This document shows positions 1 through 57,452 of a stretch of 57,452 nucleotides of DNA, one piece after another. Below the pieces are notes generated by a model. It searched no databases. It was not told the origin of the DNA and worked only from the letters and a program-made list of their open reading frames with translations. This DNA comes from Candidatus Nitrosopumilus sp. (GTDB lineage: Archaea > Thermoproteota > Nitrososphaeria > Nitrososphaerales > Nitrosopumilaceae): the NCBI RefSeq assembly GCF_028278985.1, contig NZ_JANQTA010000025.1:1-57452 (forward strand), in the 5' to 3' direction. Made by a program: the position numbers and the translations under genes. Position 1 is the first letter of the stretch. The number at the start of each line of letters is the position of its first letter.

Positions 1-168
1 AATCAACAGAGGAATCAACAGAGGAATCAACAGAAGACACAACTGATGACACTACAGAGGAATCAACAGAGGAATCAACAGAGGAATCAACAGAGGAATC
101 AACAGAAGACACAACTGATGACACTACAGAGGAATCAACAGAGGAATCAACAGAAGACACAACTGATG
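1..168 (+). repeat. 12-bp coding tandem repeat (Ser-Thr-Glu-Glu)
   Basis: The unit GAGGAATCAACA is repeated head to tail and interrupted at intervals by a variant block reading GAAGACACAACTGATGAC plus ACTACA. The period is a multiple of three, so changes in copy number keep the frame. The array continues off the left edge of the window. Confidence 0.9.
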
Positions 169-209
169 ACAACCAAAATAACGAAGATGAAAATGACGAA
201 GATGATTAG
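1..209 (+). CDS. C-terminal end of an acidic Ser/Thr/Glu repeat protein (5' partial)
   Basis: The reading frame is open from the first base to the TAG at 207-209, so the start lies outside the window. The visible part reads as repeats of Glu-Ser-Thr-Glu, broken at regular intervals by an acidic EDTTDD block. It ends in an Asn/Asp/Glu-rich tail (NQNNEDENDEDD). The composition is that of a disordered, very acidic C-terminus, as found on secreted or cell-surface proteins and some chaperone-like proteins. No folded domain is visible, so the function cannot be given. The gene faces the zinc microprotein gene at 291-515, which runs the other way. Confidence 0.75.
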   Translation, partial: STEESTEESTEDTTDDTTEESTEESTEESTEESTEDTTDDTTEESTEESTEDTTDDNQNNEDENDEDD

Positions 210-290
210 TTGTATCTGAAACACCTTGTACTGCACAATGCATTGCACTACGTAAATTTGATTAGAAAATAAAAACTAGATCTTTGTTAA

Positions 291-515
291 TTATTGTTGT
301 AATTGTACTTTTTTCTGTTTATTTTTTCTTTGATTTTTATTTTTTCTACGTGGAGTTGTTCTAAGTATTGCTTTGCAACATGGACATCTGACACTTTCTG
401 GTTCAAAATAATATGAACAAAACGAACAGTACCGATGATTGTTAGAATATCTCAAAGCATTAGGCAATGGTTTTGCTTTAGTCAAATGACAAATCCCTTT
501 ACACATGTAGCCCAT
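291..515 (-). CDS. zinc-ribbon microprotein
   Basis: A 74-residue basic protein with a Cys-rich centre (CSFC, 12 residues, then CPCC) followed by an Arg/Lys/Gln-rich tail. The cysteine pairs suggest a single structural zinc site, and the tail suggests nucleic-acid binding. The ATG at 515 overlaps the TAA of the transporter gene as TAATG, which argues for translational coupling and for this start rather than the in-frame upstream start at 602. It resembles the protein at 4442-4663: both have an N-terminal GxCK or GYCK-like motif, CxxC, then RCPCC, then a basic tail. Partner and function are unknown. Confidence 0.7.
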   Translation of the reverse strand: MGYMCKGICHLTKAKPLPNALRYSNNHRYCSFCSYYFEPESVRCPCCKAILRTTPRRKNKNQRKNKQKKVQLQQ

Positions 516-1927
516 TATGGCATCAGCGGAATTTGTAAGAAGACCATTATTGTTGCAAGAGCCATTGTTGGAATAGAAATTACTGCACCTGGCTTGATCC
601 ACTCCTTTAGAGTGATATGTCCTCTCTTTCGTCTCTCAAGCATTCCTATTGCAACAATGTTTGCTGTACTTCCAATTAGAGTAAGGTTTCCAAAGAACGT
701 TCCACTAAACAGCATAGCCCACCAAAACGGATAGTTGTCAACTCCCATGTCTCCAAACTCATGAACCACAGGAATGAAAGTGGCTACAGCCAATACATTA
801 TCCATTAATGCACTCAGAACACTTGTAATTGGAACAAAGATAAAGAACAGATTTGTGTCGTCGTTTCCACTAAGATCGTACAATCCTTCTGCAAGAACAG
901 TTGTCACTCCTAGCATTTTCATTGTTCCAACTGATGCAAATAAGAAAATGAAGAAAGCCAGTGTCCACCAATCTACTCTTCTTTCTACCATCTCTCGTGC
1001 TTTGCTATGATTTAGAAACAAAACAATTCCTGCAGCAGCAAAGGCTACCCCTGGAAGAAGAACATTTTTCTCAAGACCCAAGGCTTCTTCCATTGGACCA
1101 TGAGAAACAAGTGCTGCAATCGTTCCTAGAAATATTATCCAGGGAATCTTAAAACTTGTTTTAGTTACTTCTTGAACTCCAGAAGATTCTTCAACTGCAA
1201 TTACTTCTTGCTCTACAATCTGTTTTGTTGATTTTCCTTTCAGAGCATCTCCCATTTCAGAAATGTATTTTCTAAAGTAGACTAGACATATTGGAATAGC
1301 TACTGCCAATCCTGCAATTGAAATTGGTGTTGCCCATCTCAAAAATTCCATAAATGTGAGATCTGCTCGCATTGCAATTAGAACTCCAACTGGATTGCCA
1401 ACTACTGTTGCACTACTACCAATATTGGTAGCAAACACTGTCATCATCACTAATGGAATTGCACTGATTCTGAGCTTTCCAGTTAGATGCAAAACCGTTG
1501 CAGTCATAAACAAAATAGATGTTACTTCATCAACTAGTGCTGCAAATAATGCAGACATTAACATCAAAACGACAACTAACTTTATTGGATTGTTTCCAAC
1601 TCCTCGCATAATTTTTGCAAGAAGATGCTCAAAGAATTTTTTCTCCTCCAAGAATCCAACTACTATCATCATTCCTACCAAAAATAGAATCATGTCAAAT
1701 CCTGCAAATTCTATCATAGTAGAAGTGTCTAGAAGGCCTAATCCTAGCATAATTGCAATTCCAACTAGTGCAAATGCTAGCCTGAATCTCCAAAAAAGCA
1801 GAGTTCCGACAATCAATGATGCAAATACAGTTACTGAAGCAATTTGCTCAGGATTCAAGCCTGCAAAACTAACTGTAATTGCTATGGCAGCTAGGATGAA
1901 TGGATACAGATAATGATTTTTTATCAT
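515..1927 (-). CDS. SLC13/ArsB/NhaD-type membrane ion transporter
   Basis: A 470-residue polytopic membrane protein with about 11-12 hydrophobic segments. It belongs to the ion transporter superfamily that includes ArsB, CitMHS and NhaD. Two similar halves can be seen, each with a re-entrant type sequence: DEVTSILFMTATVLHL followed by ATNIGSSATVVGNPVG in the first, and ALMDNVLAVATFIPVV followed by NLTLIGSTANIVA in the second. These are the usual substrate and cation binding hairpins of the family. A charged cytoplasmic loop of about 40 residues (near residues 225-265) separates the halves. The substrate (Na+/H+, arsenite or an organic anion) cannot be told from sequence. It is the fifth gene of a coupled operon, sharing one base with both neighbours. 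Confidence 0.85.
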   Translation of the reverse strand: MIKNHYLYPFILAAIAITVSFAGLNPEQIASVTVFASLIVGTLLFWRFRLAFALVGIAIMLGLGLLDTSTMIEFAGFDMILFLVGMMIVVGFLEEKKFFEHLLAKIMRGVGNNPIKLVVVLMLMSALFAALVDEVTSILFMTATVLHLTGKLRISAIPLVMMTVFATNIGSSATVVGNPVGVLIAMRADLTFMEFLRWATPISIAGLAVAIPICLVYFRKYISEMGDALKGKSTKQIVEQEVIAVEESSGVQEVTKTSFKIPWIIFLGTIAALVSHGPMEEALGLEKNVLLPGVAFAAAGIVLFLNHSKAREMVERRVDWWTLAFFIFLFASVGTMKMLGVTTVLAEGLYDLSGNDDTNLFFIFVPITSVLSALMDNVLAVATFIPVVHEFGDMGVDNYPFWWAMLFSGTFFGNLTLIGSTANIVAIGMLERRKRGHITLKEWIKPGAVISIPTMALATIMVFLQIPLMP

Positions 1928-2127
1928 TAGTTTACCTCAGGTTTTGATTCAATCTGAATGTGAGAGTTGTTCTTTACAATCCATACTTGAAAACCTGAGT
2001 CAATTAACATCTCAAAAACATCCTTCCAAGGAAATTTTTCAGAGTTTAGAACTAGGATCTCATATCCGCCATAATCCTCAAAAATTTTACCTTCTGTACC
2101 TATCTTGGTTCGTAATTTCTCTAGCAT
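1927..2127 (-). CDS. small conserved protein between USP and transporter genes
   Basis: A 66-residue soluble protein with an alpha/beta pattern and no membrane segment. I do not recognise the family. The pattern (EDYGGYEILVLNSEKFPWKDVFEMLIDSGFQVWIVKNN) suggests a small domain of two strands and a helix. Its ATG follows the TAG of the stress-protein gene directly, and its stop overlaps the transporter start. The three genes are therefore made from one message, and the protein may be an accessory or regulator of the transporter. That role is inferred from position only. Confidence 0.7.
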   Translation of the reverse strand: MLEKLRTKIGTEGKIFEDYGGYEILVLNSEKFPWKDVFEMLIDSGFQVWIVKNNSHIQIESKPEVN

Positions 2128-2595
2128 CTATTTTTCTCCATCAATTAGCATAATGGGGCAGGCAATCTCTTCGAGTACCTTACGTGATACACTTCCTAGC
2201 TTCAAAATTGCCTTGAATCCTGGAAGCTTTTTGCGTTTTGCCATGACAATTAAATCATAATTTTCATAGTTTGCAATTCGTGAAATCTCTTCTTCAGGAT
2301 ATCCGTGAAGAACTTTAACACTTGTAGGAATTTCATCTGCTCTTAGCTTTTTTGCTAGATGCTCCATTTTTTTATGCATCTCCAGTTTCATCTCTCTTCT
2401 AGCTGCAGACAATTGTTTTGCCCATTCTTTTCTCTCAATACTAAATGTGACAAGTGGTGGTGTAGGAATTTGTTCTACTACATGCAAAATTGTAATTTTT
2501 GCACCATGTGCTTTTGCGACATTTTTTGCATGCTCTAATGCCTTGTTTCCAGCTTTTGTTCCTGCATGAGGAACTAGTATTTTCTTATACTCCAT
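2128..2595 (-). CDS. universal stress protein (UspA family)
   Basis: A 155-residue UspA-fold protein. It starts MEYKKILVPHAGT, the usual first strand with the nucleotide-contacting loop, and continues with KITILHVVEQIPTPP. Near the C-terminus, YDLIVMAKRKK, LGSVSRKVLEEIACPIMLI stands where ATP-binding members have GxxGxxxxGSVS. The Gly-rich part is reduced, so ATP binding is uncertain. The ATG at 2595 was chosen because the fold begins there; 14 more residues are open upstream from a non-ATG codon. It overlaps the preceding gene by 11 bases and is followed directly by the 66-residue gene. It may respond to the same stress as the linked transporter. Confidence 0.88.
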   Translation of the reverse strand: MEYKKILVPHAGTKAGNKALEHAKNVAKAHGAKITILHVVEQIPTPPLVTFSIERKEWAKQLSAARREMKLEMHKKMEHLAKKLRADEIPTSVKVLHGYPEEEISRIANYENYDLIVMAKRKKLPGFKAILKLGSVSRKVLEEIACPIMLIDGEK

Positions 2596-2971
2596 CACTG
2601 TCCTCTGAATTTTTGAATACTTTGATGGCCTTTGCAACTATCTCTTCAGTACTTGATTTAGGATTTACAGAAATTAACAGTAATTCATCATTTATTGGAA
2701 TTGATATCATCAATGCATTTTTTCTCTTTGAGGCAATGTAGTCAATTTCTCCAAGTGTCTCATCAAACTCTTTTCTCATTGAAACTTCAAGAACCATCTG
2801 CATGTACATCATTCTGCTCTTCTCTTCGGTCTCAAATGGGGTAATTTCGTTCCTAAAACCACCTGCAATTAGGTTTCCTAACTTGTTGATTATTCCAACA
2901 AAGCGAAATTGACTGTCTTCTAGCAGTTCTTCGCATCTTCTCTCATAGTTTTGAGTAATTTGTATCATCAT
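2585..2971 (-). CDS. DUF6659-like thaumarchaeal protein
   Basis: A 128-residue soluble protein of a type common in Nitrosopumilaceae, which I associate with DUF6659. Typical features are a helical N-terminus (YERRCEELLE), a glycine-containing middle (INKLGNLIAGGF) and a second half with MYMQMVLEVSMRKEFDE, then YIASKRKNALMISIP. Length and pattern fit a roadblock/profilin-like or sensor fold, but no biochemical role is known to me. The ATG at 2971 is preferred: a GGTGG motif lies 8 nt before it, and the base is shared with the TAA of the upstream 40-residue gene (TAATG). Confidence 0.75.
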   Translation of the reverse strand: MMIQITQNYERRCEELLEDSQFRFVGIINKLGNLIAGGFRNEITPFETEEKSRMMYMQMVLEVSMRKEFDETLGEIDYIASKRKNALMISIPINDELLLISVNPKSSTEEIVAKAIKVFKNSEDSDGV

Positions 2972-3093
2972 TAGTTTCCCACCAAATACCAAACAGCTAT
3001 TGCTTTAATTGAGATCACAGTACCGAACATCATTATTAGAAAAGAAGCGTCACGATCTTTTTTCATAATAGCTTTAATCAAATTTTGTTTCAT
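2971..3093 (-). CDS. 40-residue single-span membrane peptide
   Basis: A short reading frame from ATG at 3093 to TAA at 2971-2973. The protein begins MKQNLIKAIMKKDRD and ends in one hydrophobic stretch (ASFLIMMFGTVISIKAIAVW) followed by YLVGN. This is a positive N-terminus and one transmembrane helix. Its stop shares a base with the ATG of the DUF6659-like gene (TAATG), the same arrangement as elsewhere in this operon, which is the main reason to believe it is translated. It is the first gene of the six-gene operon. It may anchor or regulate the later products; that is inference. Confidence 0.6.
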   Translation of the reverse strand: MKQNLIKAIMKKDRDASFLIMMFGTVISIKAIAVWYLVGN

Positions 3094-3139
3094 TTTAAAA
3101 AAAGAAAAATGTCATAGCACAAACCACGTTTTTGCTATG
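3094..3139 (-). terminator. hairpin plus T-run in the leader of the transporter operon
   Basis: CATAGCA (3113-3119) and TGCTATG (3133-3139) form a perfect 7-bp stem with a 13-nt loop. On the minus strand the stem is followed by ACATTTTTCTTTTTTT, then the ATG at 3093. This is either a terminator for a short upstream transcript or an attenuator-like element in the operon leader. Archaeal termination depends mainly on the T-run, which is present. Confidence 0.45.
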
Positions 3140-3211
3140 AGATTTTTACTTTGTTTTCACCTCCGTGTATGAATCCATTGTTACTATATTCTCGTGATTA
3201 TAGATATAGTG

Positions 3212-3235
3212 GTAGCAACACAATGTAACACAAAA
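3212..3235 (+). repeat. 24-bp exact direct repeat, copy A
   Basis: This 24-bp sequence is identical to 4131-4154 and in the same orientation. Read on the minus strand it contains GTGTTAC and GTGTTGC, two near-identical heptamers 10 bp apart, which is one helical turn. It lies upstream of TATA-like sequence on both sides: ATAATATA at 3246-3253 toward the C2HC gene (plus), and TATATCTATA at about 3199-3208 (minus). It is probably a binding site for a regulator, possibly the ribbon-helix-helix protein encoded between the two copies. Confidence 0.7.
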
Positions 3236-3275
3236 TAATCTACATCATAATATACAAGAAAAACAAAAATTACTT

Positions 3276-3392
3276 ATGAAAAAATTTCAAACAGATGCTT
3301 TTGAATGTGAATGCGGCGTATCTTTTGATTCAAACAAGAAACTCTTAGAGCATAAGAAATGGCTTTGCGTTCTTGATTTGAAATGCAATTAA
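3276..3392 (+). CDS. 38-residue C2HC zinc-finger microprotein
   Basis: ATG at 3276 to TAA at 3390-3392. The core is FECECGVSFDSNKKLLEHKK followed by WLC, giving Cys-x1-Cys-x12-His-x4-Cys. This is a compact variant of the classical C2H2 finger, with the conserved Phe and Leu core positions present. A TATA-like ATAATATA ends about 23 nt before the ATG, which fits a leaderless message, and the 24-bp repeat copy A lies just upstream of that. It is too short to be found by length alone, but the intact finger pattern, promoter and repeat support it. DNA, RNA or protein binding are all possible. Confidence 0.6.
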   Translation: MKKFQTDAFECECGVSFDSNKKLLEHKKWLCVLDLKCN

Positions 3393-3397
3393 TGATA

Positions 3398-3931
3398 CTA
3401 TTCGTGTGGAAAAGTCAATTTGATTGTATTTTTAGTTGATTTGACATCTAGTCTTTTTTGGACAATGTCATGAAACAACTCTGTCACAAGTGTTTTAACA
3501 TACAATGACCATTTTTCTCCAAGATCATGATTGATTCTAAAGATATAGCCGTCTTTTGTTTTTGCAACATCATGCTGCATCCATGCAACATAGATCCAAG
3601 ATCTTAGAATCTCAATAAAATCCTCAACAGTATATTCTCCTTTCATAAAATTCAAAATATCTGAAAAAGTGTCTTTTTCTACTTCTTCAGCAAGATGAAC
3701 AATCTCTTCGTTCTTCATTTTGTTAATGGCATGCTCAACAAAGGGCTTTGTCATGGGTAAAAGACCCAATTTTCTCTCATATCTCTCCCATAGAATGTGA
3801 TTTGAGAGGATTTTTGAGACAAGGGAGTTGACATTAGTCTTTTCAAGTTCAGCATCACGCTTTATCTCATCAATTAGGTCAGGATCGAGCCTAAATGACA
3901 TTGTTTTACTTTTCTTCTTCATTTCATCCAT
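3398..3931 (-). CDS. ribbon-helix-helix regulator with C-terminal sensor-like domain
   Basis: A 177-residue protein. Residues about 9-45 (KTMSFRLDPDLIDEIKRDAE and on through NSLVSKIL) form a ribbon-helix-helix domain like CopG/Arc: one beta strand that reads the DNA groove, then two helices. The remaining 130 residues are an alpha/beta domain with no metal-binding cluster that I recognise, ending in strands (YIFRINHDLGEKWSLYVKTL, then NTIKLTF). Many thaumarchaeal regulators have this architecture. The gene is flanked by the two exact copies of the 24-bp repeat, whose 10-bp periodic half-sites suit the way such proteins bind tandem operators. The ligand is unknown. Confidence 0.75.
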   Translation of the reverse strand: MDEMKKKSKTMSFRLDPDLIDEIKRDAELEKTNVNSLVSKILSNHILWERYERKLGLLPMTKPFVEHAINKMKNEEIVHLAEEVEKDTFSDILNFMKGEYTVEDFIEILRSWIYVAWMQHDVAKTKDGYIFRINHDLGEKWSLYVKTLVTELFHDIVQKRLDVKSTKNTIKLTFPHE

Positions 3932-4033
3932 TCTACTACGTTATGCTGATTTAGGCTATAAGGAATGTGTCAATTCTTATCTTATGCATCATCTTAACTT
4001 GTCACCATCCTTTACTAATGTTAAAAGCACAAA

Positions 4034-4087
4034 CTAGTGATTCTTTTTGATTTTGTTTCTCATTGCCACTTTTTGTATTTTTTTCAT
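4034..4087 (-). CDS. 17-residue basic leader-like peptide
   Basis: ATG at 4087 to TAG at 4034-4036, encoding a very basic peptide (MKKIQKVAMRNKIKKNH). A full Shine-Dalgarno sequence GAGGTGA (4092-4098) stands 4 nt before the ATG. A TATA-like CTATCTTATC (about 4121-4130) directly follows repeat copy B on this strand. Most genes here appear leaderless, so a perfect ribosome-binding site on so short a frame is unusual. It lies 100 bp upstream of the ribbon-helix-helix gene on the same strand and could be a leader peptide. It may also be chance. Confidence 0.35.
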   Translation of the reverse strand: MKKIQKVAMRNKIKKNH

Positions 4088-4130
4088 TAATTCACCTCAT
4101 AGTCATTTAGTGAAAATAACTGATAAGATA

Positions 4131-4154
4131 GTAGCAACACAATGTAACACAAAA
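4131..4154 (+). repeat. 24-bp exact direct repeat, copy B
   Basis: Identical over 24 bases to 3212-3235. On the minus strand it is followed immediately by TATCTTATC, a plausible TATA box for the 17-codon frame and perhaps for the ribbon-helix-helix gene. On the plus strand the nearest gene is the zinc-ribbon pair at 4260, whose own TATA box (TTTAAATC, 4230-4237) is about 75 bp further on. The 328-bp stretch 3932-4259 otherwise holds only the 17-codon frame and a 14-bp tandem duplication. Confidence 0.7.
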
Positions 4155-4192
4155 ATAATTTTTAATTTCTATTCTAAAAACTTAGAAAAAAT

Positions 4193-4220
4193 AGCTCAGT
4201 CTAATTAGCTCTTTCTAATT
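4193..4220 (+). repeat. 14-bp tandem duplication upstream of zinc-ribbon pair
   Basis: AGCTCAGTCTAATT is followed directly by AGCTCTTTCTAATT, differing at two positions. The pair lies just upstream of the TATA-like TTTAAATC (4230-4237) of the gene at 4260. It could be a tandem regulator site. Confidence 0.4.
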
Positions 4221-4259
4221 TTCACATTGTTTAAATCAAAAAATGTCTTACTATAATTA

Positions 4260-4442
4260 ATGAGAATTGATTCATGCAGAAAATGTGGCATGGAATTAGA
4301 AGTTCACAAAAAATGTGAAGTATGTGGAGATGCAATACAATTTTTCTGCCACAAATGTGGAAACATTTCAGATGAACAAATTCATTCAGTTTGTTATCTT
4401 GTAAACATGAACCGTAATTTACTACAAGCAAGTGTTGCATAA
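4260..4442 (+). CDS. zinc-ribbon microprotein (double CxxC)
   Basis: A 60-residue protein starting MRIDSCRKCGMELEVHKKCEV. It has CRKC, CEVC, then CHKC and a later Cys/His, that is three CxxC knuckles in the first 35 residues, enough for one or two zinc sites. It resembles the rubredoxin-like zinc ribbons used as small adaptor or RNA-binding modules. TTTAAATC ends 23 nt before the ATG, consistent with a leaderless message. The stop overlaps the next ATG as TAATG, so the two zinc proteins are coupled. The specific function is unknown. Confidence 0.65.
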   Translation: MRIDSCRKCGMELEVHKKCEVCGDAIQFFCHKCGNISDEQIHSVCYLVNMNRNLLQASVA

Positions 4443-4663
4443 TGTATCGCAATTCTATACCTCATCCTAATTGCAACGGATATTGTAAACAATTTGCTGC
4501 AAAAAAACCCATAGGAGGTTCAAGATATGGCCAAGGTCAAAAAAGATGTCAGATGTGTGATACATGGATTAATTTTGAAGGAATTAGATGTCCATGTTGT
4601 AATTATAGGCTAAGATCAAGATCAAGACTGGCAAAATGCAAGCCAAATTTTACAAGAATTTGA
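4442..4663 (+). CDS. zinc-ribbon microprotein, paralogue of the 291-515 protein
   Basis: A 73-residue basic protein with CNGYCKQF near the N-terminus, then CQMC, twelve residues, CPCC, and an Arg/Ser/Lys-rich tail (RLRSRSRLAK). The order NGYCK, CxxC, RCPCC, basic tail matches the protein at 291-515 with similar spacing, so the two are probably paralogues. It starts by TAATG overlap with the preceding zinc-ribbon gene, and both are likely made together. In both loci this family member is the last gene of a coupled unit. Nucleic-acid binding is likely from charge and cysteines; nothing more can be said. Confidence 0.68.
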   Translation: MYRNSIPHPNCNGYCKQFAAKKPIGGSRYGQGQKRCQMCDTWINFEGIRCPCCNYRLRSRSRLAKCKPNFTRI

Positions 4664-4720
4664 TAAATTAATCGCGATTGTTGGACGTATGGAATTAATT
4701 CTTGATGCAAATTATCTGAT

Positions 4721-5137
4721 ATGAGATATTCAATGGCTGACATTTTTTCTCCTGAAAAAAGATCATGGGTCATGTCTAGAATCAGGGGAACAAACACAAA
4801 AATCGATCTTCAAATGAATGAAATTCTCAAGGGTCTGGGCTTTGCATACAAAATGTATCCGAAGATGTATGGGAATCCTGACTTTATACTTGAGGAGCAG
4901 AAGATTGCAATATTCTGTGACGGTGATTTTTGGCACGGCTACAATTATCAAAACAAGAAAAAGCCTTCCAAAAAATACTGGAGGGACAAGATAGAGAAGA
5001 ACATGAAAAGGGATGCACAAGTTACACGAAGACTGAGAAGGGATGGATGGTCTGTACTGAGAATTTGGGAGCATGACATTGAAAAGAGAACTGGAGTATG
5101 CATAGACAGGATTATTGGAAAGATTCTGGAAAAATAA
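4721..5137 (+). CDS. vsr: Vsr-like very short patch repair endonuclease
   Basis: A 138-residue nuclease of the Vsr/PD-(D/E)xK group, close to the usual length. The family N-terminus is clear (FSPEKRSWVMSRIRGTNTK), followed by GNPDFIL with the catalytic Asp54, then IAIFCDGDFWHGY and a C-terminal RRDGWSVLRIWEHDI. Vsr nicks DNA 5' of T in T:G mismatches made by cytosine deamination. The position of the E. coli catalytic His is Asp here (CDGD), and the zinc-binding Cys of GCFWH is also Asp, so chemistry or metal use may differ. No cytosine methylase is next to it. GAATTAATTC at 4691-4700 fits a TATA box for the ATG at 4721. It was probably acquired from bacteria (inference). Confidence 0.88.
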   Translation: MRYSMADIFSPEKRSWVMSRIRGTNTKIDLQMNEILKGLGFAYKMYPKMYGNPDFILEEQKIAIFCDGDFWHGYNYQNKKKPSKKYWRDKIEKNMKRDAQVTRRLRRDGWSVLRIWEHDIEKRTGVCIDRIIGKILEK

Positions 5138-5232
5138 TTTTATCCAATAAAGTTGAAATTTCTATTCGGGCTTTGGACAATATTTTCTGACTAATCTTTG
5201 GTTTTTATTACGATTATTACCAATTTTCAGAA

Positions 5233-5454
5233 TTGTCAGATGATAAAAAATCTAGTATCTTGTCTAAACGTGAAATATTTGTTAAAGGTACAATAATTGC
5301 TATTATTCTAACAGTTCCCTCTCTAATCGGATTTGTTATTTCTTGGATGATTACTGATAATATGCTTACATCTGCAATCATAGGTGGAGTAATTCATTTC
5401 ATTGCTATGGGATTTTCTCTTAAAATATCAAAAAAATTATTGATAAAGAAATAG
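5233..5454 (+). CDS. small two-span membrane protein
   Basis: A 73-residue protein with a charged N-terminus (MSDDKKSSILSKREIFVKG), a hydrophobic segment of about 22 residues (residues 20-40), a short turn, and a second segment (residues 45-64) ending in KISKKLLIKK. That gives two membrane helices with both ends on the positive, probably cytoplasmic side. The start is TTG at 5233; no ATG exists before the first helix. I do not recognise the family. Confidence 0.6.
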   Translation: MSDDKKSSILSKREIFVKGTIIAIILTVPSLIGFVISWMITDNMLTSAIIGGVIHFIAMGFSLKISKKLLIKK

Positions 5455-5491
5455 TTTAACACCTTTTATTCTCATATTCTCTATAAAATAT

Positions 5492-5845
5492 GTGGAAATC
5501 TCTCAAATTGAAAATGCCTTGATTTCTGAAATTAAACTAACTCCTTATCAAGCACGTGTATACTTGTTGGTGACTTGTAATGGAAAAATGAATGCACAAA
5601 CAATTTCAGAAAAATTGTCGATCTCTTTAGAGGATGCAAATGAAACTGCTAATGATCTTATGAAAATTGGTGCATTTATTGACATTACAGAAACAGAGTT
5701 TGAAGCAATGCATCCAAGATTCACTGCTGTGAATATGTACCGACGAATGTGTGAACGAGAAAATCTTGAATTTAAGCGAAACAAAATAGTTGATAACATA
5801 GGGGTATTCTTGGAAAAACCCTTTGATGATGCAAGGACTAAATAG
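5492..5845 (+). CDS. TrmB-like winged-helix transcription regulator
   Basis: A 117-residue protein that starts with GTG. The first 75 residues match the TrmB-type helix-turn-helix domain: a helix ENALISEIKLTPYQARVYLL, then NGKMNAQTISEKLSISLEDAN, the recognition helix region, then DLMKIGAFIDI and a wing. The effector-binding domain of full TrmB proteins is missing and only about 40 residues follow, so this is a stand-alone DNA-binding protein. Such single-domain regulators are abundant in Nitrosopumilaceae. Its target is unknown; the two small genes downstream on the same strand are possible targets. Confidence 0.75.
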   Translation: MEISQIENALISEIKLTPYQARVYLLVTCNGKMNAQTISEKLSISLEDANETANDLMKIGAFIDITETEFEAMHPRFTAVNMYRRMCERENLEFKRNKIVDNIGVFLEKPFDDARTK

Positions 5846-5863
5846 AACTATTGAATTCTTACG

Positions 5864-6244
5864 TTGTTGGCTAACGATATTACCTATTTTGGAGTAATCA
5901 ACATAAACATTGATGAAAGAACTATTGGTTCTGTTGATGTTTGGCGTTCAGCAAGCACTAAACAACTCTATTGTGAAGAAAAGCAATTAGGTATTGAGGC
6001 ATTAGCTGATACTGTAGGAATGCCTGAAATTAAACCAGATCATAAGTGGGGAGTTGCAGTTAGTAAATCACAAAAAGGAAAAGACAAATGGAAATTAGTT
6101 AAGTTGCCAGAAAATGGAACAATAAAATTTGAAACTGTTGATGAAAAAATACTAGATCTCCCAGTAGAAAATTATGAAATAAAAGATAACGATCATTGGA
6201 GTTTCTTGGTAGAAAATAACATCAACAAAGCTGTAGAAATTTAG
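5864..6244 (+). CDS. conserved hypothetical protein
   Basis: A 126-residue soluble protein I do not recognise. Start codons available are two adjacent TTG triplets at 5864 and 5867. It has an all-beta beginning (ITYFGVININIDERTIGSVDVW) and a Lys-rich middle (KSQKGKDKWKLVKLP). There is no signal peptide or membrane helix. It lies 18 bp after the regulator gene and 7 bp before the next gene, so the three may be one transcript. Confidence 0.6.
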   Translation: MLANDITYFGVININIDERTIGSVDVWRSASTKQLYCEEKQLGIEALADTVGMPEIKPDHKWGVAVSKSQKGKDKWKLVKLPENGTIKFETVDEKILDLPVENYEIKDNDHWSFLVENNINKAVEI

Positions 6245-6251
6245 ACTTGAA

Positions 6252-6536
6252 ATGAATCTCAAAGTTCACATTAACAATGTACATGGTAGTCAAATGGCTG
6301 CAAAGATTACTGGAAAATTCGATTTAGATGAACATGAATTTAGATTCACTGCAATAGCTTTTGGTAGAATTGGAGGACAAAACATTGGTGCAAAATTATC
6401 AAAAGATACAGAATCCGAATTAAAAAAATTAGGATATGATGTTGAAGAAGTGATTATGCTATTGCAGAAAAATCTTCTTCAAGGTGATCTTACTCTTCCT
6501 GAAGGTTTGAAAAAAGAATCTTTTGTAGATGATTAG
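6252..6536 (+). CDS. conserved hypothetical protein
   Basis: A 94-residue soluble protein with a beta-rich first half ([21 protein letters not shown]) and a helical second half ([21 protein letters not shown]). No known domain is evident. It begins 7 bp after the preceding gene and its 3' end overlaps the 3' end of the convergent mtnP gene by 4 bp. Function unknown. Confidence 0.6.
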
Positions 6537-7324
6537 AATTCTGCTTCTTCAAGTGCTTTTGCACAAGAACAATTTCTAGTTTTAGGAATTTTGTCTATTA
6601 CTTCTACCAGCACTTTTTTTGTTTTTTCAACATTTTTAGATAATGTTTCCAAAACTTCTTTGGCTGTAACTGGTTTTTCAGCCCATACATCATAATCAGT
6701 TACAGTGGAAATTGATGCATAGCAAATTTGAGCCTCTCTTGCTAGTTGACATTCAGGAACTAGAGTCATGCCAATAATGTCAGCTCCAGTTGTTCTATAG
6801 AATCTTGATTCAGCCTTTGTGGAAAATCTAGGTCCTTCAATGCAGACGTATGTACAATCTTTGTGTAATTTCAGATCTTGATTCTTTGTTGCCTCTATTA
6901 TTGCTGATTGAAGTTCACAACAAAATGGATCTGCAACAGAAATGTGAATAACTCTTCCGTTTTCAGAAAATGAACCATCTCTTGACTTTGTAAAGTCTAA
7001 AAATTGTGTTGGTAAAACAAAATGTCCCGGTTCTAATTCTTCTTTAAGACTACCAACTGCTGATGGTGCAATGATTCTGGTAACACCTAATTCTTTGAAT
7101 GCCCAAATGTTTGCTTTGAAATTTATCATGTGTGGCGGAATTGAATGTTTTTTGCCATGTCTAGGAAGAAAAGCAATTTTTCTTCCTTTAAAAATTCCAA
7201 CTGTTATTGTGTCTGATGGCTTTCCATATGGTGTGTCAATGTCAACCTCTTTAGCATCTTCCAACAATCCTGAATCATAAATTCCTGTTCCGCCAAAGAT
7301 TCCAATTTCTACATCTTTTTCCAT
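6533..7324 (-). CDS. mtnP: S-methyl-5'-thioadenosine phosphorylase
   Basis: A 263-residue enzyme of the purine nucleoside phosphorylase class II family. It splits methylthioadenosine with phosphate into adenine and methylthioribose-1-phosphate, recycling the by-product of polyamine synthesis and radical SAM or ACP chemistry. Visible motifs are [15 protein letters not shown] at the N-terminus, [20 protein letters not shown] for phosphate and nucleoside binding, [17 protein letters not shown], and [19 protein letters not shown]. The Asp pair in STVTDYD is the signature that prefers 6-amino purines, which supports adenosine over inosine substrates. The start overlaps the apt stop as TAATG. The product adenine feeds the apt enzyme made from the same message. 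Confidence 0.92.
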
Positions 7325-7836
7325 TAGTATTTCACCAATGCCTTACAATCGTATTTGGTTATTCCTTTCATTCCATTAAGTTCAGTTAATTCTATAATGA
7401 ATGCAAATCCTGTAATTTTTCCACCAATTTTTTCAATTAATTTTGCAGATGCTTTTGCAGTTCCTCCTGTTGCAAGTAAATCATCACAGATTAGGACTTT
7501 TTGCCCTTCTTTTATAATGTCTTTTTGAATTTCAATTGTATCTTTTCCATATTCAATTGTGTAAGAGAGTTTTGTAGTTTTTCCAGGAAGTTTTCCTGCC
7601 TTTCTAATCATAACCATTCCTTTGTTGTATCGTGTAGCTAGGACACAAGCTAAAATGAATCCTCTAGACTCAATGCCTGCAAAAACGTCTATGTCTTTTG
7701 GATGAAAATATTTAGCAAATTCATCTGCAATATAGGACATTGCTGATGGATCTTTTAAAATTGGACTAAAATCTCGAAATAAAATCCCTTTTTTTGGAAA
7801 ATTTGGGTAATCTGCAATTTTGTTTTTTAGATTCAT
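7324..7836 (-). CDS. apt: adenine phosphoribosyltransferase
   Basis: A 170-residue cytoplasmic enzyme that joins adenine and PRPP to give AMP. The family pattern is complete: N-terminal [21 protein letters not shown], the flexible-loop region with GYxLA-like ESRGFILA, and the PRPP-binding motif [16 protein letters not shown]. Length matches bacterial and archaeal APRT. It is the first gene of a two-gene operon with mtnP, coupled by a one-base overlap. Together they form the methylthioadenosine to adenine to AMP salvage route. Confidence 0.93.
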
Positions 7837-7875
7837 AAATAATATTCAATTATTCTGAAATAAAATTGTTTGAAA

Positions 7876-10056
7876 TTATTCTACAACAAATGTTGTTTCA
7901 GCAGAATTGAATGCATCTTCAGCCTTTATGGTATATGTTCCAGGTTCAGTATCTTTAGGAATGATCCATGGTTGATGAATTTCCCCTTGAGCAGAAGCTG
8001 GGAATTCTAATTCATCAATTATTTCTCCATCTTCAGCAATTATTTCTATGGAGACAGTTTGAGCAGCACCTAAAATGTCTATATTGATGGTTTCTCCTAT
8101 TCCTGGTACTTCTAGACCTTCTGATGTGCTTATTATCATACCTTCAGTGCTAACAGCTAATACGTCAATTTCGATATTTGCAAAGTTGGATCCACTTTTT
8201 ACATTAATGTTCCACATTCCTGGAGTAGCCTCGCTAGGAATTCTGAATGAACTCTCTGAAATTTTTCCATTTTTGTCAGAAAATGTTTCTTTAATTTTTA
8301 CATCATTTCCATCCGAGTCTGTCAAAGTTATTGTAAGTAAAACGTTAGGATTTGCATCCCCTAAAATTAGAATGGAATCTCCTGGAATGTAGTCTATTTT
8401 TGTCGTATTTACCTCGATTTCTCCTGAACCTGTTTGAAGTCCAACCGTAAATATCTCTGTACTCTGTGCACTTCCTTTGCTAATCACTGCAGTATATACT
8501 CCAGATGCATATCCTTCCAAATCAAGGAAGTAAGTTCCTCTTCCATCCGGTTGAAGAGTTATTGATTCTGCATCTCCTATTGGATTATCTGAAGGATTGA
8601 TTACCAAAAGGGAGATAATTTCTGATGCTTTTCCTGTAAGAGCAATCTCAGCTATATCTCCTGCTTTGTAATTTAATTGATCAAATTCTAAATTAACTGG
8701 AATAGAAGGAAGTTGTCCTACTCCTGCAAAAATGAATTCTTTATCACTACCTTGTGATGCAATAACAGTGTAAGTTCCTTCTAATGTTGTTTGAGTAGTT
8801 GGAAAGTCAAATTGAACGAATCCTGAATCATCAGTTTCAATAATGTCTGAATAGATCTCTTTTCCAAGTGGATCTTCAACAATAAATTCTACTTGTGTAT
8901 TTTTTAATGCTGTTCCATTAAAAGTCATAATTTCTCCAGCATCATATTTTAATTTGGTCGGAGTGATCAAAATCACTTTGTCTGATTCAACACTCCATTG
9001 TTTGACTTTGTCCTCTCTACCATCTGTAATTGTTGCACTGTATTTACCAAATGGCGTATCTAATGGTATGATAATTGGTTCTAGTTCCCAATCCCCTTTA
9101 CTGTTAATTTCTGCAGTACGTGCGTTGATTATTTCTCCATCTGGATTAGTAATTTCACCTGTAATTGCTCCTCCAGGCTGTCCTGTTCCAAATATTTCCA
9201 AAAAGTCCCCTCTGTGAATAACATTAGGAATTCCTTGAATTGTTAATTTGATATTATCAGATTCTGCAATCCTATCATTTGGTTCTCCAATTCTTAAACT
9301 GATTTTCTTTTCATCACCTTCTTCATTTTTGATCATGAAATCTACTCTCTCAGCTTTCTGATCATCTGGAATCTGCATTGTAGTCATGAAATGACCATTT
9401 TCATCAGTAACAAAACTTCCAATTTTCTCTGAGTCTATGTAGAAATCAAAATTTTGTGATGCTCCAAATTGATCTCCTGTAACTCTGATTGAAGAACCTA
9501 CATTGGGTTCTTTAGGAATGATCCTAAATGTAGAATCAGAGGTCATTGCTTCTTGAATATCTGGAGTTTGATTGTCTTCTACATTTTGCTGTGATGGGGT
9601 TTCTGGATTTTTAGTAACTATAGGTAAATCTTTTGGGAGTACTTTACCTGTTTTCATTTGTTTATCTTTATCGTCTAATGCTTTCCAATTAATTCCAGGT
9701 TTTACTTTATCTGTTTTAACTCCAAACTTTACAGAATCTCCAGGTTTGATTACATCTGATGAAGTAAAAATAATAACTCCTTGTGGAGTTTTTTCACCTA
9801 CCCACCCATTTTCTGTTTTAAATGATTTGAAAGTCGTATCTGCTCCCAACCAAATCCTAATTGTATTGACATCTTCATTTGAGTTATTAGTTACTTCAAT
9901 TATCGTTGTTTCCTCTAATGCAATACTGGTAACTTCAACTTCGTCAGCAAATACAGTTTCTGGAATTGTTATTAACATAGCAATTGATGAAATTAATACA
10001 ATTGAAAGGAAAATTCCTCTCATCGAGGACTTTGTCATATTCGTCAATTTGTTCAT
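7876..10056 (-). CDS. large secreted Ig-like repeat protein, cell surface
   Basis: A 726-residue exported protein. Residues about 12-38 form a signal peptide ending near VFADE. The remainder is a chain of about six beta-sandwich modules of 85-95 residues. Their repeating signature is a YxxGD or hydrophobic-xxGD turn (LNYKAGDIAEI, IDYIPGDSILI, LKYDAGEIMTF, VIHRGDFLEIFG), later followed by a Gly-x-Tyr strand (GTYTVIAS, GVYTAVISKG, GTYTIKAE). This fits macroglobulin/invasin-type adhesion or S-layer associated proteins. No C-terminal membrane anchor is visible. Nitrosopumilaceae typically carry several such proteins. The ligand is unknown. Confidence 0.8.
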   Translation of the reverse strand: MNKLTNMTKSSMRGIFLSIVLISSIAMLITIPETVFADEVEVTSIALEETTIIEVTNNSNEDVNTIRIWLGADTTFKSFKTENGWVGEKTPQGVIIFTSSDVIKPGDSVKFGVKTDKVKPGINWKALDDKDKQMKTGKVLPKDLPIVTKNPETPSQQNVEDNQTPDIQEAMTSDSTFRIIPKEPNVGSSIRVTGDQFGASQNFDFYIDSEKIGSFVTDENGHFMTTMQIPDDQKAERVDFMIKNEEGDEKKISLRIGEPNDRIAESDNIKLTIQGIPNVIHRGDFLEIFGTGQPGGAITGEITNPDGEIINARTAEINSKGDWELEPIIIPLDTPFGKYSATITDGREDKVKQWSVESDKVILITPTKLKYDAGEIMTFNGTALKNTQVEFIVEDPLGKEIYSDIIETDDSGFVQFDFPTTQTTLEGTYTVIASQGSDKEFIFAGVGQLPSIPVNLEFDQLNYKAGDIAEIALTGKASEIISLLVINPSDNPIGDAESITLQPDGRGTYFLDLEGYASGVYTAVISKGSAQSTEIFTVGLQTGSGEIEVNTTKIDYIPGDSILILGDANPNVLLTITLTDSDGNDVKIKETFSDKNGKISESSFRIPSEATPGMWNINVKSGSNFANIEIDVLAVSTEGMIISTSEGLEVPGIGETINIDILGAAQTVSIEIIAEDGEIIDELEFPASAQGEIHQPWIIPKDTEPGTYTIKAEDAFNSAETTFVVE

Positions 10057-10136
10057 CTCTCACTTAAACCTTAAAGAATTTTTTCCATTTTGTTATTTCT
10101 TAATTCAGTATTTTTCATGAGCAAACTTCATTAATC

Positions 10137-12230
10137 TCAAGCCTTGGCTTTCTGAAATTTATCTAGATCTGGTTTTGTAGCCACGTTTTGATATTGTCTA
10201 ATTCTTTCTGCAATCAATCTGTACAATGATCTAAATTGGTCCTTAGTTTTATCTGATAAGAAACTTGTTTCCTCTAATGTTATTTTTTCACAAATATACC
10301 TGGTGATTTCCTCATTATCAAATTCACCCCAATCATCTTCTCTATGTTCGGCCCAAATCTTTCTAAGTTTGTTTACCGTACCATTGCTTTCTTTACTTGA
10401 CACATCTTGAGGTGATAAATTTGAAAATCCTTCTTGTCTTAATTTTATTTCATAGGTCTGGTTGACTGCATGCAAATAATCATCTAGAACAATATAATCC
10501 TCAATTGACTCTAGTTTTTTACCCTCTCTTTCAAAGAAAATGGTCTGTACTGGTGAAAACTCGTTTGATACTAACTGAGCAGAAATTTGCTTTGATTCTT
10601 CAGAATTATCTAATAAAACAAATGTTCTGTATCCATGATTTCTGTAAAAAATTGCTAAAGGCAAAACTGAGTTTTTGTTATACGCAGCAATTATGTTTAG
10701 AGGGTTCATTGAGATATTTGGATCTTGCAAGAATTTGTCAAATGCGTTAAGATACATTGAATCAGACATTGTTTCAACAATTATGATTGGTCTTGAGTTG
10801 GTTCCAATTTCTCTGTCTACAATAGAATCAACTTGTCCTCTACAGAGGCCGTACAAAATTGGTGTTAATGTCTTATCATCTGCATTCCAATAATCATAAA
10901 AGATTCTACTGAGATGTTTTCTTTTGTCTAATTCTACTACCAACAAATTTCCCGGCGTATAATCAAATATCATAAATGGAGAGTGTGTTGCATACAAAAC
11001 CTGATTTGATCCTGCAAGATCACTTAACAAATCTGAAATTCCCATTTGTTGTGTTGGATGCAAATTTCTAGCAGGTTCATCTAAAAGTAGTATTGCTTCT
11101 TTTAGCTCAGCTCTTTGAGTTTCAGCTGCAAAATTAACAATAAAAGAAAATGTCCATTTGAAACCTTCCGCTCTTCTATTAAGTAATCCTGTGTTTGTTA
11201 TGGTTCCATCTCTGTGTACATCTGAGATTACAACACTCATGATGTTTCCTGGATTGTATCGTAAATCCACATGAATTGGATCTCCTTTCCAAGCCGGATT
11301 CAATTTACTGGTTAATCGATTACTCGCTGCATTGAGTAGTTTGATGCATTTTGATGGGCTTTCTTTAACTTCGTCTAATTCCTTCATGTCTAATTCGGCT
11401 AAATAGAAGAGATTACGAACAGTTTCAGCCTTGTCAAACTCTTCAACAAATTCAATAGAGTCTGCTCGTTCTCCTTTTTCTTCTCTAAGGTACTCGTTTA
11501 GATTGATATTTCCGTAGATTTTTTTATAATCTGAAAAGTATACAAATCTTGGATGTAATTCTGAAGAAATAAAATTCTGTAATGCTGATTTTTCACTCTC
11601 ACCTGTTAACAAATTTGAAAATTGATTTTCAGGATTTTCATAGATTTTTTCCCATTCTTCAATGACTTTAGGTTCTTGAATTGCAATTACGTGAAATTGA
11701 TTACTAAACTCTGCCATGCCGCTATCAAATAATTCTTGATTTTTAGGAGCAGGACCGTCAAAAAATTTTGTATCTACTTGAATTCTTAGATGATTAGGAA
11801 GAGTATCAAGAAATCCTAAAATTTGTTTTGAGAAATTTTCCCAAGAATTCAATCCCTTATCTTCATCTTCTTTTAATTCAATATCATCAAATTCATACAG
11901 AACTTTTGGATTTTGATTTGTTCTGTAAAGTCTAATTTTTTTCATTTCTGGTAAACCCGGAAATTTTTCTTTAAGCAATTCTATTTCGTGCTGACTTAGT
12001 TCAAATTCACCTTCCGCAAGACGAATTTCTTCCTTTAATTCTTCACTCATCTCATCACAAAGATCTAGTTCAGAAACTTGTTCATCTCGATTTAACAAAG
12101 TTAATGCTTGAAGGATTGTTGTTTTTCCACTTTCATTTCTTCCTACAAAAGCAGCTAAATCTCCAACATTGATTTCTCCAGAATCATGAATGCAACGATA
12201 TGCTCTAACTCTGAATTTTCTAAGTCGCAT
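10137..12230 (-). CDS. OLD-family ATPase-TOPRIM protein
   Basis: A 697-residue protein with an SMC/ABC-like ATPase. Walker A GRNESGKT is at residues 30-37, and the signature and Walker B region AILLLDEPARNLHPTQQMG is followed by the H-loop YATHSPFMI. The C-terminal third is TOPRIM-like: IIIVETMSDSMYL, FVLLDNSEESK and LESIEDYIVLDD. OLD proteins couple ATP binding to a metal-dependent nuclease and act in DNA repair or phage defence (for example Gabija GajA). The usual DxD of TOPRIM is DNS here and the Gly after the first Glu is Thr, so nuclease activity is doubtful. There is no GajB-type helicase next to it, so it is a solitary class 1 OLD protein. Confidence 0.85.
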   Translation of the reverse strand: MRLRKFRVRAYRCIHDSGEINVGDLAAFVGRNESGKTTILQALTLLNRDEQVSELDLCDEMSEELKEEIRLAEGEFELSQHEIELLKEKFPGLPEMKKIRLYRTNQNPKVLYEFDDIELKEDEDKGLNSWENFSKQILGFLDTLPNHLRIQVDTKFFDGPAPKNQELFDSGMAEFSNQFHVIAIQEPKVIEEWEKIYENPENQFSNLLTGESEKSALQNFISSELHPRFVYFSDYKKIYGNINLNEYLREEKGERADSIEFVEEFDKAETVRNLFYLAELDMKELDEVKESPSKCIKLLNAASNRLTSKLNPAWKGDPIHVDLRYNPGNIMSVVISDVHRDGTITNTGLLNRRAEGFKWTFSFIVNFAAETQRAELKEAILLLDEPARNLHPTQQMGISDLLSDLAGSNQVLYATHSPFMIFDYTPGNLLVVELDKRKHLSRIFYDYWNADDKTLTPILYGLCRGQVDSIVDREIGTNSRPIIIVETMSDSMYLNAFDKFLQDPNISMNPLNIIAAYNKNSVLPLAIFYRNHGYRTFVLLDNSEESKQISAQLVSNEFSPVQTIFFEREGKKLESIEDYIVLDDYLHAVNQTYEIKLRQEGFSNLSPQDVSSKESNGTVNKLRKIWAEHREDDWGEFDNEEITRYICEKITLEETSFLSDKTKDQFRSLYRLIAERIRQYQNVATKPDLDKFQKAKA

Positions 12231-12241
12231 CTAGCGATATT

Positions 12242-12251
12242 TAGCCGGCTA
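12242..12251. promoter_or_regulatory. GC-rich palindrome at the OLD gene promoter
   Basis: TAGCCGGCTA is a perfect 10-bp palindrome 11 bp upstream of the OLD gene ATG, next to TAAATATC, which could be its TATA box. It stands out in an AT-rich intergenic region and could be a repressor site. Confidence 0.35.
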
Positions 12252-12301
12252 CGATTTAACTCATTCGTCATATTGATCTCAAAAATTGCTTTTTGCTAAA
12301 T

Positions 12302-12309
12302 AGATATAA
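12302..12309 (+). promoter_or_regulatory. TATA box of the 12334 gene
   Basis: AGATATAA is centred about 28 nt before the ATG at 12334. This is the spacing expected for a leaderless archaeal transcript. Confidence 0.5.
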
Positions 12310-12333
12310 GGGAATTACAGATTCTAAATCAAA

Positions 12334-12819
12334 ATGGCATCAAAGAGAGTTTTCATAGTATTTGTTTTACCTGCAATATTTTCAATAATTTTTGGTTCAG
12401 CAGTTATGGCTGACATTCTTCAAAAACCAGACCGAGAACTGGATATGTGGCCAATGTCTCATGAAGGTAAAGTCACATCACATGAGAAAAAACCAGTAGC
12501 TACATCTTCCCCACTTGAAATTATTGGACTTTCTAAACAATATTCTACATCCGAACCAGTTGAAGTAGAAATCAAAGTTACTGATTCTTCTTTTGACTGT
12601 GGAGATTTGTATGTGACCATATATCCAACTGGAAAAAGTGAAGCTGTAACTCAAGGAGGATTTTTTAAACAATGCTTTGATGGAGAAAGTGGTACCCTTC
12701 CAATTGATGATGAATTTTCAAAGGTGATTGATTCTCCAGGTTCCTATAAGATTGAGGCTCAAATGGTTTCAAAACAACTTAAGACCACTTCTATCTCTGA
12801 AACATTTACTGTTAAATAG
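12334..12819 (+). CDS. exported beta-sandwich protein
   Basis: A 161-residue protein with a signal peptide or N-terminal membrane anchor (VFIVFVLPAIFSIIFGSAVM, residues 6-25). A linker rich in charged residues follows, then an Ig-like domain (SPLEIIGLSKQYSTSEPVEV with EIKVTDSSFDCGDLYVTIYP). Two cysteines, in FDCGD and KQCFDG, could form a disulfide outside the cell. The domain resembles the modules of the large surface protein at 7876-10056. Transcription is divergent from the OLD gene. The specific role is unknown. Confidence 0.7.
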   Translation: MASKRVFIVFVLPAIFSIIFGSAVMADILQKPDRELDMWPMSHEGKVTSHEKKPVATSSPLEIIGLSKQYSTSEPVEVEIKVTDSSFDCGDLYVTIYPTGKSEAVTQGGFFKQCFDGESGTLPIDDEFSKVIDSPGSYKIEAQMVSKQLKTTSISETFTVK

Positions 12820-12872
12820 GAATGGCTTCTTGGTGAAACATACTAAATTAAGTTTAAAAATTGGGTGATTTG

Positions 12873-13526
12873 ATGGCAAAGAAAAAAGATTCTCTTATTG
12901 ATGAAGCAGAAAAAATAAAGGCAGAACTTGATGAATTAAAAAAGAAAAAGAAGGTTTTAGATTCAAAGAAAACAACAAAGAAAGCTGAAGCCAAACCAGC
13001 AAAGAAAACAACAAAGAAAGCTGAAGCCAAACCAGCAAAAGAAAAAAAATTAACCAAAAAAGAAATTGAAGAAGCCAAAAAAGAAGCTGAAAAAACTCTA
13101 GAAGAAGAATTAGAAGAACAACTTTCTGATGAAGAAATTGAAAATTTCCAAATTGAAAAAGTTGACATGGAAAGATTGACAAACAAAGTTTGTGATATTT
13201 TGGCAGAACGTGAATCTGATGGGATGTTCCAAAGTGAACTTTGGAAAAAATTAAAATTAACTAGTCGAGATGGTTCAAGACTTGCATTAAAACTAGAACG
13301 AATGGGAACCATTAACCGTGAAAAAATTCTTGAAAAAGGTAGATGGACTTACAAACTAATTTTAAAGAAAACTCCAATTAGTACTCAATCAATTGAAAAT
13401 GCACCATGTTTGGTATGTCCTGTTGAACAAAAATGTTCATTGGAAGGAGAAATTAGTCCTCGTAATTGCCAATTCATAGAAGATTGGGTTATTGCTGAAA
13501 TGAAAAAACCTGCGAAGGCCAAATGA
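12873..13526 (+). CDS. archaeal RPC34 orthologue with Fe-S motif
   Basis: A 217-residue protein. Its first about 90 residues are a Lys/Glu-rich coiled coil containing an exact 12-residue duplication (KKTTKKAEAKPA). A winged-helix domain follows (MERLTNKVCDILAERE to GRWTYKLIL). Near the C-terminus comes CLVCP, six residues, C, nine residues, C, including GEISPRNC. This matches the cluster-binding end of eukaryotic RNA polymerase III subunit RPC34/RPC39, known to have orthologues in Thermoproteota and Thaumarchaeota. It probably assists RNA polymerase on some promoters. The ATG at 12873, after GGTGAT, is preferred to the TTG at 12861. Its stop overlaps the rlmE start. Confidence 0.85.
   Translation: MAKKKDSLIDEAEKIKAELDELKKKKKVLDSKKTTKKAEAKPAKKTTKKAEAKPAKEKKLTKKEIEEAKKEAEKTLEEELEEQLSDEEIENFQIEKVDMERLTNKVCDILAERESDGMFQSELWKKLKLTSRDGSRLALKLERMGTINREKILEKGRWTYKLILKKTPISTQSIENAPCLVCPVEQKCSLEGEISPRNCQFIEDWVIAEMKKPAKAK
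12966..13037 (+). repeat. 36-bp exact tandem duplication inside the RPC34 gene
   Basis: Bases 12966-13001 and 13002-13037 are identical and encode KKTTKKAEAKPA twice. The identity at third positions indicates a recent in-frame duplication in the disordered N-terminal extension. Confidence 0.9.
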
Positions 13527-14116
13527 AATTATTAGATGCACGTAAAGATCACTATAGAAAACTTGCACATGAACAAGGTTTTCGTAGTCGTGCAGCATAC
13601 AAACTCAAAGAATTAAACCAGTCTTACCGATTGATTGGTCCTGGATTTTACGTACTTGATTTAGGGTGTGCTCCTGGGGGCTGGACTCAAATGGCTGTAA
13701 AACTAGCAGGAAACCAAGGAAAAGTAATGGGGATTGACTTGTCCTATGTTGAAGAAATTCCTGGGGCTCACATTATCCGTGAAAATATTGAAGATGAGCA
13801 TGTTGTAGATGAAATAATGGATTATTTTGGACGCAAAGTAAATGCAGTCATATGTGATCTTTCTCCAAAGGTTAGTGGAAATTGGTCAGTTGATCATGCC
13901 AAGCAAATATCACTTAACTATGATTGTACAAAGATTATGGACAAGGTTTTAGCCCATAAAGGAAATGCTGTGTTCAAGGTGTTTGATGGTGAATACTCTA
14001 TGGAATTCAAAGATTATGTTAAAAAGAAATTTGCAAGAATAAATCTAACAAAACCAAAAGCAAGCAGAAAACAGAGCAGTGAACTATACTATGTATGCCT
14101 TGGATTTATTGGATAG
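13523..14116 (+). CDS. rlmE: 23S rRNA 2'-O-methyltransferase RlmE/FtsJ
   Basis: A 197-residue Rossmann methyltransferase of the FtsJ/RrmJ family, which methylates the ribose of a uridine in the peptidyl transferase A-loop of 23S rRNA (U2552 in E. coli). The K-D-K-E catalytic set is visible: Lys in RSRAAYKLKELN, the SAM loop LDLGCAPGGWTQ, Asp in AVICDLSPKVSGNW, Lys in AVFKVFDGE, and Glu in SSELYYVCLGF. Length is typical. It overlaps the RPC34 gene by four bases (ATGA) and the convergent trm1 gene at the 3' end by 11 bases. Confidence 0.93.
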   Translation: MKLLDARKDHYRKLAHEQGFRSRAAYKLKELNQSYRLIGPGFYVLDLGCAPGGWTQMAVKLAGNQGKVMGIDLSYVEEIPGAHIIRENIEDEHVVDEIMDYFGRKVNAVICDLSPKVSGNWSVDHAKQISLNYDCTKIMDKVLAHKGNAVFKVFDGEYSMEFKDYVKKKFARINLTKPKASRKQSSELYYVCLGFIG

Positions 14117-15254
14117 ACTGAAAAATTTTTGTAATTTCTAAAATATTTGCATTTGTTCTAAATCCTGTTGGATTAAATGCAGTTGGACTAGCAACAAAAT
14201 TATTTTCTCTTAATTTATTAATCAAATTTTCCAATTTTGGAGGAGAAGATTTTGTTTTAGATGCAATTTCATCAAGCGTGTAATAGGTTCCAGGTAGTTC
14301 AGCTTCATCAAGATTTTTCTCAATAGTTTTTTGACAAATCTTATCTACACTCAACTCTGAAATTTCATCAAGCATATTTTGTACAAATTCTTTGTCAAAT
14401 ATTTTTCCAATCCACAATGGACCTGCAGGACTAATTTTTGATTTACATAATTCACATTCACTTTGTTGTTCTAATGAAATTTTTCTATGTCCACAATTTT
14501 TGCAATGTAAAATGTATCCTATATTTTCTTCTTGATCCGGTTTATTGAATACTTTCACATATGTTCTGTAGTAATGCATGTCACTTTCAACAAACATTGG
14601 TACAACTTTAACTCCTAATCTAGCTGCTACCATTCTCAAACAACCTAAAACTAATCTAATTGCAATTTCATTTCCATATTCTGCTCTAACTGTAATTCCT
14701 CCGTATTTTCTCTTACAGGCAGCCTGAAAAAGTCCATTTAGAACCTGTAAATCCGTTGCGGCAGTAGATAACATGCCTCCATGCATTGTAGCCCTTATTC
14801 CACAGTCAAAAAATGCTGCTGGAGAACCAAATGGGTCAATATCTACAATTGTTCCTCTTTCACCTTTCTTTGAATACTTGCTCAAAAATCTACAAACTTC
14901 TTTTTCTACAAACTCTACATTTTCAATATCGTTTAGTTTTGCAGAATGTTTTGCCATTTCTAAGGCTGTAGGATTAAGATCATTTATCACCAAATTATCA
15001 ATTTCTAATTCATTTGATACTCGAAGACCACGAACTCCAATTCCTGCAAGACCCTCTAGGAATATTTTAGGTCCTTCAAAATTTTTTAAAAATGCAGCAT
15101 ATGCAATTATTGAAAAATCTCTATTTAGTTTTGCTCTGGGATTAAAGAATGCTGGCTTTTTTGGTGGAACTTTATCTGTAATTGATTTTTTAGGAACAAT
15201 AATCTTTGTACTCCCTTCTATAATCTCTTCAAAACTCTCTTCTGGAAATTCCAA
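14106..15254 (-). CDS. trm1: tRNA (guanine26-N2)-dimethyltransferase
   Basis: A 382-residue archaeal Trm1, which adds two methyl groups to N2 of G26 in tRNAs and stabilises the hinge between the D and anticodon stems. The N-terminal domain carries the SAM fold (GLAGIGVRGLRVSNEL) and the family motif VDIDPFGSPAAFFD. The C-terminal domain has two zinc knuckles (CKNC and CELC) followed by AGPLWIGKIFDKEFV, which is characteristic. Size is as in other archaea. It is transcribed toward rlmE and divergently from rnhB. Confidence 0.94.
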   Translation of the reverse strand: MEFPEESFEEIIEGSTKIIVPKKSITDKVPPKKPAFFNPRAKLNRDFSIIAYAAFLKNFEGPKIFLEGLAGIGVRGLRVSNELEIDNLVINDLNPTALEMAKHSAKLNDIENVEFVEKEVCRFLSKYSKKGERGTIVDIDPFGSPAAFFDCGIRATMHGGMLSTAATDLQVLNGLFQAACKRKYGGITVRAEYGNEIAIRLVLGCLRMVAARLGVKVVPMFVESDMHYYRTYVKVFNKPDQEENIGYILHCKNCGHRKISLEQQSECELCKSKISPAGPLWIGKIFDKEFVQNMLDEISELSVDKICQKTIEKNLDEAELPGTYYTLDEIASKTKSSPPKLENLINKLRENNFVASPTAFNPTGFRTNANILEITKIFQSIQ

Positions 15255-15286
15255 CTCTTTTGTTTAATTGTATAATGGTTTAATAC

Positions 15287-15928
15287 TTGTGTCTAAAGAC
15301 AACATTCGTGCAAATTTGTGGTATTGATGATGCTGGTCGTGGTTCTATGTTGGGTCCACTTGTCATTGCAGGTATTTCAATAGAGAAAAAAAATTTACGA
15401 AAACTCTCAGCGCTAGGTGTTAAAGATTCCAAAAAACTATCTCCAAAAAAACGTCAAGAACTTTACAAGTCGATTATTCAACTAGTAGATGACTACTATG
15501 TAGCAAAGATAACTCCTAGATCAATTGATGCAAGTGTAAAAAAACATTGTTTGAATGGATTGGAGGCAAAGTATATGGCAAAAGTCGTTTCTAAACTAGA
15601 TCCTCATACCTCATATGTTGATTCTTGTGATGTTAATCCTAAAAGATTTGGTAAAGAAATCTCTACATTATCTGACAATCATAAAATAAAATCCTATCAT
15701 CATGCAGACAGTAAATTTGTGATTGTTTCAGCGGCATCAATTATTGCAAAAGTTTCTAGGGATTTGGCTATTGAAAAATTGCAAAAAACATATGATCTAG
15801 GCAGTGGATATCCCTCTGACTCTAAAACTGTGAAATTTGTGACTAAATATTTCCAAAAAAACAAATCTTTGCCCACATTTGTGCGTAAAAGTTGGAAACC
15901 TGTTCAGGCCATAATCTCTAAAAACTAA
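15287..15928 (+). CDS. rnhB: ribonuclease HII
   Basis: A 213-residue RNase HII that cuts RNA in RNA-DNA hybrids, including single ribonucleotides left by polymerases. The first acidic motif is CGIDDAGRGSMLGPLVIAG with two catalytic acids. The third Asp is in YVDSCDVNPKRF, and the fourth in HHADSKFVIVSAASIIAKVSRD. There is no ATG near the expected start; TTG at 15287 or GTG at 15308 must be used, and the GTG leaves only three residues before the first motif, which is common in the family. Its stop overlaps the convergent fibrillarin gene by four bases. Confidence 0.92.
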   Translation: MCLKTTFVQICGIDDAGRGSMLGPLVIAGISIEKKNLRKLSALGVKDSKKLSPKKRQELYKSIIQLVDDYYVAKITPRSIDASVKKHCLNGLEAKYMAKVVSKLDPHTSYVDSCDVNPKRFGKEISTLSDNHKIKSYHHADSKFVIVSAASIIAKVSRDLAIEKLQKTYDLGSGYPSDSKTVKFVTKYFQKNKSLPTFVRKSWKPVQAIISKN

Positions 15929-16722
15929 CTTTTGAATTTTGCAATTACCATCCCATGATCTTTATCATATGGATGCAAATCAATTGATTGAATGATTTCA
16001 AATTTGCTTTTTAATTTTTCAATTTCTTCCTCAATAATTTTTTTTGGTGATTTTGTTACATCTATACTTCGTGTTTTAATTACCAAGAAAAAGAAACCTC
16101 CTTTTTTCAAAAACATTTCACAATTTTCAATAGCTATTTTTGTTTGGTCAGGTTGAGCAATGTCAACATAAACCACATCTACTTTCCCAAAAACAGAAAA
16201 ATATTCAGATGGTTTTCTAGCATCTTGTAAAATTGGAATAATGTTTTTTCGATAAGATGCAACTCTATCTAAAAAATCTCTTGCCACTCTACTTGCATGC
16301 TCTACACCAAAAACAATTCCACTTGGACCTACAATGTCTGAAATATGACTAACAGTTGTTCCTGTAGATGCACCTAGATACAGAATTTTAGATTTATTTT
16401 GGAATGGAAATTCATCTAATCCATTCATTATTGATGCAGCTAATTTACTCCTAAATGGATCCCATAATCTGTATTCAATTCCTTTTTTTGTAACTAGTTT
16501 TTCTTTGTAAACTTGATTGCCTGGAACTAAATTTTCAGTAGCAAGTTTTCTTTCACCATCTGACTTTATCCAGAAAAAAGATTGATTATCTTCTTCCAAA
16601 CTTCTTTCTCTTTTTGTTTTTATTATTTGAATCTGGTCTGTCTCTATTCTTTCTACCTTGATATCTGGAATCTCCACTTTCTCTTCTTCCACCTCTATCA
16701 TCTCTTCTTCCACCTCTATCAT
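15925..16722 (-). CDS. flpA: fibrillarin-like rRNA/tRNA 2'-O-methyltransferase
   Basis: A fibrillarin of about 265 residues, the catalytic subunit of archaeal box C/D snoRNP-like complexes. The core from SDGERKLATENLVPGNQVYK onward is canonical, with the SAM loop ILYLGASTGTTVSHISD, then GVEHASRVARDFL, VDVVYVDIAQPDQ and GGFFFLVIKTRS. The N-terminus lies inside the nop5 gene in another frame and consists of an acidic repeat MIEVEEE. ATGs at 16743, 16722 and 16701 and a GTG at 16776 are possible. I chose 16722 because GAGGTGG stands 8 nt before it; 16701 has the same site. This acidic extension is not usual for archaeal fibrillarin. Confidence 0.88.
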   Translation of the reverse strand: MIEVEEEMIEVEEEKVEIPDIKVERIETDQIQIIKTKRERSLEEDNQSFFWIKSDGERKLATENLVPGNQVYKEKLVTKKGIEYRLWDPFRSKLAASIMNGLDEFPFQNKSKILYLGASTGTTVSHISDIVGPSGIVFGVEHASRVARDFLDRVASYRKNIIPILQDARKPSEYFSVFGKVDVVYVDIAQPDQTKIAIENCEMFLKKGGFFFLVIKTRSIDVTKSPKKIIEEEIEKLKSKFEIIQSIDLHPYDKDHGMVIAKFKS

Positions 16723-17932
16723 CTCTTCTTCCACCTCTATCATCTCCTCTTCGAGGATTATCTCTGAAGTTTCCACCGTCTCGTCTAAATGACTGTGGTT
16801 TTCTCATATCCTTTTCAGTTGGATTCTCATACTTTTTGCTAATTTCACCAACTCTGACGTTTAATTTCTCTAATAATGTCTCGTTTAATCCATCTCCGTA
16901 AACATCAATTCTGGCAGCAATTACTGCCTTGGCTGCAATTGCTCGTGCAATTTTTCCTCTTTGCCATCTAGGAGCTGCATGAACCATTGCATGTTGGAAC
17001 AACAAACCGTGCTTTGGTGGTTGTGAACCTGTTTTTAATGATCTAAACAATGCTTTTTCAGCTCCTAAAACTTGAATGGTACTTGCAGGAAGTCCTGCTA
17101 ATCTTTTGAGACTGCCAGCTCTGCCTAAAATTCTTGCACCAACTGCAGTTCCAAGAATTGCTGAAAGATTTGGAGCAATACTAACCATTTCTGATTCTAC
17201 ATGATCTTCAAGCTTCTTTCGAAGTTCATGAAAATCTAAAATTTGTTTTGCAATTGATTGAACAATTGTTAAATTGACATCAGAAATATCTCCTCCTCTA
17301 CTTTTAGATGCAATCAATGATAACATCTCAACTTTAGATTCAGGAAAACCTGCATCTTCAAAAACTTGTTTAGTTAATGATTCTCTTTTTCCTGCCATCA
17401 CAATTTGTGCATATCCATTGATACTGTCAATGATGTTATCAAGTTCTGGAAAATGTAATCCATACCATTCTCTTAATCTCGAACTAAGGGCATTGGCAAT
17501 TTTATCAATTTCATCAAGTGAATTGATTGCTTGAATGATATGTAAATCTGGACTTTCAGAAACTTCTGTAACTTTTGAAGATGAAATTCCTAAAGCAAAC
17601 TCTCTTAATTTTCCTAATGCATCTTGAGGATTACTTGCAAATCCTGATTCTACAATTATTTCTGGTTTTGATGATTGGACTCTATCAAGCTCATCTGAAT
17701 CCATTAATTGCGAATCAATTGAACTTTTCTTCAAAATAACCAGTAATGATTCATCACTTACTGCAACTCCTCTTTGAATTGAACCCAAATAATTAATCAA
17801 TTCGTTTAGTTTTGCTTCTTTATTTTTAATCTCAAGATATTCTTTAACTGAATTCTTAAATTCAAATGCTTTTTCCAGTTTGCCTTCTTTGAAAACTGAA
17901 ATTCCCAATTCTGTTAAAATTACAGAATACAT
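16586..17932 (-). CDS. nop5: Nop5/Nop56/58-like C/D RNP scaffold protein
   Basis: A 448-residue archaeal Nop5 (also called Nop56/58). It bridges L7Ae, the guide RNA and fibrillarin. The N-terminal domain, about 120 residues, binds fibrillarin. It is followed by the coiled coil and the Nop domain, recognisable from ILGTAVGARILGRAGSLKRL and GSQPPKHGLLFQH, and by APRWQRGKIARAIAAKAVIAA. The C-terminal 65 residues are an Arg/Gly/Asp-rich tail with three DDRGGRR units, ending NKKRKKFGRR. This resembles the GAR domains that eukaryotic fibrillarin carries. The last 137-191 bases also encode the start of fibrillarin in another frame. The ATG is 16 codons before any alternative. Confidence 0.94.
   Translation of the reverse strand: MYSVILTELGISVFKEGKLEKAFEFKNSVKEYLEIKNKEAKLNELINYLGSIQRGVAVSDESLLVILKKSSIDSQLMDSDELDRVQSSKPEIIVESGFASNPQDALGKLREFALGISSSKVTEVSESPDLHIIQAINSLDEIDKIANALSSRLREWYGLHFPELDNIIDSINGYAQIVMAGKRESLTKQVFEDAGFPESKVEMLSLIASKSRGGDISDVNLTIVQSIAKQILDFHELRKKLEDHVESEMVSIAPNLSAILGTAVGARILGRAGSLKRLAGLPASTIQVLGAEKALFRSLKTGSQPPKHGLLFQHAMVHAAPRWQRGKIARAIAAKAVIAARIDVYGDGLNETLLEKLNVRVGEISKKYENPTEKDMRKPQSFRRDGGNFRDNPRRGDDRGGRRDDRGGRRDDRGGRRESGDSRYQGRKNRDRPDSNNKNKKRKKFGRR
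16681..16743 (-). repeat. 21-bp tandem repeat coding in two frames
   Basis: Three exact 21-bp copies (16681-16701, 16702-16722, 16723-16743). On the minus strand one frame reads DDRGGRR for Nop5 and another reads MIEVEEE for fibrillarin. Each unit carries GAGGTGG, which lies 8 nt before the ATG of the next unit, so the repeat multiplies ribosome-binding sites and start codons for the downstream gene. Confidence 0.9.
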
Positions 17933-17999
17933 GACTAGTTCAATCTAAATCACCTTTAAAAAAGGTACCAGAATTGCAAATCAACTGTTATATTCGAAC

Positions 18000-18929
18000 T
18001 TGAGTTCATTAATCAAAGTGGAGCCCAGTCTTGCAACATCCATAGGCCCAATTGATTTAGGCAAACCCGTTATGCTTGCCTCTGGAATTTTGGGAATTTC
18101 GCTAGATGTGTTTAACCGACTTCATAGATCCGGGGCTGGTGCAGTTGTAACAAAATCTCTTAGCATAGCTCCTTGGGAGGGATATCCAAATCCCACAATC
18201 TTTAGTGTAAAGGGAGGAGGATGGATTAATGCAGTTGGATTATCAAATCCTGGTGCTGCTAACTTTGCCAAAATGATTCAACCAAATCAGGATGTTCCTA
18301 TTGTTGTTAGTTTAGTTGGTTCTGTTCCAGATGATTTTAAAACTATGCTAAAAGAATTTGAAAACTGCAAGGTTAAGGCATATGAACTGAACTTATCATG
18401 TCCCCATGTTGCTCAAGTTGGTCTTGAAGTAGGAGATGATCATGGACTTGTCAAAGAAATTGTTTCTACTGTAAAAAAATCTACTAATGTTCCTGTAATT
18501 GCCAAAGTTGGATTGGGAACAAGTAATTATCTAAATACCGTTGGTGCAGCAATTGATTCTGGAATTGATGCTATTACTGCAATCAATACGGTTCGCTCAA
18601 TGGCAATTGATGTTGAAACTCAGCGACCGATTCTTAGTAACAAATTTGGAGGTCTATCAGGAACTCCAATAAAACCAATTGCACAAAGATGTGTGTATGA
18701 AATTTCTTCAAAATATGATATTCCAATTATTGGATGTGGAGGAATTTCTACTTGGGAGGATGCTGTAGAATTTTTCTTGGCAGGTGCATCTGCAGTACAA
18801 CTTGGAAGTGCGATAGGTGATAACTGGGTTGGAGTCTTTGAGGATATTAACATTGGAATCCTACAATACATGAAGCGTAAAAACTATTCAAGCATAAAGG
18901 AAATGGTGGGAGTTGCAAAGAAATCTTAA
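18000..18929 (+). CDS. pyrD: dihydroorotate dehydrogenase, class 1B type catalytic subunit
   Basis: A 309-residue FMN-dependent TIM-barrel enzyme of pyrimidine synthesis, oxidising dihydroorotate to orotate. Motifs include MLASGILGISLDVFNRL, the substrate region GGWINAVGLSNPGAANF, AYELNLSCPHV with the catalytic Cys typical of class 1 enzymes, and the FMN phosphate site IIGCGGISTWEDAVEFFLAG. The next gene encodes the PyrK electron-transfer partner, which supports class 1B, using NAD+ as final acceptor. It starts with TTG at 18000 (MSSLIKVEP). It overlaps pyrK by 17 bases. Confidence 0.93.
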   Translation: MSSLIKVEPSLATSIGPIDLGKPVMLASGILGISLDVFNRLHRSGAGAVVTKSLSIAPWEGYPNPTIFSVKGGGWINAVGLSNPGAANFAKMIQPNQDVPIVVSLVGSVPDDFKTMLKEFENCKVKAYELNLSCPHVAQVGLEVGDDHGLVKEIVSTVKKSTNVPVIAKVGLGTSNYLNTVGAAIDSGIDAITAINTVRSMAIDVETQRPILSNKFGGLSGTPIKPIAQRCVYEISSKYDIPIIGCGGISTWEDAVEFFLAGASAVQLGSAIGDNWVGVFEDINIGILQYMKRKNYSSIKEMVGVAKKS

Positions 18930-19725
18930 TCATCCAACAATTGTAACAGTTGAAAAAGTAATTGATGAAACTCCTACTGTTAGAACATTAATTTTCTCTG
19001 ATGATGTAATGCCAAATGTTTTACCGGGACAATTTGCCATGGTTTGGATTCCCGGTGTAAATGAATTGCCAATGAGTGTAATGATTACTCAAGAATCTGG
19101 CAAAGCTGCATTTACTGTTAGAAAACATGGTCCTTCTTCTACTGGGTTATTCAACGTCAAAGTTGGAGGACAAATAGGAATTAGAGGTCCTTATGGAAAT
19201 GCATTTGACATAAAACAAGGAAAATTGCTTTTAGTTGGTGGCGGAACTGGTCTTGTTCCAATGATGAGATTACTCACATTTGTAAAACCCACTGACGATG
19301 TTACTGTTTTGATTGGCGCAAAATCCAAAGATGAAGTATTTTTCGAAGACTTGGCAAACAAATTGTTAGAAAATAATTCTCACAAAGTAATTGTTTCTAC
19401 TGATGATGGAAGTTATGGTGAAAAAGGCTATGTTACGGATTTGGTAGAAAAATTAGTTTCTGAAACAAAATTTGATGGGGTGTATACATGTGGCCCTGAA
19501 ATCATGATGTACAAAACAGTTCAATCTGCTCATTCTAGAGGGATCTTTGTTCAGGCAAGCCTTGAAAGAATGATGAAATGTGGAGTTGGAATATGTGGCA
19601 GCTGCTGTGTTGGAGAGGACCTAGTTTGTCGTGATGGAACCGTATTTGATGGCAATCATCTATCAAATAACAAAGAATTTGGACATTTTCACAGAAACAA
19701 GGCTGGAATTTTGGAGAATTATTAG
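18913..19725 (+). CDS. pyrK: dihydroorotate dehydrogenase electron transfer subunit
   Basis: A 270-residue flavin and iron-sulfur protein of the ferredoxin reductase superfamily. The FAD-binding barrel is followed by the nucleotide fold with LLVGGGTGLVPMMRLL, and the C-terminal 2Fe-2S site CGVGICGSCCVGEDLVCRDG has the four cysteines expected in PyrK. It passes electrons from PyrD FMN to NAD+. It starts with TTG inside the end of pyrD, an arrangement that suggests coupled synthesis of the two subunits. Confidence 0.92.
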   Translation: MQRNLNHPTIVTVEKVIDETPTVRTLIFSDDVMPNVLPGQFAMVWIPGVNELPMSVMITQESGKAAFTVRKHGPSSTGLFNVKVGGQIGIRGPYGNAFDIKQGKLLLVGGGTGLVPMMRLLTFVKPTDDVTVLIGAKSKDEVFFEDLANKLLENNSHKVIVSTDDGSYGEKGYVTDLVEKLVSETKFDGVYTCGPEIMMYKTVQSAHSRGIFVQASLERMMKCGVGICGSCCVGEDLVCRDGTVFDGNHLSNNKEFGHFHRNKAGILENY

Positions 19726-19767
19726 GTTCGACCAGCAAGGTTTAAAATAAATCAGAAAATTATTTCG

Positions 19768-21501
19768 GTGAAGGGAATGGGTACTCCAAAGATTGTCTTA
19801 ACTGCTGATCGTACTTTGATGTCTCCATATAGGGGATTGTCACTTGCTACGTTTTTTGGTTGTGCCCCTGCTTTAGACCCTAATCGAGATCCAAAGAGCT
19901 TTTGGCACAAAATCCTTGGAAAACAAGTAACTCCAAAAGTTCTGTTTGATTTTATCTGTAATTATATTCCTCATACTAATGGTGTTGCAAATTATGCACC
20001 TTATGGACTTAGAAAATTAGAAGCAGGTCTTCTAAGAGATGGTTTTAGCAGACAAGATGTTGTTGTTGCACATCCAGATCACATTGAACAATTCATTGGA
20101 CCTGAAACACTAGTTGTAGGAACTTATGAAATGGATCCTCTTGGAATGGGTCCAGTAACTATGACTTTCACATATGGTAGAAAACAAATGTCATATGATG
20201 AATACTATAACACTGAACTTCATCATAGAATTAAAGCTGCAAAAGAAAAGACTGGAAGCAAAGCAAAAGTAATTTCTGGTGCATCTGGAACCTGGCAATA
20301 CAATTATGATCCAGCTAAAATTGAAGAGTTTGGAATTTATGCAATCTTAGAAGGTGAACTTGGAGGAATTGCTCCTGAAATCGATGGACATGCTGGAAGA
20401 TTCTTTAATTATTTGATTAACGGTGATTTTGAAAACATGGATCCTTTCAGAAAGAGAAGTGATTTCAAAGTTAACATTAAAGAATTTGAAAGAGAAGGAA
20501 AAAAACTTCATGGTAGATTTGTAAACTTTTGGGATAGACCAGAACTGGAAGAAATTCCTGACATTGTTGAACCAAGTATGCATGGTATGGTTGAAGTAAT
20601 GCGTGGATGTGGAAGAGGTTGCAAGTTTTGTGATGTTACATTAAGATCATTGAGATACTATTCTCCAGAAAAAGTCAAAAAAGAAATTGAAGTTAACATA
20701 AAGAAGGGTGGTTCAAAATCTGCATGGATTCACAGTGATGATATTTTCGTTTATGGTATGGATCCAAGAACTGCAAAAGGAATGGAACCAAACAGAGAAG
20801 CATTAGAGGAACTCTTTACTGCTATCATGTCAACCGGCGTTGAACACACAAATCCAACACACGGTACCTTAGCAGGAGCAATTGCTGATGAAAAACTAAT
20901 TCCAAATCTATCAAAAATCATCAAAGCTGGACCCGACAACATGATTGGTGTTCAAGCAGGATTTGAAACAGGTAGTCTCAGATTAATTGGCAAATACGCT
21001 GATAGAAAACTTGCTCCTTATTCTCCAGATGAGTGGCATTGGGTTGTAAAAGAAGGTGTAAAGACACTCAACAAGGACTATTGGATTCCTGCATTTACTC
21101 TTATCATGGGTCTTGATAATGATGAAACCCCTGAAGACTCTTGGGAAACTATCAGATTAATCAATGAACTAGAACAAGAACAGCCGGAATCAATGTTTAC
21201 AGCAACTGCCTTGACATTTGTTCCAATTGGTTTGCTTGAGAAATCTGACTTCTTTAACATTGGAAATGAGATGACTCCTGCTCAACTCGGTGTTCTCTAC
21301 AAGACATGGCAACACAACTTCAAGTATGGTATCCAAAAATTCATGACTAAAACTGGTTCTAAAGGACCTCAGAGATACTTTTTCAATGCAATTGCACGTT
21401 CACTTGGTGGTGTTCCTCTTGGTGCAATGGAGAGATATGCACGTAGAAAGAGCAAAGAACACGAAAAAGTCATTGAGACTGTTAAAGCCAAGTACTGGTA
21501 G
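19768..21501 (+). CDS. radical SAM enzyme with N-terminal B12-binding-like domain
   Basis: A 577-residue radical SAM protein. The cluster motif is EVMRGCGRGCKFCDVTLR (CxxxCxxC) near residue 280. It is preceded by about 190 residues that look like a cobalamin-binding-type domain (KIVLTADRTLMS at the start) and followed by a barrel with GVQAGFETGSLRLIGKYAD. Archaeal relatives with this layout include the GDGT ring synthases GrsA/GrsB and several uncharacterised enzymes; membership of the Grs group is only a possibility. TTTAAAATA lies at about 19741-19749. Either GTG at 19768 or ATG at 19777, preceded by GGTGA, is the start. Confidence 0.8.
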   Translation: MKGMGTPKIVLTADRTLMSPYRGLSLATFFGCAPALDPNRDPKSFWHKILGKQVTPKVLFDFICNYIPHTNGVANYAPYGLRKLEAGLLRDGFSRQDVVVAHPDHIEQFIGPETLVVGTYEMDPLGMGPVTMTFTYGRKQMSYDEYYNTELHHRIKAAKEKTGSKAKVISGASGTWQYNYDPAKIEEFGIYAILEGELGGIAPEIDGHAGRFFNYLINGDFENMDPFRKRSDFKVNIKEFEREGKKLHGRFVNFWDRPELEEIPDIVEPSMHGMVEVMRGCGRGCKFCDVTLRSLRYYSPEKVKKEIEVNIKKGGSKSAWIHSDDIFVYGMDPRTAKGMEPNREALEELFTAIMSTGVEHTNPTHGTLAGAIADEKLIPNLSKIIKAGPDNMIGVQAGFETGSLRLIGKYADRKLAPYSPDEWHWVVKEGVKTLNKDYWIPAFTLIMGLDNDETPEDSWETIRLINELEQEQPESMFTATALTFVPIGLLEKSDFFNIGNEMTPAQLGVLYKTWQHNFKYGIQKFMTKTGSKGPQRYFFNAIARSLGGVPLGAMERYARRKSKEHEKVIETVKAKYW

Positions 21502-21510
21502 ACATCCAAA

Positions 21511-21520
21511 TACATAAATT
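21511..21520 (+). promoter_or_regulatory. TATA box of the S30e gene
   Basis: TACATAAATT is centred about 26 nt before the ATG at 21542, as expected for a leaderless transcript separate from the upstream radical SAM gene. Confidence 0.5.
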
Positions 21521-21541
21521 TCCTAATCTAGTGTTTAATTC

Positions 21542-21724
21542 ATGGCAACTCACGGTTCGCTTACTAAAGCAGGTAAAGTACGAGGACAGACTCCTAAAGT
21601 TGAAGGAAGAAAAATCGTAGGTACAAACTCTAGTCTTAGAAACAAGAATAATTTCAAAAAGAGATTTGTTTTAGGAAGAGTCCCAGGTCAGAACAAACCA
21701 GGTCAAAAACGTAGAAAACGTTAA
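21542..21724 (+). CDS. rps30e: ribosomal protein S30e
   Basis: A 60-residue very basic protein starting MATHGSLTKAGKVRGQTPKV and ending in RVPGQNKPGQKRRKR. This is the S30e pattern (GSLxxAGKVRxQTPKV) shared by archaea and eukaryotes, where the protein is made as a fusion to the ubiquitin-like FUBI. Here it stands alone. It belongs to the small ribosomal subunit near the decoding centre. It marks the left border of the accessory region that follows. Confidence 0.95.
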   Translation: MATHGSLTKAGKVRGQTPKVEGRKIVGTNSSLRNKNNFKKRFVLGRVPGQNKPGQKRRKR

Positions 21725-21989
21725 TCAGATTTTAGTTAATTTTACCAAATTACGATCAATTTCTAGAACAGGTTCTGTCAAACCTACGGTGGATAATTTA
21801 GGCGTAAAAAGTCGGTTGATTAAGTTTTAGGGAGTACCGCACTTGTACCGTATACCGATATTTCGTGTCCACGTATGATTATGTGATAAAATTAATTTTG
21901 AAAAAGTACATTTTCAAAAATGATCTATATGTTATATGATCATTTTGTAGCCACTAGTGATAATATGGAATTGAATTTTTATAGAAAAA
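21725..21989. other. 265-bp intergenic stretch with TACCG repeats and a hairpin
   Basis: No gene is evident. Bases 21836-21858 hold three TACCG words in direct order. AAAATGATC (21917-21925) and GATCATTTT (21938-21946) form a perfect 9-bp inverted repeat around a 12-nt AT-rich loop, just before the gene at 21990. The stretch marks the edge of the accessory island. Confidence 0.5.
21917..21946. repeat. 9-bp inverted repeat (AAAATGATC / GATCATTTT)
   Basis: Perfect arms of 9 bp separated by 12 bp, 44 bp upstream of the ATG at 21990. It may be an operator or a transcript-end hairpin for S30e. Confidence 0.5.
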
Positions 21990-22202
21990 ATGTGTAATAA
22001 GAATATGGAAAATCCGAAATCTTTAAACAATCTTAAAACTTCCAAAAATCGGTCAGATATGGAACAAGATAACAAAAAAGAATGGTCATCAAAACACGAT
22101 GAATTAGTGAAGAAAACCATCAGTACATCAGGCAAACCAATGGGTTTTAAATCCCCTGCTAATGTAATTAAACATCTTGAATCATTGGGAAGTAGATCTT
22201 AA
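21990..22202 (+). CDS. small charged hypothetical protein
   Basis: A 70-residue hydrophilic protein rich in Lys, Ser and Asn (NPKSLNNLKTSKNRSD), ending ANVIKHLESLGSRS. No known domain is visible. The ATG at 21990 follows a 9-bp inverted repeat. Its end overlaps the possible TTG start of the next gene by 26 bp in another frame. It is probably a real accessory gene, but coding quality is hard to judge at this length. Confidence 0.45.
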   Translation: MCNKNMENPKSLNNLKTSKNRSDMEQDNKKEWSSKHDELVKKTISTSGKPMGFKSPANVIKHLESLGSRS

Positions 22203-22458
22203 AGACGAACACCCATTCCACACAGATTTTGAAAACCTAGTAGACGATTCTCAAGAATATGTTAAAGATTCAATTAGAGAAATTGTAAAATACAAAAATC
22301 TCTCTGACTATGAATACACAGTATCATGCCCTTCAATTCCTGTTGGAATTGCATTACTAAGATTTCCTAATGGTTGCGAAGTCATAATAGAAATTGAACA
22401 CAACAAACTATACTATCTACGAGCCTATGATGATATTGATGAAGCACTAAACTCTTAA
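22177..22458 (+). CDS. small acidic hypothetical protein
   Basis: A 93-residue acidic protein with a regular alpha/beta pattern (FENLVDDSQEYVKDSIREIV, then YTVSCPSIPVGIALLRF and CEVIIEIEHNKLYYLRAYDD). No ATG is available; TTG at 22177 is the best start. The last two bases of its TAA overlap the stop of the transposase gene running the other way. There is therefore no room for an insertion-sequence end between them. Function unknown. Confidence 0.5.
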   Translation: MNHWEVDLKDEHPFHTDFENLVDDSQEYVKDSIREIVKYKNLSDYEYTVSCPSIPVGIALLRFPNGCEVIIEIEHNKLYYLRAYDDIDEALNS

Positions 22459-23576
22459 TTTTTTATTTTTGCATTTTGAATTAAAGTTATCCATTTGTTT
22501 TCTCCTTTAATCTCTATGCCACAAACTTCTGCTGGAGTCTTGCTATGCAATGCACTGTGAGGTCTAATGTAATTGTGAAACAACTGATAGCCTGTTAATG
22601 TGACAGAATCTTTTTTCTTTATTCCACGCATTACTTTTTCTCTATCTCTAATTTCTCCATTCAATCTTTCCATCTTGTTGTTATTCATGTCACCTTGCAA
22701 GTGAATATGTCTGATGTGTAATGTTCTATGCAATCTTTTTTGTGTCCAGAACTCTTTGCGATATGCTTCTGCATAACTTCCAAGACCGTCTGTAATGAAC
22801 ACTTTTGGTTTTGTTTTTGTAACCTGTTTTGATTTTTGTAACAAACCACGTGCATCATGACCTTCTTTTCTGTCTGCAACTTCCTGTGCAATCCAGAACC
22901 TTGTCTCATCATCCATCATAGCAAAAACATATTTCAATTCTCCACGAATCTTAACATAAACCTCATCTGCTCTCCAAGCATCACCTACTTGTGGTGTTAT
23001 CTTGTCAAGATATTGGTTCATCAATTCTGTGTATTTCTTTATCCAGTTGTAGACTGTCTGATGAGTAACTTCCATGCCTAGAAGTTTGAGTGATTTAGCC
23101 ACGTTTCTTAATGATTCTCCTGAGAAATACAACTGCATGGCTGTGGTAATTCCTTTAGGATTATGTTTCATTTTTTCAAAGCCTAGATTGAGGCTAAATG
23201 TTCTATGACAGTCAGAACATGAGAATCTTTGAACTGCATAGTGTTTGTTCTTGCGTATGCCATTTTTCACAATATTCTTACCATGACAAAATCTGCACGA
23301 ATCTATACTGATAGGCTCTATTGTAATCTTGTTTCTCTCTCGTACTTCTTCTCTGATTTTGAGAGAGAATTCTATTGCATGGATATGTTTACAACACACT
23401 TTTCTGAATCTGTGGTCAGGGCAATCACAATGCCAAACTCCGTCAGTTCTGATAACATGGTAATCTCTGTTAGTTGTTTGAGAATGTACCTGATAATGAT
23501 AATCTGAAATTCTTATTAGATCGCTTTTGAGTGCTATCTGTTTTCCTTTCTCTTGTCTTTGGTTTATTTTCTCCAT
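22455..23576 (-). CDS. DDE transposase with SWIM zinc finger, IS6-like
   Basis: A 373-residue transposase. The N-terminus holds a SWIM-type zinc finger (WHCDCPDHRFRKVCCKHIHA), then a second zinc knuckle (CRFCHGKN, CSDCHRTF), a helix-turn-helix (SLRNVAKSLKLLGMEVTHQTVYNW) and an integrase-like DDE core. The acids can be placed in WRADEVYVKIRGELKYVFAM, KVFITDGLGSY and NKMERLNGEIRDREK, as in the IS6/IS240 group. The frame is intact. I cannot find terminal inverted repeats or a target duplication: the 3' end abuts the neighbouring gene. It may be a single leftover copy or a host-retained gene. Confidence 0.85.
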   Translation of the reverse strand: MEKINQRQEKGKQIALKSDLIRISDYHYQVHSQTTNRDYHVIRTDGVWHCDCPDHRFRKVCCKHIHAIEFSLKIREEVRERNKITIEPISIDSCRFCHGKNIVKNGIRKNKHYAVQRFSCSDCHRTFSLNLGFEKMKHNPKGITTAMQLYFSGESLRNVAKSLKLLGMEVTHQTVYNWIKKYTELMNQYLDKITPQVGDAWRADEVYVKIRGELKYVFAMMDDETRFWIAQEVADRKEGHDARGLLQKSKQVTKTKPKVFITDGLGSYAEAYRKEFWTQKRLHRTLHIRHIHLQGDMNNNKMERLNGEIRDREKVMRGIKKKDSVTLTGYQLFHNYIRPHSALHSKTPAEVCGIEIKGENKWITLIQNAKIKN

Positions 23577-23591
23577 ATCTCTCTATCTACA

Positions 23592-23643
23592 TATAGAGTT
23601 ATATCTATTTATAAAGATTACTCTATATCTTTTTATAGATATA
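23592..23643. promoter_or_regulatory. two inverted repeats between transposase and RHH genes
   Basis: TATAGAGT (23592-23599) pairs with ACTCTATA (23620-23627). TATATCT (23624-23630) pairs with AGATATA (23637-23643). ATATCTCTC also occurs twice, at about 23576 and 23641. The region carries both divergent promoters, so it may be the operator of the small ribbon-helix-helix protein next to it. Confidence 0.5.
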
Positions 23644-23659
23644 TCTCTCCATTGTTAGT

Positions 23660-23809
23660 ATGGGAAAAATAAACATTGCATTAGATGATGATGTGGAAGA
23701 AAAATTTAGAAAAGCAGTTTATCAAAGAATGGGTATGAAGAAAGGAAACATCAGTAAAGCATTAGAAGAAGCCATTGAACATTGGATTAAAACTTATGAT
23801 AAATATTGA
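23660..23809 (+). CDS. 49-residue ribbon-helix-helix protein
   Basis: ATG at 23660 to TGA at 23807-23809. The sequence starts MGKINIALDDDVEEKFRKAV and continues YQRMGMKKGNISKALEEAIE, ending HWIKTYDKY. One strand followed by two helices with the GxxKGxISKALEEAI turn is the short CopG/Arc-type fold seen in many archaeal regulators and antitoxins. It would bind DNA as a dimer. It is transcribed away from the transposase across a palindrome-rich promoter. The next gene starts three bases after its stop. Confidence 0.75.
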   Translation: MGKINIALDDDVEEKFRKAVYQRMGMKKGNISKALEEAIEHWIKTYDKY

Positions 23810-23811
23810 AA

Positions 23812-24300
23812 ATGACTGAACTTGATAACAAATCCAAAAAAGATCAAATTAAAACTAAAAAACCAATATTTACCGAAGATGAAATAGAAAATACGGTTAA
23901 AGCATTCATTTTAGCGTACATACACAATAAAATCAAAATCACCTTCCCCACATCTGACGATTACAAAGAAATTGCCAAGACGGAAGGTAACAAAATCAAC
24001 AATAAAGAAGCACAAGACTTGGAATTTAATGCTAAGGAAAGTTTCATAAATTTTGTTCAAATTTGTAGTGGCAATCTTGATGCCACAGATGAAGAAAGAA
24101 AAGATGCAGTAACAGAACTGTTTGATATTCTATTGCGTGCCCGTTCCTCTAAAAGAATCTCGGGTTCATTTGATGATTATGAATTAAAGAGGAAAATGGA
24201 AGAATTAGAAGATAAACTTGAAGCAACAAATAACGTTCTTACCGAATTAGTGAATTGGCTAACTGAAGAAGCAAAAGGAAATGAAAATGGACTGTCCTGA
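23812..24300 (+). CDS. acidic helical hypothetical protein
   Basis: A 162-residue charged helical protein starting MTELDNKSKKDQIKTKK. A C-terminal coiled coil spans about 40 residues (YELKRKMEELEDKLEATNNV, then LTELVNWLTEEAK). No enzyme motif is visible. It follows the ribbon-helix-helix gene by 2 bp and overlaps the next gene by 20 bp, so the three form one unit. This layout recalls a regulator with a partner protein, but a toxin-antitoxin role cannot be shown. Confidence 0.55.
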   Translation: MTELDNKSKKDQIKTKKPIFTEDEIENTVKAFILAYIHNKIKITFPTSDDYKEIAKTEGNKINNKEAQDLEFNAKESFINFVQICSGNLDATDEERKDAVTELFDILLRARSSKRISGSFDDYELKRKMEELEDKLEATNNVLTELVNWLTEEAKGNENGLS

Positions 24301-24565
24301 TTGTAATTCTAAATTGTATGATTATTTTGATATTGGTAGTGGGTTCACACAATCAATATGTATGAAATGTAAATTTTACCAATCAGATTCACCAGCGTAC
24401 AGATCCAACCCCACACGGTATCGGGATCTGATTCGCAACAATCCCAAATATTTGACAAAAATCGTCAACCGATTTTTGACAGTCAAGAAAAACAACCGTG
24501 GATTTGACAGAACCCTAGAACAATACTCTTATAAAGTACTGGTACCGTACCATACGGTATGGTAG
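24281..24565 (+). CDS. zinc-ribbon hypothetical protein overlapping the radA start
   Basis: A 94-residue protein starting MKMDCPDCNSKLYDYFDIGS and containing a second pair CMKC, that is a CxxC...CxxC zinc ribbon of TFIIS or rubredoxin type. A basic, Arg/Asn/Tyr-rich second half follows (YRSNPTRYRDLIRNNPKYL). It overlaps the preceding gene by 20 bp and runs 7 bp into radA. Nucleic-acid binding is plausible. Because it reads through the radA promoter palindrome, its last residues may be incidental. Confidence 0.55.
   Translation: MKMDCPDCNSKLYDYFDIGSGFTQSICMKCKFYQSDSPAYRSNPTRYRDLIRNNPKYLTKIVNRFLTVKKNNRGFDRTLEQYSYKVLVPYHTVW
24543..24559. promoter_or_regulatory. dyad at the radA start codon
   Basis: TACCGTA (24543-24549) and TACGGTA (24553-24559) form a perfect 7-bp inverted repeat with a 3-bp spacer, ending on the A of the radA ATG. 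Related CGGTATCGG lies at about 24416. It could be an operator or a start-site hairpin controlling radA. Confidence 0.5.
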
Positions 24566-25731
24566 AAGATTTAAGATTAGATAGTTTAGAGGGCGTAGGT
24601 CCTGTAACTACAAGAAAATTATCCGATGCAGGTGTCCACAACGTCATGGATCTCATCGTCAGAGGTCCCGTAGAAATTGCAGAAATAACTGGAATGGAAA
24701 AGGACACTGCTGAAAAAATTGTCAATAAAGCCAGACAACATCTAGTTGATGGTGGTTTAATTGCTAAACACTTTACAAGTGCAAGTGAAATTTACAAACA
24801 TCGTCAAAGTATTGGTAAAATTACAACTGGTACCAACTGTCTTGACACTCTATTTGATGGAGGTCTTGAAACACAAGCACTTACAGAAGTTTATGGTGAA
24901 TTTGGTTGTGGTAAAACTCAATTTGCACATACAATGTCTGTAATGGTTCAAAAAACCAAAGAAGAAGGTGGATTAGAAGGCAGTGTATTATACATTGATA
25001 CTGAAAATACTTTCAGACCTGAAAGAATTGTATCCATTGCACAAGCTCATGAAATGGATCCTGAAAAAGTTCTAGACAACATCATTGTTGCACGTGCATA
25101 CAATAGTGCACATCAAACATTGATTCTAGAAGAAGCAGGTCCTGTAATCGAAGAAAATAATGTAAAACTAATTGTAGCTGATTCTGCAGTTGGATTGTTC
25201 CGTTCCGAATATCTCGGACGTGGAACTCTCTCAAACAGACAACAAAAACTAAATCACTTTGTTCATCTGTTATCTAGAATTGCAGAAACATACAACTGTG
25301 CTGCTATTGCAACAAACCAGGTTATGGCATCACCAGATGTGTTCTTTGGTGACCCAACAAGACCAATTGGTGGAAATGTGGTTGCACATACTAGTACCTA
25401 CAGAATCTACTTTAAGAAATCTGGTAAGAAAAGAATTGCTAGAATGGTAGACAGTCCTCATCATCCTGAAGAGGAAGTAATCTTTGCTCTTGGCGAAGCA
25501 GGTGTAATTGATCCTGAGGAAGCTGAGAAAAAGACAAAGAAAACTACCAAAAAGACAACTACTACCAAAAAGGCAAAAGAGTCTAAGGTCGAGCCAGAAG
25601 TAGAAACTCCTGAGGTTGAGGCAACCCCTGAAACTCCAGAAGTAGAAACTCCTGCAGAACCTGTTGAGGCTGAACCAGTAGATACTACTGTCGAAGCTGA
25701 AATTGATGATGCAGAACCTGTAGAAGAGTAA
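24559..25731 (+). CDS. radA: DNA repair and recombination protein RadA
   Basis: A 390-residue archaeal recombinase of the Rad51/RecA family, which forms filaments on single-stranded DNA and drives strand exchange. The N-terminal helix-hairpin-helix domain (LEGVGPVTTRKLSDAGVHNV) is followed by the core with Walker A YGEFGCGKTQF, Walker B VKLIVADSAVG, and the L2 region ending FGDPTRPIGGNVVAH. The core ends near residue 325 (VIFALGEAGVIDPEEA). About 65 further residues follow: a Lys/Thr-rich block and then an acidic Glu/Pro/Thr/Val repeat ending AEPVEE, absent from most RadA proteins. The start is ATG at 24559 within a dyad. Confidence 0.96.
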   Translation: MVEDLRLDSLEGVGPVTTRKLSDAGVHNVMDLIVRGPVEIAEITGMEKDTAEKIVNKARQHLVDGGLIAKHFTSASEIYKHRQSIGKITTGTNCLDTLFDGGLETQALTEVYGEFGCGKTQFAHTMSVMVQKTKEEGGLEGSVLYIDTENTFRPERIVSIAQAHEMDPEKVLDNIIVARAYNSAHQTLILEEAGPVIEENNVKLIVADSAVGLFRSEYLGRGTLSNRQQKLNHFVHLLSRIAETYNCAAIATNQVMASPDVFFGDPTRPIGGNVVAHTSTYRIYFKKSGKKRIARMVDSPHHPEEEVIFALGEAGVIDPEEAEKKTKKTTKKTTTTKKAKESKVEPEVETPEVEATPETPEVETPAEPVEAEPVDTTVEAEIDDAEPVEE

Positions 25732-25790
25732 TCTTCTCTTTTTCTCTTTTTGATTAAATTATAATATAATTTCAAATTCATATCAATATC

Positions 25791-26846
25791 GTGACTGATC
25801 TCTATAGACTACTTCCTGAAGAAATGGAAGAATTAGTAATGAATTTGGGCTATGAGCGATACCGTGCTGATCAAATTCTTTATCCACTATACTACAAATA
25901 TCCAAAATCTCTATCTGATATTCCTCAAATACCCAAGGCTCTTCGAGAAAAATTTACTGAAGAAGGATATGAAATTGGTTCAAGTAATGAAACACATAGA
26001 GTAGTTAGTGATGATGGAAATACAACCAAACTTTTGTTGAATTTATCTGAGAATCAGGCAATTGAAACTGTTCTCATGCAGTATCCATCATCTAAAGTTG
26101 GAGGACATCCACGTTCAACAATTTGTGTATCGACACAAATTGGTTGTGCCATGGGCTGTGTTTTTTGTGCAACAGGACAAATGGGATTTGAATCTAATCT
26201 GAAAGCAGAGCAAATTGTATCTCAAGTGATTCACTTTGCAAAGTTACTCCAAGAACGTGGAGAACATGTAACTAATCTTGTATTTATGGGAATGGGTGAA
26301 CCATTGGCTAATTATGATGAAATGATTCGTGCAATCAAAATTTTAACTCATGATAGAGGATTTGGATTAGGACAACGTCACATTACAGTTTCAACAATAG
26401 GAATCACATCTGGAATTGACAAACTTGCAGAAGAAAACTTGCAAATTGGTTTAGCAATTTCTTTACATGCACCAAATGATGACTTGAGAAAGAAACTTGT
26501 TCCTACTGCAGGACCAAATAGTGTTCAAGAAATTATTGAAGCTGGAAGAAGATATTACAAAAAAACAGGGCGTCGTGTTACTTTCGAGTATGCATTAATG
26601 AAAGGAATTAATGATTCTCCCGAGATTGCAGAAGAATTAGCATGGCTTTTACAGGGAAATGGTTCACATGTAAACATAATTCCAATAAATCCTACAGCAG
26701 GAGACTTTAGAAGACCAGATGAGGATAGTGTTTTGGAATTTGAGAGAATCTTGTATAATGCTGGTGTAAATTGTACAGTGCGTGTTGAGAAAGGAACTGA
26801 GATCTCAGCTGCATGTGGCCAGCTTCGAACTGATATTGTAGGATAA
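25791..26846 (+). CDS. rlmN: RlmN-like 23S rRNA A2503 methyltransferase
   Basis: A 351-residue radical SAM methyltransferase of the RlmN/Cfr family, which in bacteria methylates C2 of A2503 in 23S rRNA and A37 of some tRNAs. The N-terminal helical domain is present (YRADQILYPLYYKYPKSLSD). The cluster motif is CAMGCVFCATG. SGGxP-like MGMGEPLANYDEM follows, with SLHAPNDDLRKKLVP. The Cys that carries the methyl group is in SAACGQLR near the C-terminus. It starts with GTG at 25791. The gene is mainly bacterial and is likely an old transfer (inference). Confidence 0.93.
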   Translation: MTDLYRLLPEEMEELVMNLGYERYRADQILYPLYYKYPKSLSDIPQIPKALREKFTEEGYEIGSSNETHRVVSDDGNTTKLLLNLSENQAIETVLMQYPSSKVGGHPRSTICVSTQIGCAMGCVFCATGQMGFESNLKAEQIVSQVIHFAKLLQERGEHVTNLVFMGMGEPLANYDEMIRAIKILTHDRGFGLGQRHITVSTIGITSGIDKLAEENLQIGLAISLHAPNDDLRKKLVPTAGPNSVQEIIEAGRRYYKKTGRRVTFEYALMKGINDSPEIAEELAWLLQGNGSHVNIIPINPTAGDFRRPDEDSVLEFERILYNAGVNCTVRVEKGTEISAACGQLRTDIVG

Positions 26847-26867
26847 TTTTCACAATTTTGTCCTAAG

Positions 26868-26877
26868 TCTTAAAATA
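26868..26877 (+). promoter_or_regulatory. TATA box of the rpl21e operon
   Basis: TCTTAAAATA is centred about 29 nt before the ATG at 26902, fitting a leaderless start of the rpl21e-rpoF-DUF655-ksgA transcript. Confidence 0.5.
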
Positions 26878-26901
26878 GGGCATTGGAAGGTTCAACACTA
26901 C

Positions 26902-27201
26902 ATGGCAACTAAAAAGTCTCATGGTCGTTCACATGGATTTAAGCACAAATCCCGATCTGTAATGAAGAAAAAGGCTCCAAGAGGTGTCTCATTCCTATTG
27001 CGTGAATACCAAGAAGGCCAACAAGCACTTGTCATTATTGATCCAAGACAGCACAAAGGATTGCCACACAGAAGATATCATGGAAAAGTTGGTGTAATTA
27101 CTAACATCGGAAGACGTGCAATTACTCTTGATGTGAAATTAGGTGATAAATCGAAAACCTTAATCACTAGATTGGATCACATTAAACCATTCGGTGTATA
27201 G
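26902..27201 (+). CDS. rpl21e: ribosomal protein L21e
   Basis: A 99-residue basic protein of the large ribosomal subunit, archaeal and eukaryotic type. The family signatures are GRSHGFKHKSRSVMKKK at the start, DPRQHKGLPHRRYHGKVGVI in the middle and RAITLDVKLGDKSKTL. It is first in a conserved archaeal run with rpoF two bases downstream. Confidence 0.96.
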   Translation: MATKKSHGRSHGFKHKSRSVMKKKAPRGVSFLLREYQEGQQALVIIDPRQHKGLPHRRYHGKVGVITNIGRRAITLDVKLGDKSKTLITRLDHIKPFGV

Positions 27202-27203
27202 AG

Positions 27204-27530
27204 ATGGAAGAAGTAAAAAAGAAACAGGCTATTTCTCTTTCAGAAGTAAAAGAAATTCTAAGTAAAGTAGATCCTGAAGAGATGGACCAAATTCAACGTT
27301 GGACTCATGATTATGTTTCTAAGTTTGTATCAATAGAACCAAAAGATGCAAAAGATATGAAAAAGAAACTCATCAAAGAATGTGAATTAACAGAAGAAGA
27401 AGCTGTTGAAATTGTTAACATTAGACCAACTAGTATGGCAGAATTACGTTCCTTTACCTTTGGTTGGAAAAAACTAATTCTTGCAGAAACTCTAGAAAAA
27501 ATGCTCAAAATTATCAAGGAGCATTCTTAA
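27204..27530 (+). CDS. rpoF: DNA-directed RNA polymerase subunit F (Rpo4)
   Basis: A 108-residue homologue of eukaryotic Rpb4, which with Rpo7 forms the polymerase stalk. The helical pattern and the C-terminal HRDC-like region (LTEEEAVEIVNIRPTSMAEL) match the family. L21e followed by RpoF is an arrangement conserved across archaea and supports the call. It begins 2 bp after rpl21e. Confidence 0.93.
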   Translation: MEEVKKKQAISLSEVKEILSKVDPEEMDQIQRWTHDYVSKFVSIEPKDAKDMKKKLIKECELTEEEAVEIVNIRPTSMAELRSFTFGWKKLILAETLEKMLKIIKEHS

Positions 27531-27552
27531 TCTTTTAGGAGCGAATTTTATT

Positions 27553-28119
27553 TTGTATAGGGCAAACAACCCACCTAGAAAATATGAGGAACATGCATAC
27601 GTTCTTGATTTTAATCCACGTGGCAAATCAAATACTGTTAGAGGAAGAGAAGGAGTAATTGTGACTGCTATTGGTGAAGATAGACTAACACTATTAGAAA
27701 TACTTGGAGTAGAAAATTCAACTTTTGATGTAGGAGAAAAAATCTACATTGGAAAAGAAGGAAGAACAAAAGTAATGTCAGTACTAGGTAAAATGGAATA
27801 TGAAAAAATTTCTTCATCAGCTCAAACTGAACTTTCAGCTGTAGTTGAAAATATTGTAACTACAAATGAAGAAAAATTTGTTGAATATCTAAACAATGCC
27901 AGACCATTAACACCAAGAATTCATGCACTTGAATTAATTCCAGGAATTGGCAAGACATACATGAAAACAATGCTTGAAGAACGTGAGAAACAAAAGTTTG
28001 CAAGTTATGAAGACTTGCAAGAAAGAGTTGGATTCAAAGAACCAATTAAACACATTACAGAACGAATAATTGATGAAATCACTGGCGAAAGCAGAATGAA
28101 TCTCTTTGTTAAGAGATGA
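27553..28119 (+). CDS. DUF655 RNA-binding protein
   Basis: A 188-residue protein of the archaeal DUF655 family. It has an OB-like N-terminal half (YEEHAYVLDFNPRGKSNTVR) and a helix-hairpin-helix in the second half (RIHALELIPGIGKTYMKTML). The family is nearly always next to rpl21e, rpoF and ksgA, so a role in ribosome or tRNA maturation is likely but unproved. The start is TTG at 27553. Its stop overlaps the ksgA ATG (ATGA). Confidence 0.88.
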   Translation: MYRANNPPRKYEEHAYVLDFNPRGKSNTVRGREGVIVTAIGEDRLTLLEILGVENSTFDVGEKIYIGKEGRTKVMSVLGKMEYEKISSSAQTELSAVVENIVTTNEEKFVEYLNNARPLTPRIHALELIPGIGKTYMKTMLEEREKQKFASYEDLQERVGFKEPIKHITERIIDEITGESRMNLFVKR

Positions 28120-28820
28120 TAAAGAGAAGACGCCTAGGACAACACTTTCTCAACTCTGAAATCATAGGAAAAAAGATTGTTTCTGAGGCTAAAATCACAA
28201 AAAATGATATTGTTTTTGAGGTTGGAACTGGAAAGGGTATCTTAACTCCATTACTTTGTAAAAAAGCATTCAAGGTCATCTCAGTGGATGCAGATGAACA
28301 GTTGATAAAATATGCAAAATCTAAATTCTCTCAAATTGACAATCTTGTACTCAAATCAGGAGATGGTTTTAAGAAAAAAGACTCTTTTACAATATTTGTC
28401 TCAAATTTACCCTATTCTAGAAGCAAAGATGCAGTAGAATGGCTAGCTCAAACAAGCTTTTCTCATGGTGTAGTGATGGTTCAAAAAGAGTTTGCCCAAA
28501 AACTTGTCACAAAAAATTTGAAGGATCGAAAAGCAATCAGCATTATTGCAGAATATTGTTTTAAGATTGACACTGTGCTTAAAGTAAGTAAAAATAATTT
28601 TTCACCCCCACCAAAAATTGATTCTGTTGTACTCAAAATAAAACAAAAAGCAAATATGGATAAAAAAACTATTCAAACAATTAACAAAATTTTCTCTTAT
28701 AGAAGAAAAACAGTAAAAAATATTTTAAAACAATTTGGAATAGATAGTGAAAATGATAAACGAGTAGATGATCTTTTGGGAGCTGAAATAGTTGAGCTTG
28801 CAAGACAAATTCAAAAATGA
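28116..28820 (+). CDS. ksgA: 16S rRNA dimethyladenosine transferase KsgA
   Basis: A 234-residue Rossmann methyltransferase, shorter than bacterial KsgA (about 270). It dimethylates two adjacent adenines in the last helix of 16S rRNA during small-subunit assembly. Motifs are RRRLGQHFLNS, the SAM loop VFEVGTGKGILTPLL, and IFVSNLPYSRSKDAVEWL, where the usual NLPYxIS is NLPYSRS. FSPPPKIDSVVLKI completes the family pattern. The C-terminal helical domain is reduced. It overlaps the DUF655 gene by four bases and the next methyltransferase gene by 29. Confidence 0.93.
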   Translation: MIKRRRLGQHFLNSEIIGKKIVSEAKITKNDIVFEVGTGKGILTPLLCKKAFKVISVDADEQLIKYAKSKFSQIDNLVLKSGDGFKKKDSFTIFVSNLPYSRSKDAVEWLAQTSFSHGVVMVQKEFAQKLVTKNLKDRKAISIIAEYCFKIDTVLKVSKNNFSPPPKIDSVVLKIKQKANMDKKTIQTINKIFSYRRKTVKNILKQFGIDSENDKRVDDLLGAEIVELARQIQK

Positions 28821-29328
28821 TGAATATCCTCCATCTGAGGATACTTTTTTCATTGCAAATAACATTGAAAATGAAAAAGGAAATTATGCATTAGATATTG
28901 GAAGTGGCTCTGGTTATCTTACAAAACTATTAACTGAAAATTTCAAGTTTGTAGTGGGAACTGATATTAATTTTGAAGTATTAAAGAATCAAACTTACAA
29001 GACATCAAATTTAATTTGCTGTAATGGTTCTGATGCTCTATACATTCAATTTGATTTTGTTGTCTGTAATTTGCCATATCTGGCAACTGAAGAAATTATA
29101 GATATTGCAACTGATGGAGGTGCAGAAGGATTTGAGATTCCAAAAAAGATTTTTGATTCAGTTATTCCTCTGATTAAAGAAAATGGAAAATTTGTGTTTG
29201 TAACGTCTTCGCTTTCCAACTATGAGAAACTCATCAATTACGCACAAAAATTAGGCTTGAAAACTGAAATCATTGCAAAAAAGAAACTATTCTTTGAAGA
29301 GCTGATTTTAGTAAAGGCTGAAAAATAA
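28792..29328 (+). CDS. HemK/Mtq2-like methyltransferase
   Basis: A 178-residue class I methyltransferase of the archaeal HemK/Mtq2 group, expected to methylate the Gln of the GGQ motif of release factor aRF1, or a lysine in some relatives. The SAM loop ALDIGSGSGYLTKLL and the early EYPPSEDTFF, a hallmark of Mtq2, are present. The catalytic NPPY is NLPY here (FVVCNLPYLATEE), so the substrate or rate may differ. Start is TTG at 28792 or 28798, inside the ksgA end. The pair is coupled. Confidence 0.82.
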   Translation: MSLQDKFKNDEYPPSEDTFFIANNIENEKGNYALDIGSGSGYLTKLLTENFKFVVGTDINFEVLKNQTYKTSNLICCNGSDALYIQFDFVVCNLPYLATEEIIDIATDGGAEGFEIPKKIFDSVIPLIKENGKFVFVTSSLSNYEKLINYAQKLGLKTEIIAKKKLFFEELILVKAEK

Positions 29329-30381
29329 TTATTTTCTTAGATTTTCTTTTGCGTACTGTATAATTGCATCAGTCATTTGAGTAGTTGATGCATTACCGCC
29401 AATATCCCATGTTACTGCTTTTCCTTCATTGATTACTTTGTCTGTTGCATCAAAAATAGCATCTCTGATTTCTCTTTCACCAAGATAATCCGCCATCCAT
29501 GCTCCTGATAGAACTGTTGCTGTTGGATTTACTTTGTTTTGTCCTGCAAATTGTGGTGCACTCCCATGTGCTGCTTCAAACATTGCATAATTGTCTCCAA
29601 TATTTGCTGAATAAATTAATCCAATTGATCCTACAAGTGCTGAAGCTAATTCAGAAATAATATCCATAAACAAATTTGTACTTACCAATACTGAACCATT
29701 AAACTGATCAGTTGCAATAACCATTTGCTGTGCCATATTATCGATGTAAATTTCTGACAATTCAATTTCAGTTCCCTCAACAGCTTTTTGTGTTTCATCC
29801 CAAAAAATTCCATCAGTTTGTTTTAGAATATTTCTTTTTGTTACTGCCACCATTTTTTTCATATTGAATTTATTTGCCCAATCTACTGCTGAATCAACCA
29901 GCCTTCTACTTCCATGTCTTGTAATTTTTCTAATTGCAATTGCTGCATCATCTGTAATTTTTGCCTCTACTCCAGTATAGAGTCCTTCAGTTGCTTCTCT
30001 AAAACAAACACAGTCCAGTTTTCTATCTGGTGTCAATCTATCATAGGTCTTTGTTGGTCTAATGTTTGCGTAAAGATCAAATTTCTGCCTTAATGTTACT
30101 GCTACACTTCTAGGTGCACCTGGAACAGGAATTGTAGTTGTTGGACCCTTGAAACAACAATCAGTTTCTTCTAAAATCTTCATGGTTGCATCAGGAATGT
30201 ATGATGGATCTTTTCTACCGTTTTTGTCCCATTGCTCTGAGCCTGCCTCACACAAAATAAGTTCAGATTGAAAATTACATTCTTTTAGAACTTTGAGCAT
30301 GGAATCTACAACTTCAGGTCCAATTCCATCTCCTTTCATAACTGCAGCTTTTTTGCTCAAAACTGCAAGTTTTTGAGTCAA
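29329..30381 (-). CDS. icd: isocitrate/isopropylmalate dehydrogenase family enzyme
   Basis: A 350-residue beta-decarboxylating dehydrogenase. It has the N-terminal MKGDGIGPEVVDSMLKVL, the substrate arginines in VTLRQKFDLYANIRP and CFREATEGLYTG, and the cofactor region AAHGSAPQFAGQNKVNPTAT. The mixture is closest to isocitrate dehydrogenase, which would supply 2-oxoglutarate and reducing power in the oxidative branch of the citric acid cycle. The residues that contact the 2'-phosphate of NADP in the E. coli enzyme (Lys, Tyr after AP) are Gln and Phe, so NAD+ use is possible. Isopropylmalate or homoisocitrate activity cannot be excluded. It starts with TTG. Confidence 0.85.
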   Translation of the reverse strand: MTQKLAVLSKKAAVMKGDGIGPEVVDSMLKVLKECNFQSELILCEAGSEQWDKNGRKDPSYIPDATMKILEETDCCFKGPTTTIPVPGAPRSVAVTLRQKFDLYANIRPTKTYDRLTPDRKLDCVCFREATEGLYTGVEAKITDDAAIAIRKITRHGSRRLVDSAVDWANKFNMKKMVAVTKRNILKQTDGIFWDETQKAVEGTEIELSEIYIDNMAQQMVIATDQFNGSVLVSTNLFMDIISELASALVGSIGLIYSANIGDNYAMFEAAHGSAPQFAGQNKVNPTATVLSGAWMADYLGEREIRDAIFDATDKVINEGKAVTWDIGGNASTTQMTDAIIQYAKENLRK

Positions 30382-30469
30382 TTATTATTTAATTCTACCT
30401 TGTTAATCAAAAATTTCTACATAATTTCTATAGAGATGATTTAATACCTAATTTCATAAAATCAATTCA

Positions 30470-31216
30470 TTGCAGATAGTTCAAATCTCTGATCTTCATA
30501 TCGGTTCACAATTTTTACAAGAGAAATTTGATATCTTGGTTAAAGAGGTAAATGATCTAAACCCTGATGTGATTGTCATCACAGGTGATCTTACAAATGA
30601 GGGATTAATGAAAGAATATGAAAAATGCAAAGAACTTCTTACTCAATTTAATACAAAAAAAATTATTGCAATTAGTGGTAATCATGATTATAGAAATACG
30701 GGCTATTTACTATTCAAAAGATATTTTCCATTTGAAACAATCAATGAACTAAGTGATGATGTAGTTCTAGTAACTGTTGGAACTGCAAGACCTGATAGAA
30801 ATGAAGGTGAAGTTGGTTATAGACAAAATCTCTGGTTAGAAAGAACCATGAAAAAATACAAAGATAAAATAAAGATTGTTGCAATGCATCATCATCTCAT
30901 TGCAATTCCTGATACTGGTTCTGATCAACTAACAGTAGTTGATGCTGGAGATGTTTTACGAACTGTTTTAGAAACTAATGTTGATGTTGTTCTTTGTGGT
31001 CACAAACACAGACCTTGGGCATGGAATTTTGGTAAACTCAACGTAGTAAATGCTGGAACTGCAACTTCTGAACGTGTAAGGGGATTGTTTGAGAACACGT
31101 ACAATATTCTGACAATTTCTGGTGGTGAAGTCCATGTTGATCTTAAGATTGTAGGTGGTGAAAGACTGCCTATACGTGAAATTGTTGATAATTATAGCCA
31201 ATTTCACGACGATTGA
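30470..31216 (+). CDS. CpdA-like metallophosphoesterase
   Basis: A 248-residue calcineurin-type phosphoesterase with a binuclear metal site. The five blocks are visible: DLHIGS at the N-terminus, VIVITGDLTN, AISGNHDYR, AMHHHLI and LCGHKHRPW. It resembles class III cyclic nucleotide phosphodiesterases (CpdA/Icc), but the substrate cannot be set from sequence. The start is TTG at 30470, five codons before the first metal ligand; TTAATACC lies about 26 nt upstream. It is transcribed divergently from the dehydrogenase gene. Confidence 0.85.
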   Translation: MQIVQISDLHIGSQFLQEKFDILVKEVNDLNPDVIVITGDLTNEGLMKEYEKCKELLTQFNTKKIIAISGNHDYRNTGYLLFKRYFPFETINELSDDVVLVTVGTARPDRNEGEVGYRQNLWLERTMKKYKDKIKIVAMHHHLIAIPDTGSDQLTVVDAGDVLRTVLETNVDVVLCGHKHRPWAWNFGKLNVVNAGTATSERVRGLFENTYNILTISGGEVHVDLKIVGGERLPIREIVDNYSQFHDD

Positions 31217-31217
31217 A

Positions 31218-31226
31218 TTTATTTAC
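31218..31226 (+). promoter_or_regulatory. TATA box of tRNA-Ser
   Basis: TTTATTTAC is centred about 28 nt before the first base of the tRNA gene at 31250. Confidence 0.4.
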
Positions 31227-31249
31227 AGATTAATTATGACCATCTTTGT

Positions 31250-31336
31250 GCGGGGATCGCCTAGCCTGGTAGGGCGTGGGATTGCTAATCCCATGTCCGC
31301 AAGGACACGGGGGTTCAAATCCCCCTCCCCGCGCCA
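31250..31336 (+). tRNA. tRNA-Ser(GCT), CCA encoded
   Basis: The acceptor GCGGGGA (31250-31256) pairs with TCCCCGC (31326-31332), followed by discriminator G and an encoded CCA. The D arm is GCC-TAGCCTGGTAG-GGC. The anticodon stem TGGGA/TCCCA holds loop TTGCTAA with anticodon GCT, which reads AGC and AGU serine codons. The long variable arm TGTCC-GCAA-GGACA is the class II feature of serine tRNAs. The T arm is GGGGG-TTCAAAT-CCCCC. No intron is seen. Confidence 0.97.
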
Positions 31337-31372
31337 TTAAACCTTAATAGACCAAAACGCAAAGTTTTACCA

Positions 31373-31534
31373 ATGGGACGAAGAAAAACTCAAAAAATTA
31401 TACGTACTGGTCCTAAAAATGCAACAACAGGAATGTGTCCTGTATGTAAAACAATTGGCAAAGTGTTCATCTTAGGCCCTCCAGGAGAAGAGAGAGCCAA
31501 ATGCGAGAAATGTCGTCAAGAATTTGAATTATAG
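31373..31534 (+). CDS. 53-residue double-CxxC zinc-ribbon protein
   Basis: ATG at 31373 to TAG at 31532-31534. The protein has a basic start (MGRRKTQKIIRTGPKN), CPVC, a loop with LGPPGEERA and CEKC near the end. This is a single four-cysteine zinc ribbon resembling those of small ribosome- or transcription-associated archaeal proteins. It lies 36 bp after the tRNA gene and may be co-transcribed. I do not assign a family. Confidence 0.65.
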   Translation: MGRRKTQKIIRTGPKNATTGMCPVCKTIGKVFILGPPGEERAKCEKCRQEFEL

Positions 31535-31607
31535 TTCAAAAAGCTAACCTGTCCATCAAAATATTTACCCATAACTTTTTAAGACAATTTTTTCCTGATA
31601 GATAATC

Positions 31608-31778
31608 ATGAGTTCAGACGCTGAAACCATCTATGAGAGAGTTGCTAAACTTGAAGATGAAATTGCATTACTCAGAAGTGAAGTTGATATTCTCAAAAGA
31701 GCATTAAGAAATAAAATTGCTCGTTATGAAATATCTACGATTAAGAAAGGTAACGATGTCGATTCAATAATCGATTAA
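31608..31778 (+). CDS. 56-residue coiled-coil protein
   Basis: ATG at 31608 to TAA at 31776-31778. Residues about 5-36 (AETIYERVAKLEDEIALLRS, then EVDILKRALRNKIA) show clear heptads of Leu/Ile/Val, as in a short leucine zipper. There is no basic region of a bZIP type. The stop overlaps the convergent SirB1-like gene by four bases. It probably forms a homodimer or binds a partner protein. Confidence 0.6.
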   Translation: MSSDAETIYERVAKLEDEIALLRSEVDILKRALRNKIARYEISTIKKGNDVDSIID

Positions 31779-32593
31779 TCTTTTGTCTTTATACTTCTAA
31801 TCAATTCCAAAATAAAATCCACATCTTCTGCATTAGGATTTATTTCTAAATATTTATTGAGATACTGTAATGCAACATCTGAGTTTAACATTCTTTCTTC
31901 TAGAATTCCCTTATCTCTAATATCATCTGGAGATTCAGGTTCGATGGCAAGTACCATGTCAACACAACGTAATGCCTTGTCATAAACAAATGATTGTGCA
32001 TAAGAGTTTTTCAAGTTTCTAGTCATTCTTAATAGAATTTGTTCAGGAGAAACTTCATCAAGAAATTCTGGTTGAAATTCTAACTCTCCGCCAAAATTTG
32101 TATCTAAAATATCTTGTAAATCGTCAATATCTAATAGTCTTCCATCATAAAATGGATCCAAGATCATTTCTTCATTGTATTTTACTAGAATGTGACTAGG
32201 AAAACCTACTATCTTTAAATCTAATCCAACAAATTTGGCAACTTCTGCATACAAGATGGATAATGTAATCGGTAATCCTGTTTTCTTATCAATCACTTCG
32301 TTTAGAAAATTATTTTTTGGATTGTAATAGTCATCATCGTCTCCTGCAAATCCAAGATTTTCAAAAAGATGTTCATTTAACATTGAAATCAAATAAGTGG
32401 GATTTTTGACATCACTTACTGATTCCTTTAATGACATTCCAATTTTGTTAATTTTCTCGATGTACTGTTCTACATCCAGATCGGGGTATTCTAGTAATTG
32501 GGAAAATTTTAAGCATTTTTCTACTAGATTGAAATTTGGATTTTTTACAAATGAAAACCATTCTGCAACAAATGGATCAAATTCTTTACTCAA
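31775..32593 (-). CDS. SirB1-type transglutaminase-like protein with TPR
   Basis: A 272-residue soluble protein of the SirB1/YchA family. The transglutaminase-like fold is seen from KTGLPITLSILYAEVAKFVG, then KIVGFPSHILVKYNEEMILD with PFYDG, as in the family. There is no catalytic Cys, so it is probably a binding protein rather than an enzyme. The C-terminal 80 residues look like tetratricopeptide helices (ALRCVDMVLAIEPESPDDIR and ALQYLNKYLEINPNAED). It starts with TTG at 32593, three bases after the end of the upstream gene. Confidence 0.8.
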   Translation of the reverse strand: MSKEFDPFVAEWFSFVKNPNFNLVEKCLKFSQLLEYPDLDVEQYIEKINKIGMSLKESVSDVKNPTYLISMLNEHLFENLGFAGDDDDYYNPKNNFLNEVIDKKTGLPITLSILYAEVAKFVGLDLKIVGFPSHILVKYNEEMILDPFYDGRLLDIDDLQDILDTNFGGELEFQPEFLDEVSPEQILLRMTRNLKNSYAQSFVYDKALRCVDMVLAIEPESPDDIRDKGILEERMLNSDVALQYLNKYLEINPNAEDVDFILELIRSIKTKD

Positions 32594-32596
32594 TTA

Positions 32597-33793
32597 TTAC
32601 TGGCTCAGTTTGTTGATGTATAGCTGAGGATCTTTTAATTCTCGTGTATTTGGAGGTACTTCAATCATTTTTTTGAACGTATCCTTACCTAATTTTTCAA
32701 AAACAGCCTTTGTGAAATCTTTACCCATACTCTTTCTTACCTGATATGATGAAAAGTCTGTTCCCATGTAAGTGGTGAGATAATTTTGAAAATCTATGTC
32801 ATCTTTGAGAATATTTTCAATTGCAAATCCTGCCATCCCTTCCATTGCTGTAAAGGCTGCGTGATGCTGTTGAATAGGCACTAACCATCTCTTGTAAATT
32901 TCTAACAATTGTGGAATTGATTCCCCAATTTTTGGATCAATTTCAACATGAGTAAATGTCATTACGTCTGGCCCAATCTGTTCAATTAAGAAATGATCAG
33001 GATTCAAAAAGAAAAATAGATTTGCTTTTTTTGCAAAAGGAAAATCATCTGGAACTGCTTGTAATTGACAGTATTCTGATAGTTTGTTTACTGTTTCTGC
33101 ATCTAATGATAAAATAATGTTTGCAAGTTCTTCATTGATCTTGTTTACTTCCATTGCAGCTCGTCTGTTTACTTGTTGTAAGTTTTCTTGTGCAGAATGA
33201 ATTAACTCCTCTAATACTGTCATTTTTATTGCTCCTAAATATCCTGAATTAACATTTTCAAATCTAGCATCATAAGGTTCACCTTGTTTTTGTAAAATGA
33301 TCTGTGGATACCTTGACAAAATGAATTTGTTTAGATAGATTACCCCATCAAGATAATCTCCATAAGTTGTTGTAATCTTTGAAATGTATTGTATTGCATA
33401 TGTAGAATATACTAAATATTTCCCAGTATCTTGTTGCATCAATTCAGCAATTTTTTTTAAATTTTCTTTTGCAACAGCTGCAAATAACTCTTCAACAAAA
33501 TTTTTTGCATCAGTTTCAGCAAATACCTTGTCTCCTTTTAGTTTCTTGAGATCTTCTAATTCCGGAAATTCTAATTTTATATTCTCTGGGCATTTGACTC
33601 CTAGAAAATCTTCTACTTTAGATTTGAATTCTGGTAGTACCTCTTGTGCAATTTCTTCAATTTGTTTGAAATTTACCTTGCCTGATAGGTCTTCTTTAGC
33701 CTTAATTGCCAGCTCTGTTATCTCTTTTTCTTCATTAATTTCTACAGATAATTGACCAAAAAGTGCTTCAGCAAATTCTTCAAATTCTCCCAT
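32597..33793 (-). CDS. conserved archaeal protein of unknown function
   Basis: A 398-residue soluble, largely helical protein starting MGEFEEFAEALFGQLSVEIN. I do not recognise it. In the middle, IKMTVLEELIHSAQENLQQV has the shape of a zinc peptidase helix with EExxH in place of HExxH, so it may be an inactive metallopeptidase-like fold; that is speculative. No signal peptide or membrane helix is seen. It lies directly upstream of the SirB1-like gene with a 3-bp gap, so the two products may act together. An in-frame upstream start exists at 33808. Confidence 0.65.
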   Translation of the reverse strand: MGEFEEFAEALFGQLSVEINEEKEITELAIKAKEDLSGKVNFKQIEEIAQEVLPEFKSKVEDFLGVKCPENIKLEFPELEDLKKLKGDKVFAETDAKNFVEELFAAVAKENLKKIAELMQQDTGKYLVYSTYAIQYISKITTTYGDYLDGVIYLNKFILSRYPQIILQKQGEPYDARFENVNSGYLGAIKMTVLEELIHSAQENLQQVNRRAAMEVNKINEELANIILSLDAETVNKLSEYCQLQAVPDDFPFAKKANLFFFLNPDHFLIEQIGPDVMTFTHVEIDPKIGESIPQLLEIYKRWLVPIQQHHAAFTAMEGMAGFAIENILKDDIDFQNYLTTYMGTDFSSYQVRKSMGKDFTKAVFEKLGKDTFKKMIEVPPNTRELKDPQLYINKLSQ

Positions 33794-33878
33794 TTTGCAT
33801 AAAATCAATGATTACTACATTTAACATTATCTTGGTGCAACAAAGAAATTATTAGTTGACACAAAATATCATGTTTTC

Positions 33879-34754
33879 GTGCATGAATCTAGTTTGAAAT
33901 ATCTAAAATGTCCAAGATGTAGTATTAGTTTAGAATTAGAAAAATTACTAGAATACACAGAAATTGAAGAGGGCTTTCTTCATTGCAAAAAATGTAAACT
34001 TGTTTTTCCTATAATTTCAAAAATCCCAATTCTATGGGATGATTTTTCAAACTATATTTCATCAAGAAAAGTTTTGAGTGGACGATTATATCGTCTAGCA
34101 ACAACAAAAAACATGAAACATTTTCTCAAATCATTTTTTTCAAATATCAAATTTAAAGAAGATCGAACTCATATTGAAAATAGATGGACTAAAATCTATC
34201 AGAATAGTAGAAAATCAAAATTTTATTCTACAATAAACAAGCACATTCATTCTCTTCCTCCATCAAAACTCGGTGTTGAATATGGTTGTTCAATAGGGAT
34301 TATTACTTCACAAATGTCAAAAAATTGCAACTATGTTTTCGGAATAGATCGTTCATTTAGTGCATTAGAGGAGGCAAAAAAATCTAATAAAAAAAATACA
34401 GATTATGTAATTGCTGATACTTTTTCAAATATTTTTGGAAAATTAAATTTTGAATTAGTTGTTGCACTAAATGTTTTAGAAATAATGGAGCCAGAGCCAC
34501 TCCTCAAAAAAATCTCACATCAAATATCTAATGGTACTGTAATAATTTCAGATCCTTATGATTTTGATAGGGGCGTGAATTCTGTTAAAAATCCTGTTGA
34601 TGAGAAATCTATACGACAACTCATGCGTAATCTGGGATTTAAAATGACATCTAAAACAAAAACATCATCTTCAATTCCATGGAATCTTAAATTACATTCT
34701 CGTGCAACTTTAAATTATAAGGTAGACTTGATTATTGGCAGAAAATCAGATTAA
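33879..34754 (+). CDS. SAM methyltransferase with Trm112-like zinc domain
   Basis: A 291-residue protein. Residues 1-55 form a zinc domain like Trm112/YcaR (YLKCPRCSISLEL, then LHCKKCKLVFPIISKIPIL), often found fused to or paired with methyltransferases. The second part is a class I SAM fold (GVEYGCSIGIITSQMSKNC, then VFGIDRSFSALEEAKK and LVVALNVLEIMEPEPLL). The substrate is unknown. The start is GTG at 33879. Its 3' end overlaps that of the convergent cupredoxin-like gene by 9 bp. Confidence 0.78.
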   Translation: MHESSLKYLKCPRCSISLELEKLLEYTEIEEGFLHCKKCKLVFPIISKIPILWDDFSNYISSRKVLSGRLYRLATTKNMKHFLKSFFSNIKFKEDRTHIENRWTKIYQNSRKSKFYSTINKHIHSLPPSKLGVEYGCSIGIITSQMSKNCNYVFGIDRSFSALEEAKKSNKKNTDYVIADTFSNIFGKLNFELVVALNVLEIMEPEPLLKKISHQISNGTVIISDPYDFDRGVNSVKNPVDEKSIRQLMRNLGFKMTSKTKTSSSIPWNLKLHSRATLNYKVDLIIGRKSD

Positions 34755-35222
34755 ATCTTTCCAAACTCCCTGAAATTCATCACTAGGAACAACGGAAACA
34801 ATTTTGATTTTTCCTAAAGGTTCTAAAAATTGTCTCTTATCATAGTATGTGAATTCGCCCTCTGCTTCGGGAAAAATTGTAATGGTATCTTGTTGACCAG
34901 GTTCGAGTAAATCTGTTTGTACATTGAATCCATCAATGTATAATCTATGAAATGTAGTTCCATTGTTTATGACATTCAAGATGTAAACAAATGATGTGCG
35001 AGAAACTAAAGTTGGATTATCATCTCCTAAAACACCTTTAACAGCTAGGATTTTTGTTTGTCCATTTTCTTCTTCAAAAACTACTGTTTGCTCCACTTTT
35101 TCTGTCCAAAAAATTTCTACATGCCTGACATTTCCTTGCCCAACAAAACCAATTGTAATGATTAAAGCAATTATTCCCCCTGCCAATGCACCAGAAATCA
35201 AAATTTTATCATTACTTTTCAT
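34746..35222 (-). CDS. membrane-anchored cupredoxin-like protein without a full copper site
   Basis: A 158-residue protein with one N-terminal membrane helix (ILISGALAGGIIALIITIGF) and an outer beta-barrel of the cupredoxin type (FVYILNVINNGTTFHRLYID, then DTITIFPEAEGEFTYYDKRQ). Ammonia-oxidising archaea have many copper proteins of this fold. Here one His (TFHRL) is present, but the C-terminal loop that normally holds Cys, His and Met reads YYDKRQFLEPLGK, so a type 1 or CuA centre cannot form. It may be structural or bind metal another way. Confidence 0.65.
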   Translation of the reverse strand: MKSNDKILISGALAGGIIALIITIGFVGQGNVRHVEIFWTEKVEQTVVFEEENGQTKILAVKGVLGDDNPTLVSRTSFVYILNVINNGTTFHRLYIDGFNVQTDLLEPGQQDTITIFPEAEGEFTYYDKRQFLEPLGKIKIVSVVPSDEFQGVWKDLI

Positions 35223-35357
35223 AATTTACAAATGTTTTTTCTAATTAAAGAAAATTAGCACTTTTTTCATTTTCTGAAATCTGAATTTTGTTAATAAACA
35301 ACTGTTTTTTGTTTTGTATTACCTTGTTCTTATAATCAATTTACGACCAAATTACTC

Positions 35358-35933
35358 ATGAAAAAGTGGCTTTTTCTAGTGCCGATGCTAGTCTTACCCA
35401 TCATTCTGATTTCAACTCTACAATCTGAAGAACAATCAGGAACATCTCCTCAATTAGGAACCTCATCCATTTTAGCTGTTGGAGAGAGTTTTGTTCAATT
35501 AAATTCAAATGATAACTCTACTGAAGAGAAGATTCTAGGAACATTTAGAGAAATTACTGAAGAAGAAATTTTAGAAGAATCACGCCTGCCAGATCTTGAA
35601 AAAAGTCAGTTAATTTTTGAAAATGGAATAAGATTGAGTGCTAATTATAATCAAATTAGTTATGATTATTCAAATGATAAATTTTCAGATTTTGAGTATC
35701 TAGGTAAACTAACAGATTTTAGAATCAAATATGAAAAATATCTTACCGCTATTGATGCGTATATTGGCAAAGAAGACATCCTTGTACAAAAAAATTCAAT
35801 GATTATTGAATTAGATGAAATCAATAAACAAATTGTATTACTAAAAAATTCTGAGAACATTTTAGGTCATCCCGATTTTTCTCAACAAAATGATAAATTC
35901 AAAAAATTGTTACCACCAATGTTTGCCCCATGA
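35358..35933 (+). CDS. exported helical protein
   Basis: A 191-residue protein starting MKKWLFLVPMLVLPIILIST, a signal peptide or anchor. The mature part is acidic and mostly helical (REITEEEILEESRLPDLEKS, and a C-terminal coiled region SMIIELDEINKQIVLLKNSE). No known domain. TTATAATC at 35331-35338 is a fitting TATA box for the ATG at 35358. It stands alone, and the palindrome found before most later genes is not present here. Confidence 0.6.
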   Translation: MKKWLFLVPMLVLPIILISTLQSEEQSGTSPQLGTSSILAVGESFVQLNSNDNSTEEKILGTFREITEEEILEESRLPDLEKSQLIFENGIRLSANYNQISYDYSNDKFSDFEYLGKLTDFRIKYEKYLTAIDAYIGKEDILVQKNSMIIELDEINKQIVLLKNSENILGHPDFSQQNDKFKKLLPPMFAP

Positions 35934-36080
35934 TGAAAATTTATTTTTAGTATTCAAATAGTAATCCACTCAAACCAGATCATCGATCCAACAAAAAATG
36001 TATTTTTTTGCTGTTTTCTTAGTCAGAGCTCGTTACTATTTTCTAATACTCTATACTAATGAACGAACAAATCATCTAGC

Positions 36081-36101
36081 TTGTGTGCTTTAGACAAACT
36101 A
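36081..36101. promoter_or_regulatory. regulon palindrome S1 (C2H2 gene)
   Basis: TTGTGTG, seven bases, CAAACTA. GATTATAT at 36104-36111 follows directly and is centred 27 nt before the GTG at 36134. Confidence 0.5.
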
Positions 36102-36133
36102 TTGATTATATCATTTTTGAGAATTTGTTAAAT

Positions 36134-36268
36134 GTGAACATATTCCGAAAAAACTCTTCAAATTCAAGTTTAATCTGTAAAATTTGTAAAATGGAGTTTC
36201 TCGAACCTGAAAGAACTATGAGACATATGGTTAAAGCCCATTCAAAACCTCAAAAATCTAAAAAATAG
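36134..36268 (+). CDS. 44-residue C2H2 zinc-finger protein
   Basis: A small protein with one classical finger: SLICKICKMEFLEPERTMRH, then MVKAH, that is Cys-x2-Cys-x12-His-x4-His, with a basic C-terminus (SKPQKSKK). Such fingers bind DNA, RNA or protein. The frame is open from GTG at 36083, but a palindrome and TATA box at 36081-36111 place the promoter inside that extension. GTG at 36134 is the better start and would be leaderless. It is followed after 4 bp by a membrane protein gene. Its finger resembles that fused to the NDH-2 enzyme at 37425. Confidence 0.65.
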   Translation: MNIFRKNSSNSSLICKICKMEFLEPERTMRHMVKAHSKPQKSKK

Positions 36269-36272
36269 GATT

Positions 36273-36932
36273 ATGGAACTTCTCAAAAATTTTTCCTTCA
36301 ATAAAACAAATACTTTCCTGGAATTTTCTATTGTGACAATTTCATTAATTTCAATTCTAGTTTTGATTAGGATCATTTCAAAATCTGTATTTGATGATAA
36401 TTGGATTGGTTCTTTGGGTATGGTTTCTGCAATTTTTGGTCTATTGTTATTTTTAGCAAAAAAAGAAAAACTTGGTTTTTTTGGACATATGTTCATCAGA
36501 CAAATTACAAAAAATTACCATGGTAAGAAAAAATGGTTCATTTACGCACAAACTGGATTCTTTTTGTCCATAGGACTACTGACTATCTTTAGTATCCATA
36601 CTGGAAATACTGAATTTGCTAATTTGAAAGAACAGGTGATTACCCACCTAAATTCAGAGGGCATGCTAATTGACTCTGAAATAAATTATGAAACTTTAAA
36701 CCAACTTTCATCTCAAATATCCATTGAACAACAAATACAATCTATAGTTAATCTACCATCTATTCTAATTGGAAACTTTGTTGTTTTCTCTGTAGTTTTA
36801 TCCGTCACTAACGAATTGTTAGGTGGATGGGTGATGTTTTTTTGGCAGGTAATGATTATTGAAACCATTGAAATAATCTGTTTTGTTTATTTTGCAAGAA
36901 AATATTTAAGATCAAACTTAATCCAAAACTAA
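36273..36932 (+). CDS. four-span membrane protein
   Basis: A 219-residue membrane protein with hydrophobic segments at about residues 18-35, 48-63, 88-108 and 160-182, and possibly a fifth near 188-208. An outer loop of about 45 residues lies between the third and fourth. No transport motif is recognised. It lies 4 bp after the C2H2 gene and shares its promoter with palindrome S1, so the pair may be a membrane sensor with a zinc-finger effector. That link is inference. Confidence 0.65.
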   Translation: MELLKNFSFNKTNTFLEFSIVTISLISILVLIRIISKSVFDDNWIGSLGMVSAIFGLLLFLAKKEKLGFFGHMFIRQITKNYHGKKKWFIYAQTGFFLSIGLLTIFSIHTGNTEFANLKEQVITHLNSEGMLIDSEINYETLNQLSSQISIEQQIQSIVNLPSILIGNFVVFSVVLSVTNELLGGWVMFFWQVMIIETIEIICFVYFARKYLRSNLIQN

Positions 36933-36942
36933 TCTTCAAATA

Positions 36943-37299
36943 TTAAGAATTTTTAGCTTTTAGAAATTCTTTCCATGCTTCTTTTTTATTTTTAATGGCA
37001 TCATCTAGTAACACTTTTGCCTCATCAATTTTTTCTTGATCTCCCGAACTTTTTGCTATTTTCCAAGTTTCTTTTGCTTCTTTCCATTCGCTAAAGGCTA
37101 TTCTGTATTTGTTAAATGCAATTTTAATTTCTTTATCTTTTTGTTCTTTGGATTCCTTGTCTTTTTCCGTTTGTGCTTCAGCCTGTTTTCTTGCTTCTCC
37201 ATTGTCTTTATTGTGATGGGCATCTACAGAAACAGAAATCGGATTTATTAACAGACTAATGGCAACCATGAAAATTAACAAATAAAATAATTTTTTCAC
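36943..37299 (-). CDS. exported Lys/Glu-rich coiled-coil protein
   Basis: A 118-residue protein starting, by my choice, at GTG 37299 (MKKLFYLLIFMVAISLLINP, a clear signal peptide ending near VDAHH). The mature part is highly charged and helical (KQAEAQTEKDKESKEQKDKE and ESKIAFNKY-like repeats of Glu/Lys/Ala). An open frame continues up to ATG 37356, but CATTATAG (37321-37328) is a TATA box for the GTG, and palindrome S2 covers the extra codons. The function is unknown; it may be a periplasmic-like spacer or metal-binding protein (HH at the mature end). Confidence 0.6.
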   Translation of the reverse strand: MKKLFYLLIFMVAISLLINPISVSVDAHHNKDNGEARKQAEAQTEKDKESKEQKDKEIKIAFNKYRIAFSEWKEAKETWKIAKSSGDQEKIDEAKVLLDDAIKNKKEAWKEFLKAKNS

Positions 37300-37335
37300 A
37301 GTAATGTGTTGATTTAATAATCTATAATGAAATGT

Positions 37336-37356
37336 ATGTCTGTTTTGTTTAAACAT
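37336..37356. promoter_or_regulatory. regulon palindrome S2 (exported coiled-coil gene)
   Basis: ATGTCTG, seven bases, TAAACAT. On the minus strand it is followed after 7 bp by CATTATAG, centred about 26 nt before the GTG at 37299. Confidence 0.5.
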
Positions 37357-37367
37357 AATTTTTGAAT

Positions 37368-37388
37368 AGATTTGTCCATTACAAACAA
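37368..37388. promoter_or_regulatory. regulon palindrome S3 (NDH-2 fusion gene)
   Basis: AGATTTG, seven bases, CAAACAA. TAAATTTTAATT at 37393-37404 follows and is centred about 27 nt before the ATG at 37425. Confidence 0.5.
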
Positions 37389-37424
37389 ACAGGTAAATTT
37401 TAATTCTAAATGATTGAATTTCTT

Positions 37425-38858
37425 ATGAAGGATATTTCATGTACTTACTGTAAAGAGACTTTTGAAACTGAATCTAGCTATTATTCTCATTATTTGACTG
37501 TCCATAATTCCAAATCTCCTTCTGTGAAAAAAATTCTAATCTTAGGTGGAGGCTTTGGGAGTGTTTCTGTCTTAAGAAAAATTGAAGAAAAATTTCGAGA
37601 TAATGATGTTGAAATCACTATTGTATCAGATGAAAATTTCTTCCTTTTTACGCCTATGTTGCCCCAGGTAGCCTCTGGATTACTTCATCCTAGTAGCATT
37701 ACCATGCCAATACGCTATTTCTGTAAAAAAGCAAAATTCCTACATGCAATAGTTGATTCTATTGATTTACAGCAACAATTGGTTACAATCCAGAGAATTT
37801 TTGACAATAAGGTCCATGCACTAGAGTACGATTATCTGGTAATTGGATTAGGTGGAAAAACAAACTATTTTGAAAATGAAAATTTGGAAAATCATTCTTT
37901 TCCTATGAAAACTATTGAGGATGCAATTGCAATTAGAAATCATATAATTTTGATGTTGGAGCAGGCTGCCCAAACAGGAAATTTTGAACTCCAAAGATCC
38001 CTTTTGACATTTGCTGTTGTAGGAAGTGGATTTTCTGGAGTTGAAACAATTGGCGAAATCAACGAATATGTCAAACGTTCAGTTGAAAAATCTTACCCCA
38101 GTATAAATCCTGAAAATATTAACATGATTTTAATTTCTTCTAAAAATAGGGTTTTAACTGAAATTAATGAAAAACTATCTACAACTGCAACAAGATATCT
38201 AGAAAAAAATGGCATTACTATAATGAAAAACACAAAGGCTGTGGATTCAGATGAAGACTCTGTTATTTTAGATAGTGGAGGAAAACTTTCATGCGCAACT
38301 CTCATTTGGACTGGAGGAATAATGTGTAATAATGTAATCTCTGAACTAAATTGTGAACACGGTAGAAATGGAAAATTAGTTGTAGATAGTAAATTAAATT
38401 TAAAAGATTTTACAAATGTTTTTGCATTAGGTGACTGCGCATTGATCAAAGATACTAAATTAGATTCATTTTATCCTTCAACTGCTCAACATGCAATCCG
38501 AGAAGGAAATTTGATTGCTGAAAATCTCAACAAATTAATCAATGATGATAATAATCTTAATGATTTTTCTTTTTCCAGTATGGGAAATATGGCAATTATT
38601 GGAAATAAATTTGGGATTGCAACTATTGCTGGGCACAATCTTAGTGGTTTTTCAGCGTGGATTTTATGGCGAATGTATTATTTGGCAAAAATACCAACTT
38701 TTGGAAAGAAACTAAAAATTGCTTTTGACTGGATGGTAGATGGTTTGCTCTTAAGAGATGTTACTCTAATTGGTAGTATAAAGAAGAAAACAATTCATTC
38801 AATCAACATTAATGAAAATGTCCCATCAATTAAAGAACAATTAATCTCTCAAAGTTAA
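37425..38858 (+). CDS. NDH-2-type NADH dehydrogenase fused to an N-terminal C2H2 finger
   Basis: A 477-residue protein. Its start, MKDISCTYCKETFETESSYY followed by SHYLTVH, is a complete C2H2 finger (Cys-x2-Cys-x12-His-x4-His). A two-dinucleotide-binding flavoprotein of the NDH-2/FCSD family begins at KKILILGGGFGSVSVLRKIE (FAD site). It has a second nucleotide site FAVVGSGFSGVETIGEI and the late FAD motif FTNVFALGDCALI. NDH-2 enzymes oxidise NADH and reduce quinone at the inner membrane face; the C-terminal hydrophobic helices (WILWRMYYLAK) fit membrane attachment. The ATG at 37425 is chosen from the TATA position; ATG 37410 is the alternative. The finger fusion is unusual. Confidence 0.85.
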   Translation: MKDISCTYCKETFETESSYYSHYLTVHNSKSPSVKKILILGGGFGSVSVLRKIEEKFRDNDVEITIVSDENFFLFTPMLPQVASGLLHPSSITMPIRYFCKKAKFLHAIVDSIDLQQQLVTIQRIFDNKVHALEYDYLVIGLGGKTNYFENENLENHSFPMKTIEDAIAIRNHIILMLEQAAQTGNFELQRSLLTFAVVGSGFSGVETIGEINEYVKRSVEKSYPSINPENINMILISSKNRVLTEINEKLSTTATRYLEKNGITIMKNTKAVDSDEDSVILDSGGKLSCATLIWTGGIMCNNVISELNCEHGRNGKLVVDSKLNLKDFTNVFALGDCALIKDTKLDSFYPSTAQHAIREGNLIAENLNKLINDDNNLNDFSFSSMGNMAIIGNKFGIATIAGHNLSGFSAWILWRMYYLAKIPTFGKKLKIAFDWMVDGLLLRDVTLIGSIKKKTIHSININENVPSIKEQLISQS

Positions 38859-38860
38859 TT

Positions 38861-39301
38861 TTATCTAAATAAAACGCTTACAGAATTATTTTTATCAATA
38901 ATTTCATATTGATAATTTTTCAAATAATCTGAAAAAATGATTTCAAAAAATTTTTTAATGAATTGAATATGGTTTATTCCCTTAATTTTTTGAATTTTAA
39001 TGATATTCCTGCCAGCTCTTTGATCAAATTGGCATTTTCCAAGATTTGATTTATTGAAAAATTCTAAAACTGAGTAAATCATTTCTTTGGTTCCTTTTGA
39101 ATTGGAAAATTTTGATTCTGAATTTATAATATTTAGTGCGATTTTATACATCTCAGATGATATAATTTCGTCAATTTCTTCAATTTTTATTGATTTTTTA
39201 TTGTCATTTATCTGTACAGGTTCTGAAAATTTTTCTAAAAGTAATTCCTTGTTAGATCTAACTGATTCATTAATTTTTGAACCAACTTGCTTTTGTTTCA
39301 A
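38861..39301 (-). CDS. hypothetical protein in signalling block
   Basis: A 146-residue soluble protein with a charged helical N-terminus and an alpha/beta C-terminal half (GKCQFDQRAGRNIIKIQKIK, then FFEIIFSDYLKNYQYEII). The second half could be a small ligand-binding fold, but I do not recognise it. The start is TTG at 39301, supported by CATAATAG at 39326-39333 and palindrome S4 just upstream. The gene ends two bases from the end of the convergent NDH-2 gene. Confidence 0.6.
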   Translation of the reverse strand: MKQKQVGSKINESVRSNKELLLEKFSEPVQINDNKKSIKIEEIDEIISSEMYKIALNIINSESKFSNSKGTKEMIYSVLEFFNKSNLGKCQFDQRAGRNIIKIQKIKGINHIQFIKKFFEIIFSDYLKNYQYEIIDKNNSVSVLFR

Positions 39302-39339
39302 CTAAGATGTATTTTCCTAGTATTGCTATTATGGTATGT

Positions 39340-39360
39340 ATGTAACTTTTAGACAAACAA
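39340..39360. promoter_or_regulatory. regulon palindrome S4 (gene 38861-39301)
   Basis: ATGTAAC, seven bases (TTTTAGA), CAAACAA. The left arm is weak. On the minus strand CATAATAG follows within 6 bp and is centred 28 nt before the TTG at 39301. Confidence 0.45.
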
Positions 39361-39369
39361 GTATTTGGA

Positions 39370-39846
39370 TTATTTTATCAATAGAACTGGAACTGGAGAG
39401 TTTTGTGATATTTCTAACGATACGCTTCCAAGCATTAATTTTCTATCATTTCCATTACCTCTTGTACCCATGATTACTAAATCTGATTTTGATGCATAAA
39501 TTTGTGAAATAATTGATTGTGTTACTAATGAAGATGCAATTAGTATTGATTTACAAGGAATTTGACTCTCTGAAGCAATTTTTTTCAATTTCATATGTTT
39601 TAGTTTTATTTTTTTTAGTTTATTTTGTTCTAATACCGTTTGATGTGTATTAAATTCAAGAAAAGAGCTAGACATTAAATCACTGTGAATTACTGAAAGT
39701 AACAAAATTTCAGTTTCGTTGTTAAAATTCATGTTTATTGCATACCAAAATGCTCTTGTTGCTAAATCTGAATCATCAAATGGAACTAGAATTCTTTTAA
39801 ATAATGATTTTTGAATTTTTTTTGAATTTATTTCATTTACTAACAC
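39370..39846 (-). CDS. universal stress protein (UspA family)
   Basis: A 158-residue UspA-fold protein. The first strand FKRILVPFDDSDLATRAFWY is typical. The C-terminal VIMGTRGNGNDRKLMLGSVS has the full GxxG-x9-GS(V)S nucleotide-binding pattern, and PVPVLLIK ends the fold. Unlike the stress protein at 2128-2595 this one should bind ATP. TTTTAAAATT at 39866-39875 supports a leaderless ATG at 39846, with palindrome S5 just upstream, so it belongs to the same regulon as the chemotaxis genes. Confidence 0.88.
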   Translation of the reverse strand: MLVNEINSKKIQKSLFKRILVPFDDSDLATRAFWYAINMNFNNETEILLLSVIHSDLMSSSFLEFNTHQTVLEQNKLKKIKLKHMKLKKIASESQIPCKSILIASSLVTQSIISQIYASKSDLVIMGTRGNGNDRKLMLGSVSLEISQNSPVPVLLIK

Positions 39847-39882
39847 ATTATCTATTGAACTTTAAATTTTAAAATTCAGTGT

Positions 39883-39903
39883 ATGATTGTTTTAGACAAA
39901 GAA
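39883..39903. promoter_or_regulatory. regulon palindrome S5 (UspA gene)
   Basis: ATGATTG, seven bases (TTTTAGA, the same spacer as S4), CAAAGAA. It lies 8 bp upstream of the TTTTAAAATT TATA box of the stress-protein gene on the minus strand. Confidence 0.45.
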
Positions 39904-39912
39904 CATCTGGTG

Positions 39913-40404
39913 TTAATTTTTTTGTAATTTCTTCATTAATTCTAAATAGGTTGTAATCTGTGCATGTGTAGGCTCAATATCTTTCAAATTCTTAATATCT
40001 ACATTGAGTTTTTCTAATTCTTCATACACTGATGTGTCTTCAATTACACTTAGTAAGCTTTGTAAGCTAAATGGTTTTTGAAGCAATTCCACAACTTGTT
40101 TCAGTGTCTTTATTGATTCTCTGAGCGTATCTTCAACATATGCTGATGCAAACAGAATCCTTTGTTTTGGATATTTCTCCAAAATCTCTGATGCAATTTC
40201 AAGACCATTTTTTCCTGGTAACTGATAGTCCAAAATAACAATATCAAATGATGATGATTCAGAATTCTTTTCAATATTTTCAAAGTAGGTTTTTAATCCT
40301 GCCTCTCCATCTGATTCCATTAACACGTTATGGTTATTTTTTTCTAGGAAAATTTTGTACTCTTCTAAAAGGTCAATTTCATCCTCGACAATCAGAATTT
40401 TCAT
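39913..40404 (-). CDS. stand-alone response regulator
   Basis: A 163-residue receiver protein without a DNA-binding domain. Acidic pocket EDEID, phosphorylation Asp in IVILDYQLPGKNG, the switch residue in ILFASAYVED and Lys in LLQKPFS are all present. About 40 helical residues follow (EELEKLNVDIKNLKDIEPTH). It overlaps the upstream receiver gene by 4 bp. It is close to the receiver at 42380-42745 (both ASAY and LQKPF), so these two are paralogues. It likely exchanges phosphate with the neighbouring kinase. Confidence 0.88.
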   Translation of the reverse strand: MKILIVEDEIDLLEEYKIFLEKNNHNVLMESDGEAGLKTYFENIEKNSESSSFDIVILDYQLPGKNGLEIASEILEKYPKQRILFASAYVEDTLRESIKTLKQVVELLQKPFSLQSLLSVIEDTSVYEELEKLNVDIKNLKDIEPTHAQITTYLELMKKLQKN

Positions 40405-40814
40405 ATTCTCTTACTTTCCACTGTATTATTTATAATCTCTGTAGCAATCATTGATTTGTTCATAACTTTTTCTATACATTCCATTACATGATTAATCTTG
40501 AATGGTTTGAAAATTACAGCATCTGCATTTGATTCTTTCAATTTCTGATCAGTCTCTTGTGTAAGGTCTGCTGTCACCATAATTACTTTGGTTTGTGAAT
40601 TTGCCTCTTTGAGACTGTTTAGTAAATAAAATCCGTCAAATTCAGGCATCCATATGTCTGAAAATACAATATCTGGTTTTGTATCTTGAAATAATTTTAC
40701 TCCATCTTGACCATTGTATGCTTTACCTAACACTTCAATATCTCTCAATTTTAAAAATTCAGTAAACACTTCTACTGTGTCATAATCGTCATCCACAACA
40801 ATAGCTGATGTCAT
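40401..40814 (-). CDS. stand-alone response regulator
   Basis: A 137-residue CheY-like protein starting MTSAIVVDDDYDTVEVFTEF. The phosphorylated Asp is in IVFSDIWMPEFDG, followed by the switch Thr in VIMVTADLTQ and Lys in AVIFKPFKI. No output domain. ATG at 40814 is preferred over an upstream in-frame codon because the receiver fold begins there. AT-rich TATA-like sequence at about 40830-40840 and palindrome S6 lie upstream. It is divergent from the kinase gene. Confidence 0.88.
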   Translation of the reverse strand: MTSAIVVDDDYDTVEVFTEFLKLRDIEVLGKAYNGQDGVKLFQDTKPDIVFSDIWMPEFDGFYLLNSLKEANSQTKVIMVTADLTQETDQKLKESNADAVIFKPFKINHVMECIEKVMNKSMIATEIINNTVESKRI

Positions 40815-40846
40815 ATATTTATAGAATATTTTTATTTCAAAAAGAA

Positions 40847-40867
40847 TTGTTCTAAATTTTTGAACAA
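40847..40867. promoter_or_regulatory. regulon palindrome S6 (response regulator operon)
   Basis: TTGTTCT, seven bases, TGAACAA, a near-perfect dyad. On the minus strand it precedes AAATAAAAATA, a TATA-like stretch about 22 nt before the ATG at 40814. Confidence 0.5.
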
Positions 40868-40873
40868 ACAAAA

Positions 40874-40894
40874 GTGTATGTTTAATCTAAACAA
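40874..40894. promoter_or_regulatory. regulon palindrome S7 (histidine kinase gene)
   Basis: GTGTATG, seven bases, TAAACAA; the inner TGTTTA-ATC-TAAACA is also a perfect dyad. CAGTTATTC at 40896-40904 could be the TATA box for the ATG at 40928, the fourth codon of the frame. Confidence 0.45.
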
Positions 40895-40918
40895 CCAGTT
40901 ATTCATGTTATCTTAATA

Positions 40919-42388
40919 ATGATACATATGTTGTTAGCAATTTCAAGCGTGTCGCAATTTCGAATTGCTGTGTGTATCTCAATGATAATTCTGCTGTTAG
41001 GCACAGTTTCAACTTATACCATTTTAACAATGAATGAAATGAATCATACTTTACAATATAATTCTGATTATTCAAAACAAATTACAAATTTTGAAGAAAT
41101 TAAATCAAAATACGAATCACAAATACTAATTTTTAAATCTCTAAATATTGAGGATACCTCAAGTGAAATAGGGAATTTTTGGATATATAATACTGAAATA
41201 AAAAATAATTATTTCACATTAAAAAATTTCATTATTGATGATTCTAAAACTCTTGAATTTCTTCCCACTTCTTCATTCAGTACACTAGAACAGCAAATTT
41301 TTTCTTTTTATGAACTGCATTTAATTTATGAAAATACTGCGGCAAAAACTTTAGATCTCTATTACACAGATAACACTGCTTTTATGATTGAATTAGAAAA
41401 TTTAGAAAATCAAAATCTTCGTTTAATTAACAAGATTCATCAAATTGAAAAAATTTTGCAAACAATCCCTATTTCTTCCCAATTTTCAACTACTAGTTTA
41501 ATGGATGATTTTCAAATCTTTCAATGGGTTTTGATCTCTCTAGTTGGAATTATCACATTCATGCTTATTTTCTTTTTAAATAGGTCTAATCAAAATCTTA
41601 AAAATGAAATTAAGAAACAAACATCTAGCCTAAGTATTCTAAATCAAAAATTACAGAATATGGATAAAAAACGTAGCGAATTCATTTCTATTGCATCTCA
41701 TGAACTAAAAGGACCAATACAACCAATTTTTGGTTTTGTAGAACTGTCTAAATCTGGAATTATTTCTAAAGATGAGGCAATTGATGGTATTGACAATGTT
41801 GCACGGAATCTTGAAAATATTGCAAATAATGTTCTTGATTTAACAAAAATAGAAAATGATGAATTAGAACTAAATATTGAGAAACATAGTGTTCACAAAA
41901 TAATTAATGAGATTGTTAATTCTGTACGTTTTAATCCAAGCCTAAAAGTTCCGATTAATACTAGATTTGATGAAGATGTTGAACTAAACTTAGATAAGAC
42001 AAGAATCAAACAAGTACTTAGAAATATTTTAGATAATTGTATAAAATTTACCAATTCTGGCGAAATTCTTATTCAAACTTATTTGTTAAAAGAAGATAAA
42101 ATTTTCAAAATTACAATTACTGACACTGGACCTGAAATTCCAAATGATGTTTTACCTAACATTTTTGGAAAGTTTGTAACCAAAACTAGTAATAATGTAT
42201 CTGGATTTGGTCTTGGATTGTATATTTCTAAAAAAATTATTGATTGCCACAATGGAAAAATTACCGCAAGTAACCATATTGGTCAACCTGTTTTTGAGAT
42301 TTCATTACCTCTTTTATCATTTAAAGAAAATCAAATCATTAAACAGCTTGATTCAATTAAAGAAACTGTAAATTTAGAACTAGATTAA
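40919..42388 (+). CDS. membrane sensor histidine kinase
   Basis: A 489-residue kinase. A first membrane helix (residues about 12-35) is followed by an outer domain of about 165 residues with helical pattern, a second helix (WVLISLVGIITFMLIFFLN, near 205-224), a coiled coil, and the HisKA domain with the phosphorylated His in SIASHELKGPIQPIFGFVEL. The ATPase domain has the N box LRNILDNCIKF, DTGPEIP and GFGLGLYIS. No PAS or HAMP domain is seen. Receiver genes lie on both sides, transcribed away or toward it, so they are likely partners. The 3' end overlaps the receiver gene at 42380 by 9 bp. Confidence 0.92.
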   Translation: MIHMLLAISSVSQFRIAVCISMIILLLGTVSTYTILTMNEMNHTLQYNSDYSKQITNFEEIKSKYESQILIFKSLNIEDTSSEIGNFWIYNTEIKNNYFTLKNFIIDDSKTLEFLPTSSFSTLEQQIFSFYELHLIYENTAAKTLDLYYTDNTAFMIELENLENQNLRLINKIHQIEKILQTIPISSQFSTTSLMDDFQIFQWVLISLVGIITFMLIFFLNRSNQNLKNEIKKQTSSLSILNQKLQNMDKKRSEFISIASHELKGPIQPIFGFVELSKSGIISKDEAIDGIDNVARNLENIANNVLDLTKIENDELELNIEKHSVHKIINEIVNSVRFNPSLKVPINTRFDEDVELNLDKTRIKQVLRNILDNCIKFTNSGEILIQTYLLKEDKIFKITITDTGPEIPNDVLPNIFGKFVTKTSNNVSGFGLGLYISKKIIDCHNGKITASNHIGQPVFEISLPLLSFKENQIIKQLDSIKETVNLELD

Positions 42389-42745
42389 TTCTAAAATTTT
42401 TGTTAGTTCAAATGGTTTTTGAAGGAAAGATACTTTGTCTTTAAGTTTAGAATAATTTTTTTCTGTAGATATTGCATATGCTGATGCCAAAATTATTTTC
42501 TGGTTTGGATTCAATGATAAAATATCTCCTGCAACCTCTGCTCCGTTTTTCTTAGGCATGGAATGATCTAATAGTAAAACATCAAACGATTCAGAATTTT
42601 CTTCATTTAGACTTTTTTCATATTTTTCAATGCATTCTTGGCCATCATTGGCTATTTCTACTGCATAATCCTTACTTTCAAGAAGTTTTGCATATTGCAT
42701 TGAGGTAAATTTATTATCTTCAGCAACTAAAATGCGTTTTTGCAT
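42380..42745 (-). CDS. stand-alone response regulator
   Basis: A 121-residue receiver protein beginning MQKRILVAEDNKFTSMQYAK. The phosphorylated Asp is in VLLLDHSMPKKNG, the switch region is IILASAYAIS and the Lys is in FLQKPFE. It ends with the fold and has no output domain. Start at the ATG 42745, two codons after another ATG, because it fits the promoter spacing and the usual receiver start. Convergent with the histidine kinase gene, whose end it overlaps. Palindrome S8 is the most perfect of the series and lies just upstream. Confidence 0.9.
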   Translation of the reverse strand: MQKRILVAEDNKFTSMQYAKLLESKDYAVEIANDGQECIEKYEKSLNEENSESFDVLLLDHSMPKKNGAEVAGDILSLNPNQKIILASAYAISTEKNYSKLKDKVSFLQKPFELTKILELI

Positions 42746-42777
42746 ATTCATGACTTGGATTTGTTGTTAATCATATC

Positions 42778-42798
42778 TTGTTTGTTCACTTCAAACAA
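42778..42798. promoter_or_regulatory. regulon palindrome S8 (perfect copy)
   Basis: TTGTTTG, seven bases, CAAACAA, with outer C/G extending the perfect arms to 8 bp (42777-42799). It lies between the divergent receiver gene (minus) and the membrane protein gene (plus). On the minus strand ATATGATTAAC follows directly. Confidence 0.6.
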
Positions 42799-42859
42799 GA
42801 GATTTTATGATTTTCTTAGCTAAAACAGTTCGTTCAATTGTCACACATTATACCATATT

Positions 42860-43531
42860 ATGAAAATATCAATAAATAATCTAATGAATACATTTGACTC
42901 TGATAGATATGATGACTATGATTATGATTCAAAAGAAGAAAGTCAACTACTTCAAAAATTTAATGATTATGTAAATCTTGAAAAAGATATCAAAAAACAA
43001 GAATTTTTAGAAATTTCAGATAATTCAAAACCTGGAAAATTTGGAAAACGATTCATTGTTTCTGCAATGATCCAAGGTGCCATAGTTACTGGATTAACAA
43101 TAGCCCTTTTCATGAATCAACTCTTTGTTTTTAATGGAAATATTGAGAATATGTTTGAATTTGCCTTTACTGATAAATCTGGAATTTTTATTTTTGGTTT
43201 TCTACTACAAATTGGTCTTACAGCTGGATTAGCTACTACAGGATTATTCTATAATCATATTGAAACTAATTTGAAGAAAAGTTTTTCAAAACACAATACT
43301 CTACTATCATGGACTCATCTAATTGGAATCAATGTGTTTGGAAGTATAATTACATCATCCTTAATCTTTGCTGGAATTTCTACTAGTGCGTTATATCAAA
43401 CTGAACTTGGTTATCTACTAAAATCTATTCCAACCCTTGTCTACATTTCTGCAAGTGGTTTTGTAATTGTTTTAGGAATTGGAATTATTGGAACAGCATA
43501 TTTGCTATTGAGAAACAAAAGCACAGATTAA
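42860..43531 (+). CDS. four-span membrane protein
   Basis: A 223-residue membrane protein with a soluble acidic N-terminus of about 70 residues (DRYDDYDYDSKEESQLLQKF) and four hydrophobic segments, near residues 72-92, 112-136, 150-172 and 188-213. I do not recognise the family. It shares an intergenic region, and possibly palindrome S8, with the receiver gene, and resembles in layout the membrane protein at 36273-36932. Its 3' end overlaps the convergent beta-propeller gene by 4 bp. Confidence 0.65.
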   Translation: MKISINNLMNTFDSDRYDDYDYDSKEESQLLQKFNDYVNLEKDIKKQEFLEISDNSKPGKFGKRFIVSAMIQGAIVTGLTIALFMNQLFVFNGNIENMFEFAFTDKSGIFIFGFLLQIGLTAGLATTGLFYNHIETNLKKSFSKHNTLLSWTHLIGINVFGSIITSSLIFAGISTSALYQTELGYLLKSIPTLVYISASGFVIVLGIGIIGTAYLLLRNKSTD

Positions 43532-44898
43532 GATAGTGCACAAATTGGAAGAATATTCAACCAAATTTCAAATGGATTGGGGTTTTCAATATCTTTGAAA
43601 GGTACAAAATTTGTTTCAGAGCAATCAACTTTTTGTGGAATTTCATGTCCTTCGTCATTGTTTGTGTACATCATAGCAAGATCAACAGCCCAGACCGGCA
43701 CTTGGGCAGATTTAGGCTCAAAATTCTTCTTTTCCATATAATCTTCTATGAGTAATCGAGCAATTTCATTTCCATTTAGTTCTCCTGTAACTCCTATGTT
43801 TTGTAGTAATCCTGAAATCAAGTCGGTATCAAATTCCCTATTTGGAATTTCTGTTATTCCTTTTGCAACTTCAAAAACCAATTCATTATATTCCGAATTC
43901 TCACCAAGAATTTCATTATTCAAATCTGTTAAATCCAAACTATGTTCATAATTTATTGCAGAAATTGTATTTGCAATTGGATTTGTCACATATATTGTGT
44001 TAGAGTATATTGAAGTTGAAATAGCCTGAGGTGAATTATTTAGGGTAATAGTTTGCGTTTTAGCCGATTTTTCATCTATTAAATACAATTCATTAGTGTG
44101 CTCATTTGAAATAATTGTAATTCCATTAACTGGATTTGTTTCAATCTGCCATACCCCAGTAGGAATTGAAATTTTTTCTAATAATTTATTTGAATTTAGG
44201 TCAACTTTTGAAACAAAATTTGAATCCCAACTTGTAGAATAGAGTGTATTTGTATTTTTGTTAATTGAGATTCCCCATGATTTCATTTCAGGATGAATAT
44301 TGTTGACAATTTCATTGGTATCTCCATCAATCACATCAATTTTTTCTGAAGTTCCACTTGCTACATAAACCAAATTTGTATTCTCGTTAACTTTTACTGC
44401 CCATGGACTTGAAGAAATCTTAACTGTATTGATAATTTCTAATCTTTCTGTATCAAAAATGATCACATTATTGTTTAGGGTATCTAAAACATACAGTTTC
44501 CCATTTTGTTGATTAATATCTAAATCCCAAAGTGAATCTCCCAAATTCAATTTACTAATTAATTTCCCATTAATTCCATCAATAATTGTTAATTCTCCAG
44601 AAATTTTGTCCGTTACAAAAATTACATGTCTATTTGAATCAACAGTAATTTTTGTTGGATTTGCATCTTTGAGTATAATCAGATCTTTTGGAATAAAGTT
44701 CTCCGAATCAATTACTGAAATTGTTCCTGATTCAAAGTTTGGAATATACAAATTTCTTAAACCATAATCGATTTCAATATCTCTTGGAAATTCACCTACA
44801 ACAACTGAATCCTCAAATGCATCAGCGTAAGGCTGAATTCCAATAGCGAATATGCCTAAAGACAGTGACAAAATTAGTATGACACTACTGAAATTCAT
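43528..44898 (-). CDS. exported YVTN-type beta-propeller protein
   Basis: A 456-residue secreted protein. The signal peptide (ILILSLSLGIFAIGIQPYAD) ends near residue 27. About 310 residues of seven short propeller blades follow, each with a YV(T/A)- or LYV-like strand and an I(D/F)xxT or IDG turn (VFVTDKISGELTIIDGINGK, LVYVASGTSEKIDVIDGDTN, IYVTNPIANTISAINYE). The last 110 residues form a separate domain with two Cys (VDCSET, LPICAL). Surface propellers of this type mediate binding or electron-transfer contacts. CTATAG at 44921-44926 fits as TATA box, with a hairpin between it and the ATG. Confidence 0.8.
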   Translation of the reverse strand: MNFSSVILILSLSLGIFAIGIQPYADAFEDSVVVGEFPRDIEIDYGLRNLYIPNFESGTISVIDSENFIPKDLIILKDANPTKITVDSNRHVIFVTDKISGELTIIDGINGKLISKLNLGDSLWDLDINQQNGKLYVLDTLNNNVIIFDTERLEIINTVKISSSPWAVKVNENTNLVYVASGTSEKIDVIDGDTNEIVNNIHPEMKSWGISINKNTNTLYSTSWDSNFVSKVDLNSNKLLEKISIPTGVWQIETNPVNGITIISNEHTNELYLIDEKSAKTQTITLNNSPQAISTSIYSNTIYVTNPIANTISAINYEHSLDLTDLNNEILGENSEYNELVFEVAKGITEIPNREFDTDLISGLLQNIGVTGELNGNEIARLLIEDYMEKKNFEPKSAQVPVWAVDLAMMYTNNDEGHEIPQKVDCSETNFVPFKDIENPNPFEIWLNILPICALS

Positions 44899-44921
44899 GC
44901 CTAATTTTCGTTAAATTAGGC
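44899..44921. promoter_or_regulatory. 9-bp palindrome between TATA box and start of the propeller gene
   Basis: GCCTAATTT (44899-44907) and AAATTAGGC (44913-44921) are perfect arms around TCGTT. The left arm touches the ATG (44896-44898), and the right arm touches CTATAG. For a leaderless gene this is the position of a repressor operator covering the transcription start. Confidence 0.55.
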
Positions 44922-44972
44922 TATAGAAACGACGGAAAAATCTTGAAAAATCGACTTCCGATATGGCCGAAA

Positions 44973-45350
44973 TTACTTTGTTCTAAGGGCCTTGTTAAGG
45001 ACTAGTCCCACATTTCCTCTATCAAAAGGCTTTATGATGTAATCTCTAGCTCCTGATTTCATTGCATCTTGTACAATGTGTTTTTGTTCTACGGATGTTA
45101 CCATGATTACTCTAGCATTTGGATTGACTTTCATGATTCCTTTCAAAGCTTGAATTCCATCTGCTTTTGGCATGTTCACATCCATTGTTACTAAATCTGG
45201 TTTGTGTTGAATGTATTGCCTTACTGCTTCAACTCCATCTGGAGCTTCAACAATATCTGTTGCTATTCCATTTGATTTTAAAATATCTTTTAGAACTGTT
45301 CTCATAAATGATGCATCATCTGCAACTAAAATTTTGACTCCTTCACTCAT
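44973..45350 (-). CDS. cheY: chemotaxis response regulator CheY
   Basis: A 125-residue receiver protein, the usual CheY size. Residues: VADDASFMRTVLKDIL with the acidic pocket, phosphorylated Asp in LVTMDVNMPKADG, switch Thr in VIMVTSVEQ and Lys in YIIKPFDRGN. The context with CheA, CheB, CheR and the archaellum genes supports the assignment. In archaea phosphorylated CheY acts on the archaellum motor through CheF, no gene for which is seen here. It has its own promoter region, with palindrome S9 about 90 bp upstream. Confidence 0.93.
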   Translation of the reverse strand: MSEGVKILVADDASFMRTVLKDILKSNGIATDIVEAPDGVEAVRQYIQHKPDLVTMDVNMPKADGIQALKGIMKVNPNARVIMVTSVEQKHIVQDAMKSGARDYIIKPFDRGNVGLVLNKALRTK

Positions 45351-45438
45351 TTTTTCTACCCTGATTTTTAAAATTTATTTTAATTTGAACAGTTATTTTC
45401 ATATTTTGTTTATTCATCTTTTCTTAATATCTAAGAGT

Positions 45439-45459
45439 TTGTTTATGTCATACAAACAG
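45439..45459. promoter_or_regulatory. regulon palindrome S9 (cheY)
   Basis: TTGTTTA, seven bases, CAAACAG. On the minus strand AGATATTAAG follows within 8 bp. A transcript from there would have a leader of about 50 nt before cheY. Confidence 0.5.
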
Positions 45460-45462
45460 AAT

Positions 45463-46278
45463 CTATTTTGATATTTTTTGATAAATTCTTTCTTTAGGAA
45501 ATAGCAGTTCAAAAAAGTTACTTCCATTAGTTCCTCTCATTGATTCATCTTGTCCCAAAATTAAAATTCCATTTGGTTTTAGTGCCTCAAAAAATTTTTC
45601 ATATATTTTTTGATGGACTTCTTTGGGGTAATATATCAAAACATTCCTACAAAAAATAATATCAAATAATTTTCTATTTGTTTTTAGCATATCGATTTTT
45701 TCAAATTCAATCTTATTTTTAATTTCTTGTTTAACGTTGAATTTTTGATTTTCATCTTTTAGAAAATATTTTAACATTCTAGAACTTGATACATTCTCTA
45801 AATTGGTTTTTTCATAAATTCCTTTTTTAGAATGAATTATACCCTCATTATTGATATCAGTGGCATATACATGATATTTGATTTTAGATTTTGAAAACTC
45901 ATCAAGTAAAATTGAGATGCTATGGGGCTCTTCACCTGAAGCACTACCACAACTCCAGGCTCGAATTGAAGGATTTTCATTATTTTTTACTAAATTAGGA
46001 AGAATTTCATTTTCTAATTTCTCCCAAACAAGAGGATCTCTGAAAAATCTTGTTACATTAATCGAAAATGCTGCATAAAGTGATTTTGCCTCATCAAAAT
46101 CAGATGATAACGTTCTGAGATATTCTTCATAGTCTGAAATTCCAATTGATCTCATTCTATACATAATTCTTCTTTCAAGAAATGTTGGTTTAAAATTCTG
46201 AATACTGATTCCTGTCTTTTTGTAAACTTCATCAATTACAGGATCTAATTTTTGGATAATTGTTGAATCCATCATCAT
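45463..46278 (-). CDS. cheR: chemotaxis protein methyltransferase CheR
   Basis: A 271-residue CheR. It methylates glutamates on the receptor with SAM. N-terminal helical domain with FKPTFLERRIMYRMRSIG, then SINVTRFFRDPLVWEKLENE, the SAM motif IRAWSCGSASGEEPHSISIL, and IIFCRNVLIYYPKEVHQKIY followed by LILGQDES. The frame overlaps the end of cheC by four bases (ATGA), with three ATG codons in a row at the start. It is the last gene of the cheBACR unit. Confidence 0.94.
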   Translation of the reverse strand: MMMDSTIIQKLDPVIDEVYKKTGISIQNFKPTFLERRIMYRMRSIGISDYEEYLRTLSSDFDEAKSLYAAFSINVTRFFRDPLVWEKLENEILPNLVKNNENPSIRAWSCGSASGEEPHSISILLDEFSKSKIKYHVYATDINNEGIIHSKKGIYEKTNLENVSSSRMLKYFLKDENQKFNVKQEIKNKIEFEKIDMLKTNRKLFDIIFCRNVLIYYPKEVHQKIYEKFFEALKPNGILILGQDESMRGTNGSNFFELLFPKERIYQKISK

Positions 46279-47003
46279 TTGTCTCCTCCGCTAAAATTAT
46301 TTTCTGAATCCGTTTCTTCAGGAATTAAATCTGCAAGCAGATCATCTATTGCTGAATTTTCTCCACCCAGAAGATTGGTGTTGGAGTCATTTGCGTAGTC
46401 ATTACTGTTAATTTTTCTAGCTTCATTAGAAATCAGTTTTTTTGCGTGATCGGGATGCTGGATAATGAGCATATGGATTTCAGTGCCTGTTTCTTTTCCA
46501 GAAAGTAAAACATCTGTAATTATCGCATCATCTTTTGGATTTACAACATCACAAACAGGTTCTACTATAAGATCTTTAATTTCTCCTTCTTTGAATGTAG
46601 GTGTTGATAAATCAACTTTGAATCCGGTATTTTGTGATAGTGCATTGAAAAATGAACCTGTTAAAATATTTGCCACTTCTTGTAATGCTGATGTTCCCAT
46701 TTCATCAATCTCGTTAACTTCTGTTCCAAGTAATTTTGATGCAATTTTTATTCCATGATTTAGTTTTGTTGTGTATAGTAATTCAATATGTAAATCTCCT
46801 TTTCCATTTAATCTAACAGAGCACATTTTGATTTCATCTGATGGCATGCACTCATTTTTTAGAGAACTAGCTCCATCTTCTAACAATGATAATTTGTGCG
46901 TAATTGGCTCTTTTAGAAGAGTTGAAAGTGCATCACATGTTTTATCAGTAATAAAATCATTAAAAGTACCAGTTAATTTGTCAATTTCAGTCTGTAATAA
47001 CAT
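46275..47003 (-). CDS. cheC: CheC-type CheY phosphatase
   Basis: A 242-residue CheC family protein. The phosphatase helix is seen in GTSALQEVANILTGSFFNAL (Glu and Asn of the E-x3-N pattern). A second helix of this type, which typical two-site CheC proteins carry, is not clear, so it may have a single active site. The C-terminal 50 residues are an acidic tail (DDLLADLIPEETDSENNF) beyond the usual length of about 200. The start ATG has GGTGA 7 nt before it, overlapping the cheA stop. No cheD gene, the usual partner, is visible. Confidence 0.85.
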   Translation of the reverse strand: MLLQTEIDKLTGTFNDFITDKTCDALSTLLKEPITHKLSLLEDGASSLKNECMPSDEIKMCSVRLNGKGDLHIELLYTTKLNHGIKIASKLLGTEVNEIDEMGTSALQEVANILTGSFFNALSQNTGFKVDLSTPTFKEGEIKDLIVEPVCDVVNPKDDAIITDVLLSGKETGTEIHMLIIQHPDHAKKLISNEARKINSNDYANDSNTNLLGGENSAIDDLLADLIPEETDSENNFSGGDK

Positions 47004-47013
47004 CTTGATTCAC

Positions 47014-48561
47014 CTATTGAATTAATAGCGATGGATCAATTACCAAAGCTACTTTCCCATCTGGAAGTATTGTTGCATTTGAGAATAATTCTGAAGAATC
47101 ACTCTTGTCTAATTTTTTAACTACAATGTCTTGATTACTTTCAAATTCATCAACTACAAATCCATAATTTTTTCCATCATTTTCAATTATTACTACTGTT
47201 GTAGTTAATTTTTTGATTTGATTTGTATTTTTAATATCTAATAATTCACTTAGTCTAATTAATGGAATAATTTTTTCCCTAAGTTTGATAACCTCTGTTC
47301 CGTGTAATGAAATAATTTCTTCTTGTTTGATCTGAAGTGTAGTAGTAATGCTTGAAATTGGTAAAACAAACTTTTGACCTGCAACTACAACTAGCAGTCC
47401 TCTAATAATTGATAGACTCAAAGGAAGTGATAATGTCATGGTAGTTCCTTTTCCTTTTTCACTTGAAATTTTGACAGTTCCCCCTACAGCTTCTACCTGT
47501 GAGATAACAACATCCATGCCTACTCCTCTTCCTGAAATATCTGTGACTTCTTTAGCTGTAGATAATCCTGGTGCACCAATTAGCTGAATAGCTTCATCAT
47601 GTGTCATTTTTTTTGCTTCTTCTTCCGAAATAATCTTATTTTCAATAGCTTTTTGCTTTACCACATCTTCATCAATGCCTTTTCCATCATCTTCAATTGT
47701 TACAATGACATTTTCGCCTTTTCTTTCTGCTGTCAAATTTATTGTTCCCGCTTCATTTTTTCCATCTTCTATTCTTTTTTCAGGAGATTCAATGCCATGA
47801 TCAACACAATTTCGTAAAATGTGTAATAACGGGTCTGTAATTGAATCTAAAACACTTCTATCTAATTCAATTCCTGAACCGTCCATGTTCAAATTTACTT
47901 TCTTTGATAATTTTTGTGATGTATCCCTTACAGTTCTATTGAATCTGCTGAAAACTTGATTGATTGGTACAAGACGTACTTGCATTGATTGAAACTGTAA
48001 ATCTGTTATCAACCCATCTACCTCTGTTAAAACTTGTTTTGATTCTTCATAATTTTGATTTTCTATTGTTTGACCCAATCTCATTTTTGAGATTAACAAT
48101 TCTCCAACTAAATTCACCAATGAATCCAAATCTGACATTTTAACTCTTATAGTAGGAGATGATGTAGTAGTTTCTTTTAGCTGTATATTTTCTATTTCCA
48201 TTTCTGGATTTTCTAATTTTTTCAAATATGGAGTCAAATCAATTTTTAATTTTTCATTTGAAATCATCTGCTCTAAAAGATCTACACAAGTAAACAATGC
48301 TGTGGTGAGTGAGCTTGAAAGTTTGTCTTTTCCATTTCTTAAATTATCAAAAATATTTTCAATGTTTTTGCATAATTCTCTTGTATCATCATATCCCATT
48401 GTTGATGCCATACCTTTGATTGTATGTGCAGAACGAAAGATTTGATCTAAAAATGATCTCTCATTTGGTTTCTCTTCTAATTGTAATAATGTCTGATTAA
48501 TCATTTCAACATGCTCCAAGGCCTCAGATACATACATTTCTCGATAATTATTATCTGACAA
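47014..48561 (-). CDS. cheA: chemotaxis histidine kinase CheA
   Basis: A 515-residue CheA. The P1 domain carries the phosphorylated His in IFRSAHTIKGMASTMGYDD. Then come the dimerisation helices (VRLVPINQVFSRFNRTVRD), the ATPase domain with LLHILRNCVDHGIESPEKR, DDGKGID and GRGVGMDVV, and a CheW-like P5 domain at the C-terminus. The CheY-binding P2 domain is reduced or absent. No ATG is suitable; TTG at 48561 (MSDNNYREMYVSEALEHVEM) fits, with an 11-bp overlap with cheB. It takes signals from the soluble receptor through CheW. Confidence 0.94.
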   Translation of the reverse strand: MSDNNYREMYVSEALEHVEMINQTLLQLEEKPNERSFLDQIFRSAHTIKGMASTMGYDDTRELCKNIENIFDNLRNGKDKLSSSLTTALFTCVDLLEQMISNEKLKIDLTPYLKKLENPEMEIENIQLKETTTSSPTIRVKMSDLDSLVNLVGELLISKMRLGQTIENQNYEESKQVLTEVDGLITDLQFQSMQVRLVPINQVFSRFNRTVRDTSQKLSKKVNLNMDGSGIELDRSVLDSITDPLLHILRNCVDHGIESPEKRIEDGKNEAGTINLTAERKGENVIVTIEDDGKGIDEDVVKQKAIENKIISEEEAKKMTHDEAIQLIGAPGLSTAKEVTDISGRGVGMDVVISQVEAVGGTVKISSEKGKGTTMTLSLPLSLSIIRGLLVVVAGQKFVLPISSITTTLQIKQEEIISLHGTEVIKLREKIIPLIRLSELLDIKNTNQIKKLTTTVVIIENDGKNYGFVVDEFESNQDIVVKKLDKSDSSELFSNATILPDGKVALVIDPSLLIQ

Positions 48562-49606
48562 GTTTTTTGACCTCCTCTGTAATCTTTGAAGGAATATCAC
48601 TTAATGGGAGAATATGATCAGCTGCATCAAGATCAATCACAGCTTTTGGCATTCCAAAAATCACACAAGTTTCTTTATTTTGTACAATTGTATGGCCTCC
48701 TCTTTTCTTAATTGACTTCATACCAAATCCACCATCATGACCCATTCCTGTTAGAACAACACCTACCAAATTGGAGCCATAAACTTCTGATGCTGAAATC
48801 ATGGTCATATTTACAGAAGGTCTTACTCCGAATCTTTTTTCACTTGAATCCAAATGGACTTTTCTATTTTGTAGTACCGACATGTGGAAATCACCTGGGG
48901 CTATCAAAACTTGACCATTTTTGATAATGTCTCCTTCTTCTGCCTCTTTTACAAAGAATCCAGTATTGTTAGATAATCTTTCAGCAAATTGCTTCGTAAA
49001 TCCTTTTGGCATATGCTGAACAAGTAAAATTCCTGCATCCACATCTGTTGGTATTCCATTTAGCACAGTTTGGACTGTTCCGGGACCTCCAGTTGAAGAA
49101 CCAATCACAATTACTCTTTCTGATGTATCTGTTCTGGGTGTGGGTTTTGTTTTTGGTTTTAATGAATTTATTTTTTCTTGAATTAATTGAATAGGATCTG
49201 ATTTGTGTGCAATTTCTATTTTTGTAATTAATGCTTCTCTTAGTTTGTCTTTTTCTTTCATGTCTTGTGGGATTGCAACAAAATCAACCGCTCCATTTTC
49301 TAATGCATCTAAAACAAGTTTAGAACCATTTTGAGAAAAACTACTTACAATAATTGTTGGAATTAATGTTCCTGAATTTACCATATTTTCAATAAATGTT
49401 AGCCCATCCATTCTTGGCATTTCTAAATCTAATAAAATCACATCAGGGGTTTTTGCCGAAATTTTTGATAAAGCATCTTTTCCATCTATTGCAGTTGAAA
49501 CTACGTCTATCTCATCAATTGAAATGACATCTGTAAGATATTTTCTCATCAGATTGGAATCATTTACTATGCATACTTTGATAGGAATTACTTTTTGCTC
49601 TAGCAA
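48551..49606 (-). CDS. cheB: chemotaxis methylesterase CheB
   Basis: A 351-residue CheB with an N-terminal receiver domain (Asp in VILLDLEMPRMDG) and a C-terminal methylesterase domain. The catalytic Ser-His-Asp triad can be placed in VIGSSTGGPGTVQ, LVQHMPKGFT and LTGMGHDGGFGM. It removes methyl groups placed by CheR. The start is TTG at 49606 with GAGGGA about 8 nt upstream. It is first in the cheB-cheA-cheC-cheR unit. GATTATAAT (49676-49684) after palindrome S10 would give a leader of about 45 nt. Confidence 0.95.
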   Translation of the reverse strand: MLEQKVIPIKVCIVNDSNLMRKYLTDVISIDEIDVVSTAIDGKDALSKISAKTPDVILLDLEMPRMDGLTFIENMVNSGTLIPTIIVSSFSQNGSKLVLDALENGAVDFVAIPQDMKEKDKLREALITKIEIAHKSDPIQLIQEKINSLKPKTKPTPRTDTSERVIVIGSSTGGPGTVQTVLNGIPTDVDAGILLVQHMPKGFTKQFAERLSNNTGFFVKEAEEGDIIKNGQVLIAPGDFHMSVLQNRKVHLDSSEKRFGVRPSVNMTMISASEVYGSNLVGVVLTGMGHDGGFGMKSIKKRGGHTIVQNKETCVIFGMPKAVIDLDAADHILPLSDIPSKITEEVKKLVR

Positions 49607-49687
49607 TAAATTATTCCCTCTTTTGCAAAATCAGTAAATTGTAAAAATAGATCATAATTTTTAAATGAAAAAAGTAATTATAATCTG

Positions 49688-49708
49688 ATGTTTGTTTGCA
49701 TCAAACAG
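49688..49708. promoter_or_regulatory. regulon palindrome S10 (cheBACR operon)
   Basis: ATGTTTG, seven bases, CAAACAG; the arms TGTTTG/CAAACA are perfect. On the minus strand GATTATAAT follows three bases after the core. Confidence 0.55.
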
Positions 49709-49717
49709 ACTAAAATT

Positions 49718-49960
49718 CTATTCTTTTTCTTTCAATTCTTTTTGAACTTCATGGGCCCTAATTAATGAAATTCTTAGCTGCTCATACAATGTAGGATTGT
49801 TTTCTTCTTTAGCTTTTGCTTTTAGTTCTACCAACTCATCAACTAGTTTGTCAATATACTGTTTTCCCCATCCTGTATTTCTCTCTCTTGGTTTTGTACT
49901 AGGATGAAGATCAATTTCATCCCACATGCTGTATAAACTACTTCGAAATGATTGGCTCAT
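49718..49960 (-). CDS. 80-residue helical protein within the chemotaxis cluster
   Basis: A small charged protein starting MSQSFRSSLYSMWDEIDLHP. It has a predicted helical second half (QYIDKLVDELVELKAKAKEE and LYEQLRISLIRAHEVQKELK) that looks like a two-helix coiled coil. I do not recognise it. It sits between cheW and the cheB operon on the same strand. It could be a small adaptor of the chemotaxis system, in the place where other archaea encode CheF or CheD. TCTTAATTC about 28 nt upstream may be its TATA box; the 21-bp palindrome is not present there. Confidence 0.6.
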   Translation of the reverse strand: MSQSFRSSLYSMWDEIDLHPSTKPRERNTGWGKQYIDKLVDELVELKAKAKEENNPTLYEQLRISLIRAHEVQKELKEKE

Positions 49961-50016
49961 ACATTGTAGGTGGGATTAGTTGAATTAAGAACGATGGACA
50001 AAACGTATGATTTTGA

Positions 50017-50031
50017 TTTCCAATTTGGAAA
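50017..50031. promoter_or_regulatory. 15-bp palindrome upstream of the 80-residue gene
   Basis: TTTCCAA, T, TTGGAAA is a perfect dyad in the gap between cheW and the gene at 49718-49960. It does not belong to the 21-bp series and may be a separate operator. Confidence 0.35.
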
Positions 50032-50055
50032 AATGCTTCATTTTATGCACAAAAA

Positions 50056-50646
50056 CTAACTTGATGTCTCTTGGATTATTTTGTCAATTTCAGGAAGAAT
50101 TTCTTCATCGTTTTCAGATGATTCTACTTTTTCTTCTGTAATCTCTTCGTGATTTGCAGCCTCCAACTGTTCTTCTGAAATACCTTCGGATTCCTTTAGA
50201 AATTTTGATGCATCTAATAGAACTATCAAATTTTCTTCGGTGTTAACAATTCCTTTGATGTAGCTATTTTCCTCAAATGCTCCTGGAGGTGGGGATTCAA
50301 TATCGCTCATTGAAAATCGCATCACTTCGTTTACTTCATCTACAAGTAATCCAGTTAATGTATCATTTACATCAGCTACTAGTATTCTCTGTTTAGAATT
50401 ATCTGTATTCATACTTGATAATCCAATTTTATCATTTACATCTATGATTGGAATGATTTTTCCTCTAAGATTCATAATTCCTTTTACATATGATTTTGAT
50501 TTTGGAATTTCTGTAATTGCATCTACTGTTCTTATCTCTTTAACTTGTTCAATTGGAACTGCATAATTTCCTTTTTTAGCATCTTTTTCTGCTATAGTAA
50601 ATGTTACAACTTGCATTGTATCACTTAGAACAGTTTCTGTAGACAT
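50056..50646 (-). CDS. cheW: chemotaxis coupling protein CheW
   Basis: A 196-residue CheW that bridges receptor and CheA. The SH3-like double barrel is seen from VVTFTIAEKDAKKGNYAVPI, VKGIMNLRGKIIPIIDVNDK, TGLLVDEVNEVMRFSMSDIE and IKGIVNTEENLIVLLDASKF. After the core comes an acidic tail of about 45 residues (EEITEEKVESSENDEEILPE), not typical. ATG at 50646 is preferred to the TTG at 50664, because ATAATTATG (50670-50678) then lies at the leaderless TATA distance. Palindrome S11 is just upstream. Confidence 0.93.
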   Translation of the reverse strand: MSTETVLSDTMQVVTFTIAEKDAKKGNYAVPIEQVKEIRTVDAITEIPKSKSYVKGIMNLRGKIIPIIDVNDKIGLSSMNTDNSKQRILVADVNDTLTGLLVDEVNEVMRFSMSDIESPPPGAFEENSYIKGIVNTEENLIVLLDASKFLKESEGISEEQLEAANHEEITEEKVESSENDEEILPEIDKIIQETSS

Positions 50647-50678
50647 GAATTGATAATTGTTCAAAAGAACATAATTAT

Positions 50679-50699
50679 TAGTTTGTTCAAATTGATCAT
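50679..50699. promoter_or_regulatory. regulon palindrome S11 (cheW)
   Basis: TAGTTTG, seven bases, TGATCAT. One arm is weak. On the minus strand ATAATTATG follows at once and is 28 nt from the cheW ATG. Confidence 0.4.
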
Positions 50700-50771
50700 A
50701 ATAATTTCAAATCTAAATGATTCTCAATCAATATTAAAAAATTATTTACAAATAAATTAAAAATTTATTTT

Positions 50772-52160
50772 CTAAATATTGTTGGTAATGTTGATTTTAC
50801 CAGTTTTTAGTCTTTCAACTACTTCTTTCATATGAGGCTTTACAGGTTTTCCTTCATCCATGTTAGAACATGCCTCTTCAATTCCTATCATTACCATTAA
50901 TTCTGTAATTGGTGTACTTACAGCAGTGTATCCTTTGACATCATTATTATCATCAAATGATGGATTGATGACTGTTTTTACCCAATAAATTGAGCCATCT
51001 TTTGCCTTATTTCTTAGGTAACCTTGGAAAGTATTGCCTTTTGAAATTGTTTCAGCTAGTGATCTAAATAATTTCTCATCATGCCAGCCGGATTTCAACA
51101 ATCTTGCATTTTCTCCAATTACTTCTTCTTTAGGATATTTTGTAACATCCAAAAAGAATTTGTTCAGATAACTAAACATGTTATCTGAATCTGACATGGA
51201 AATAATTGAAGAAGAATCAAGAACTTCGGTAATTGCACTCAAAGTTTTCACTGAATTATTTGCATTTTGAAGAGTCTGGGTTTCTTTATCTTTAGCTTGA
51301 ACGATTTCTTCAAAACTTTTCAAATTTGTTTGTGCTACTGAAAGAATTTCTTCACTTGCTGCAGTAGCTTGCTCTGTTCCACTTGAAACTTGCTCGGTTG
51401 CTGCTGAAATTTCTTGCATTTGAGAAACGACTTCAGTAATTGATGCTGTAATGTCCTTGATTGATTCTAAAATATGAGTAATTACTTCATATGCATCCTG
51501 AACAACTGTATTTCCTTTTTCAATACTGTCTGTTGTTTTATTTGATGAATTTTTCAATGAACTAACTAGATCTGAAATATCTTCAGCACCTTTCTTTGAA
51601 TTTTCAGCTAATCTTCTTACTTCGTCAGCAACAACTGCAAAACCTCTACCTACATCCCCTGCTCTTGCAGCCTCAATTGCTGCATTTAATGCTAGTAGAT
51701 TTGTCTGCTCTGCAATTTGAGTGATGAATCCTGTCATATTATCAACTTTGGCAAGCTCATTTGCTAATTTTTTAACATCATTGGAGGATTCTGATACGAT
51801 TGATTTCATACTATCCATTTTTTCCATTCCCTTTTCTGCATCAGTACTGATGTTTTGAGTAATTTGTTCTGATTGACGCATCATCTCCATTGCTTTAACA
51901 GCATTTGAGGCAACGCCTTGAATAGCAGTTGAAATTGATTGAATTGATTGAGAAATCTCTTCTATGCCACTGGTTTGGCTTTTTGTGGCTGACTCTAGTT
52001 CATTTACTGTACCTTGTAGTTGTTCAGAAACTGCTACTGCTTCATCAAATGATTTTAGGACTTGGTTGGTTATATTTTCATCAGATTCATCTTTTTTTGA
52101 AGTTTCACTAGTTTTAATTTCATTTTGATTATCAAGAGATTCAATAGTTTGAATTGTCAT
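50772..52160 (-). CDS. soluble methyl-accepting chemotaxis protein with C-terminal PAS domain
   Basis: A 462-residue receptor with no membrane helix and no HAMP domain. The N-terminal 300 residues are the signalling coiled coil, with the conserved hairpin tip [20 protein letters not shown] then [20 protein letters not shown], and methylation-type Glu/Gln pairs on both sides. Residues about 325-435 are a PAS domain ([20 protein letters not shown], then [17 protein letters not shown] and [20 protein letters not shown]), like that of Aer, which may bind a flavin or heme and sense redox or oxygen. The order, signalling part first and PAS last, is less common. It is leaderless by TATA position, with palindrome S12 upstream. 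Confidence 0.92.
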
Positions 52161-52192
52161 ATTTATTCAATGATAGATTTGTAGTTAATCAT

Positions 52193-52213
52193 TTGTCTGA
52201 TCAGTTAGAACAA
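52193..52213. promoter_or_regulatory. regulon palindrome S12 (receptor gene)
   Basis: TTGTCTG, seven bases, AGAACAA. On the minus strand ATGATTAAC follows directly, as it nearly does after S8, and lies about 27 nt before the receptor ATG. Confidence 0.5.
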
Positions 52214-52229
52214 AAAATATTGTATAATT

Positions 52230-53714
52230 TTAAACTCCTGGCACTGGAGCTGTGAAAATTATACTATCCAAAAATTCTTCCATGATGAAATTTATGGAAA
52301 ACATGGAAATTCCTCCAACAGTAAGTAGTAATCCTATATGGAAAAATACTGTTTTGTAAATTCCTCCTTGAATAATTTTTATTGCAAATCCACTAATCAC
52401 TGAAGTCATAATTAATAACAATGGCATTAGTGCATTCATTAAGTCAGGATTAATTGGAGTTAATTCAAAAGCTGCATTAGATAAATCTCCAGATGATAAT
52501 CCGTTGAACAATTCTGTAAGTTTATTCATCAATCCAAAAATTGATAGTGATAAAACATGTAAAATTATTACAACTAATTGAAATGTGGATGCATTTTGTG
52601 CACGTTTACCTCTTAATTCATTAATTTTCTTAGTTACATCTGAAATTACATTTCCCACTAAATTCATGTCGGCACCTTTGTCAATTGATGTTGAAAAGAT
52701 TGAATTTCCACTCGCAATCAAATGATTGCCTGATTCAATAGAAAATAATTCAAATCCTATTGTTTGATCAATTCTATTTTTAATTCTGTTTTTCAATGAA
52801 TCGATAAATGTCTGAATTGTACCAAAATTACTTCTCATTACTGCTTGAAGTGCTTGTCCCATTGACCCTACTGTGGAGTATAGTTGTCCAAAATGAAGAA
52901 TGAATGTTGGATACCATTCAGTATAGCTTGAAATCTTTGATTCTGCTTTTTTTGCTATTATTCCAGGATAAAGTAATGGGGCTCCTCCTAATGCTACAGC
53001 AAGAATAGGTGGTACTGCACCTGAGATAAGCAAAACAGAGGTAATTCCCATCGAAGCGCCTATTGCCATGTATATCTTCATGCGAAATTTTTTCTCCATA
53101 TCTGCGTCAGTATAAGCTAGAATATCTCTTGGGAACATCATGAACATCATTGCAACAAAGACTGCCATTCCAGCACCGGTTCCCATCATTGAAACCATCA
53201 AAATTTGTTCTGCATCTCCGAATCCCATTAGCATACTCATAATCGAATTTGCAGAAATCATGAATGATGCAGTAGACATTAAAGTATAGAACATTTCTGA
53301 AAATAATTTTTGCGTTTCCAGATTTGCTTCATATTTTATTTTGTAAGTTGCTAGGGCATTTTTTAGTTCATCTCTAAAAAATAATTTCATATCATCCCCT
53401 AATCTAATCACTTGAGATAATTTTACTAAGAGTAATTTCATTGGATCATCTTTTTTGTTTGAAGTTACTTTAGCAATTTTTTCGCAGGCAGCTGCTAATC
53501 CATATGACCATCCCACACCTAGTCGGAATGTGTCTCTAAACGCTCCTGAATATTTTCCATATTTGGAATCTTTTCCGGTTTTAAAAAGATCTACAGCTCC
53601 GATTTCTCCAGTTGAAATACTGTACAAAAATGCAATAAAATATACAAAATTCTCATCAATTTTTCCTCCTGAAGATAATAGTGCTTTTGTTGATGCAATC
53701 TTTCCAAGCATCAT
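52230..53714 (-). CDS. arlJ: archaellum platform protein ArlJ (FlaJ)
   Basis: A 494-residue membrane protein of the type II secretion/type IV pilus platform family. Two soluble blocks, each with the T2SSF pattern (SGAFRDTFRLGVGWSYGLAA and later ISSYTEWYPTFILHFGQLYS), alternate with about seven membrane segments. It anchors the archaellum motor in the membrane and moves with ArlI. The start ATG overlaps the end of arlI by 4 bp. It is the last gene of the arl unit. Confidence 0.92.
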   Translation of the reverse strand: MMLGKIASTKALLSSGGKIDENFVYFIAFLYSISTGEIGAVDLFKTGKDSKYGKYSGAFRDTFRLGVGWSYGLAAACEKIAKVTSNKKDDPMKLLLVKLSQVIRLGDDMKLFFRDELKNALATYKIKYEANLETQKLFSEMFYTLMSTASFMISANSIMSMLMGFGDAEQILMVSMMGTGAGMAVFVAMMFMMFPRDILAYTDADMEKKFRMKIYMAIGASMGITSVLLISGAVPPILAVALGGAPLLYPGIIAKKAESKISSYTEWYPTFILHFGQLYSTVGSMGQALQAVMRSNFGTIQTFIDSLKNRIKNRIDQTIGFELFSIESGNHLIASGNSIFSTSIDKGADMNLVGNVISDVTKKINELRGKRAQNASTFQLVVIILHVLSLSIFGLMNKLTELFNGLSSGDLSNAAFELTPINPDLMNALMPLLLIMTSVISGFAIKIIQGGIYKTVFFHIGLLLTVGGISMFSINFIMEEFLDSIIFTAPVPGV

Positions 53715-55381
53715 TGTGAATCTAATTCCTTTAGATATTCTTCTAATCCTACTTCTCTACAATGAGAAATTGCATTAAACACATCATAATAATTGAAGAT
53801 TTTTTTCTCTAACATTTTTTCTAGAATTTTTGCACGTAACTCTAATTCTTCATATAGTATTCCTTCATCTTTTCTTTTCATTCCTCTCTTTTCAAGTACT
53901 TTTGAAATGAATAGTGCACTACTTCCTCTTCCTTTGAATCTTACAGTATCTGTACCGGCATCCCAATTGAAAACTGGAATGAACATTACATTCCCATCAT
54001 TTGAAATTCCCAGGATTTCATTTATTGATAGAATTCTACGGACTCTTTTTCCTTCTGGATTAAGTACCGCAGCCTGGAAAAGTGCTAGATTCAAGTTTTC
54101 CATGTAAGTTTTGGGTATACTAATTGGAGCATTTGATAATCTTTGAATTAATGGAACCATAGCTGCAGCGTGAAATGTTGCAATGACAGGGTGGCCTGTT
54201 TGCATTGCTGAAAAAGCTACATTTCCTTCTGCTCCTCTAATTTCTCCCACAAGAATATAGTTTGGTCTTTGTCTTAATGCTGCTTTGAGTAAATCATCCA
54301 TTGTTACACTAGATGCTGGATTTCCAGTGTTTCGTGTTGCCTCTGTAATCCAGTTATTGTGTGGCAATGTTAATTCCGGAGTATCTTCAATTGTAACTAC
54401 TTTCCAATTTGATGGAATAAATGCAGTTAGACCCATTAGAGTGGTTGTTTTTCCAGATGCTGTTTCTCCATTTACAAATAGACTCATTCCAGCTTCTAAC
54501 ATCATCCACAAATAAGCTGCTTCTGTAAAATTCATCACTCCTGATGATAAAACTTGAATAATTGATAATGGTGTACTTGCAAATTTTCTAATTGTTGCAT
54601 TAGTTCCTTTTCTACTAATATCCTTTCCAAAGACAATATTGATTCTTGAACCGTCTGGTAGAGTCGCATCAACTACTGGTTGTGCATGTGATATTGTTTT
54701 TCCAAATTGCTCTGATAAACTAATTATTAGTTCGTCAATTGCCTCTACACTAAGAAAGACTGGAACTTTTAATGTTCCAAATGCTTTGTGAATTATGTAC
54801 ATATTACCTGCACCAATAATTGAAATATCTTCTAGATTTGGATCATTCAAGAATGGGTCTAATAATCCAGTACCTGCACGTTTCTGAAGAAAATGATATT
54901 TTAAATTATTATAACTTTCAGTATGAACTGGGAGTTTTTTTATTTTAAATGGATCACCTAATTTTGTATAATCTACTGGATTTGGAGATGACACTAATGT
55001 TTCGTTAAGATAAGTATCTACCATGTTGAATCTTTCTGTAATTTCTACAGGAGGATCAAGTTTTCCTGCTTTAGATGCAAAAACGCTATCTGCAAAAGCC
55101 ATTAACTCTCTATCTGGTTCATCAGGCTCAATTATGACGTACTCATTATATCCGTCATCAGCAGTTGTATGTGGATTGATGTGAATAAAAGTATCATCTG
55201 AAATTGAATAAATCAGATTAGGCTCTTTGAGTTTTTTATGTTCAGGTTTTAATTCTTCTGAGAATAAAGGAAGTGGATTTCCTTTAGTTTGATACATATC
55301 AAGATAGTTTTTAAGATGTGATTTTTGTTTTATTTTTTCAACAAAATTTTGATCACTAATTGAGGAAAGATTTAACGTCAT
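53711..55381 (-). CDS. arlI: archaellum motor ATPase ArlI (FlaI)
   Basis: A 556-residue hexameric secretion-type ATPase that powers assembly and rotation. Walker A NGETASGKTTTLMGL, the Asp box VVTIEDTPELTLPHNNW, Walker B NYILVGEIRGAEGNVAFSAM and the His box ATFHAAAMVPLIQRL are all clear. The N-terminal domain of about 200 residues is of the archaeal FlaI type. The ATG at 55381 has GGTGA 5 nt upstream. It is preceded by arlH and overlaps arlJ. Confidence 0.96.
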   Translation of the reverse strand: MTLNLSSISDQNFVEKIKQKSHLKNYLDMYQTKGNPLPLFSEELKPEHKKLKEPNLIYSISDDTFIHINPHTTADDGYNEYVIIEPDEPDRELMAFADSVFASKAGKLDPPVEITERFNMVDTYLNETLVSSPNPVDYTKLGDPFKIKKLPVHTESYNNLKYHFLQKRAGTGLLDPFLNDPNLEDISIIGAGNMYIIHKAFGTLKVPVFLSVEAIDELIISLSEQFGKTISHAQPVVDATLPDGSRINIVFGKDISRKGTNATIRKFASTPLSIIQVLSSGVMNFTEAAYLWMMLEAGMSLFVNGETASGKTTTLMGLTAFIPSNWKVVTIEDTPELTLPHNNWITEATRNTGNPASSVTMDDLLKAALRQRPNYILVGEIRGAEGNVAFSAMQTGHPVIATFHAAAMVPLIQRLSNAPISIPKTYMENLNLALFQAAVLNPEGKRVRRILSINEILGISNDGNVMFIPVFNWDAGTDTVRFKGRGSSALFISKVLEKRGMKRKDEGILYEELELRAKILEKMLEKKIFNYYDVFNAISHCREVGLEEYLKELDSQ

Positions 55382-55389
55382 TTTCTCAC

Positions 55390-56091
55390 CTATGCATTAG
55401 CCATTGATACCGGCACAATCTTTATTCCAAAAATTAGATCTACTTCAAAGGCAAATCCTGCTTCAGGAGTATCTTTTGCTCCAAGAAATTTAATGATTTT
55501 TAGAGTTTTTACTTCTTTATCTCCAACTACAATGGTTCCCAATTTTAGATAAACATCAGTTGCACCGACTAAAGCTGTGTTAGTAGATTTTGCAAAATCT
55601 GAGGAGTGACTAGTGATAATGATTGTCTTTCCTTTAGAAACAATTTCTTTGCAGAAAGAAAGAAAATCTAGTATAGCTTGATTATTTGAATTTAATACAA
55701 TTGGTGAAATTGAATCAATAATAACACCATCAACCGAATCAATTTTTTTTAGAATAAATTCTTTGATTGCTGGAAGAATTTTTTCTGTATTTTTATCTGT
55801 CCACTTTGCATCTTTTACAAAAACAGGAACAAAGATTAATTGACTTCGTACAAATGGTTTTGAAAAATTAAATGTGATTGATTTCATTTTATGAATATAC
55901 TGTTTTACAGTATTTTCAATAACGCAAAGAAGACTATGTTTTGAAGCAACCAATCCGTTCATAATTTGTGCTGAAATTGCACTTTTTCCTGTACCATGAT
56001 CTCCTTCAATGAATACTAGTGATGGAGCAGGAATTCCTCCTCCAAACTGTCTATCAATTTCTTCATTTCCAGTAGAAATAATGTCAACCAT
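55390..56091 (-). CDS. arlH: archaellum KaiC-like ATPase ArlH (FlaH)
   Basis: A 233-residue RecA/KaiC-like protein that forms a ring with ArlI and switches between assembly and rotation. Walker A EGDHGTGKSAISAQIM and Walker B-like DGVIIDSISPIVLN are seen, together with IITSHSSDFAKS. Length matches archaeal ArlH. The ATG has a strong GAGGTGG 6 nt upstream, so it has a short leader. Palindrome S13 and CTTAAGTAA lie in the 77-bp gap to arlF, so an internal promoter is possible. Confidence 0.93.
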   Translation of the reverse strand: MVDIISTGNEEIDRQFGGGIPAPSLVFIEGDHGTGKSAISAQIMNGLVASKHSLLCVIENTVKQYIHKMKSITFNFSKPFVRSQLIFVPVFVKDAKWTDKNTEKILPAIKEFILKKIDSVDGVIIDSISPIVLNSNNQAILDFLSFCKEIVSKGKTIIITSHSSDFAKSTNTALVGATDVYLKLGTIVVGDKEVKTLKIIKFLGAKDTPEAGFAFEVDLIFGIKIVPVSMANA

Positions 56092-56145
56092 GAATCCACC
56101 TCATTCTAATACAATCAAAATTATGAGAATTTTTTACTTAAGATG

Positions 56146-56166
56146 CTGTTTGACTTTTTTGAACAT
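56146..56166. promoter_or_regulatory. regulon palindrome S13 (arlH)
   Basis: CTGTTTG, seven bases, TGAACAT. On the minus strand CTTAAGTAA (about 56133-56141) follows within 5 bp; a transcript from there would start about 20 nt before the arlH ATG. Confidence 0.45.
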
Positions 56167-56168
56167 AT

Positions 56169-56678
56169 CTATACTACAGCAGTTCCAGTTGCAACAATTC
56201 CATTTTGAGTAGAAATTACAACAATTAAATCACTACTGCTCTCAAGACTGTTTGAAACTTCAGTATCTATTGTCATTGTTTCCCCAGTGTTAAGTATTTC
56301 AGGATCGATTACATCATTTAAAAAACTGTCTACACACCATTCTCCGTTTGTGGGAGGACAAGATGATGAAAATGCCATCACTTCTGTATATGTTGTTCCT
56401 GCATTATCGTATGTTACAATCACATCAAATTTTTCAAATTCCCATAATTTCTCTAATCCTGAATTTGTTACATCAAAACTAAATTCTGGATCTGTTCCTG
56501 AAGTACTAATTGATTCAATATTGATTTCGGTTTTAATTCTCTTATTTTCAAACTCTGTCATTTGAACTGAAGAATCGGACATTAATGAAATACTGTCAGT
56601 TACTCCTCCTAATGAGAACATTAGATATGTTATTCCAAACATGATGATTCCACCACTAATGGCAATGCTTAGTCCCAT
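56169..56678 (-). CDS. arlF: archaellum stator protein ArlF (FlaF)
   Basis: A 169-residue protein with one N-terminal helix (MGLSIAISGGIIMFGITYLM), followed by a beta-sandwich domain outside the cell membrane (IESISTSGTDPEFSFDVTNS, then FDVIVTYDNAGTTYTEVMAF). ArlF binds the S-layer and with ArlG forms the stator. Two Cys (SCPP, EWCVD) may form a disulfide. ATG has GGAGAG 6 nt upstream. ArlF and ArlG are weakly conserved; the names rest on the N-terminal pattern and order. Confidence 0.82.
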   Translation of the reverse strand: MGLSIAISGGIIMFGITYLMFSLGGVTDSISLMSDSSVQMTEFENKRIKTEINIESISTSGTDPEFSFDVTNSGLEKLWEFEKFDVIVTYDNAGTTYTEVMAFSSSCPPTNGEWCVDSFLNDVIDPEILNTGETMTIDTEVSNSLESSSDLIVVISTQNGIVATGTAVV

Positions 56679-56687
56679 AATTCTCTC

Positions 56688-57167
56688 CTATGACACAGAG
56701 AATATGTGATCATCAGAAACTCCGTTAGAAACTGTTACTTGAACCAAGTATGATGTTGAGGACTGTAAACTGGAACTATCTTGTAGGGTTATCTGGATTG
56801 TATCTCCTTCCGTCCAAACAGAACTTGTAGTTGTACTATCACCGAAAACCCATTGTGGTGTGGTTCCTTGATTATATCCTATCATTTGAGCTGAATTTAT
56901 CTGCCCAAAATACACATCAACAGAGTCTAGTTTCTGTATGGGTGTTAATCCTGTATTTTTAATCCAGAAGTCCACTGCTGTACTGTTAATCTGCCTAACA
57001 TGAAGAATCTCAAATTTACTTAGCATTTTCTCTTTTTGGGCCTCTGTAGTCGTAGTGTATGTTCCCTCAAATGAGCCTACTTTACTAATTACAATACCTG
57101 TAATCATTCCAGCTACAATTACTGATGCAATGATTAACACACCCTCACTGATAATACCTGATGCCAT
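56688..57167 (-). CDS. arlG: archaellum stator protein ArlG (FlaG)
   Basis: A 159-residue protein with the ArlG-type N-terminal helix (SEGVLIIASVIVAGMITGIV) and an outer beta-sandwich (FEILHVRQINSTAVDFWIKN, then WTEGDTIQITLQDSSSL). With ArlF it ties the rotating motor to the S-layer. The start overlaps the TAA of the upstream gene as TAATG, with GAGGGA 7 nt before it. Nine bases separate it from arlF. Confidence 0.82.
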   Translation of the reverse strand: MASGIISEGVLIIASVIVAGMITGIVISKVGSFEGTYTTTTEAQKEKMLSKFEILHVRQINSTAVDFWIKNTGLTPIQKLDSVDVYFGQINSAQMIGYNQGTTPQWVFGDSTTTSSVWTEGDTIQITLQDSSSLQSSTSYLVQVTVSNGVSDDHIFSVS

Positions 57168-57452
57168 TATATTCCCTCAATGATTGTAGTTTTCTTTGAC
57201 TGTGAAGAATCATTTTTTTCAATAATTTTTTTTAATTTTTCATCTTCAATTTCTAATCCTAGTTTTTTACAATGAATCTTTGTTAGTTCTAAAACTTCAG
57301 TTGGTTCAAAATCATTTGATAATTCACTAATTAGAACTGAGATTTCATTAGGAATCTCTTCAGCTACTGGTTCAGCTACTGGTTCAGCTACTGGTTCAGC
57401 TACTGGTTCAGCTACTGGTTCAGCTACTGGTTCAGCTACTGGTTCAGCTACT
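57167..57452 (-). CDS. repeat-containing protein upstream of arlG (5' partial)
   Basis: The end of a gene whose start lies beyond the right edge. The visible 95 residues begin with a Val-Ala-Glu-Pro tetrapeptide repeated about seven times. A helical domain follows (EIPNEISVLISELSNDFEPT, VLELTKIHCKKLGLEIEDEK) with a basic/acidic end. The position in front of arlG suggests an archaellum accessory protein, perhaps of the ArlC/D/E group, but the sequence seen is too short to decide. Confidence 0.6.
   Translation of the reverse strand, partial: VAEPVAEPVAEPVAEPVAEPVAEPVAEPVAEEIPNEISVLISELSNDFEPTEVLELTKIHCKKLGLEIEDEKLKKIIEKNDSSQSKKTTIIEGI
57361..57452 (-). repeat. 12-bp coding tandem repeat (Val-Ala-Glu-Pro)
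   Basis: The unit CAGCTACTGGTT occurs 7.7 times without change and runs off the window. It keeps the frame of the gene at 57167-57452. The lack of third-position differences indicates recent expansion. Confidence 0.92.

Follow-up and report, generated by a model that had tools for sequence, protein, structure and literature searches.

Among the known systems closest to the one described here is that of TFB-RF1 from Pyrococcus furiosus (PMC5937170), in which, according to the excerpt of that paper on which we draw, a small regulator controls its own operon through a motif that immediately precedes a weak BRE and TATA box at conserved spacing, the motif being conserved together with the regulator across genomes. 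Our system would share these traits; the TFB-RF1 motif is, however, one 13-nt palindrome (TCTGAANTTCAGA), whereas the element described here has two or three heptads at a 10-bp pitch and is paired with a ribbon-helix-helix (RHH) protein. Binding of RHH dimers to 7-bp repeats in direct or inverted order is described for ParB (omega) of pSM19035 (PMC9499535, excerpt), and, as in the omega repeats, heptad 1 of our element occurs in either orientation (GTGTTAC, GTAACAC); the omega heptads are contiguous and serve plasmid partition, whereas ours have a 3-bp spacer and a 10-bp pitch and are tied to a TATA box. CdrS and CdrL of haloarchaea (PMC7439475) are likewise archaeal RHH regulators, but CdrL, in the excerpted part of that paper, binds a single locus and carries a double zinc ribbon rather than the C-terminal domain found here. 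A copper-limitation motif of Nitrososphaera viennensis (PMC7785015, excerpt) is similar in being a shared upstream motif, present in either orientation, in an ammonia-oxidising archaeon, but its consensus TTCSGSMTTTGWACYANT, compared by reading, differs from GTGTTACATTGTGTTGC in our system. A search of open-licence papers, covering titles and the starts of abstracts, found no report of the motif or of the RHH regulon.

The window, by which we mean the whole 57,452-nucleotide stretch analysed, is contig C23 of a 1.69-Mb genome and contains GTAGCAACACAATGTAACACAAAA twice, at 3212-3235 (copy A) and 4131-4154 (copy B). The two copies agree in every base and run in the same direction, and the 24-bp match is maximal, the outer neighbouring bases differing between copies (left G/A, right T/A). 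In 60 dinucleotide shuffles of the window, direct repeats reached at most 21 bases, against the 24 observed, and all other repeats of at least 20 bases are simple arrays, near both ends, at 12964-13000 and at 16680-16722. Both contig ends (1-180 and 57359-57452) consist of tandem repeats of ~12 bases and are possible assembly stop points. Read on the minus strand, the 24-mer has the layout of a promoter element, GTGTTAC-ATT-GTGTTGC-TAC-N3-TATATC, and the gene of an RHH protein lies between the two copies:

3215..3231, minus strand: predicted operator of copy A, with heptads GTGTTAC (3225-3231) and GTGTTGC (3215-3221) at a pitch of 10 bp
3203..3208, minus strand: TATA box TATATC of copy A, 6 bp (TAC and three free bases) past heptad 2, a spacing fixed in the pooled sites described below
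4134..4150, minus strand: predicted operator of copy B, with heptads GTGTTAC (4144-4150) and GTGTTGC (4134-4140)
4122..4127, minus strand: TATA-like box CTTATC of copy B, 6 bp past heptad 2
3398..3931, minus strand: RHH regulator and candidate binder (177 aa), with a CopG/Arc-like N-terminus and a C-terminal alpha/beta domain, downstream of copy B

A preliminary description of this DNA had reported the exact codirectional repeat, the near-identical minus-strand heptamers 10 bp apart and a TATA-like sequence after both copies, and all three were recovered at these positions, with TATATC following copy A and CTTATC following copy B, each after 6 bp. That description had further proposed a local regulon of small zinc proteins and had noted that many copies unrelated to promoters would speak against it. 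Searching the genome with GTGTTACNNNGTGTTRC at up to one mismatch gave 11 sites (four exact, seven with one mismatch): contig C20 carries seven (76-90 kb), the window two, and C8 and C3 one each. A TATATC, TATATT or TTATC box is present 6 bp past heptad 2 in eight of them; the other three (C20:85141, C20:85356 and C3:29777) have no TATA box. Many promoter-unrelated copies were thus not found, but the regulon is not local, since promoter-like sites are spread over three contigs. Scanning with a matrix revealed additional weaker sites on C20, including two at 80381 and 81476 on either side of a second RHH copy. A viral origin found no support, as viral_contigs contained no exact match to GTRTTRCATTGTRTTGCTAC.

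Several other observations were made in these regions. At C20:78230-78236, two overlapping sites on opposite strands (17.0 and 16.5 bits) are located just upstream of the gene for a 180-aa predicted membrane protein. The window contains a second repeated promoter-like element at 4175-4237 (AGCTCAGTCTAATTAGCTC...), preceding a zinc ORF at 4260-4442; similar stretches occur at C20:93124-93247, C3:136613-136664 and C8:10914-10973, the C20 stretch lying near a paralogous zinc ORF and the C8 stretch near a TFB gene. A Vsr-like endonuclease gene (4721-5137; PF03852, 1.2e-21) adjoins the zinc ORFs of the window.

To describe the promoter anatomy, we pooled 40 sites (36 distinct 29-mers) from 35 scanned loci, whose consensus is GTRTTACATTGTGTTGCTAC-N3-TATATC. 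Nearly invariant are positions 1, 2 and 7 in heptad 1 and positions 1, 2, 4, 5, 6 and 7 in heptad 2; GT..RC of both heptads and TATATC are strongly conserved, while the centre of heptad 1 varies and appears in the inverted form GTAACAC in one site each of genomes G275 and G372. Three successive heptads are present in G034. The gapless 7-bp repeats of omega-type operators were not found in the pooled sites, which have the 3-bp spacer; instead, as in TFB-RF1-like activators, the motif stands at a conserved distance just upstream of BRE/TATA (GTRTTGC-TAC-N3-TATATC). An ATG follows 22-25 bases past the TATA box in 30 of the 40 sites, compared with 0.79 ATG per position elsewhere. A TATA box lies ~26 bases before the transcription start, so with this spacing the transcripts would be leaderless.

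Next, we asked how the element and the RHH gene are distributed. The nearest RHH proteins belong to Nitrosopumilus, Nitrosarchaeum and other thaumarchaeal MAGs; judged by these relatives, the host would be an ammonia-oxidising archaeon resembling Nitrosopumilus. Among 61 relatives, the element is present in eight genomes, including all six with a close RHH protein (at least 66% identity); the other two, G018 and G037, have the element without a close RHH protein. Across 400 genomes of the order, we found 34 element sites in 20 genomes, against four sites for a reversed control pattern, and a close RHH protein in 25 genomes: 16 have both, four the element only (G018, G189, G316 and G341), nine the RHH protein only and 371 neither (Fisher 6e-19, uncorrected for relatedness). 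In G018, a site is duplicated in tandem together with the flank upstream of it (locus L059, G018:C3:137377), and the nearest RHH copies are broken or weak. Several of the nine RHH-only genomes have a variant site adjoining the gene (G372, G138 and G325), and in G145, G198, G107 and G204 a variant with GTAATGC as second heptad lies beside it. The RHH strand of G204 (L140) reads KSQVSTLRL, against KTKTVSFRL or similar in the others, a suggestive co-change with the operator variant, though a single instance.

Of 28 close-RHH loci, 22 have the RHH gene no more than 500-600 bp from a site that scores 14 or higher, the exceptions being G101a, G173, G176, G192, G204 and G227; the figure is in part circular, as many of these Nitrosopumilaceae loci had gone into the matrix (the family called f1 by our tool, taken from its relatives to be Nitrosopumilaceae). 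A held-out set unused for the matrix comprised 19 RHH loci of a second family (group f8, 44-53% identity), which includes the near-identical pairs L147/L154 and L152/L153. Here, 12 of 38 RHH flanks scored at p<0.05 against shuffles, while among control windows from these loci 9 of 169 did (Fisher 3e-5), and a score of at least 6 was reached in 10 of 38 flanks versus 2 of 169 control windows (Fisher 7e-7, at a threshold picked post hoc). The same scan gave 0 of 22 flanks at p<0.05 for RHH paralogs of 26-37% identity. In seven of the 19 loci, a C2H2 microprotein ORF lies just upstream of the RHH gene, preceded in L147, L149 and L154 by the 12-mer ACATTGTGTTGC. A site picked by eye in the f8 genus g60, ATGTTATATTGTGTTATTATAG, was dropped, as L124, L125, L126 and L128 showed no excess over shuffles (p 0.25-0.48). 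This comparison of genomes supports the earlier suggestion of a promoter-linked tandem-heptad operator, with the RHH protein as the best candidate for its binder.

On the RHH assignment of the protein, profile searches gave a mixed picture: all 12 family members match PF12441 (CopG antitoxin; best 2e-06) and PHROG matches are to Arc-like repressors at 4e-04, but the window protein, at 22.5 bits, falls below the Pfam curated RHH cut-off of 28. PDB sequence matches of the N-terminus included no RHH protein. An AlphaFold2 model from the 12 sequences has a mean pLDDT of 72.9, being poor at residues 1-14 (<50) and 45-59 and good from ~120, and gave no Foldseek match at E 0.001 or better. Aligning residues 45-177 with VIA-align returned a designed protein (Z 10.5), TPC6 and Bet3-Trs31 chains of TRAPP (8.9), BcsD (8.8) and H-NOX (8.7). 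Three histidines (His45, His120 and His135) are invariant across the 12 sequences. H-NOX sensors have the haem signature YxSxR, and we rejected an H-NOX identity of the C-terminal domain, as this signature is absent from all 12 members. Homology between V4R and Bet3 has been reported (PMC2253512, excerpt). The model thereby offers a lead, and we treat it as a lead only, to a C-terminal ligand-binding domain of the Bet3/V4R/H-NOX kind.

Taken together, we consider it likely that these sites define an autoregulated RHH regulon at operator-promoter units, probably activated from just upstream of BRE/TATA, which extends genome-wide and covers more than zinc proteins. What is read directly from sequence is the repeated element, its constant distance from TATA and ATG, its co-occurrence with the RHH gene and its reappearance next to RHH genes in a second family; binding, the sign of control, the extent of the operon and the signal to which the C-terminal domain would respond are inferences. 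The 24-mer would be the core of an operator-promoter unit with a TATA box at a fixed distance, and its pseudo-palindromic heptads, GTNNNRC and GTRTTGC, being 10 bp (one helical turn) apart, would present the same DNA face to tandem dimers of the RHH protein (3398-3931). Activation is the most likely effect, given that a position immediately ahead of BRE/TATA is the usual one for archaeal activators (PMC5937170, excerpt); the RHH protein may assist TFB or TBP in loading on the promoter.

Copy B faces the RHH gene and would mediate autoregulation, while the main promoter of copy A is directed into the minus-strand run 3093-291, away from a C2HC ORF on the plus strand. Counting ~eight such promoters genome-wide, the targets would form a stress or metal-homeostasis regulon. 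The features around copy A are as follows:

3146..3178, minus strand: leaderless 10-codon micro-ORF MDSYTEVKTK with internal GGAGGTG, with counterparts in several relatives
3097..3139, minus strand: leader hairpin CATAGCA...TGCTATG followed by a T-rich run (folding z -2.33; alignment A4)
291..3093, minus strand: predicted operon behind copy A, its membership inferred from same-strand genes with close or overlapping ends and comprising the next six entries
2971-3093, minus strand: 40-aa ORF
2585-2971, minus strand: DUF6659
2128-2595, minus strand: universal stress protein (USP)
1927-2127, minus strand: 66-aa ORF
515-1927, minus strand: CitMHS permease
291-515, minus strand: zinc microprotein
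3276..3392, plus strand: divergent gene of a C2HC zinc microprotein, its ATG separated from operator A by 44 bp

The preliminary description had placed copy A ahead of the promoter of the C2HC microprotein; the 44-bp gap between operator and ORF recurs on C20 of the same genome, in G372 and in G223 (there to the second Met). The ORF is absent beside the sites in G275, in G324 and at C20:81476; where it is present, a shared divergent control region is likely, and copy A would then probably act on the C2HC gene as well as on the DUF6659/USP/permease/zinc-protein run. On C20, zinc microproteins follow sites, as do another run of USP, 66-aa ORF and permease and a 50-aa ORF accompanied by a 46-aa ORF that is CopG-like on reading and has no Pfam match. 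In relatives, the first sizeable gene after a site often encodes this zinc microprotein (of the MAQTC.GLCERL type), DUF6659, a USP, a CBS-domain protein (a label given by reading, not by profile search) or a TFB. Zinc proteins are among the predicted targets, as had been proposed, but they share this place with USP, DUF6659, CitMHS permease, TFB, CopG-like and CBS-domain proteins in this genome or its relatives.

A conserved order of elements, with which many transcripts would begin, namely a leaderless 10-codon ORF with GGAGG, a hairpin, a T-run and the first gene, is seen in the leaders of L053, L054, L055, L056, L058 and the window. No start codon lies at the usual distance behind GGAGG in the leaders of G002, G034 and the window copy A. 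The folding z averaged over 40 leaders is only about -1, and covariation of the hairpin is weak: in an 11-sequence alignment 92.7% of stem cells are paired, and 27-45 of 500 shuffles reach the observed values. Six sources were searched for a known RNA family matching the leader, and only a tRNA was found. One leader unit, at C20:79257, seemingly stands alone, facing a convergent USP gene.

Other explanations account for parts of these data. The 24-mer might be a mobile or structural repeat, or have been copied along with the duplicated USP/permease segment: copy B shares its flanks with C8:5437 (92% over 127 bases), C20:82042 and C20:85141 share extended flanks, and three copies have no promoter. 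We reject this reading as very improbable, since the majority of copies share a fixed promoter geometry but differ in their flanks; the 29-bp unit is conserved amid varied flanks and varied downstream genes, its ATG spacing is fixed, and sites recur beside RHH genes in other genera. The fixed distance to TATA would suit an extended core promoter recognised by a TFB paralog specialised for it instead of the RHH protein, and TFB genes indeed follow sites in G304 and G324; ammonia-oxidising archaea have many TFBs, one of them in the C20 cluster (85571-86458). It is the distribution of TFBs in the 61 genomes that leads us to reject TFB as the reader and to regard this possibility as quite unlikely: the nearest relative of the C20 TFB in other genomes is in G013 (63%), which has no site, and the site-bearing G002, G012, G015, G034 and G036 hold only TFBs of 42-43%. 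The heptads also lie beyond the usual BRE.

Slightly less improbable, though still unlikely, is that the site is bound by another regulator of the same accessory module, such as the 46-aa CopG-like protein of C20, and that the RHH gene merely co-travels. Co-travelling modules co-occur regardless of role, and small CopG-like ORFs follow sites on C20, in G316 and in G324; yet targets vary by species, whereas 22 of 28 loci have the RHH gene next to the site, and 10 of the 19 second-family loci have a site scoring at least 6 beside the RHH gene. The main rival concerns the sign of control, with the RHH protein repressing its own gene and silencing stress genes until it is released by a ligand of its C-terminal domain, and we hold this to be a serious possibility, if a rather unlikely one. 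Many RHH proteins are repressors, the PHROG matches are Arc-like repressors, and the site is so placed that repression would also fit, as a dimer adjoining the BRE could clash with TFB. Against this stands the position of the sites upstream of BRE/TATA, where archaeal activators usually bind (PMC5937170, excerpt).

Pairs of regulator and operator are of a known kind; the variant lies in combining an RHH protein with this C-terminal domain, TATA-tied heptads at a 10-bp pitch and predicted leaderless micro-ORF transcripts. A broader reading, which we offer tentatively and consider doubtful, is a two-family stress regulon of ammonia-oxidising archaea, in which a one-component RHH regulator would sense a small ligand through its Bet3/V4R/H-NOX-like domain, the operator would be fused to the core promoter, and an attenuator-like arrangement of conserved GGAGG-bearing micro-ORF, hairpin and T-run at the start of leaderless transcripts would provide a second control at many targets. 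Ammonia-oxidising archaea are abundant nitrifiers, and to our knowledge little is known about their gene regulation. Sequence alone here yields a candidate regulator, base-level rules for its operator and a list of targets, each of them open to direct testing in vitro, and gives a functional context to unnamed zinc microproteins and to DUF6659.

Follow-up and report, generated by a model that had tools for sequence, protein, structure and literature searches.

A C2H2 zinc finger at the N-terminus of the NADH dehydrogenase NDH-2 in ammonia-oxidising archaea

Results

The locus and its reading frame

The window, by which we mean the whole 57,452-nucleotide stretch of Candidatus Nitrosopumilus DNA analysed here, carries on its forward strand an open reading frame of 477 amino acids plus a stop (37425..38858) that joins a C2H2 zinc finger to an NADH dehydrogenase of the NDH-2 type. 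The original prediction had given this reading frame and its coordinates correctly. The frame is open from an in-frame ATG further upstream, at 37410, that is not conserved. The ATG at 37425 is the conserved start, with methionine at the equivalent site in orthologues of 65-69% identity. Nearly all of these orthologues have in common an upstream element, TTTGT-N7-AAACANACAGG and a T-rich stretch, which in the window reads TTTGT-N7-AAACANACAGGT before its T-rich stretch (37371..37402, forward strand) and stops about 23 nt 5' of ATG 37425. The element is a probable promoter region, and its distance from the ATG fits a short or absent leader. Directly past the finger the sole in-frame start codon is a GTG (Val34), a position occupied by a different residue in most relatives. 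Across 13 homologous pairs, pN/pS is 0.147 for the finger and linker codons and 0.149 for the enzyme body. Initiation at 37425 is thus supported on three counts: start positions and the upstream element are both conserved, and the finger is under purifying selection. The sequence comparisons show a genuine fusion that is maintained by purifying selection at the coding level. Conservation and selection also rule out a start after the finger and a frame error in the assembly, the two doubts that the original prediction had raised against itself.

The enzyme

Residues 35-477 make up a complete NDH-2. A Pyr_redox_2 region with the FAD- and NADH-binding domains (37530..38507, forward strand; Pfam PF07992, 2.6e-35) is followed by the membrane-contacting C-terminal NDH2_C domain (38583..38759, forward strand; PF22366, 2e-7, 31.5 bits against a cut-off of 27.7), and the best PDB sequence matches are NDH-2 enzymes (5e-47). 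The dinucleotide motifs are GGGFGS, with serine at the last glycine position, and GSGFSGVE (GxGxxGxE, residues 200-207). The published list of NDH-2 motifs comprises a quinone motif of the AQxAxQ, AQxAxR or APxAxQ type together with YD, WxxG and GD (PMC5299459); by that definition the quinone-site motif here is AQHAIR, of the AQxAxR type (38484..38501, forward strand), and YD, WTGG (for WxxG) and GD are also found. The protein is almost certainly an NDH-2 enzyme, as had been proposed.

Compared with known NDH-2 enzymes (PDB 4nwz, 9mqy and yeast 4g6g), the protein has the same two dinucleotide-binding domains, GxGxxGxE, WxxG, GD and AQxAxR motifs and NDH2_C domain, but differs in its N-terminal C2H2 finger, to which many homologues add an N-terminal domain of four transmembrane helices (4TM). 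Insertions are known in NDH-2s, as EF-hand or CxxC elements, the former proposed to regulate activity; they are located away from the N-terminus, between the GD motif and helix 7 (PMC5299459), and are thus of another kind and position than the finger. The C-terminal tail (38800-38855) contains PSIKEQL, conforming to a motif PS-[IL]-K-[ED]-x-L that is present in short finger forms and absent in the 4TM forms examined. The same genome encodes a second NDH-2 (C14:58735-60048), which is fingerless and 39% identical.

Architectures and distribution

Matches to the enzyme were found in 139 of 151 genomes of the family and 162 of 250 of the class, while a sample of the phylum gave matches from Nitrososphaerales and two weak ones; a scan of viral contigs returned one distant relative, which was left out of the analysis. 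Three architectures occur: finger-NDH-2 of about 480 amino acids (the window protein and its relatives), 4TM-finger-NDH-2 of 620-745 amino acids in families f1 and f3, and NDH-2 with no finger. Family f1 includes Nitrosopumilus and Nitrosarchaeum records, and f3 is probably Nitrososphaeraceae. The fusion, for which a search in other archaea had been suggested, is present in two families of Nitrososphaerales. In the literature searched, most subscription journals lying outside its coverage, no description of the finger-NDH-2 architecture was found, and as far as that literature shows it is an undescribed variant of a known enzyme.

In the long forms, hydropathy and positive-inside charge predict a cytosolic location for the finger, as for the N-terminus and loop 2. 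The finger lies 8-16 residues past TM4 wherever TM4 is called; in three sequences TM4 falls under the cut-off. One sequence tallied as a short form (L048) is a 4TM form interrupted by a stop. No transmembrane segment is predicted in the window protein, and no homologue of the 4TM domain was found in the window genome. Against the 4TM domain of the long forms the Pfam family DUF6789 stays below its gathering score (E 0.0037, 17.8 bits against 27.1).

Other families of the order encode stand-alone 4TM proteins that end in two C2H2 fingers (L102/L116, L112, L114, L115, L126 and L127); homologues of the 4TM domain with such an ending occur in families f4, f7 and f12. The membrane domain of L112 and L114-L116, weakly DUF6789-like, shares homology with that of the long NDH-2 forms (hhalign E 8e-18) and is likewise followed by a predicted cytosolic C2H2 finger, but a second finger stands where the long forms have NDH-2. 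By this homology the finger resembles the tail of a membrane protein.

The finger

The finger (CTYCKETFETESSYYSHYLTVH, residues 6-27, 37440..37505, forward strand) has the spacing C-x2-C-x3-F-x8-H-x4-H and a predicted beta-beta-alpha fold, and a 7-residue linker (37506..37526, forward strand) leads from it to the enzyme. A six-frame translation of the window contains the motif C-x2-C-x12-H-x3..5-H at just two places, this one and a stand-alone finger protein at 36134-36268. The fuller pattern C-x2-C-x3-F-x5-[hydrophobic]-x2-H-x3..5-H is satisfied, with tyrosine at the inner hydrophobic position. Taken alone, the finger reaches 22.9 bits (E 1e-4) with PF00096, short of the Pfam gathering cut-off of 25.2, and the C2H2 assignment is therefore based on the motif, the profile and the fold. 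The best PDB matches of a profile built from 21 homologous fingers are C2H2 finger proteins (top four whole-chain E 1e-14 to 1e-5), with DNA-binding fingers among the top sequence matches. AlphaFold2 folds the finger alone as E-E-H (beta-beta-alpha) with pLDDT of about 80-90, and the fold neighbours returned by VIA include C2H2 fingers, the best with an rmsd of 1.3-2 A and a Z of 3-4, which is low for so small a domain. Structure and sequence searches with the finger returned mostly C2H2 fingers. A full-length AlphaFold2 model, at pLDDT 35, was set aside. The complete Cys2-His2 finger that the original prediction had placed in the first 30 residues is thus borne out by motif, profile and fold, the last through the structure model that it had called for.

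The two cysteines, the phenylalanine and the two histidines are invariant across the 21 diverse homologous fingers (alignment A4), a set picked for motif match, so that close orthologues defined by the enzyme are the stronger test. Among these, frameshifts allowed for, the finger is present in all readable ones; a 66% identical sequence whose match begins at residue 35 and which has one stop (L079) stands outside that count. Orthologues in G093 (L014/L051), G101 (L021) and NORP47 (L005) had seemed fingerless, a reading we rejected: the finger is intact upstream of a frameshift, in another frame, and the frameshifts lie partly within homopolymer runs. Of 53 distinct homologue sequences, 50 have the first cysteine 31 residues from the Rossmann strand. 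In one 4TM-finger-NDH-2 outside A4 (L087), the second cysteine of the finger is replaced by histidine (CAIHDISFSRIDSYQKHIELVH).

The mean net charge of the finger is about -0.8 in short forms (range -4 to +2) and +0.2 in long forms (-3 to +4), averaging about +2 with the linker included. All 32 aligned long forms have an aliphatic residue two past the second cysteine, which the window finger (CTYCKETF) does not have. Long forms of one family contain FSRxDxYxKH and H-G-E-K-P stretches resembling those of classical DNA-binding fingers.

C2H2 fingers are considered largely eukaryotic and mostly linked to nucleic acids (PMC3541406). The present finger agrees with the classical type (PF00096) in its spacing, predicted fold and profile matches to solved fingers, but it occurs singly, has on average a near-neutral or acidic charge, and is fused to a flavoenzyme. 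Single C2H2 fingers are also known in archaea from ribosome-bound proteins (6skg_Bo and 9qf4_Bk, matched by our finger profile at E 2e-4 to 2e-3) and from the virus protein AFV1p06, a homologue of which was not found in Thaumarchaeota (PMC3541406). These, unlike the protein described here, are small and stand-alone, sit on ribosomes or bind DNA, and have no enzyme fusion.

Neighbouring genes and the upstream palindrome

The stand-alone finger to which the original prediction had drawn attention is real: a protein of 44 amino acids from a GTG start with a lysine-rich tail (36134..36268, forward strand), syntenic in three of eight compared relatives (L061, L077 and L117) and not found in L057-L060 or L004. 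Four nucleotides after it begins a conserved neighbour, a membrane protein with no Pfam match (36273..36932, forward strand). We considered this protein as a split-off 4TM domain and rejected it, as no homology was detected (hhalign probability 0.8%).

On the other side of the gene lies an island (39370..52160) of Usp, response regulators, histidine kinase, CheY, CheR, CheC, CheA, CheB, CheW and a PAS-MCP. The part adjoining finger-NDH-2 is syntenic in orthologues, and flanking order is kept around L057-L061. In one relative (G093, C1:388896-390463) CheA is in two pieces and the finger-NDH-2 of the same genome is frameshifted, which may reflect assembly errors or decay of the island.

The gene had also been credited with a regulon palindrome, likely the TGTTT-N5-AAACA at 37341..37355. 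The site is present, overlapping the possible 5' end of a divergent ORF (36943-37356), and the window has three copies of the motif (37341, 40879 and 49693) where 0.46 would be expected. The other two perfect palindromes (40879-40893 and 49693-49707) are intergenic, among signalling genes. L057, L058 and L061 have a copy at the intergenic position that corresponds to 40879, whereas the copy at 37341 is missing from orthologous promoters, and there is no genome-wide excess of the motif (17 sites against 15 for the reversed control). We therefore rejected TGTTT-N5-AAACA as a regulon signal here.

Ancestry of the fusion

In a tree of 81 NDH-2 cores, 4TM forms fall on either side of the midpoint root, which was used for drawing only, the root itself not being established. 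One supported clade within f1 holds nearly all short finger forms and many fingerless ones. The fingerless sequences form three groups in that clade, and one of these groups lies nested within finger forms (95/88). The simplest reading is that the ancestor was a 4TM-finger-NDH-2, that the 4TM domain was lost before the lineage of the window arose, and that the finger was lost repeatedly; fingerless members nested inside the family would fit an accessory module.

Discussion

The fusion of a C2H2 finger to NDH-2 is well supported, and from its context we infer a role for the finger. The enzyme would oxidise NADH and reduce quinone like other NDH-2s, while the finger, which we expect to bind zinc, would, stabilised by zinc, serve as a module for docking or positioning on the cytosolic side of the membrane. 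In the long and probably ancestral form, the aligned sequences place the finger between the 4TM and FAD domains at a fixed distance, and there it may act as a spacer or contact between membrane anchor and enzyme. In the lineage of the window, where the 4TM domain would have been lost, the finger may instead dock NDH-2 to a separate partner protein; since the window genome has no such domain, a membrane partner is hypothetical.

Membrane tethering, the single low-charge finger and the aliphatic residue after the second cysteine, a hint of protein contact in the long forms, all favour docking or positioning. So does a precedent among the structural neighbours, the C2H2 finger of EEA1 in complex with Rab5A (3mjh, Z 3.7). 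It is likewise a single finger used as a protein-docking element in a membrane-associated protein, but belongs to a eukaryotic endosome tether; the likeness is one of fold and possible role. The DNA-binding fingers among the profile matches, the classical stretches in some long forms and the missing aliphatic residue in the window protein count against this reading. On balance it seems probable that the finger serves mainly protein contact rather than DNA, and we lean towards an NDH-2 with a docking or positioning module. The docking module was one of two roles offered in the original prediction, and the position of the finger after TM4 in long forms and the fixed 31-residue spacing favour it.

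The main rival is that the finger is a metal- or thiol-dependent switch that turns the enzyme on and off with zinc level or oxidation of the cysteine pair, in a role like that of the NDH-2 EF-hand. A linker of fixed length, and purifying selection on the finger equal to that on the enzyme body, suggest that the two are tightly coupled, and there is a parallel in NDH-2s that contain an EF-hand, with a proposed regulatory role, or a CxxC insertion, though these insertions are not N-terminal (PMC5299459). The histidine at the second cysteine in L087 would be odd for a thiol switch. Classical C2H2 sites are, moreover, usually structural, and we consider a switch unlikely.

It is also conceivable that in motile Nitrosopumilus-like lineages finger-NDH-2 docks to or feeds the chemosensory machinery as an energy-taxis input. 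Synteny with a signalling island that encodes a PAS-MCP speaks for this, as does the co-occurrence of short finger forms with CheA: of 151 genomes, 16 have a finger-bearing short form and 13 of these have CheA, compared with 26 of the other 135 (Fisher 1.3e-6; presence lists assembled by hand). 4TM forms show no such association (2 of 16). In 20,000 permutations within genera, the observed count was never reached. However, the within-genus signal comes mainly from genera with a shared island, where finger-NDH-2 and the Che genes lie together (g1 and g14), and plain co-inheritance would account for it just as well. In g12 and g22 NDH-2 and CheA are encoded at separate places, but every genome has CheA, which leaves almost no contrast within the genus. 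We rate an energy-taxis input as quite improbable, and the narrower proposal that the finger docks NDH-2 near the chemosensory machinery, reporting NADH/quinone flux to the Che system, as slightly more so.

DNA binding by the finger, which would make the protein a redox-sensing transcription factor, is very doubtful. The C2H2 fold, some classical sequence features and the missing transmembrane segment in the window form are compatible with it, but there is only one finger, of near-neutral or acidic average charge, many homologues are tethered to the membrane by four helices directly N-terminal of it, and orthologous promoters lack the palindrome. For the redox sensing linked to regulation that had been suggested, no positive support emerged. 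Finally, an artefact of frameshift, wrong start or chance motif, which the sub-threshold Pfam score of the finger in a scan of the whole protein might suggest, is already refuted by comparative evidence, namely retention of the finger in all close orthologues, its pN/pS of 0.147 and the conserved upstream element.

One genome of an ammonia-oxidising archaeon has been described as having no complex I subunits NuoEFG (PMC4084955), and with NuoEFG missing, NDH-2 becomes a candidate route of NADH oxidation. In ammonia-oxidising archaea a C2H2 finger has thus long persisted within a respiratory enzyme, in two families together with a 4TM domain, and the short, 4TM and fingerless forms offer a natural experiment on its role.
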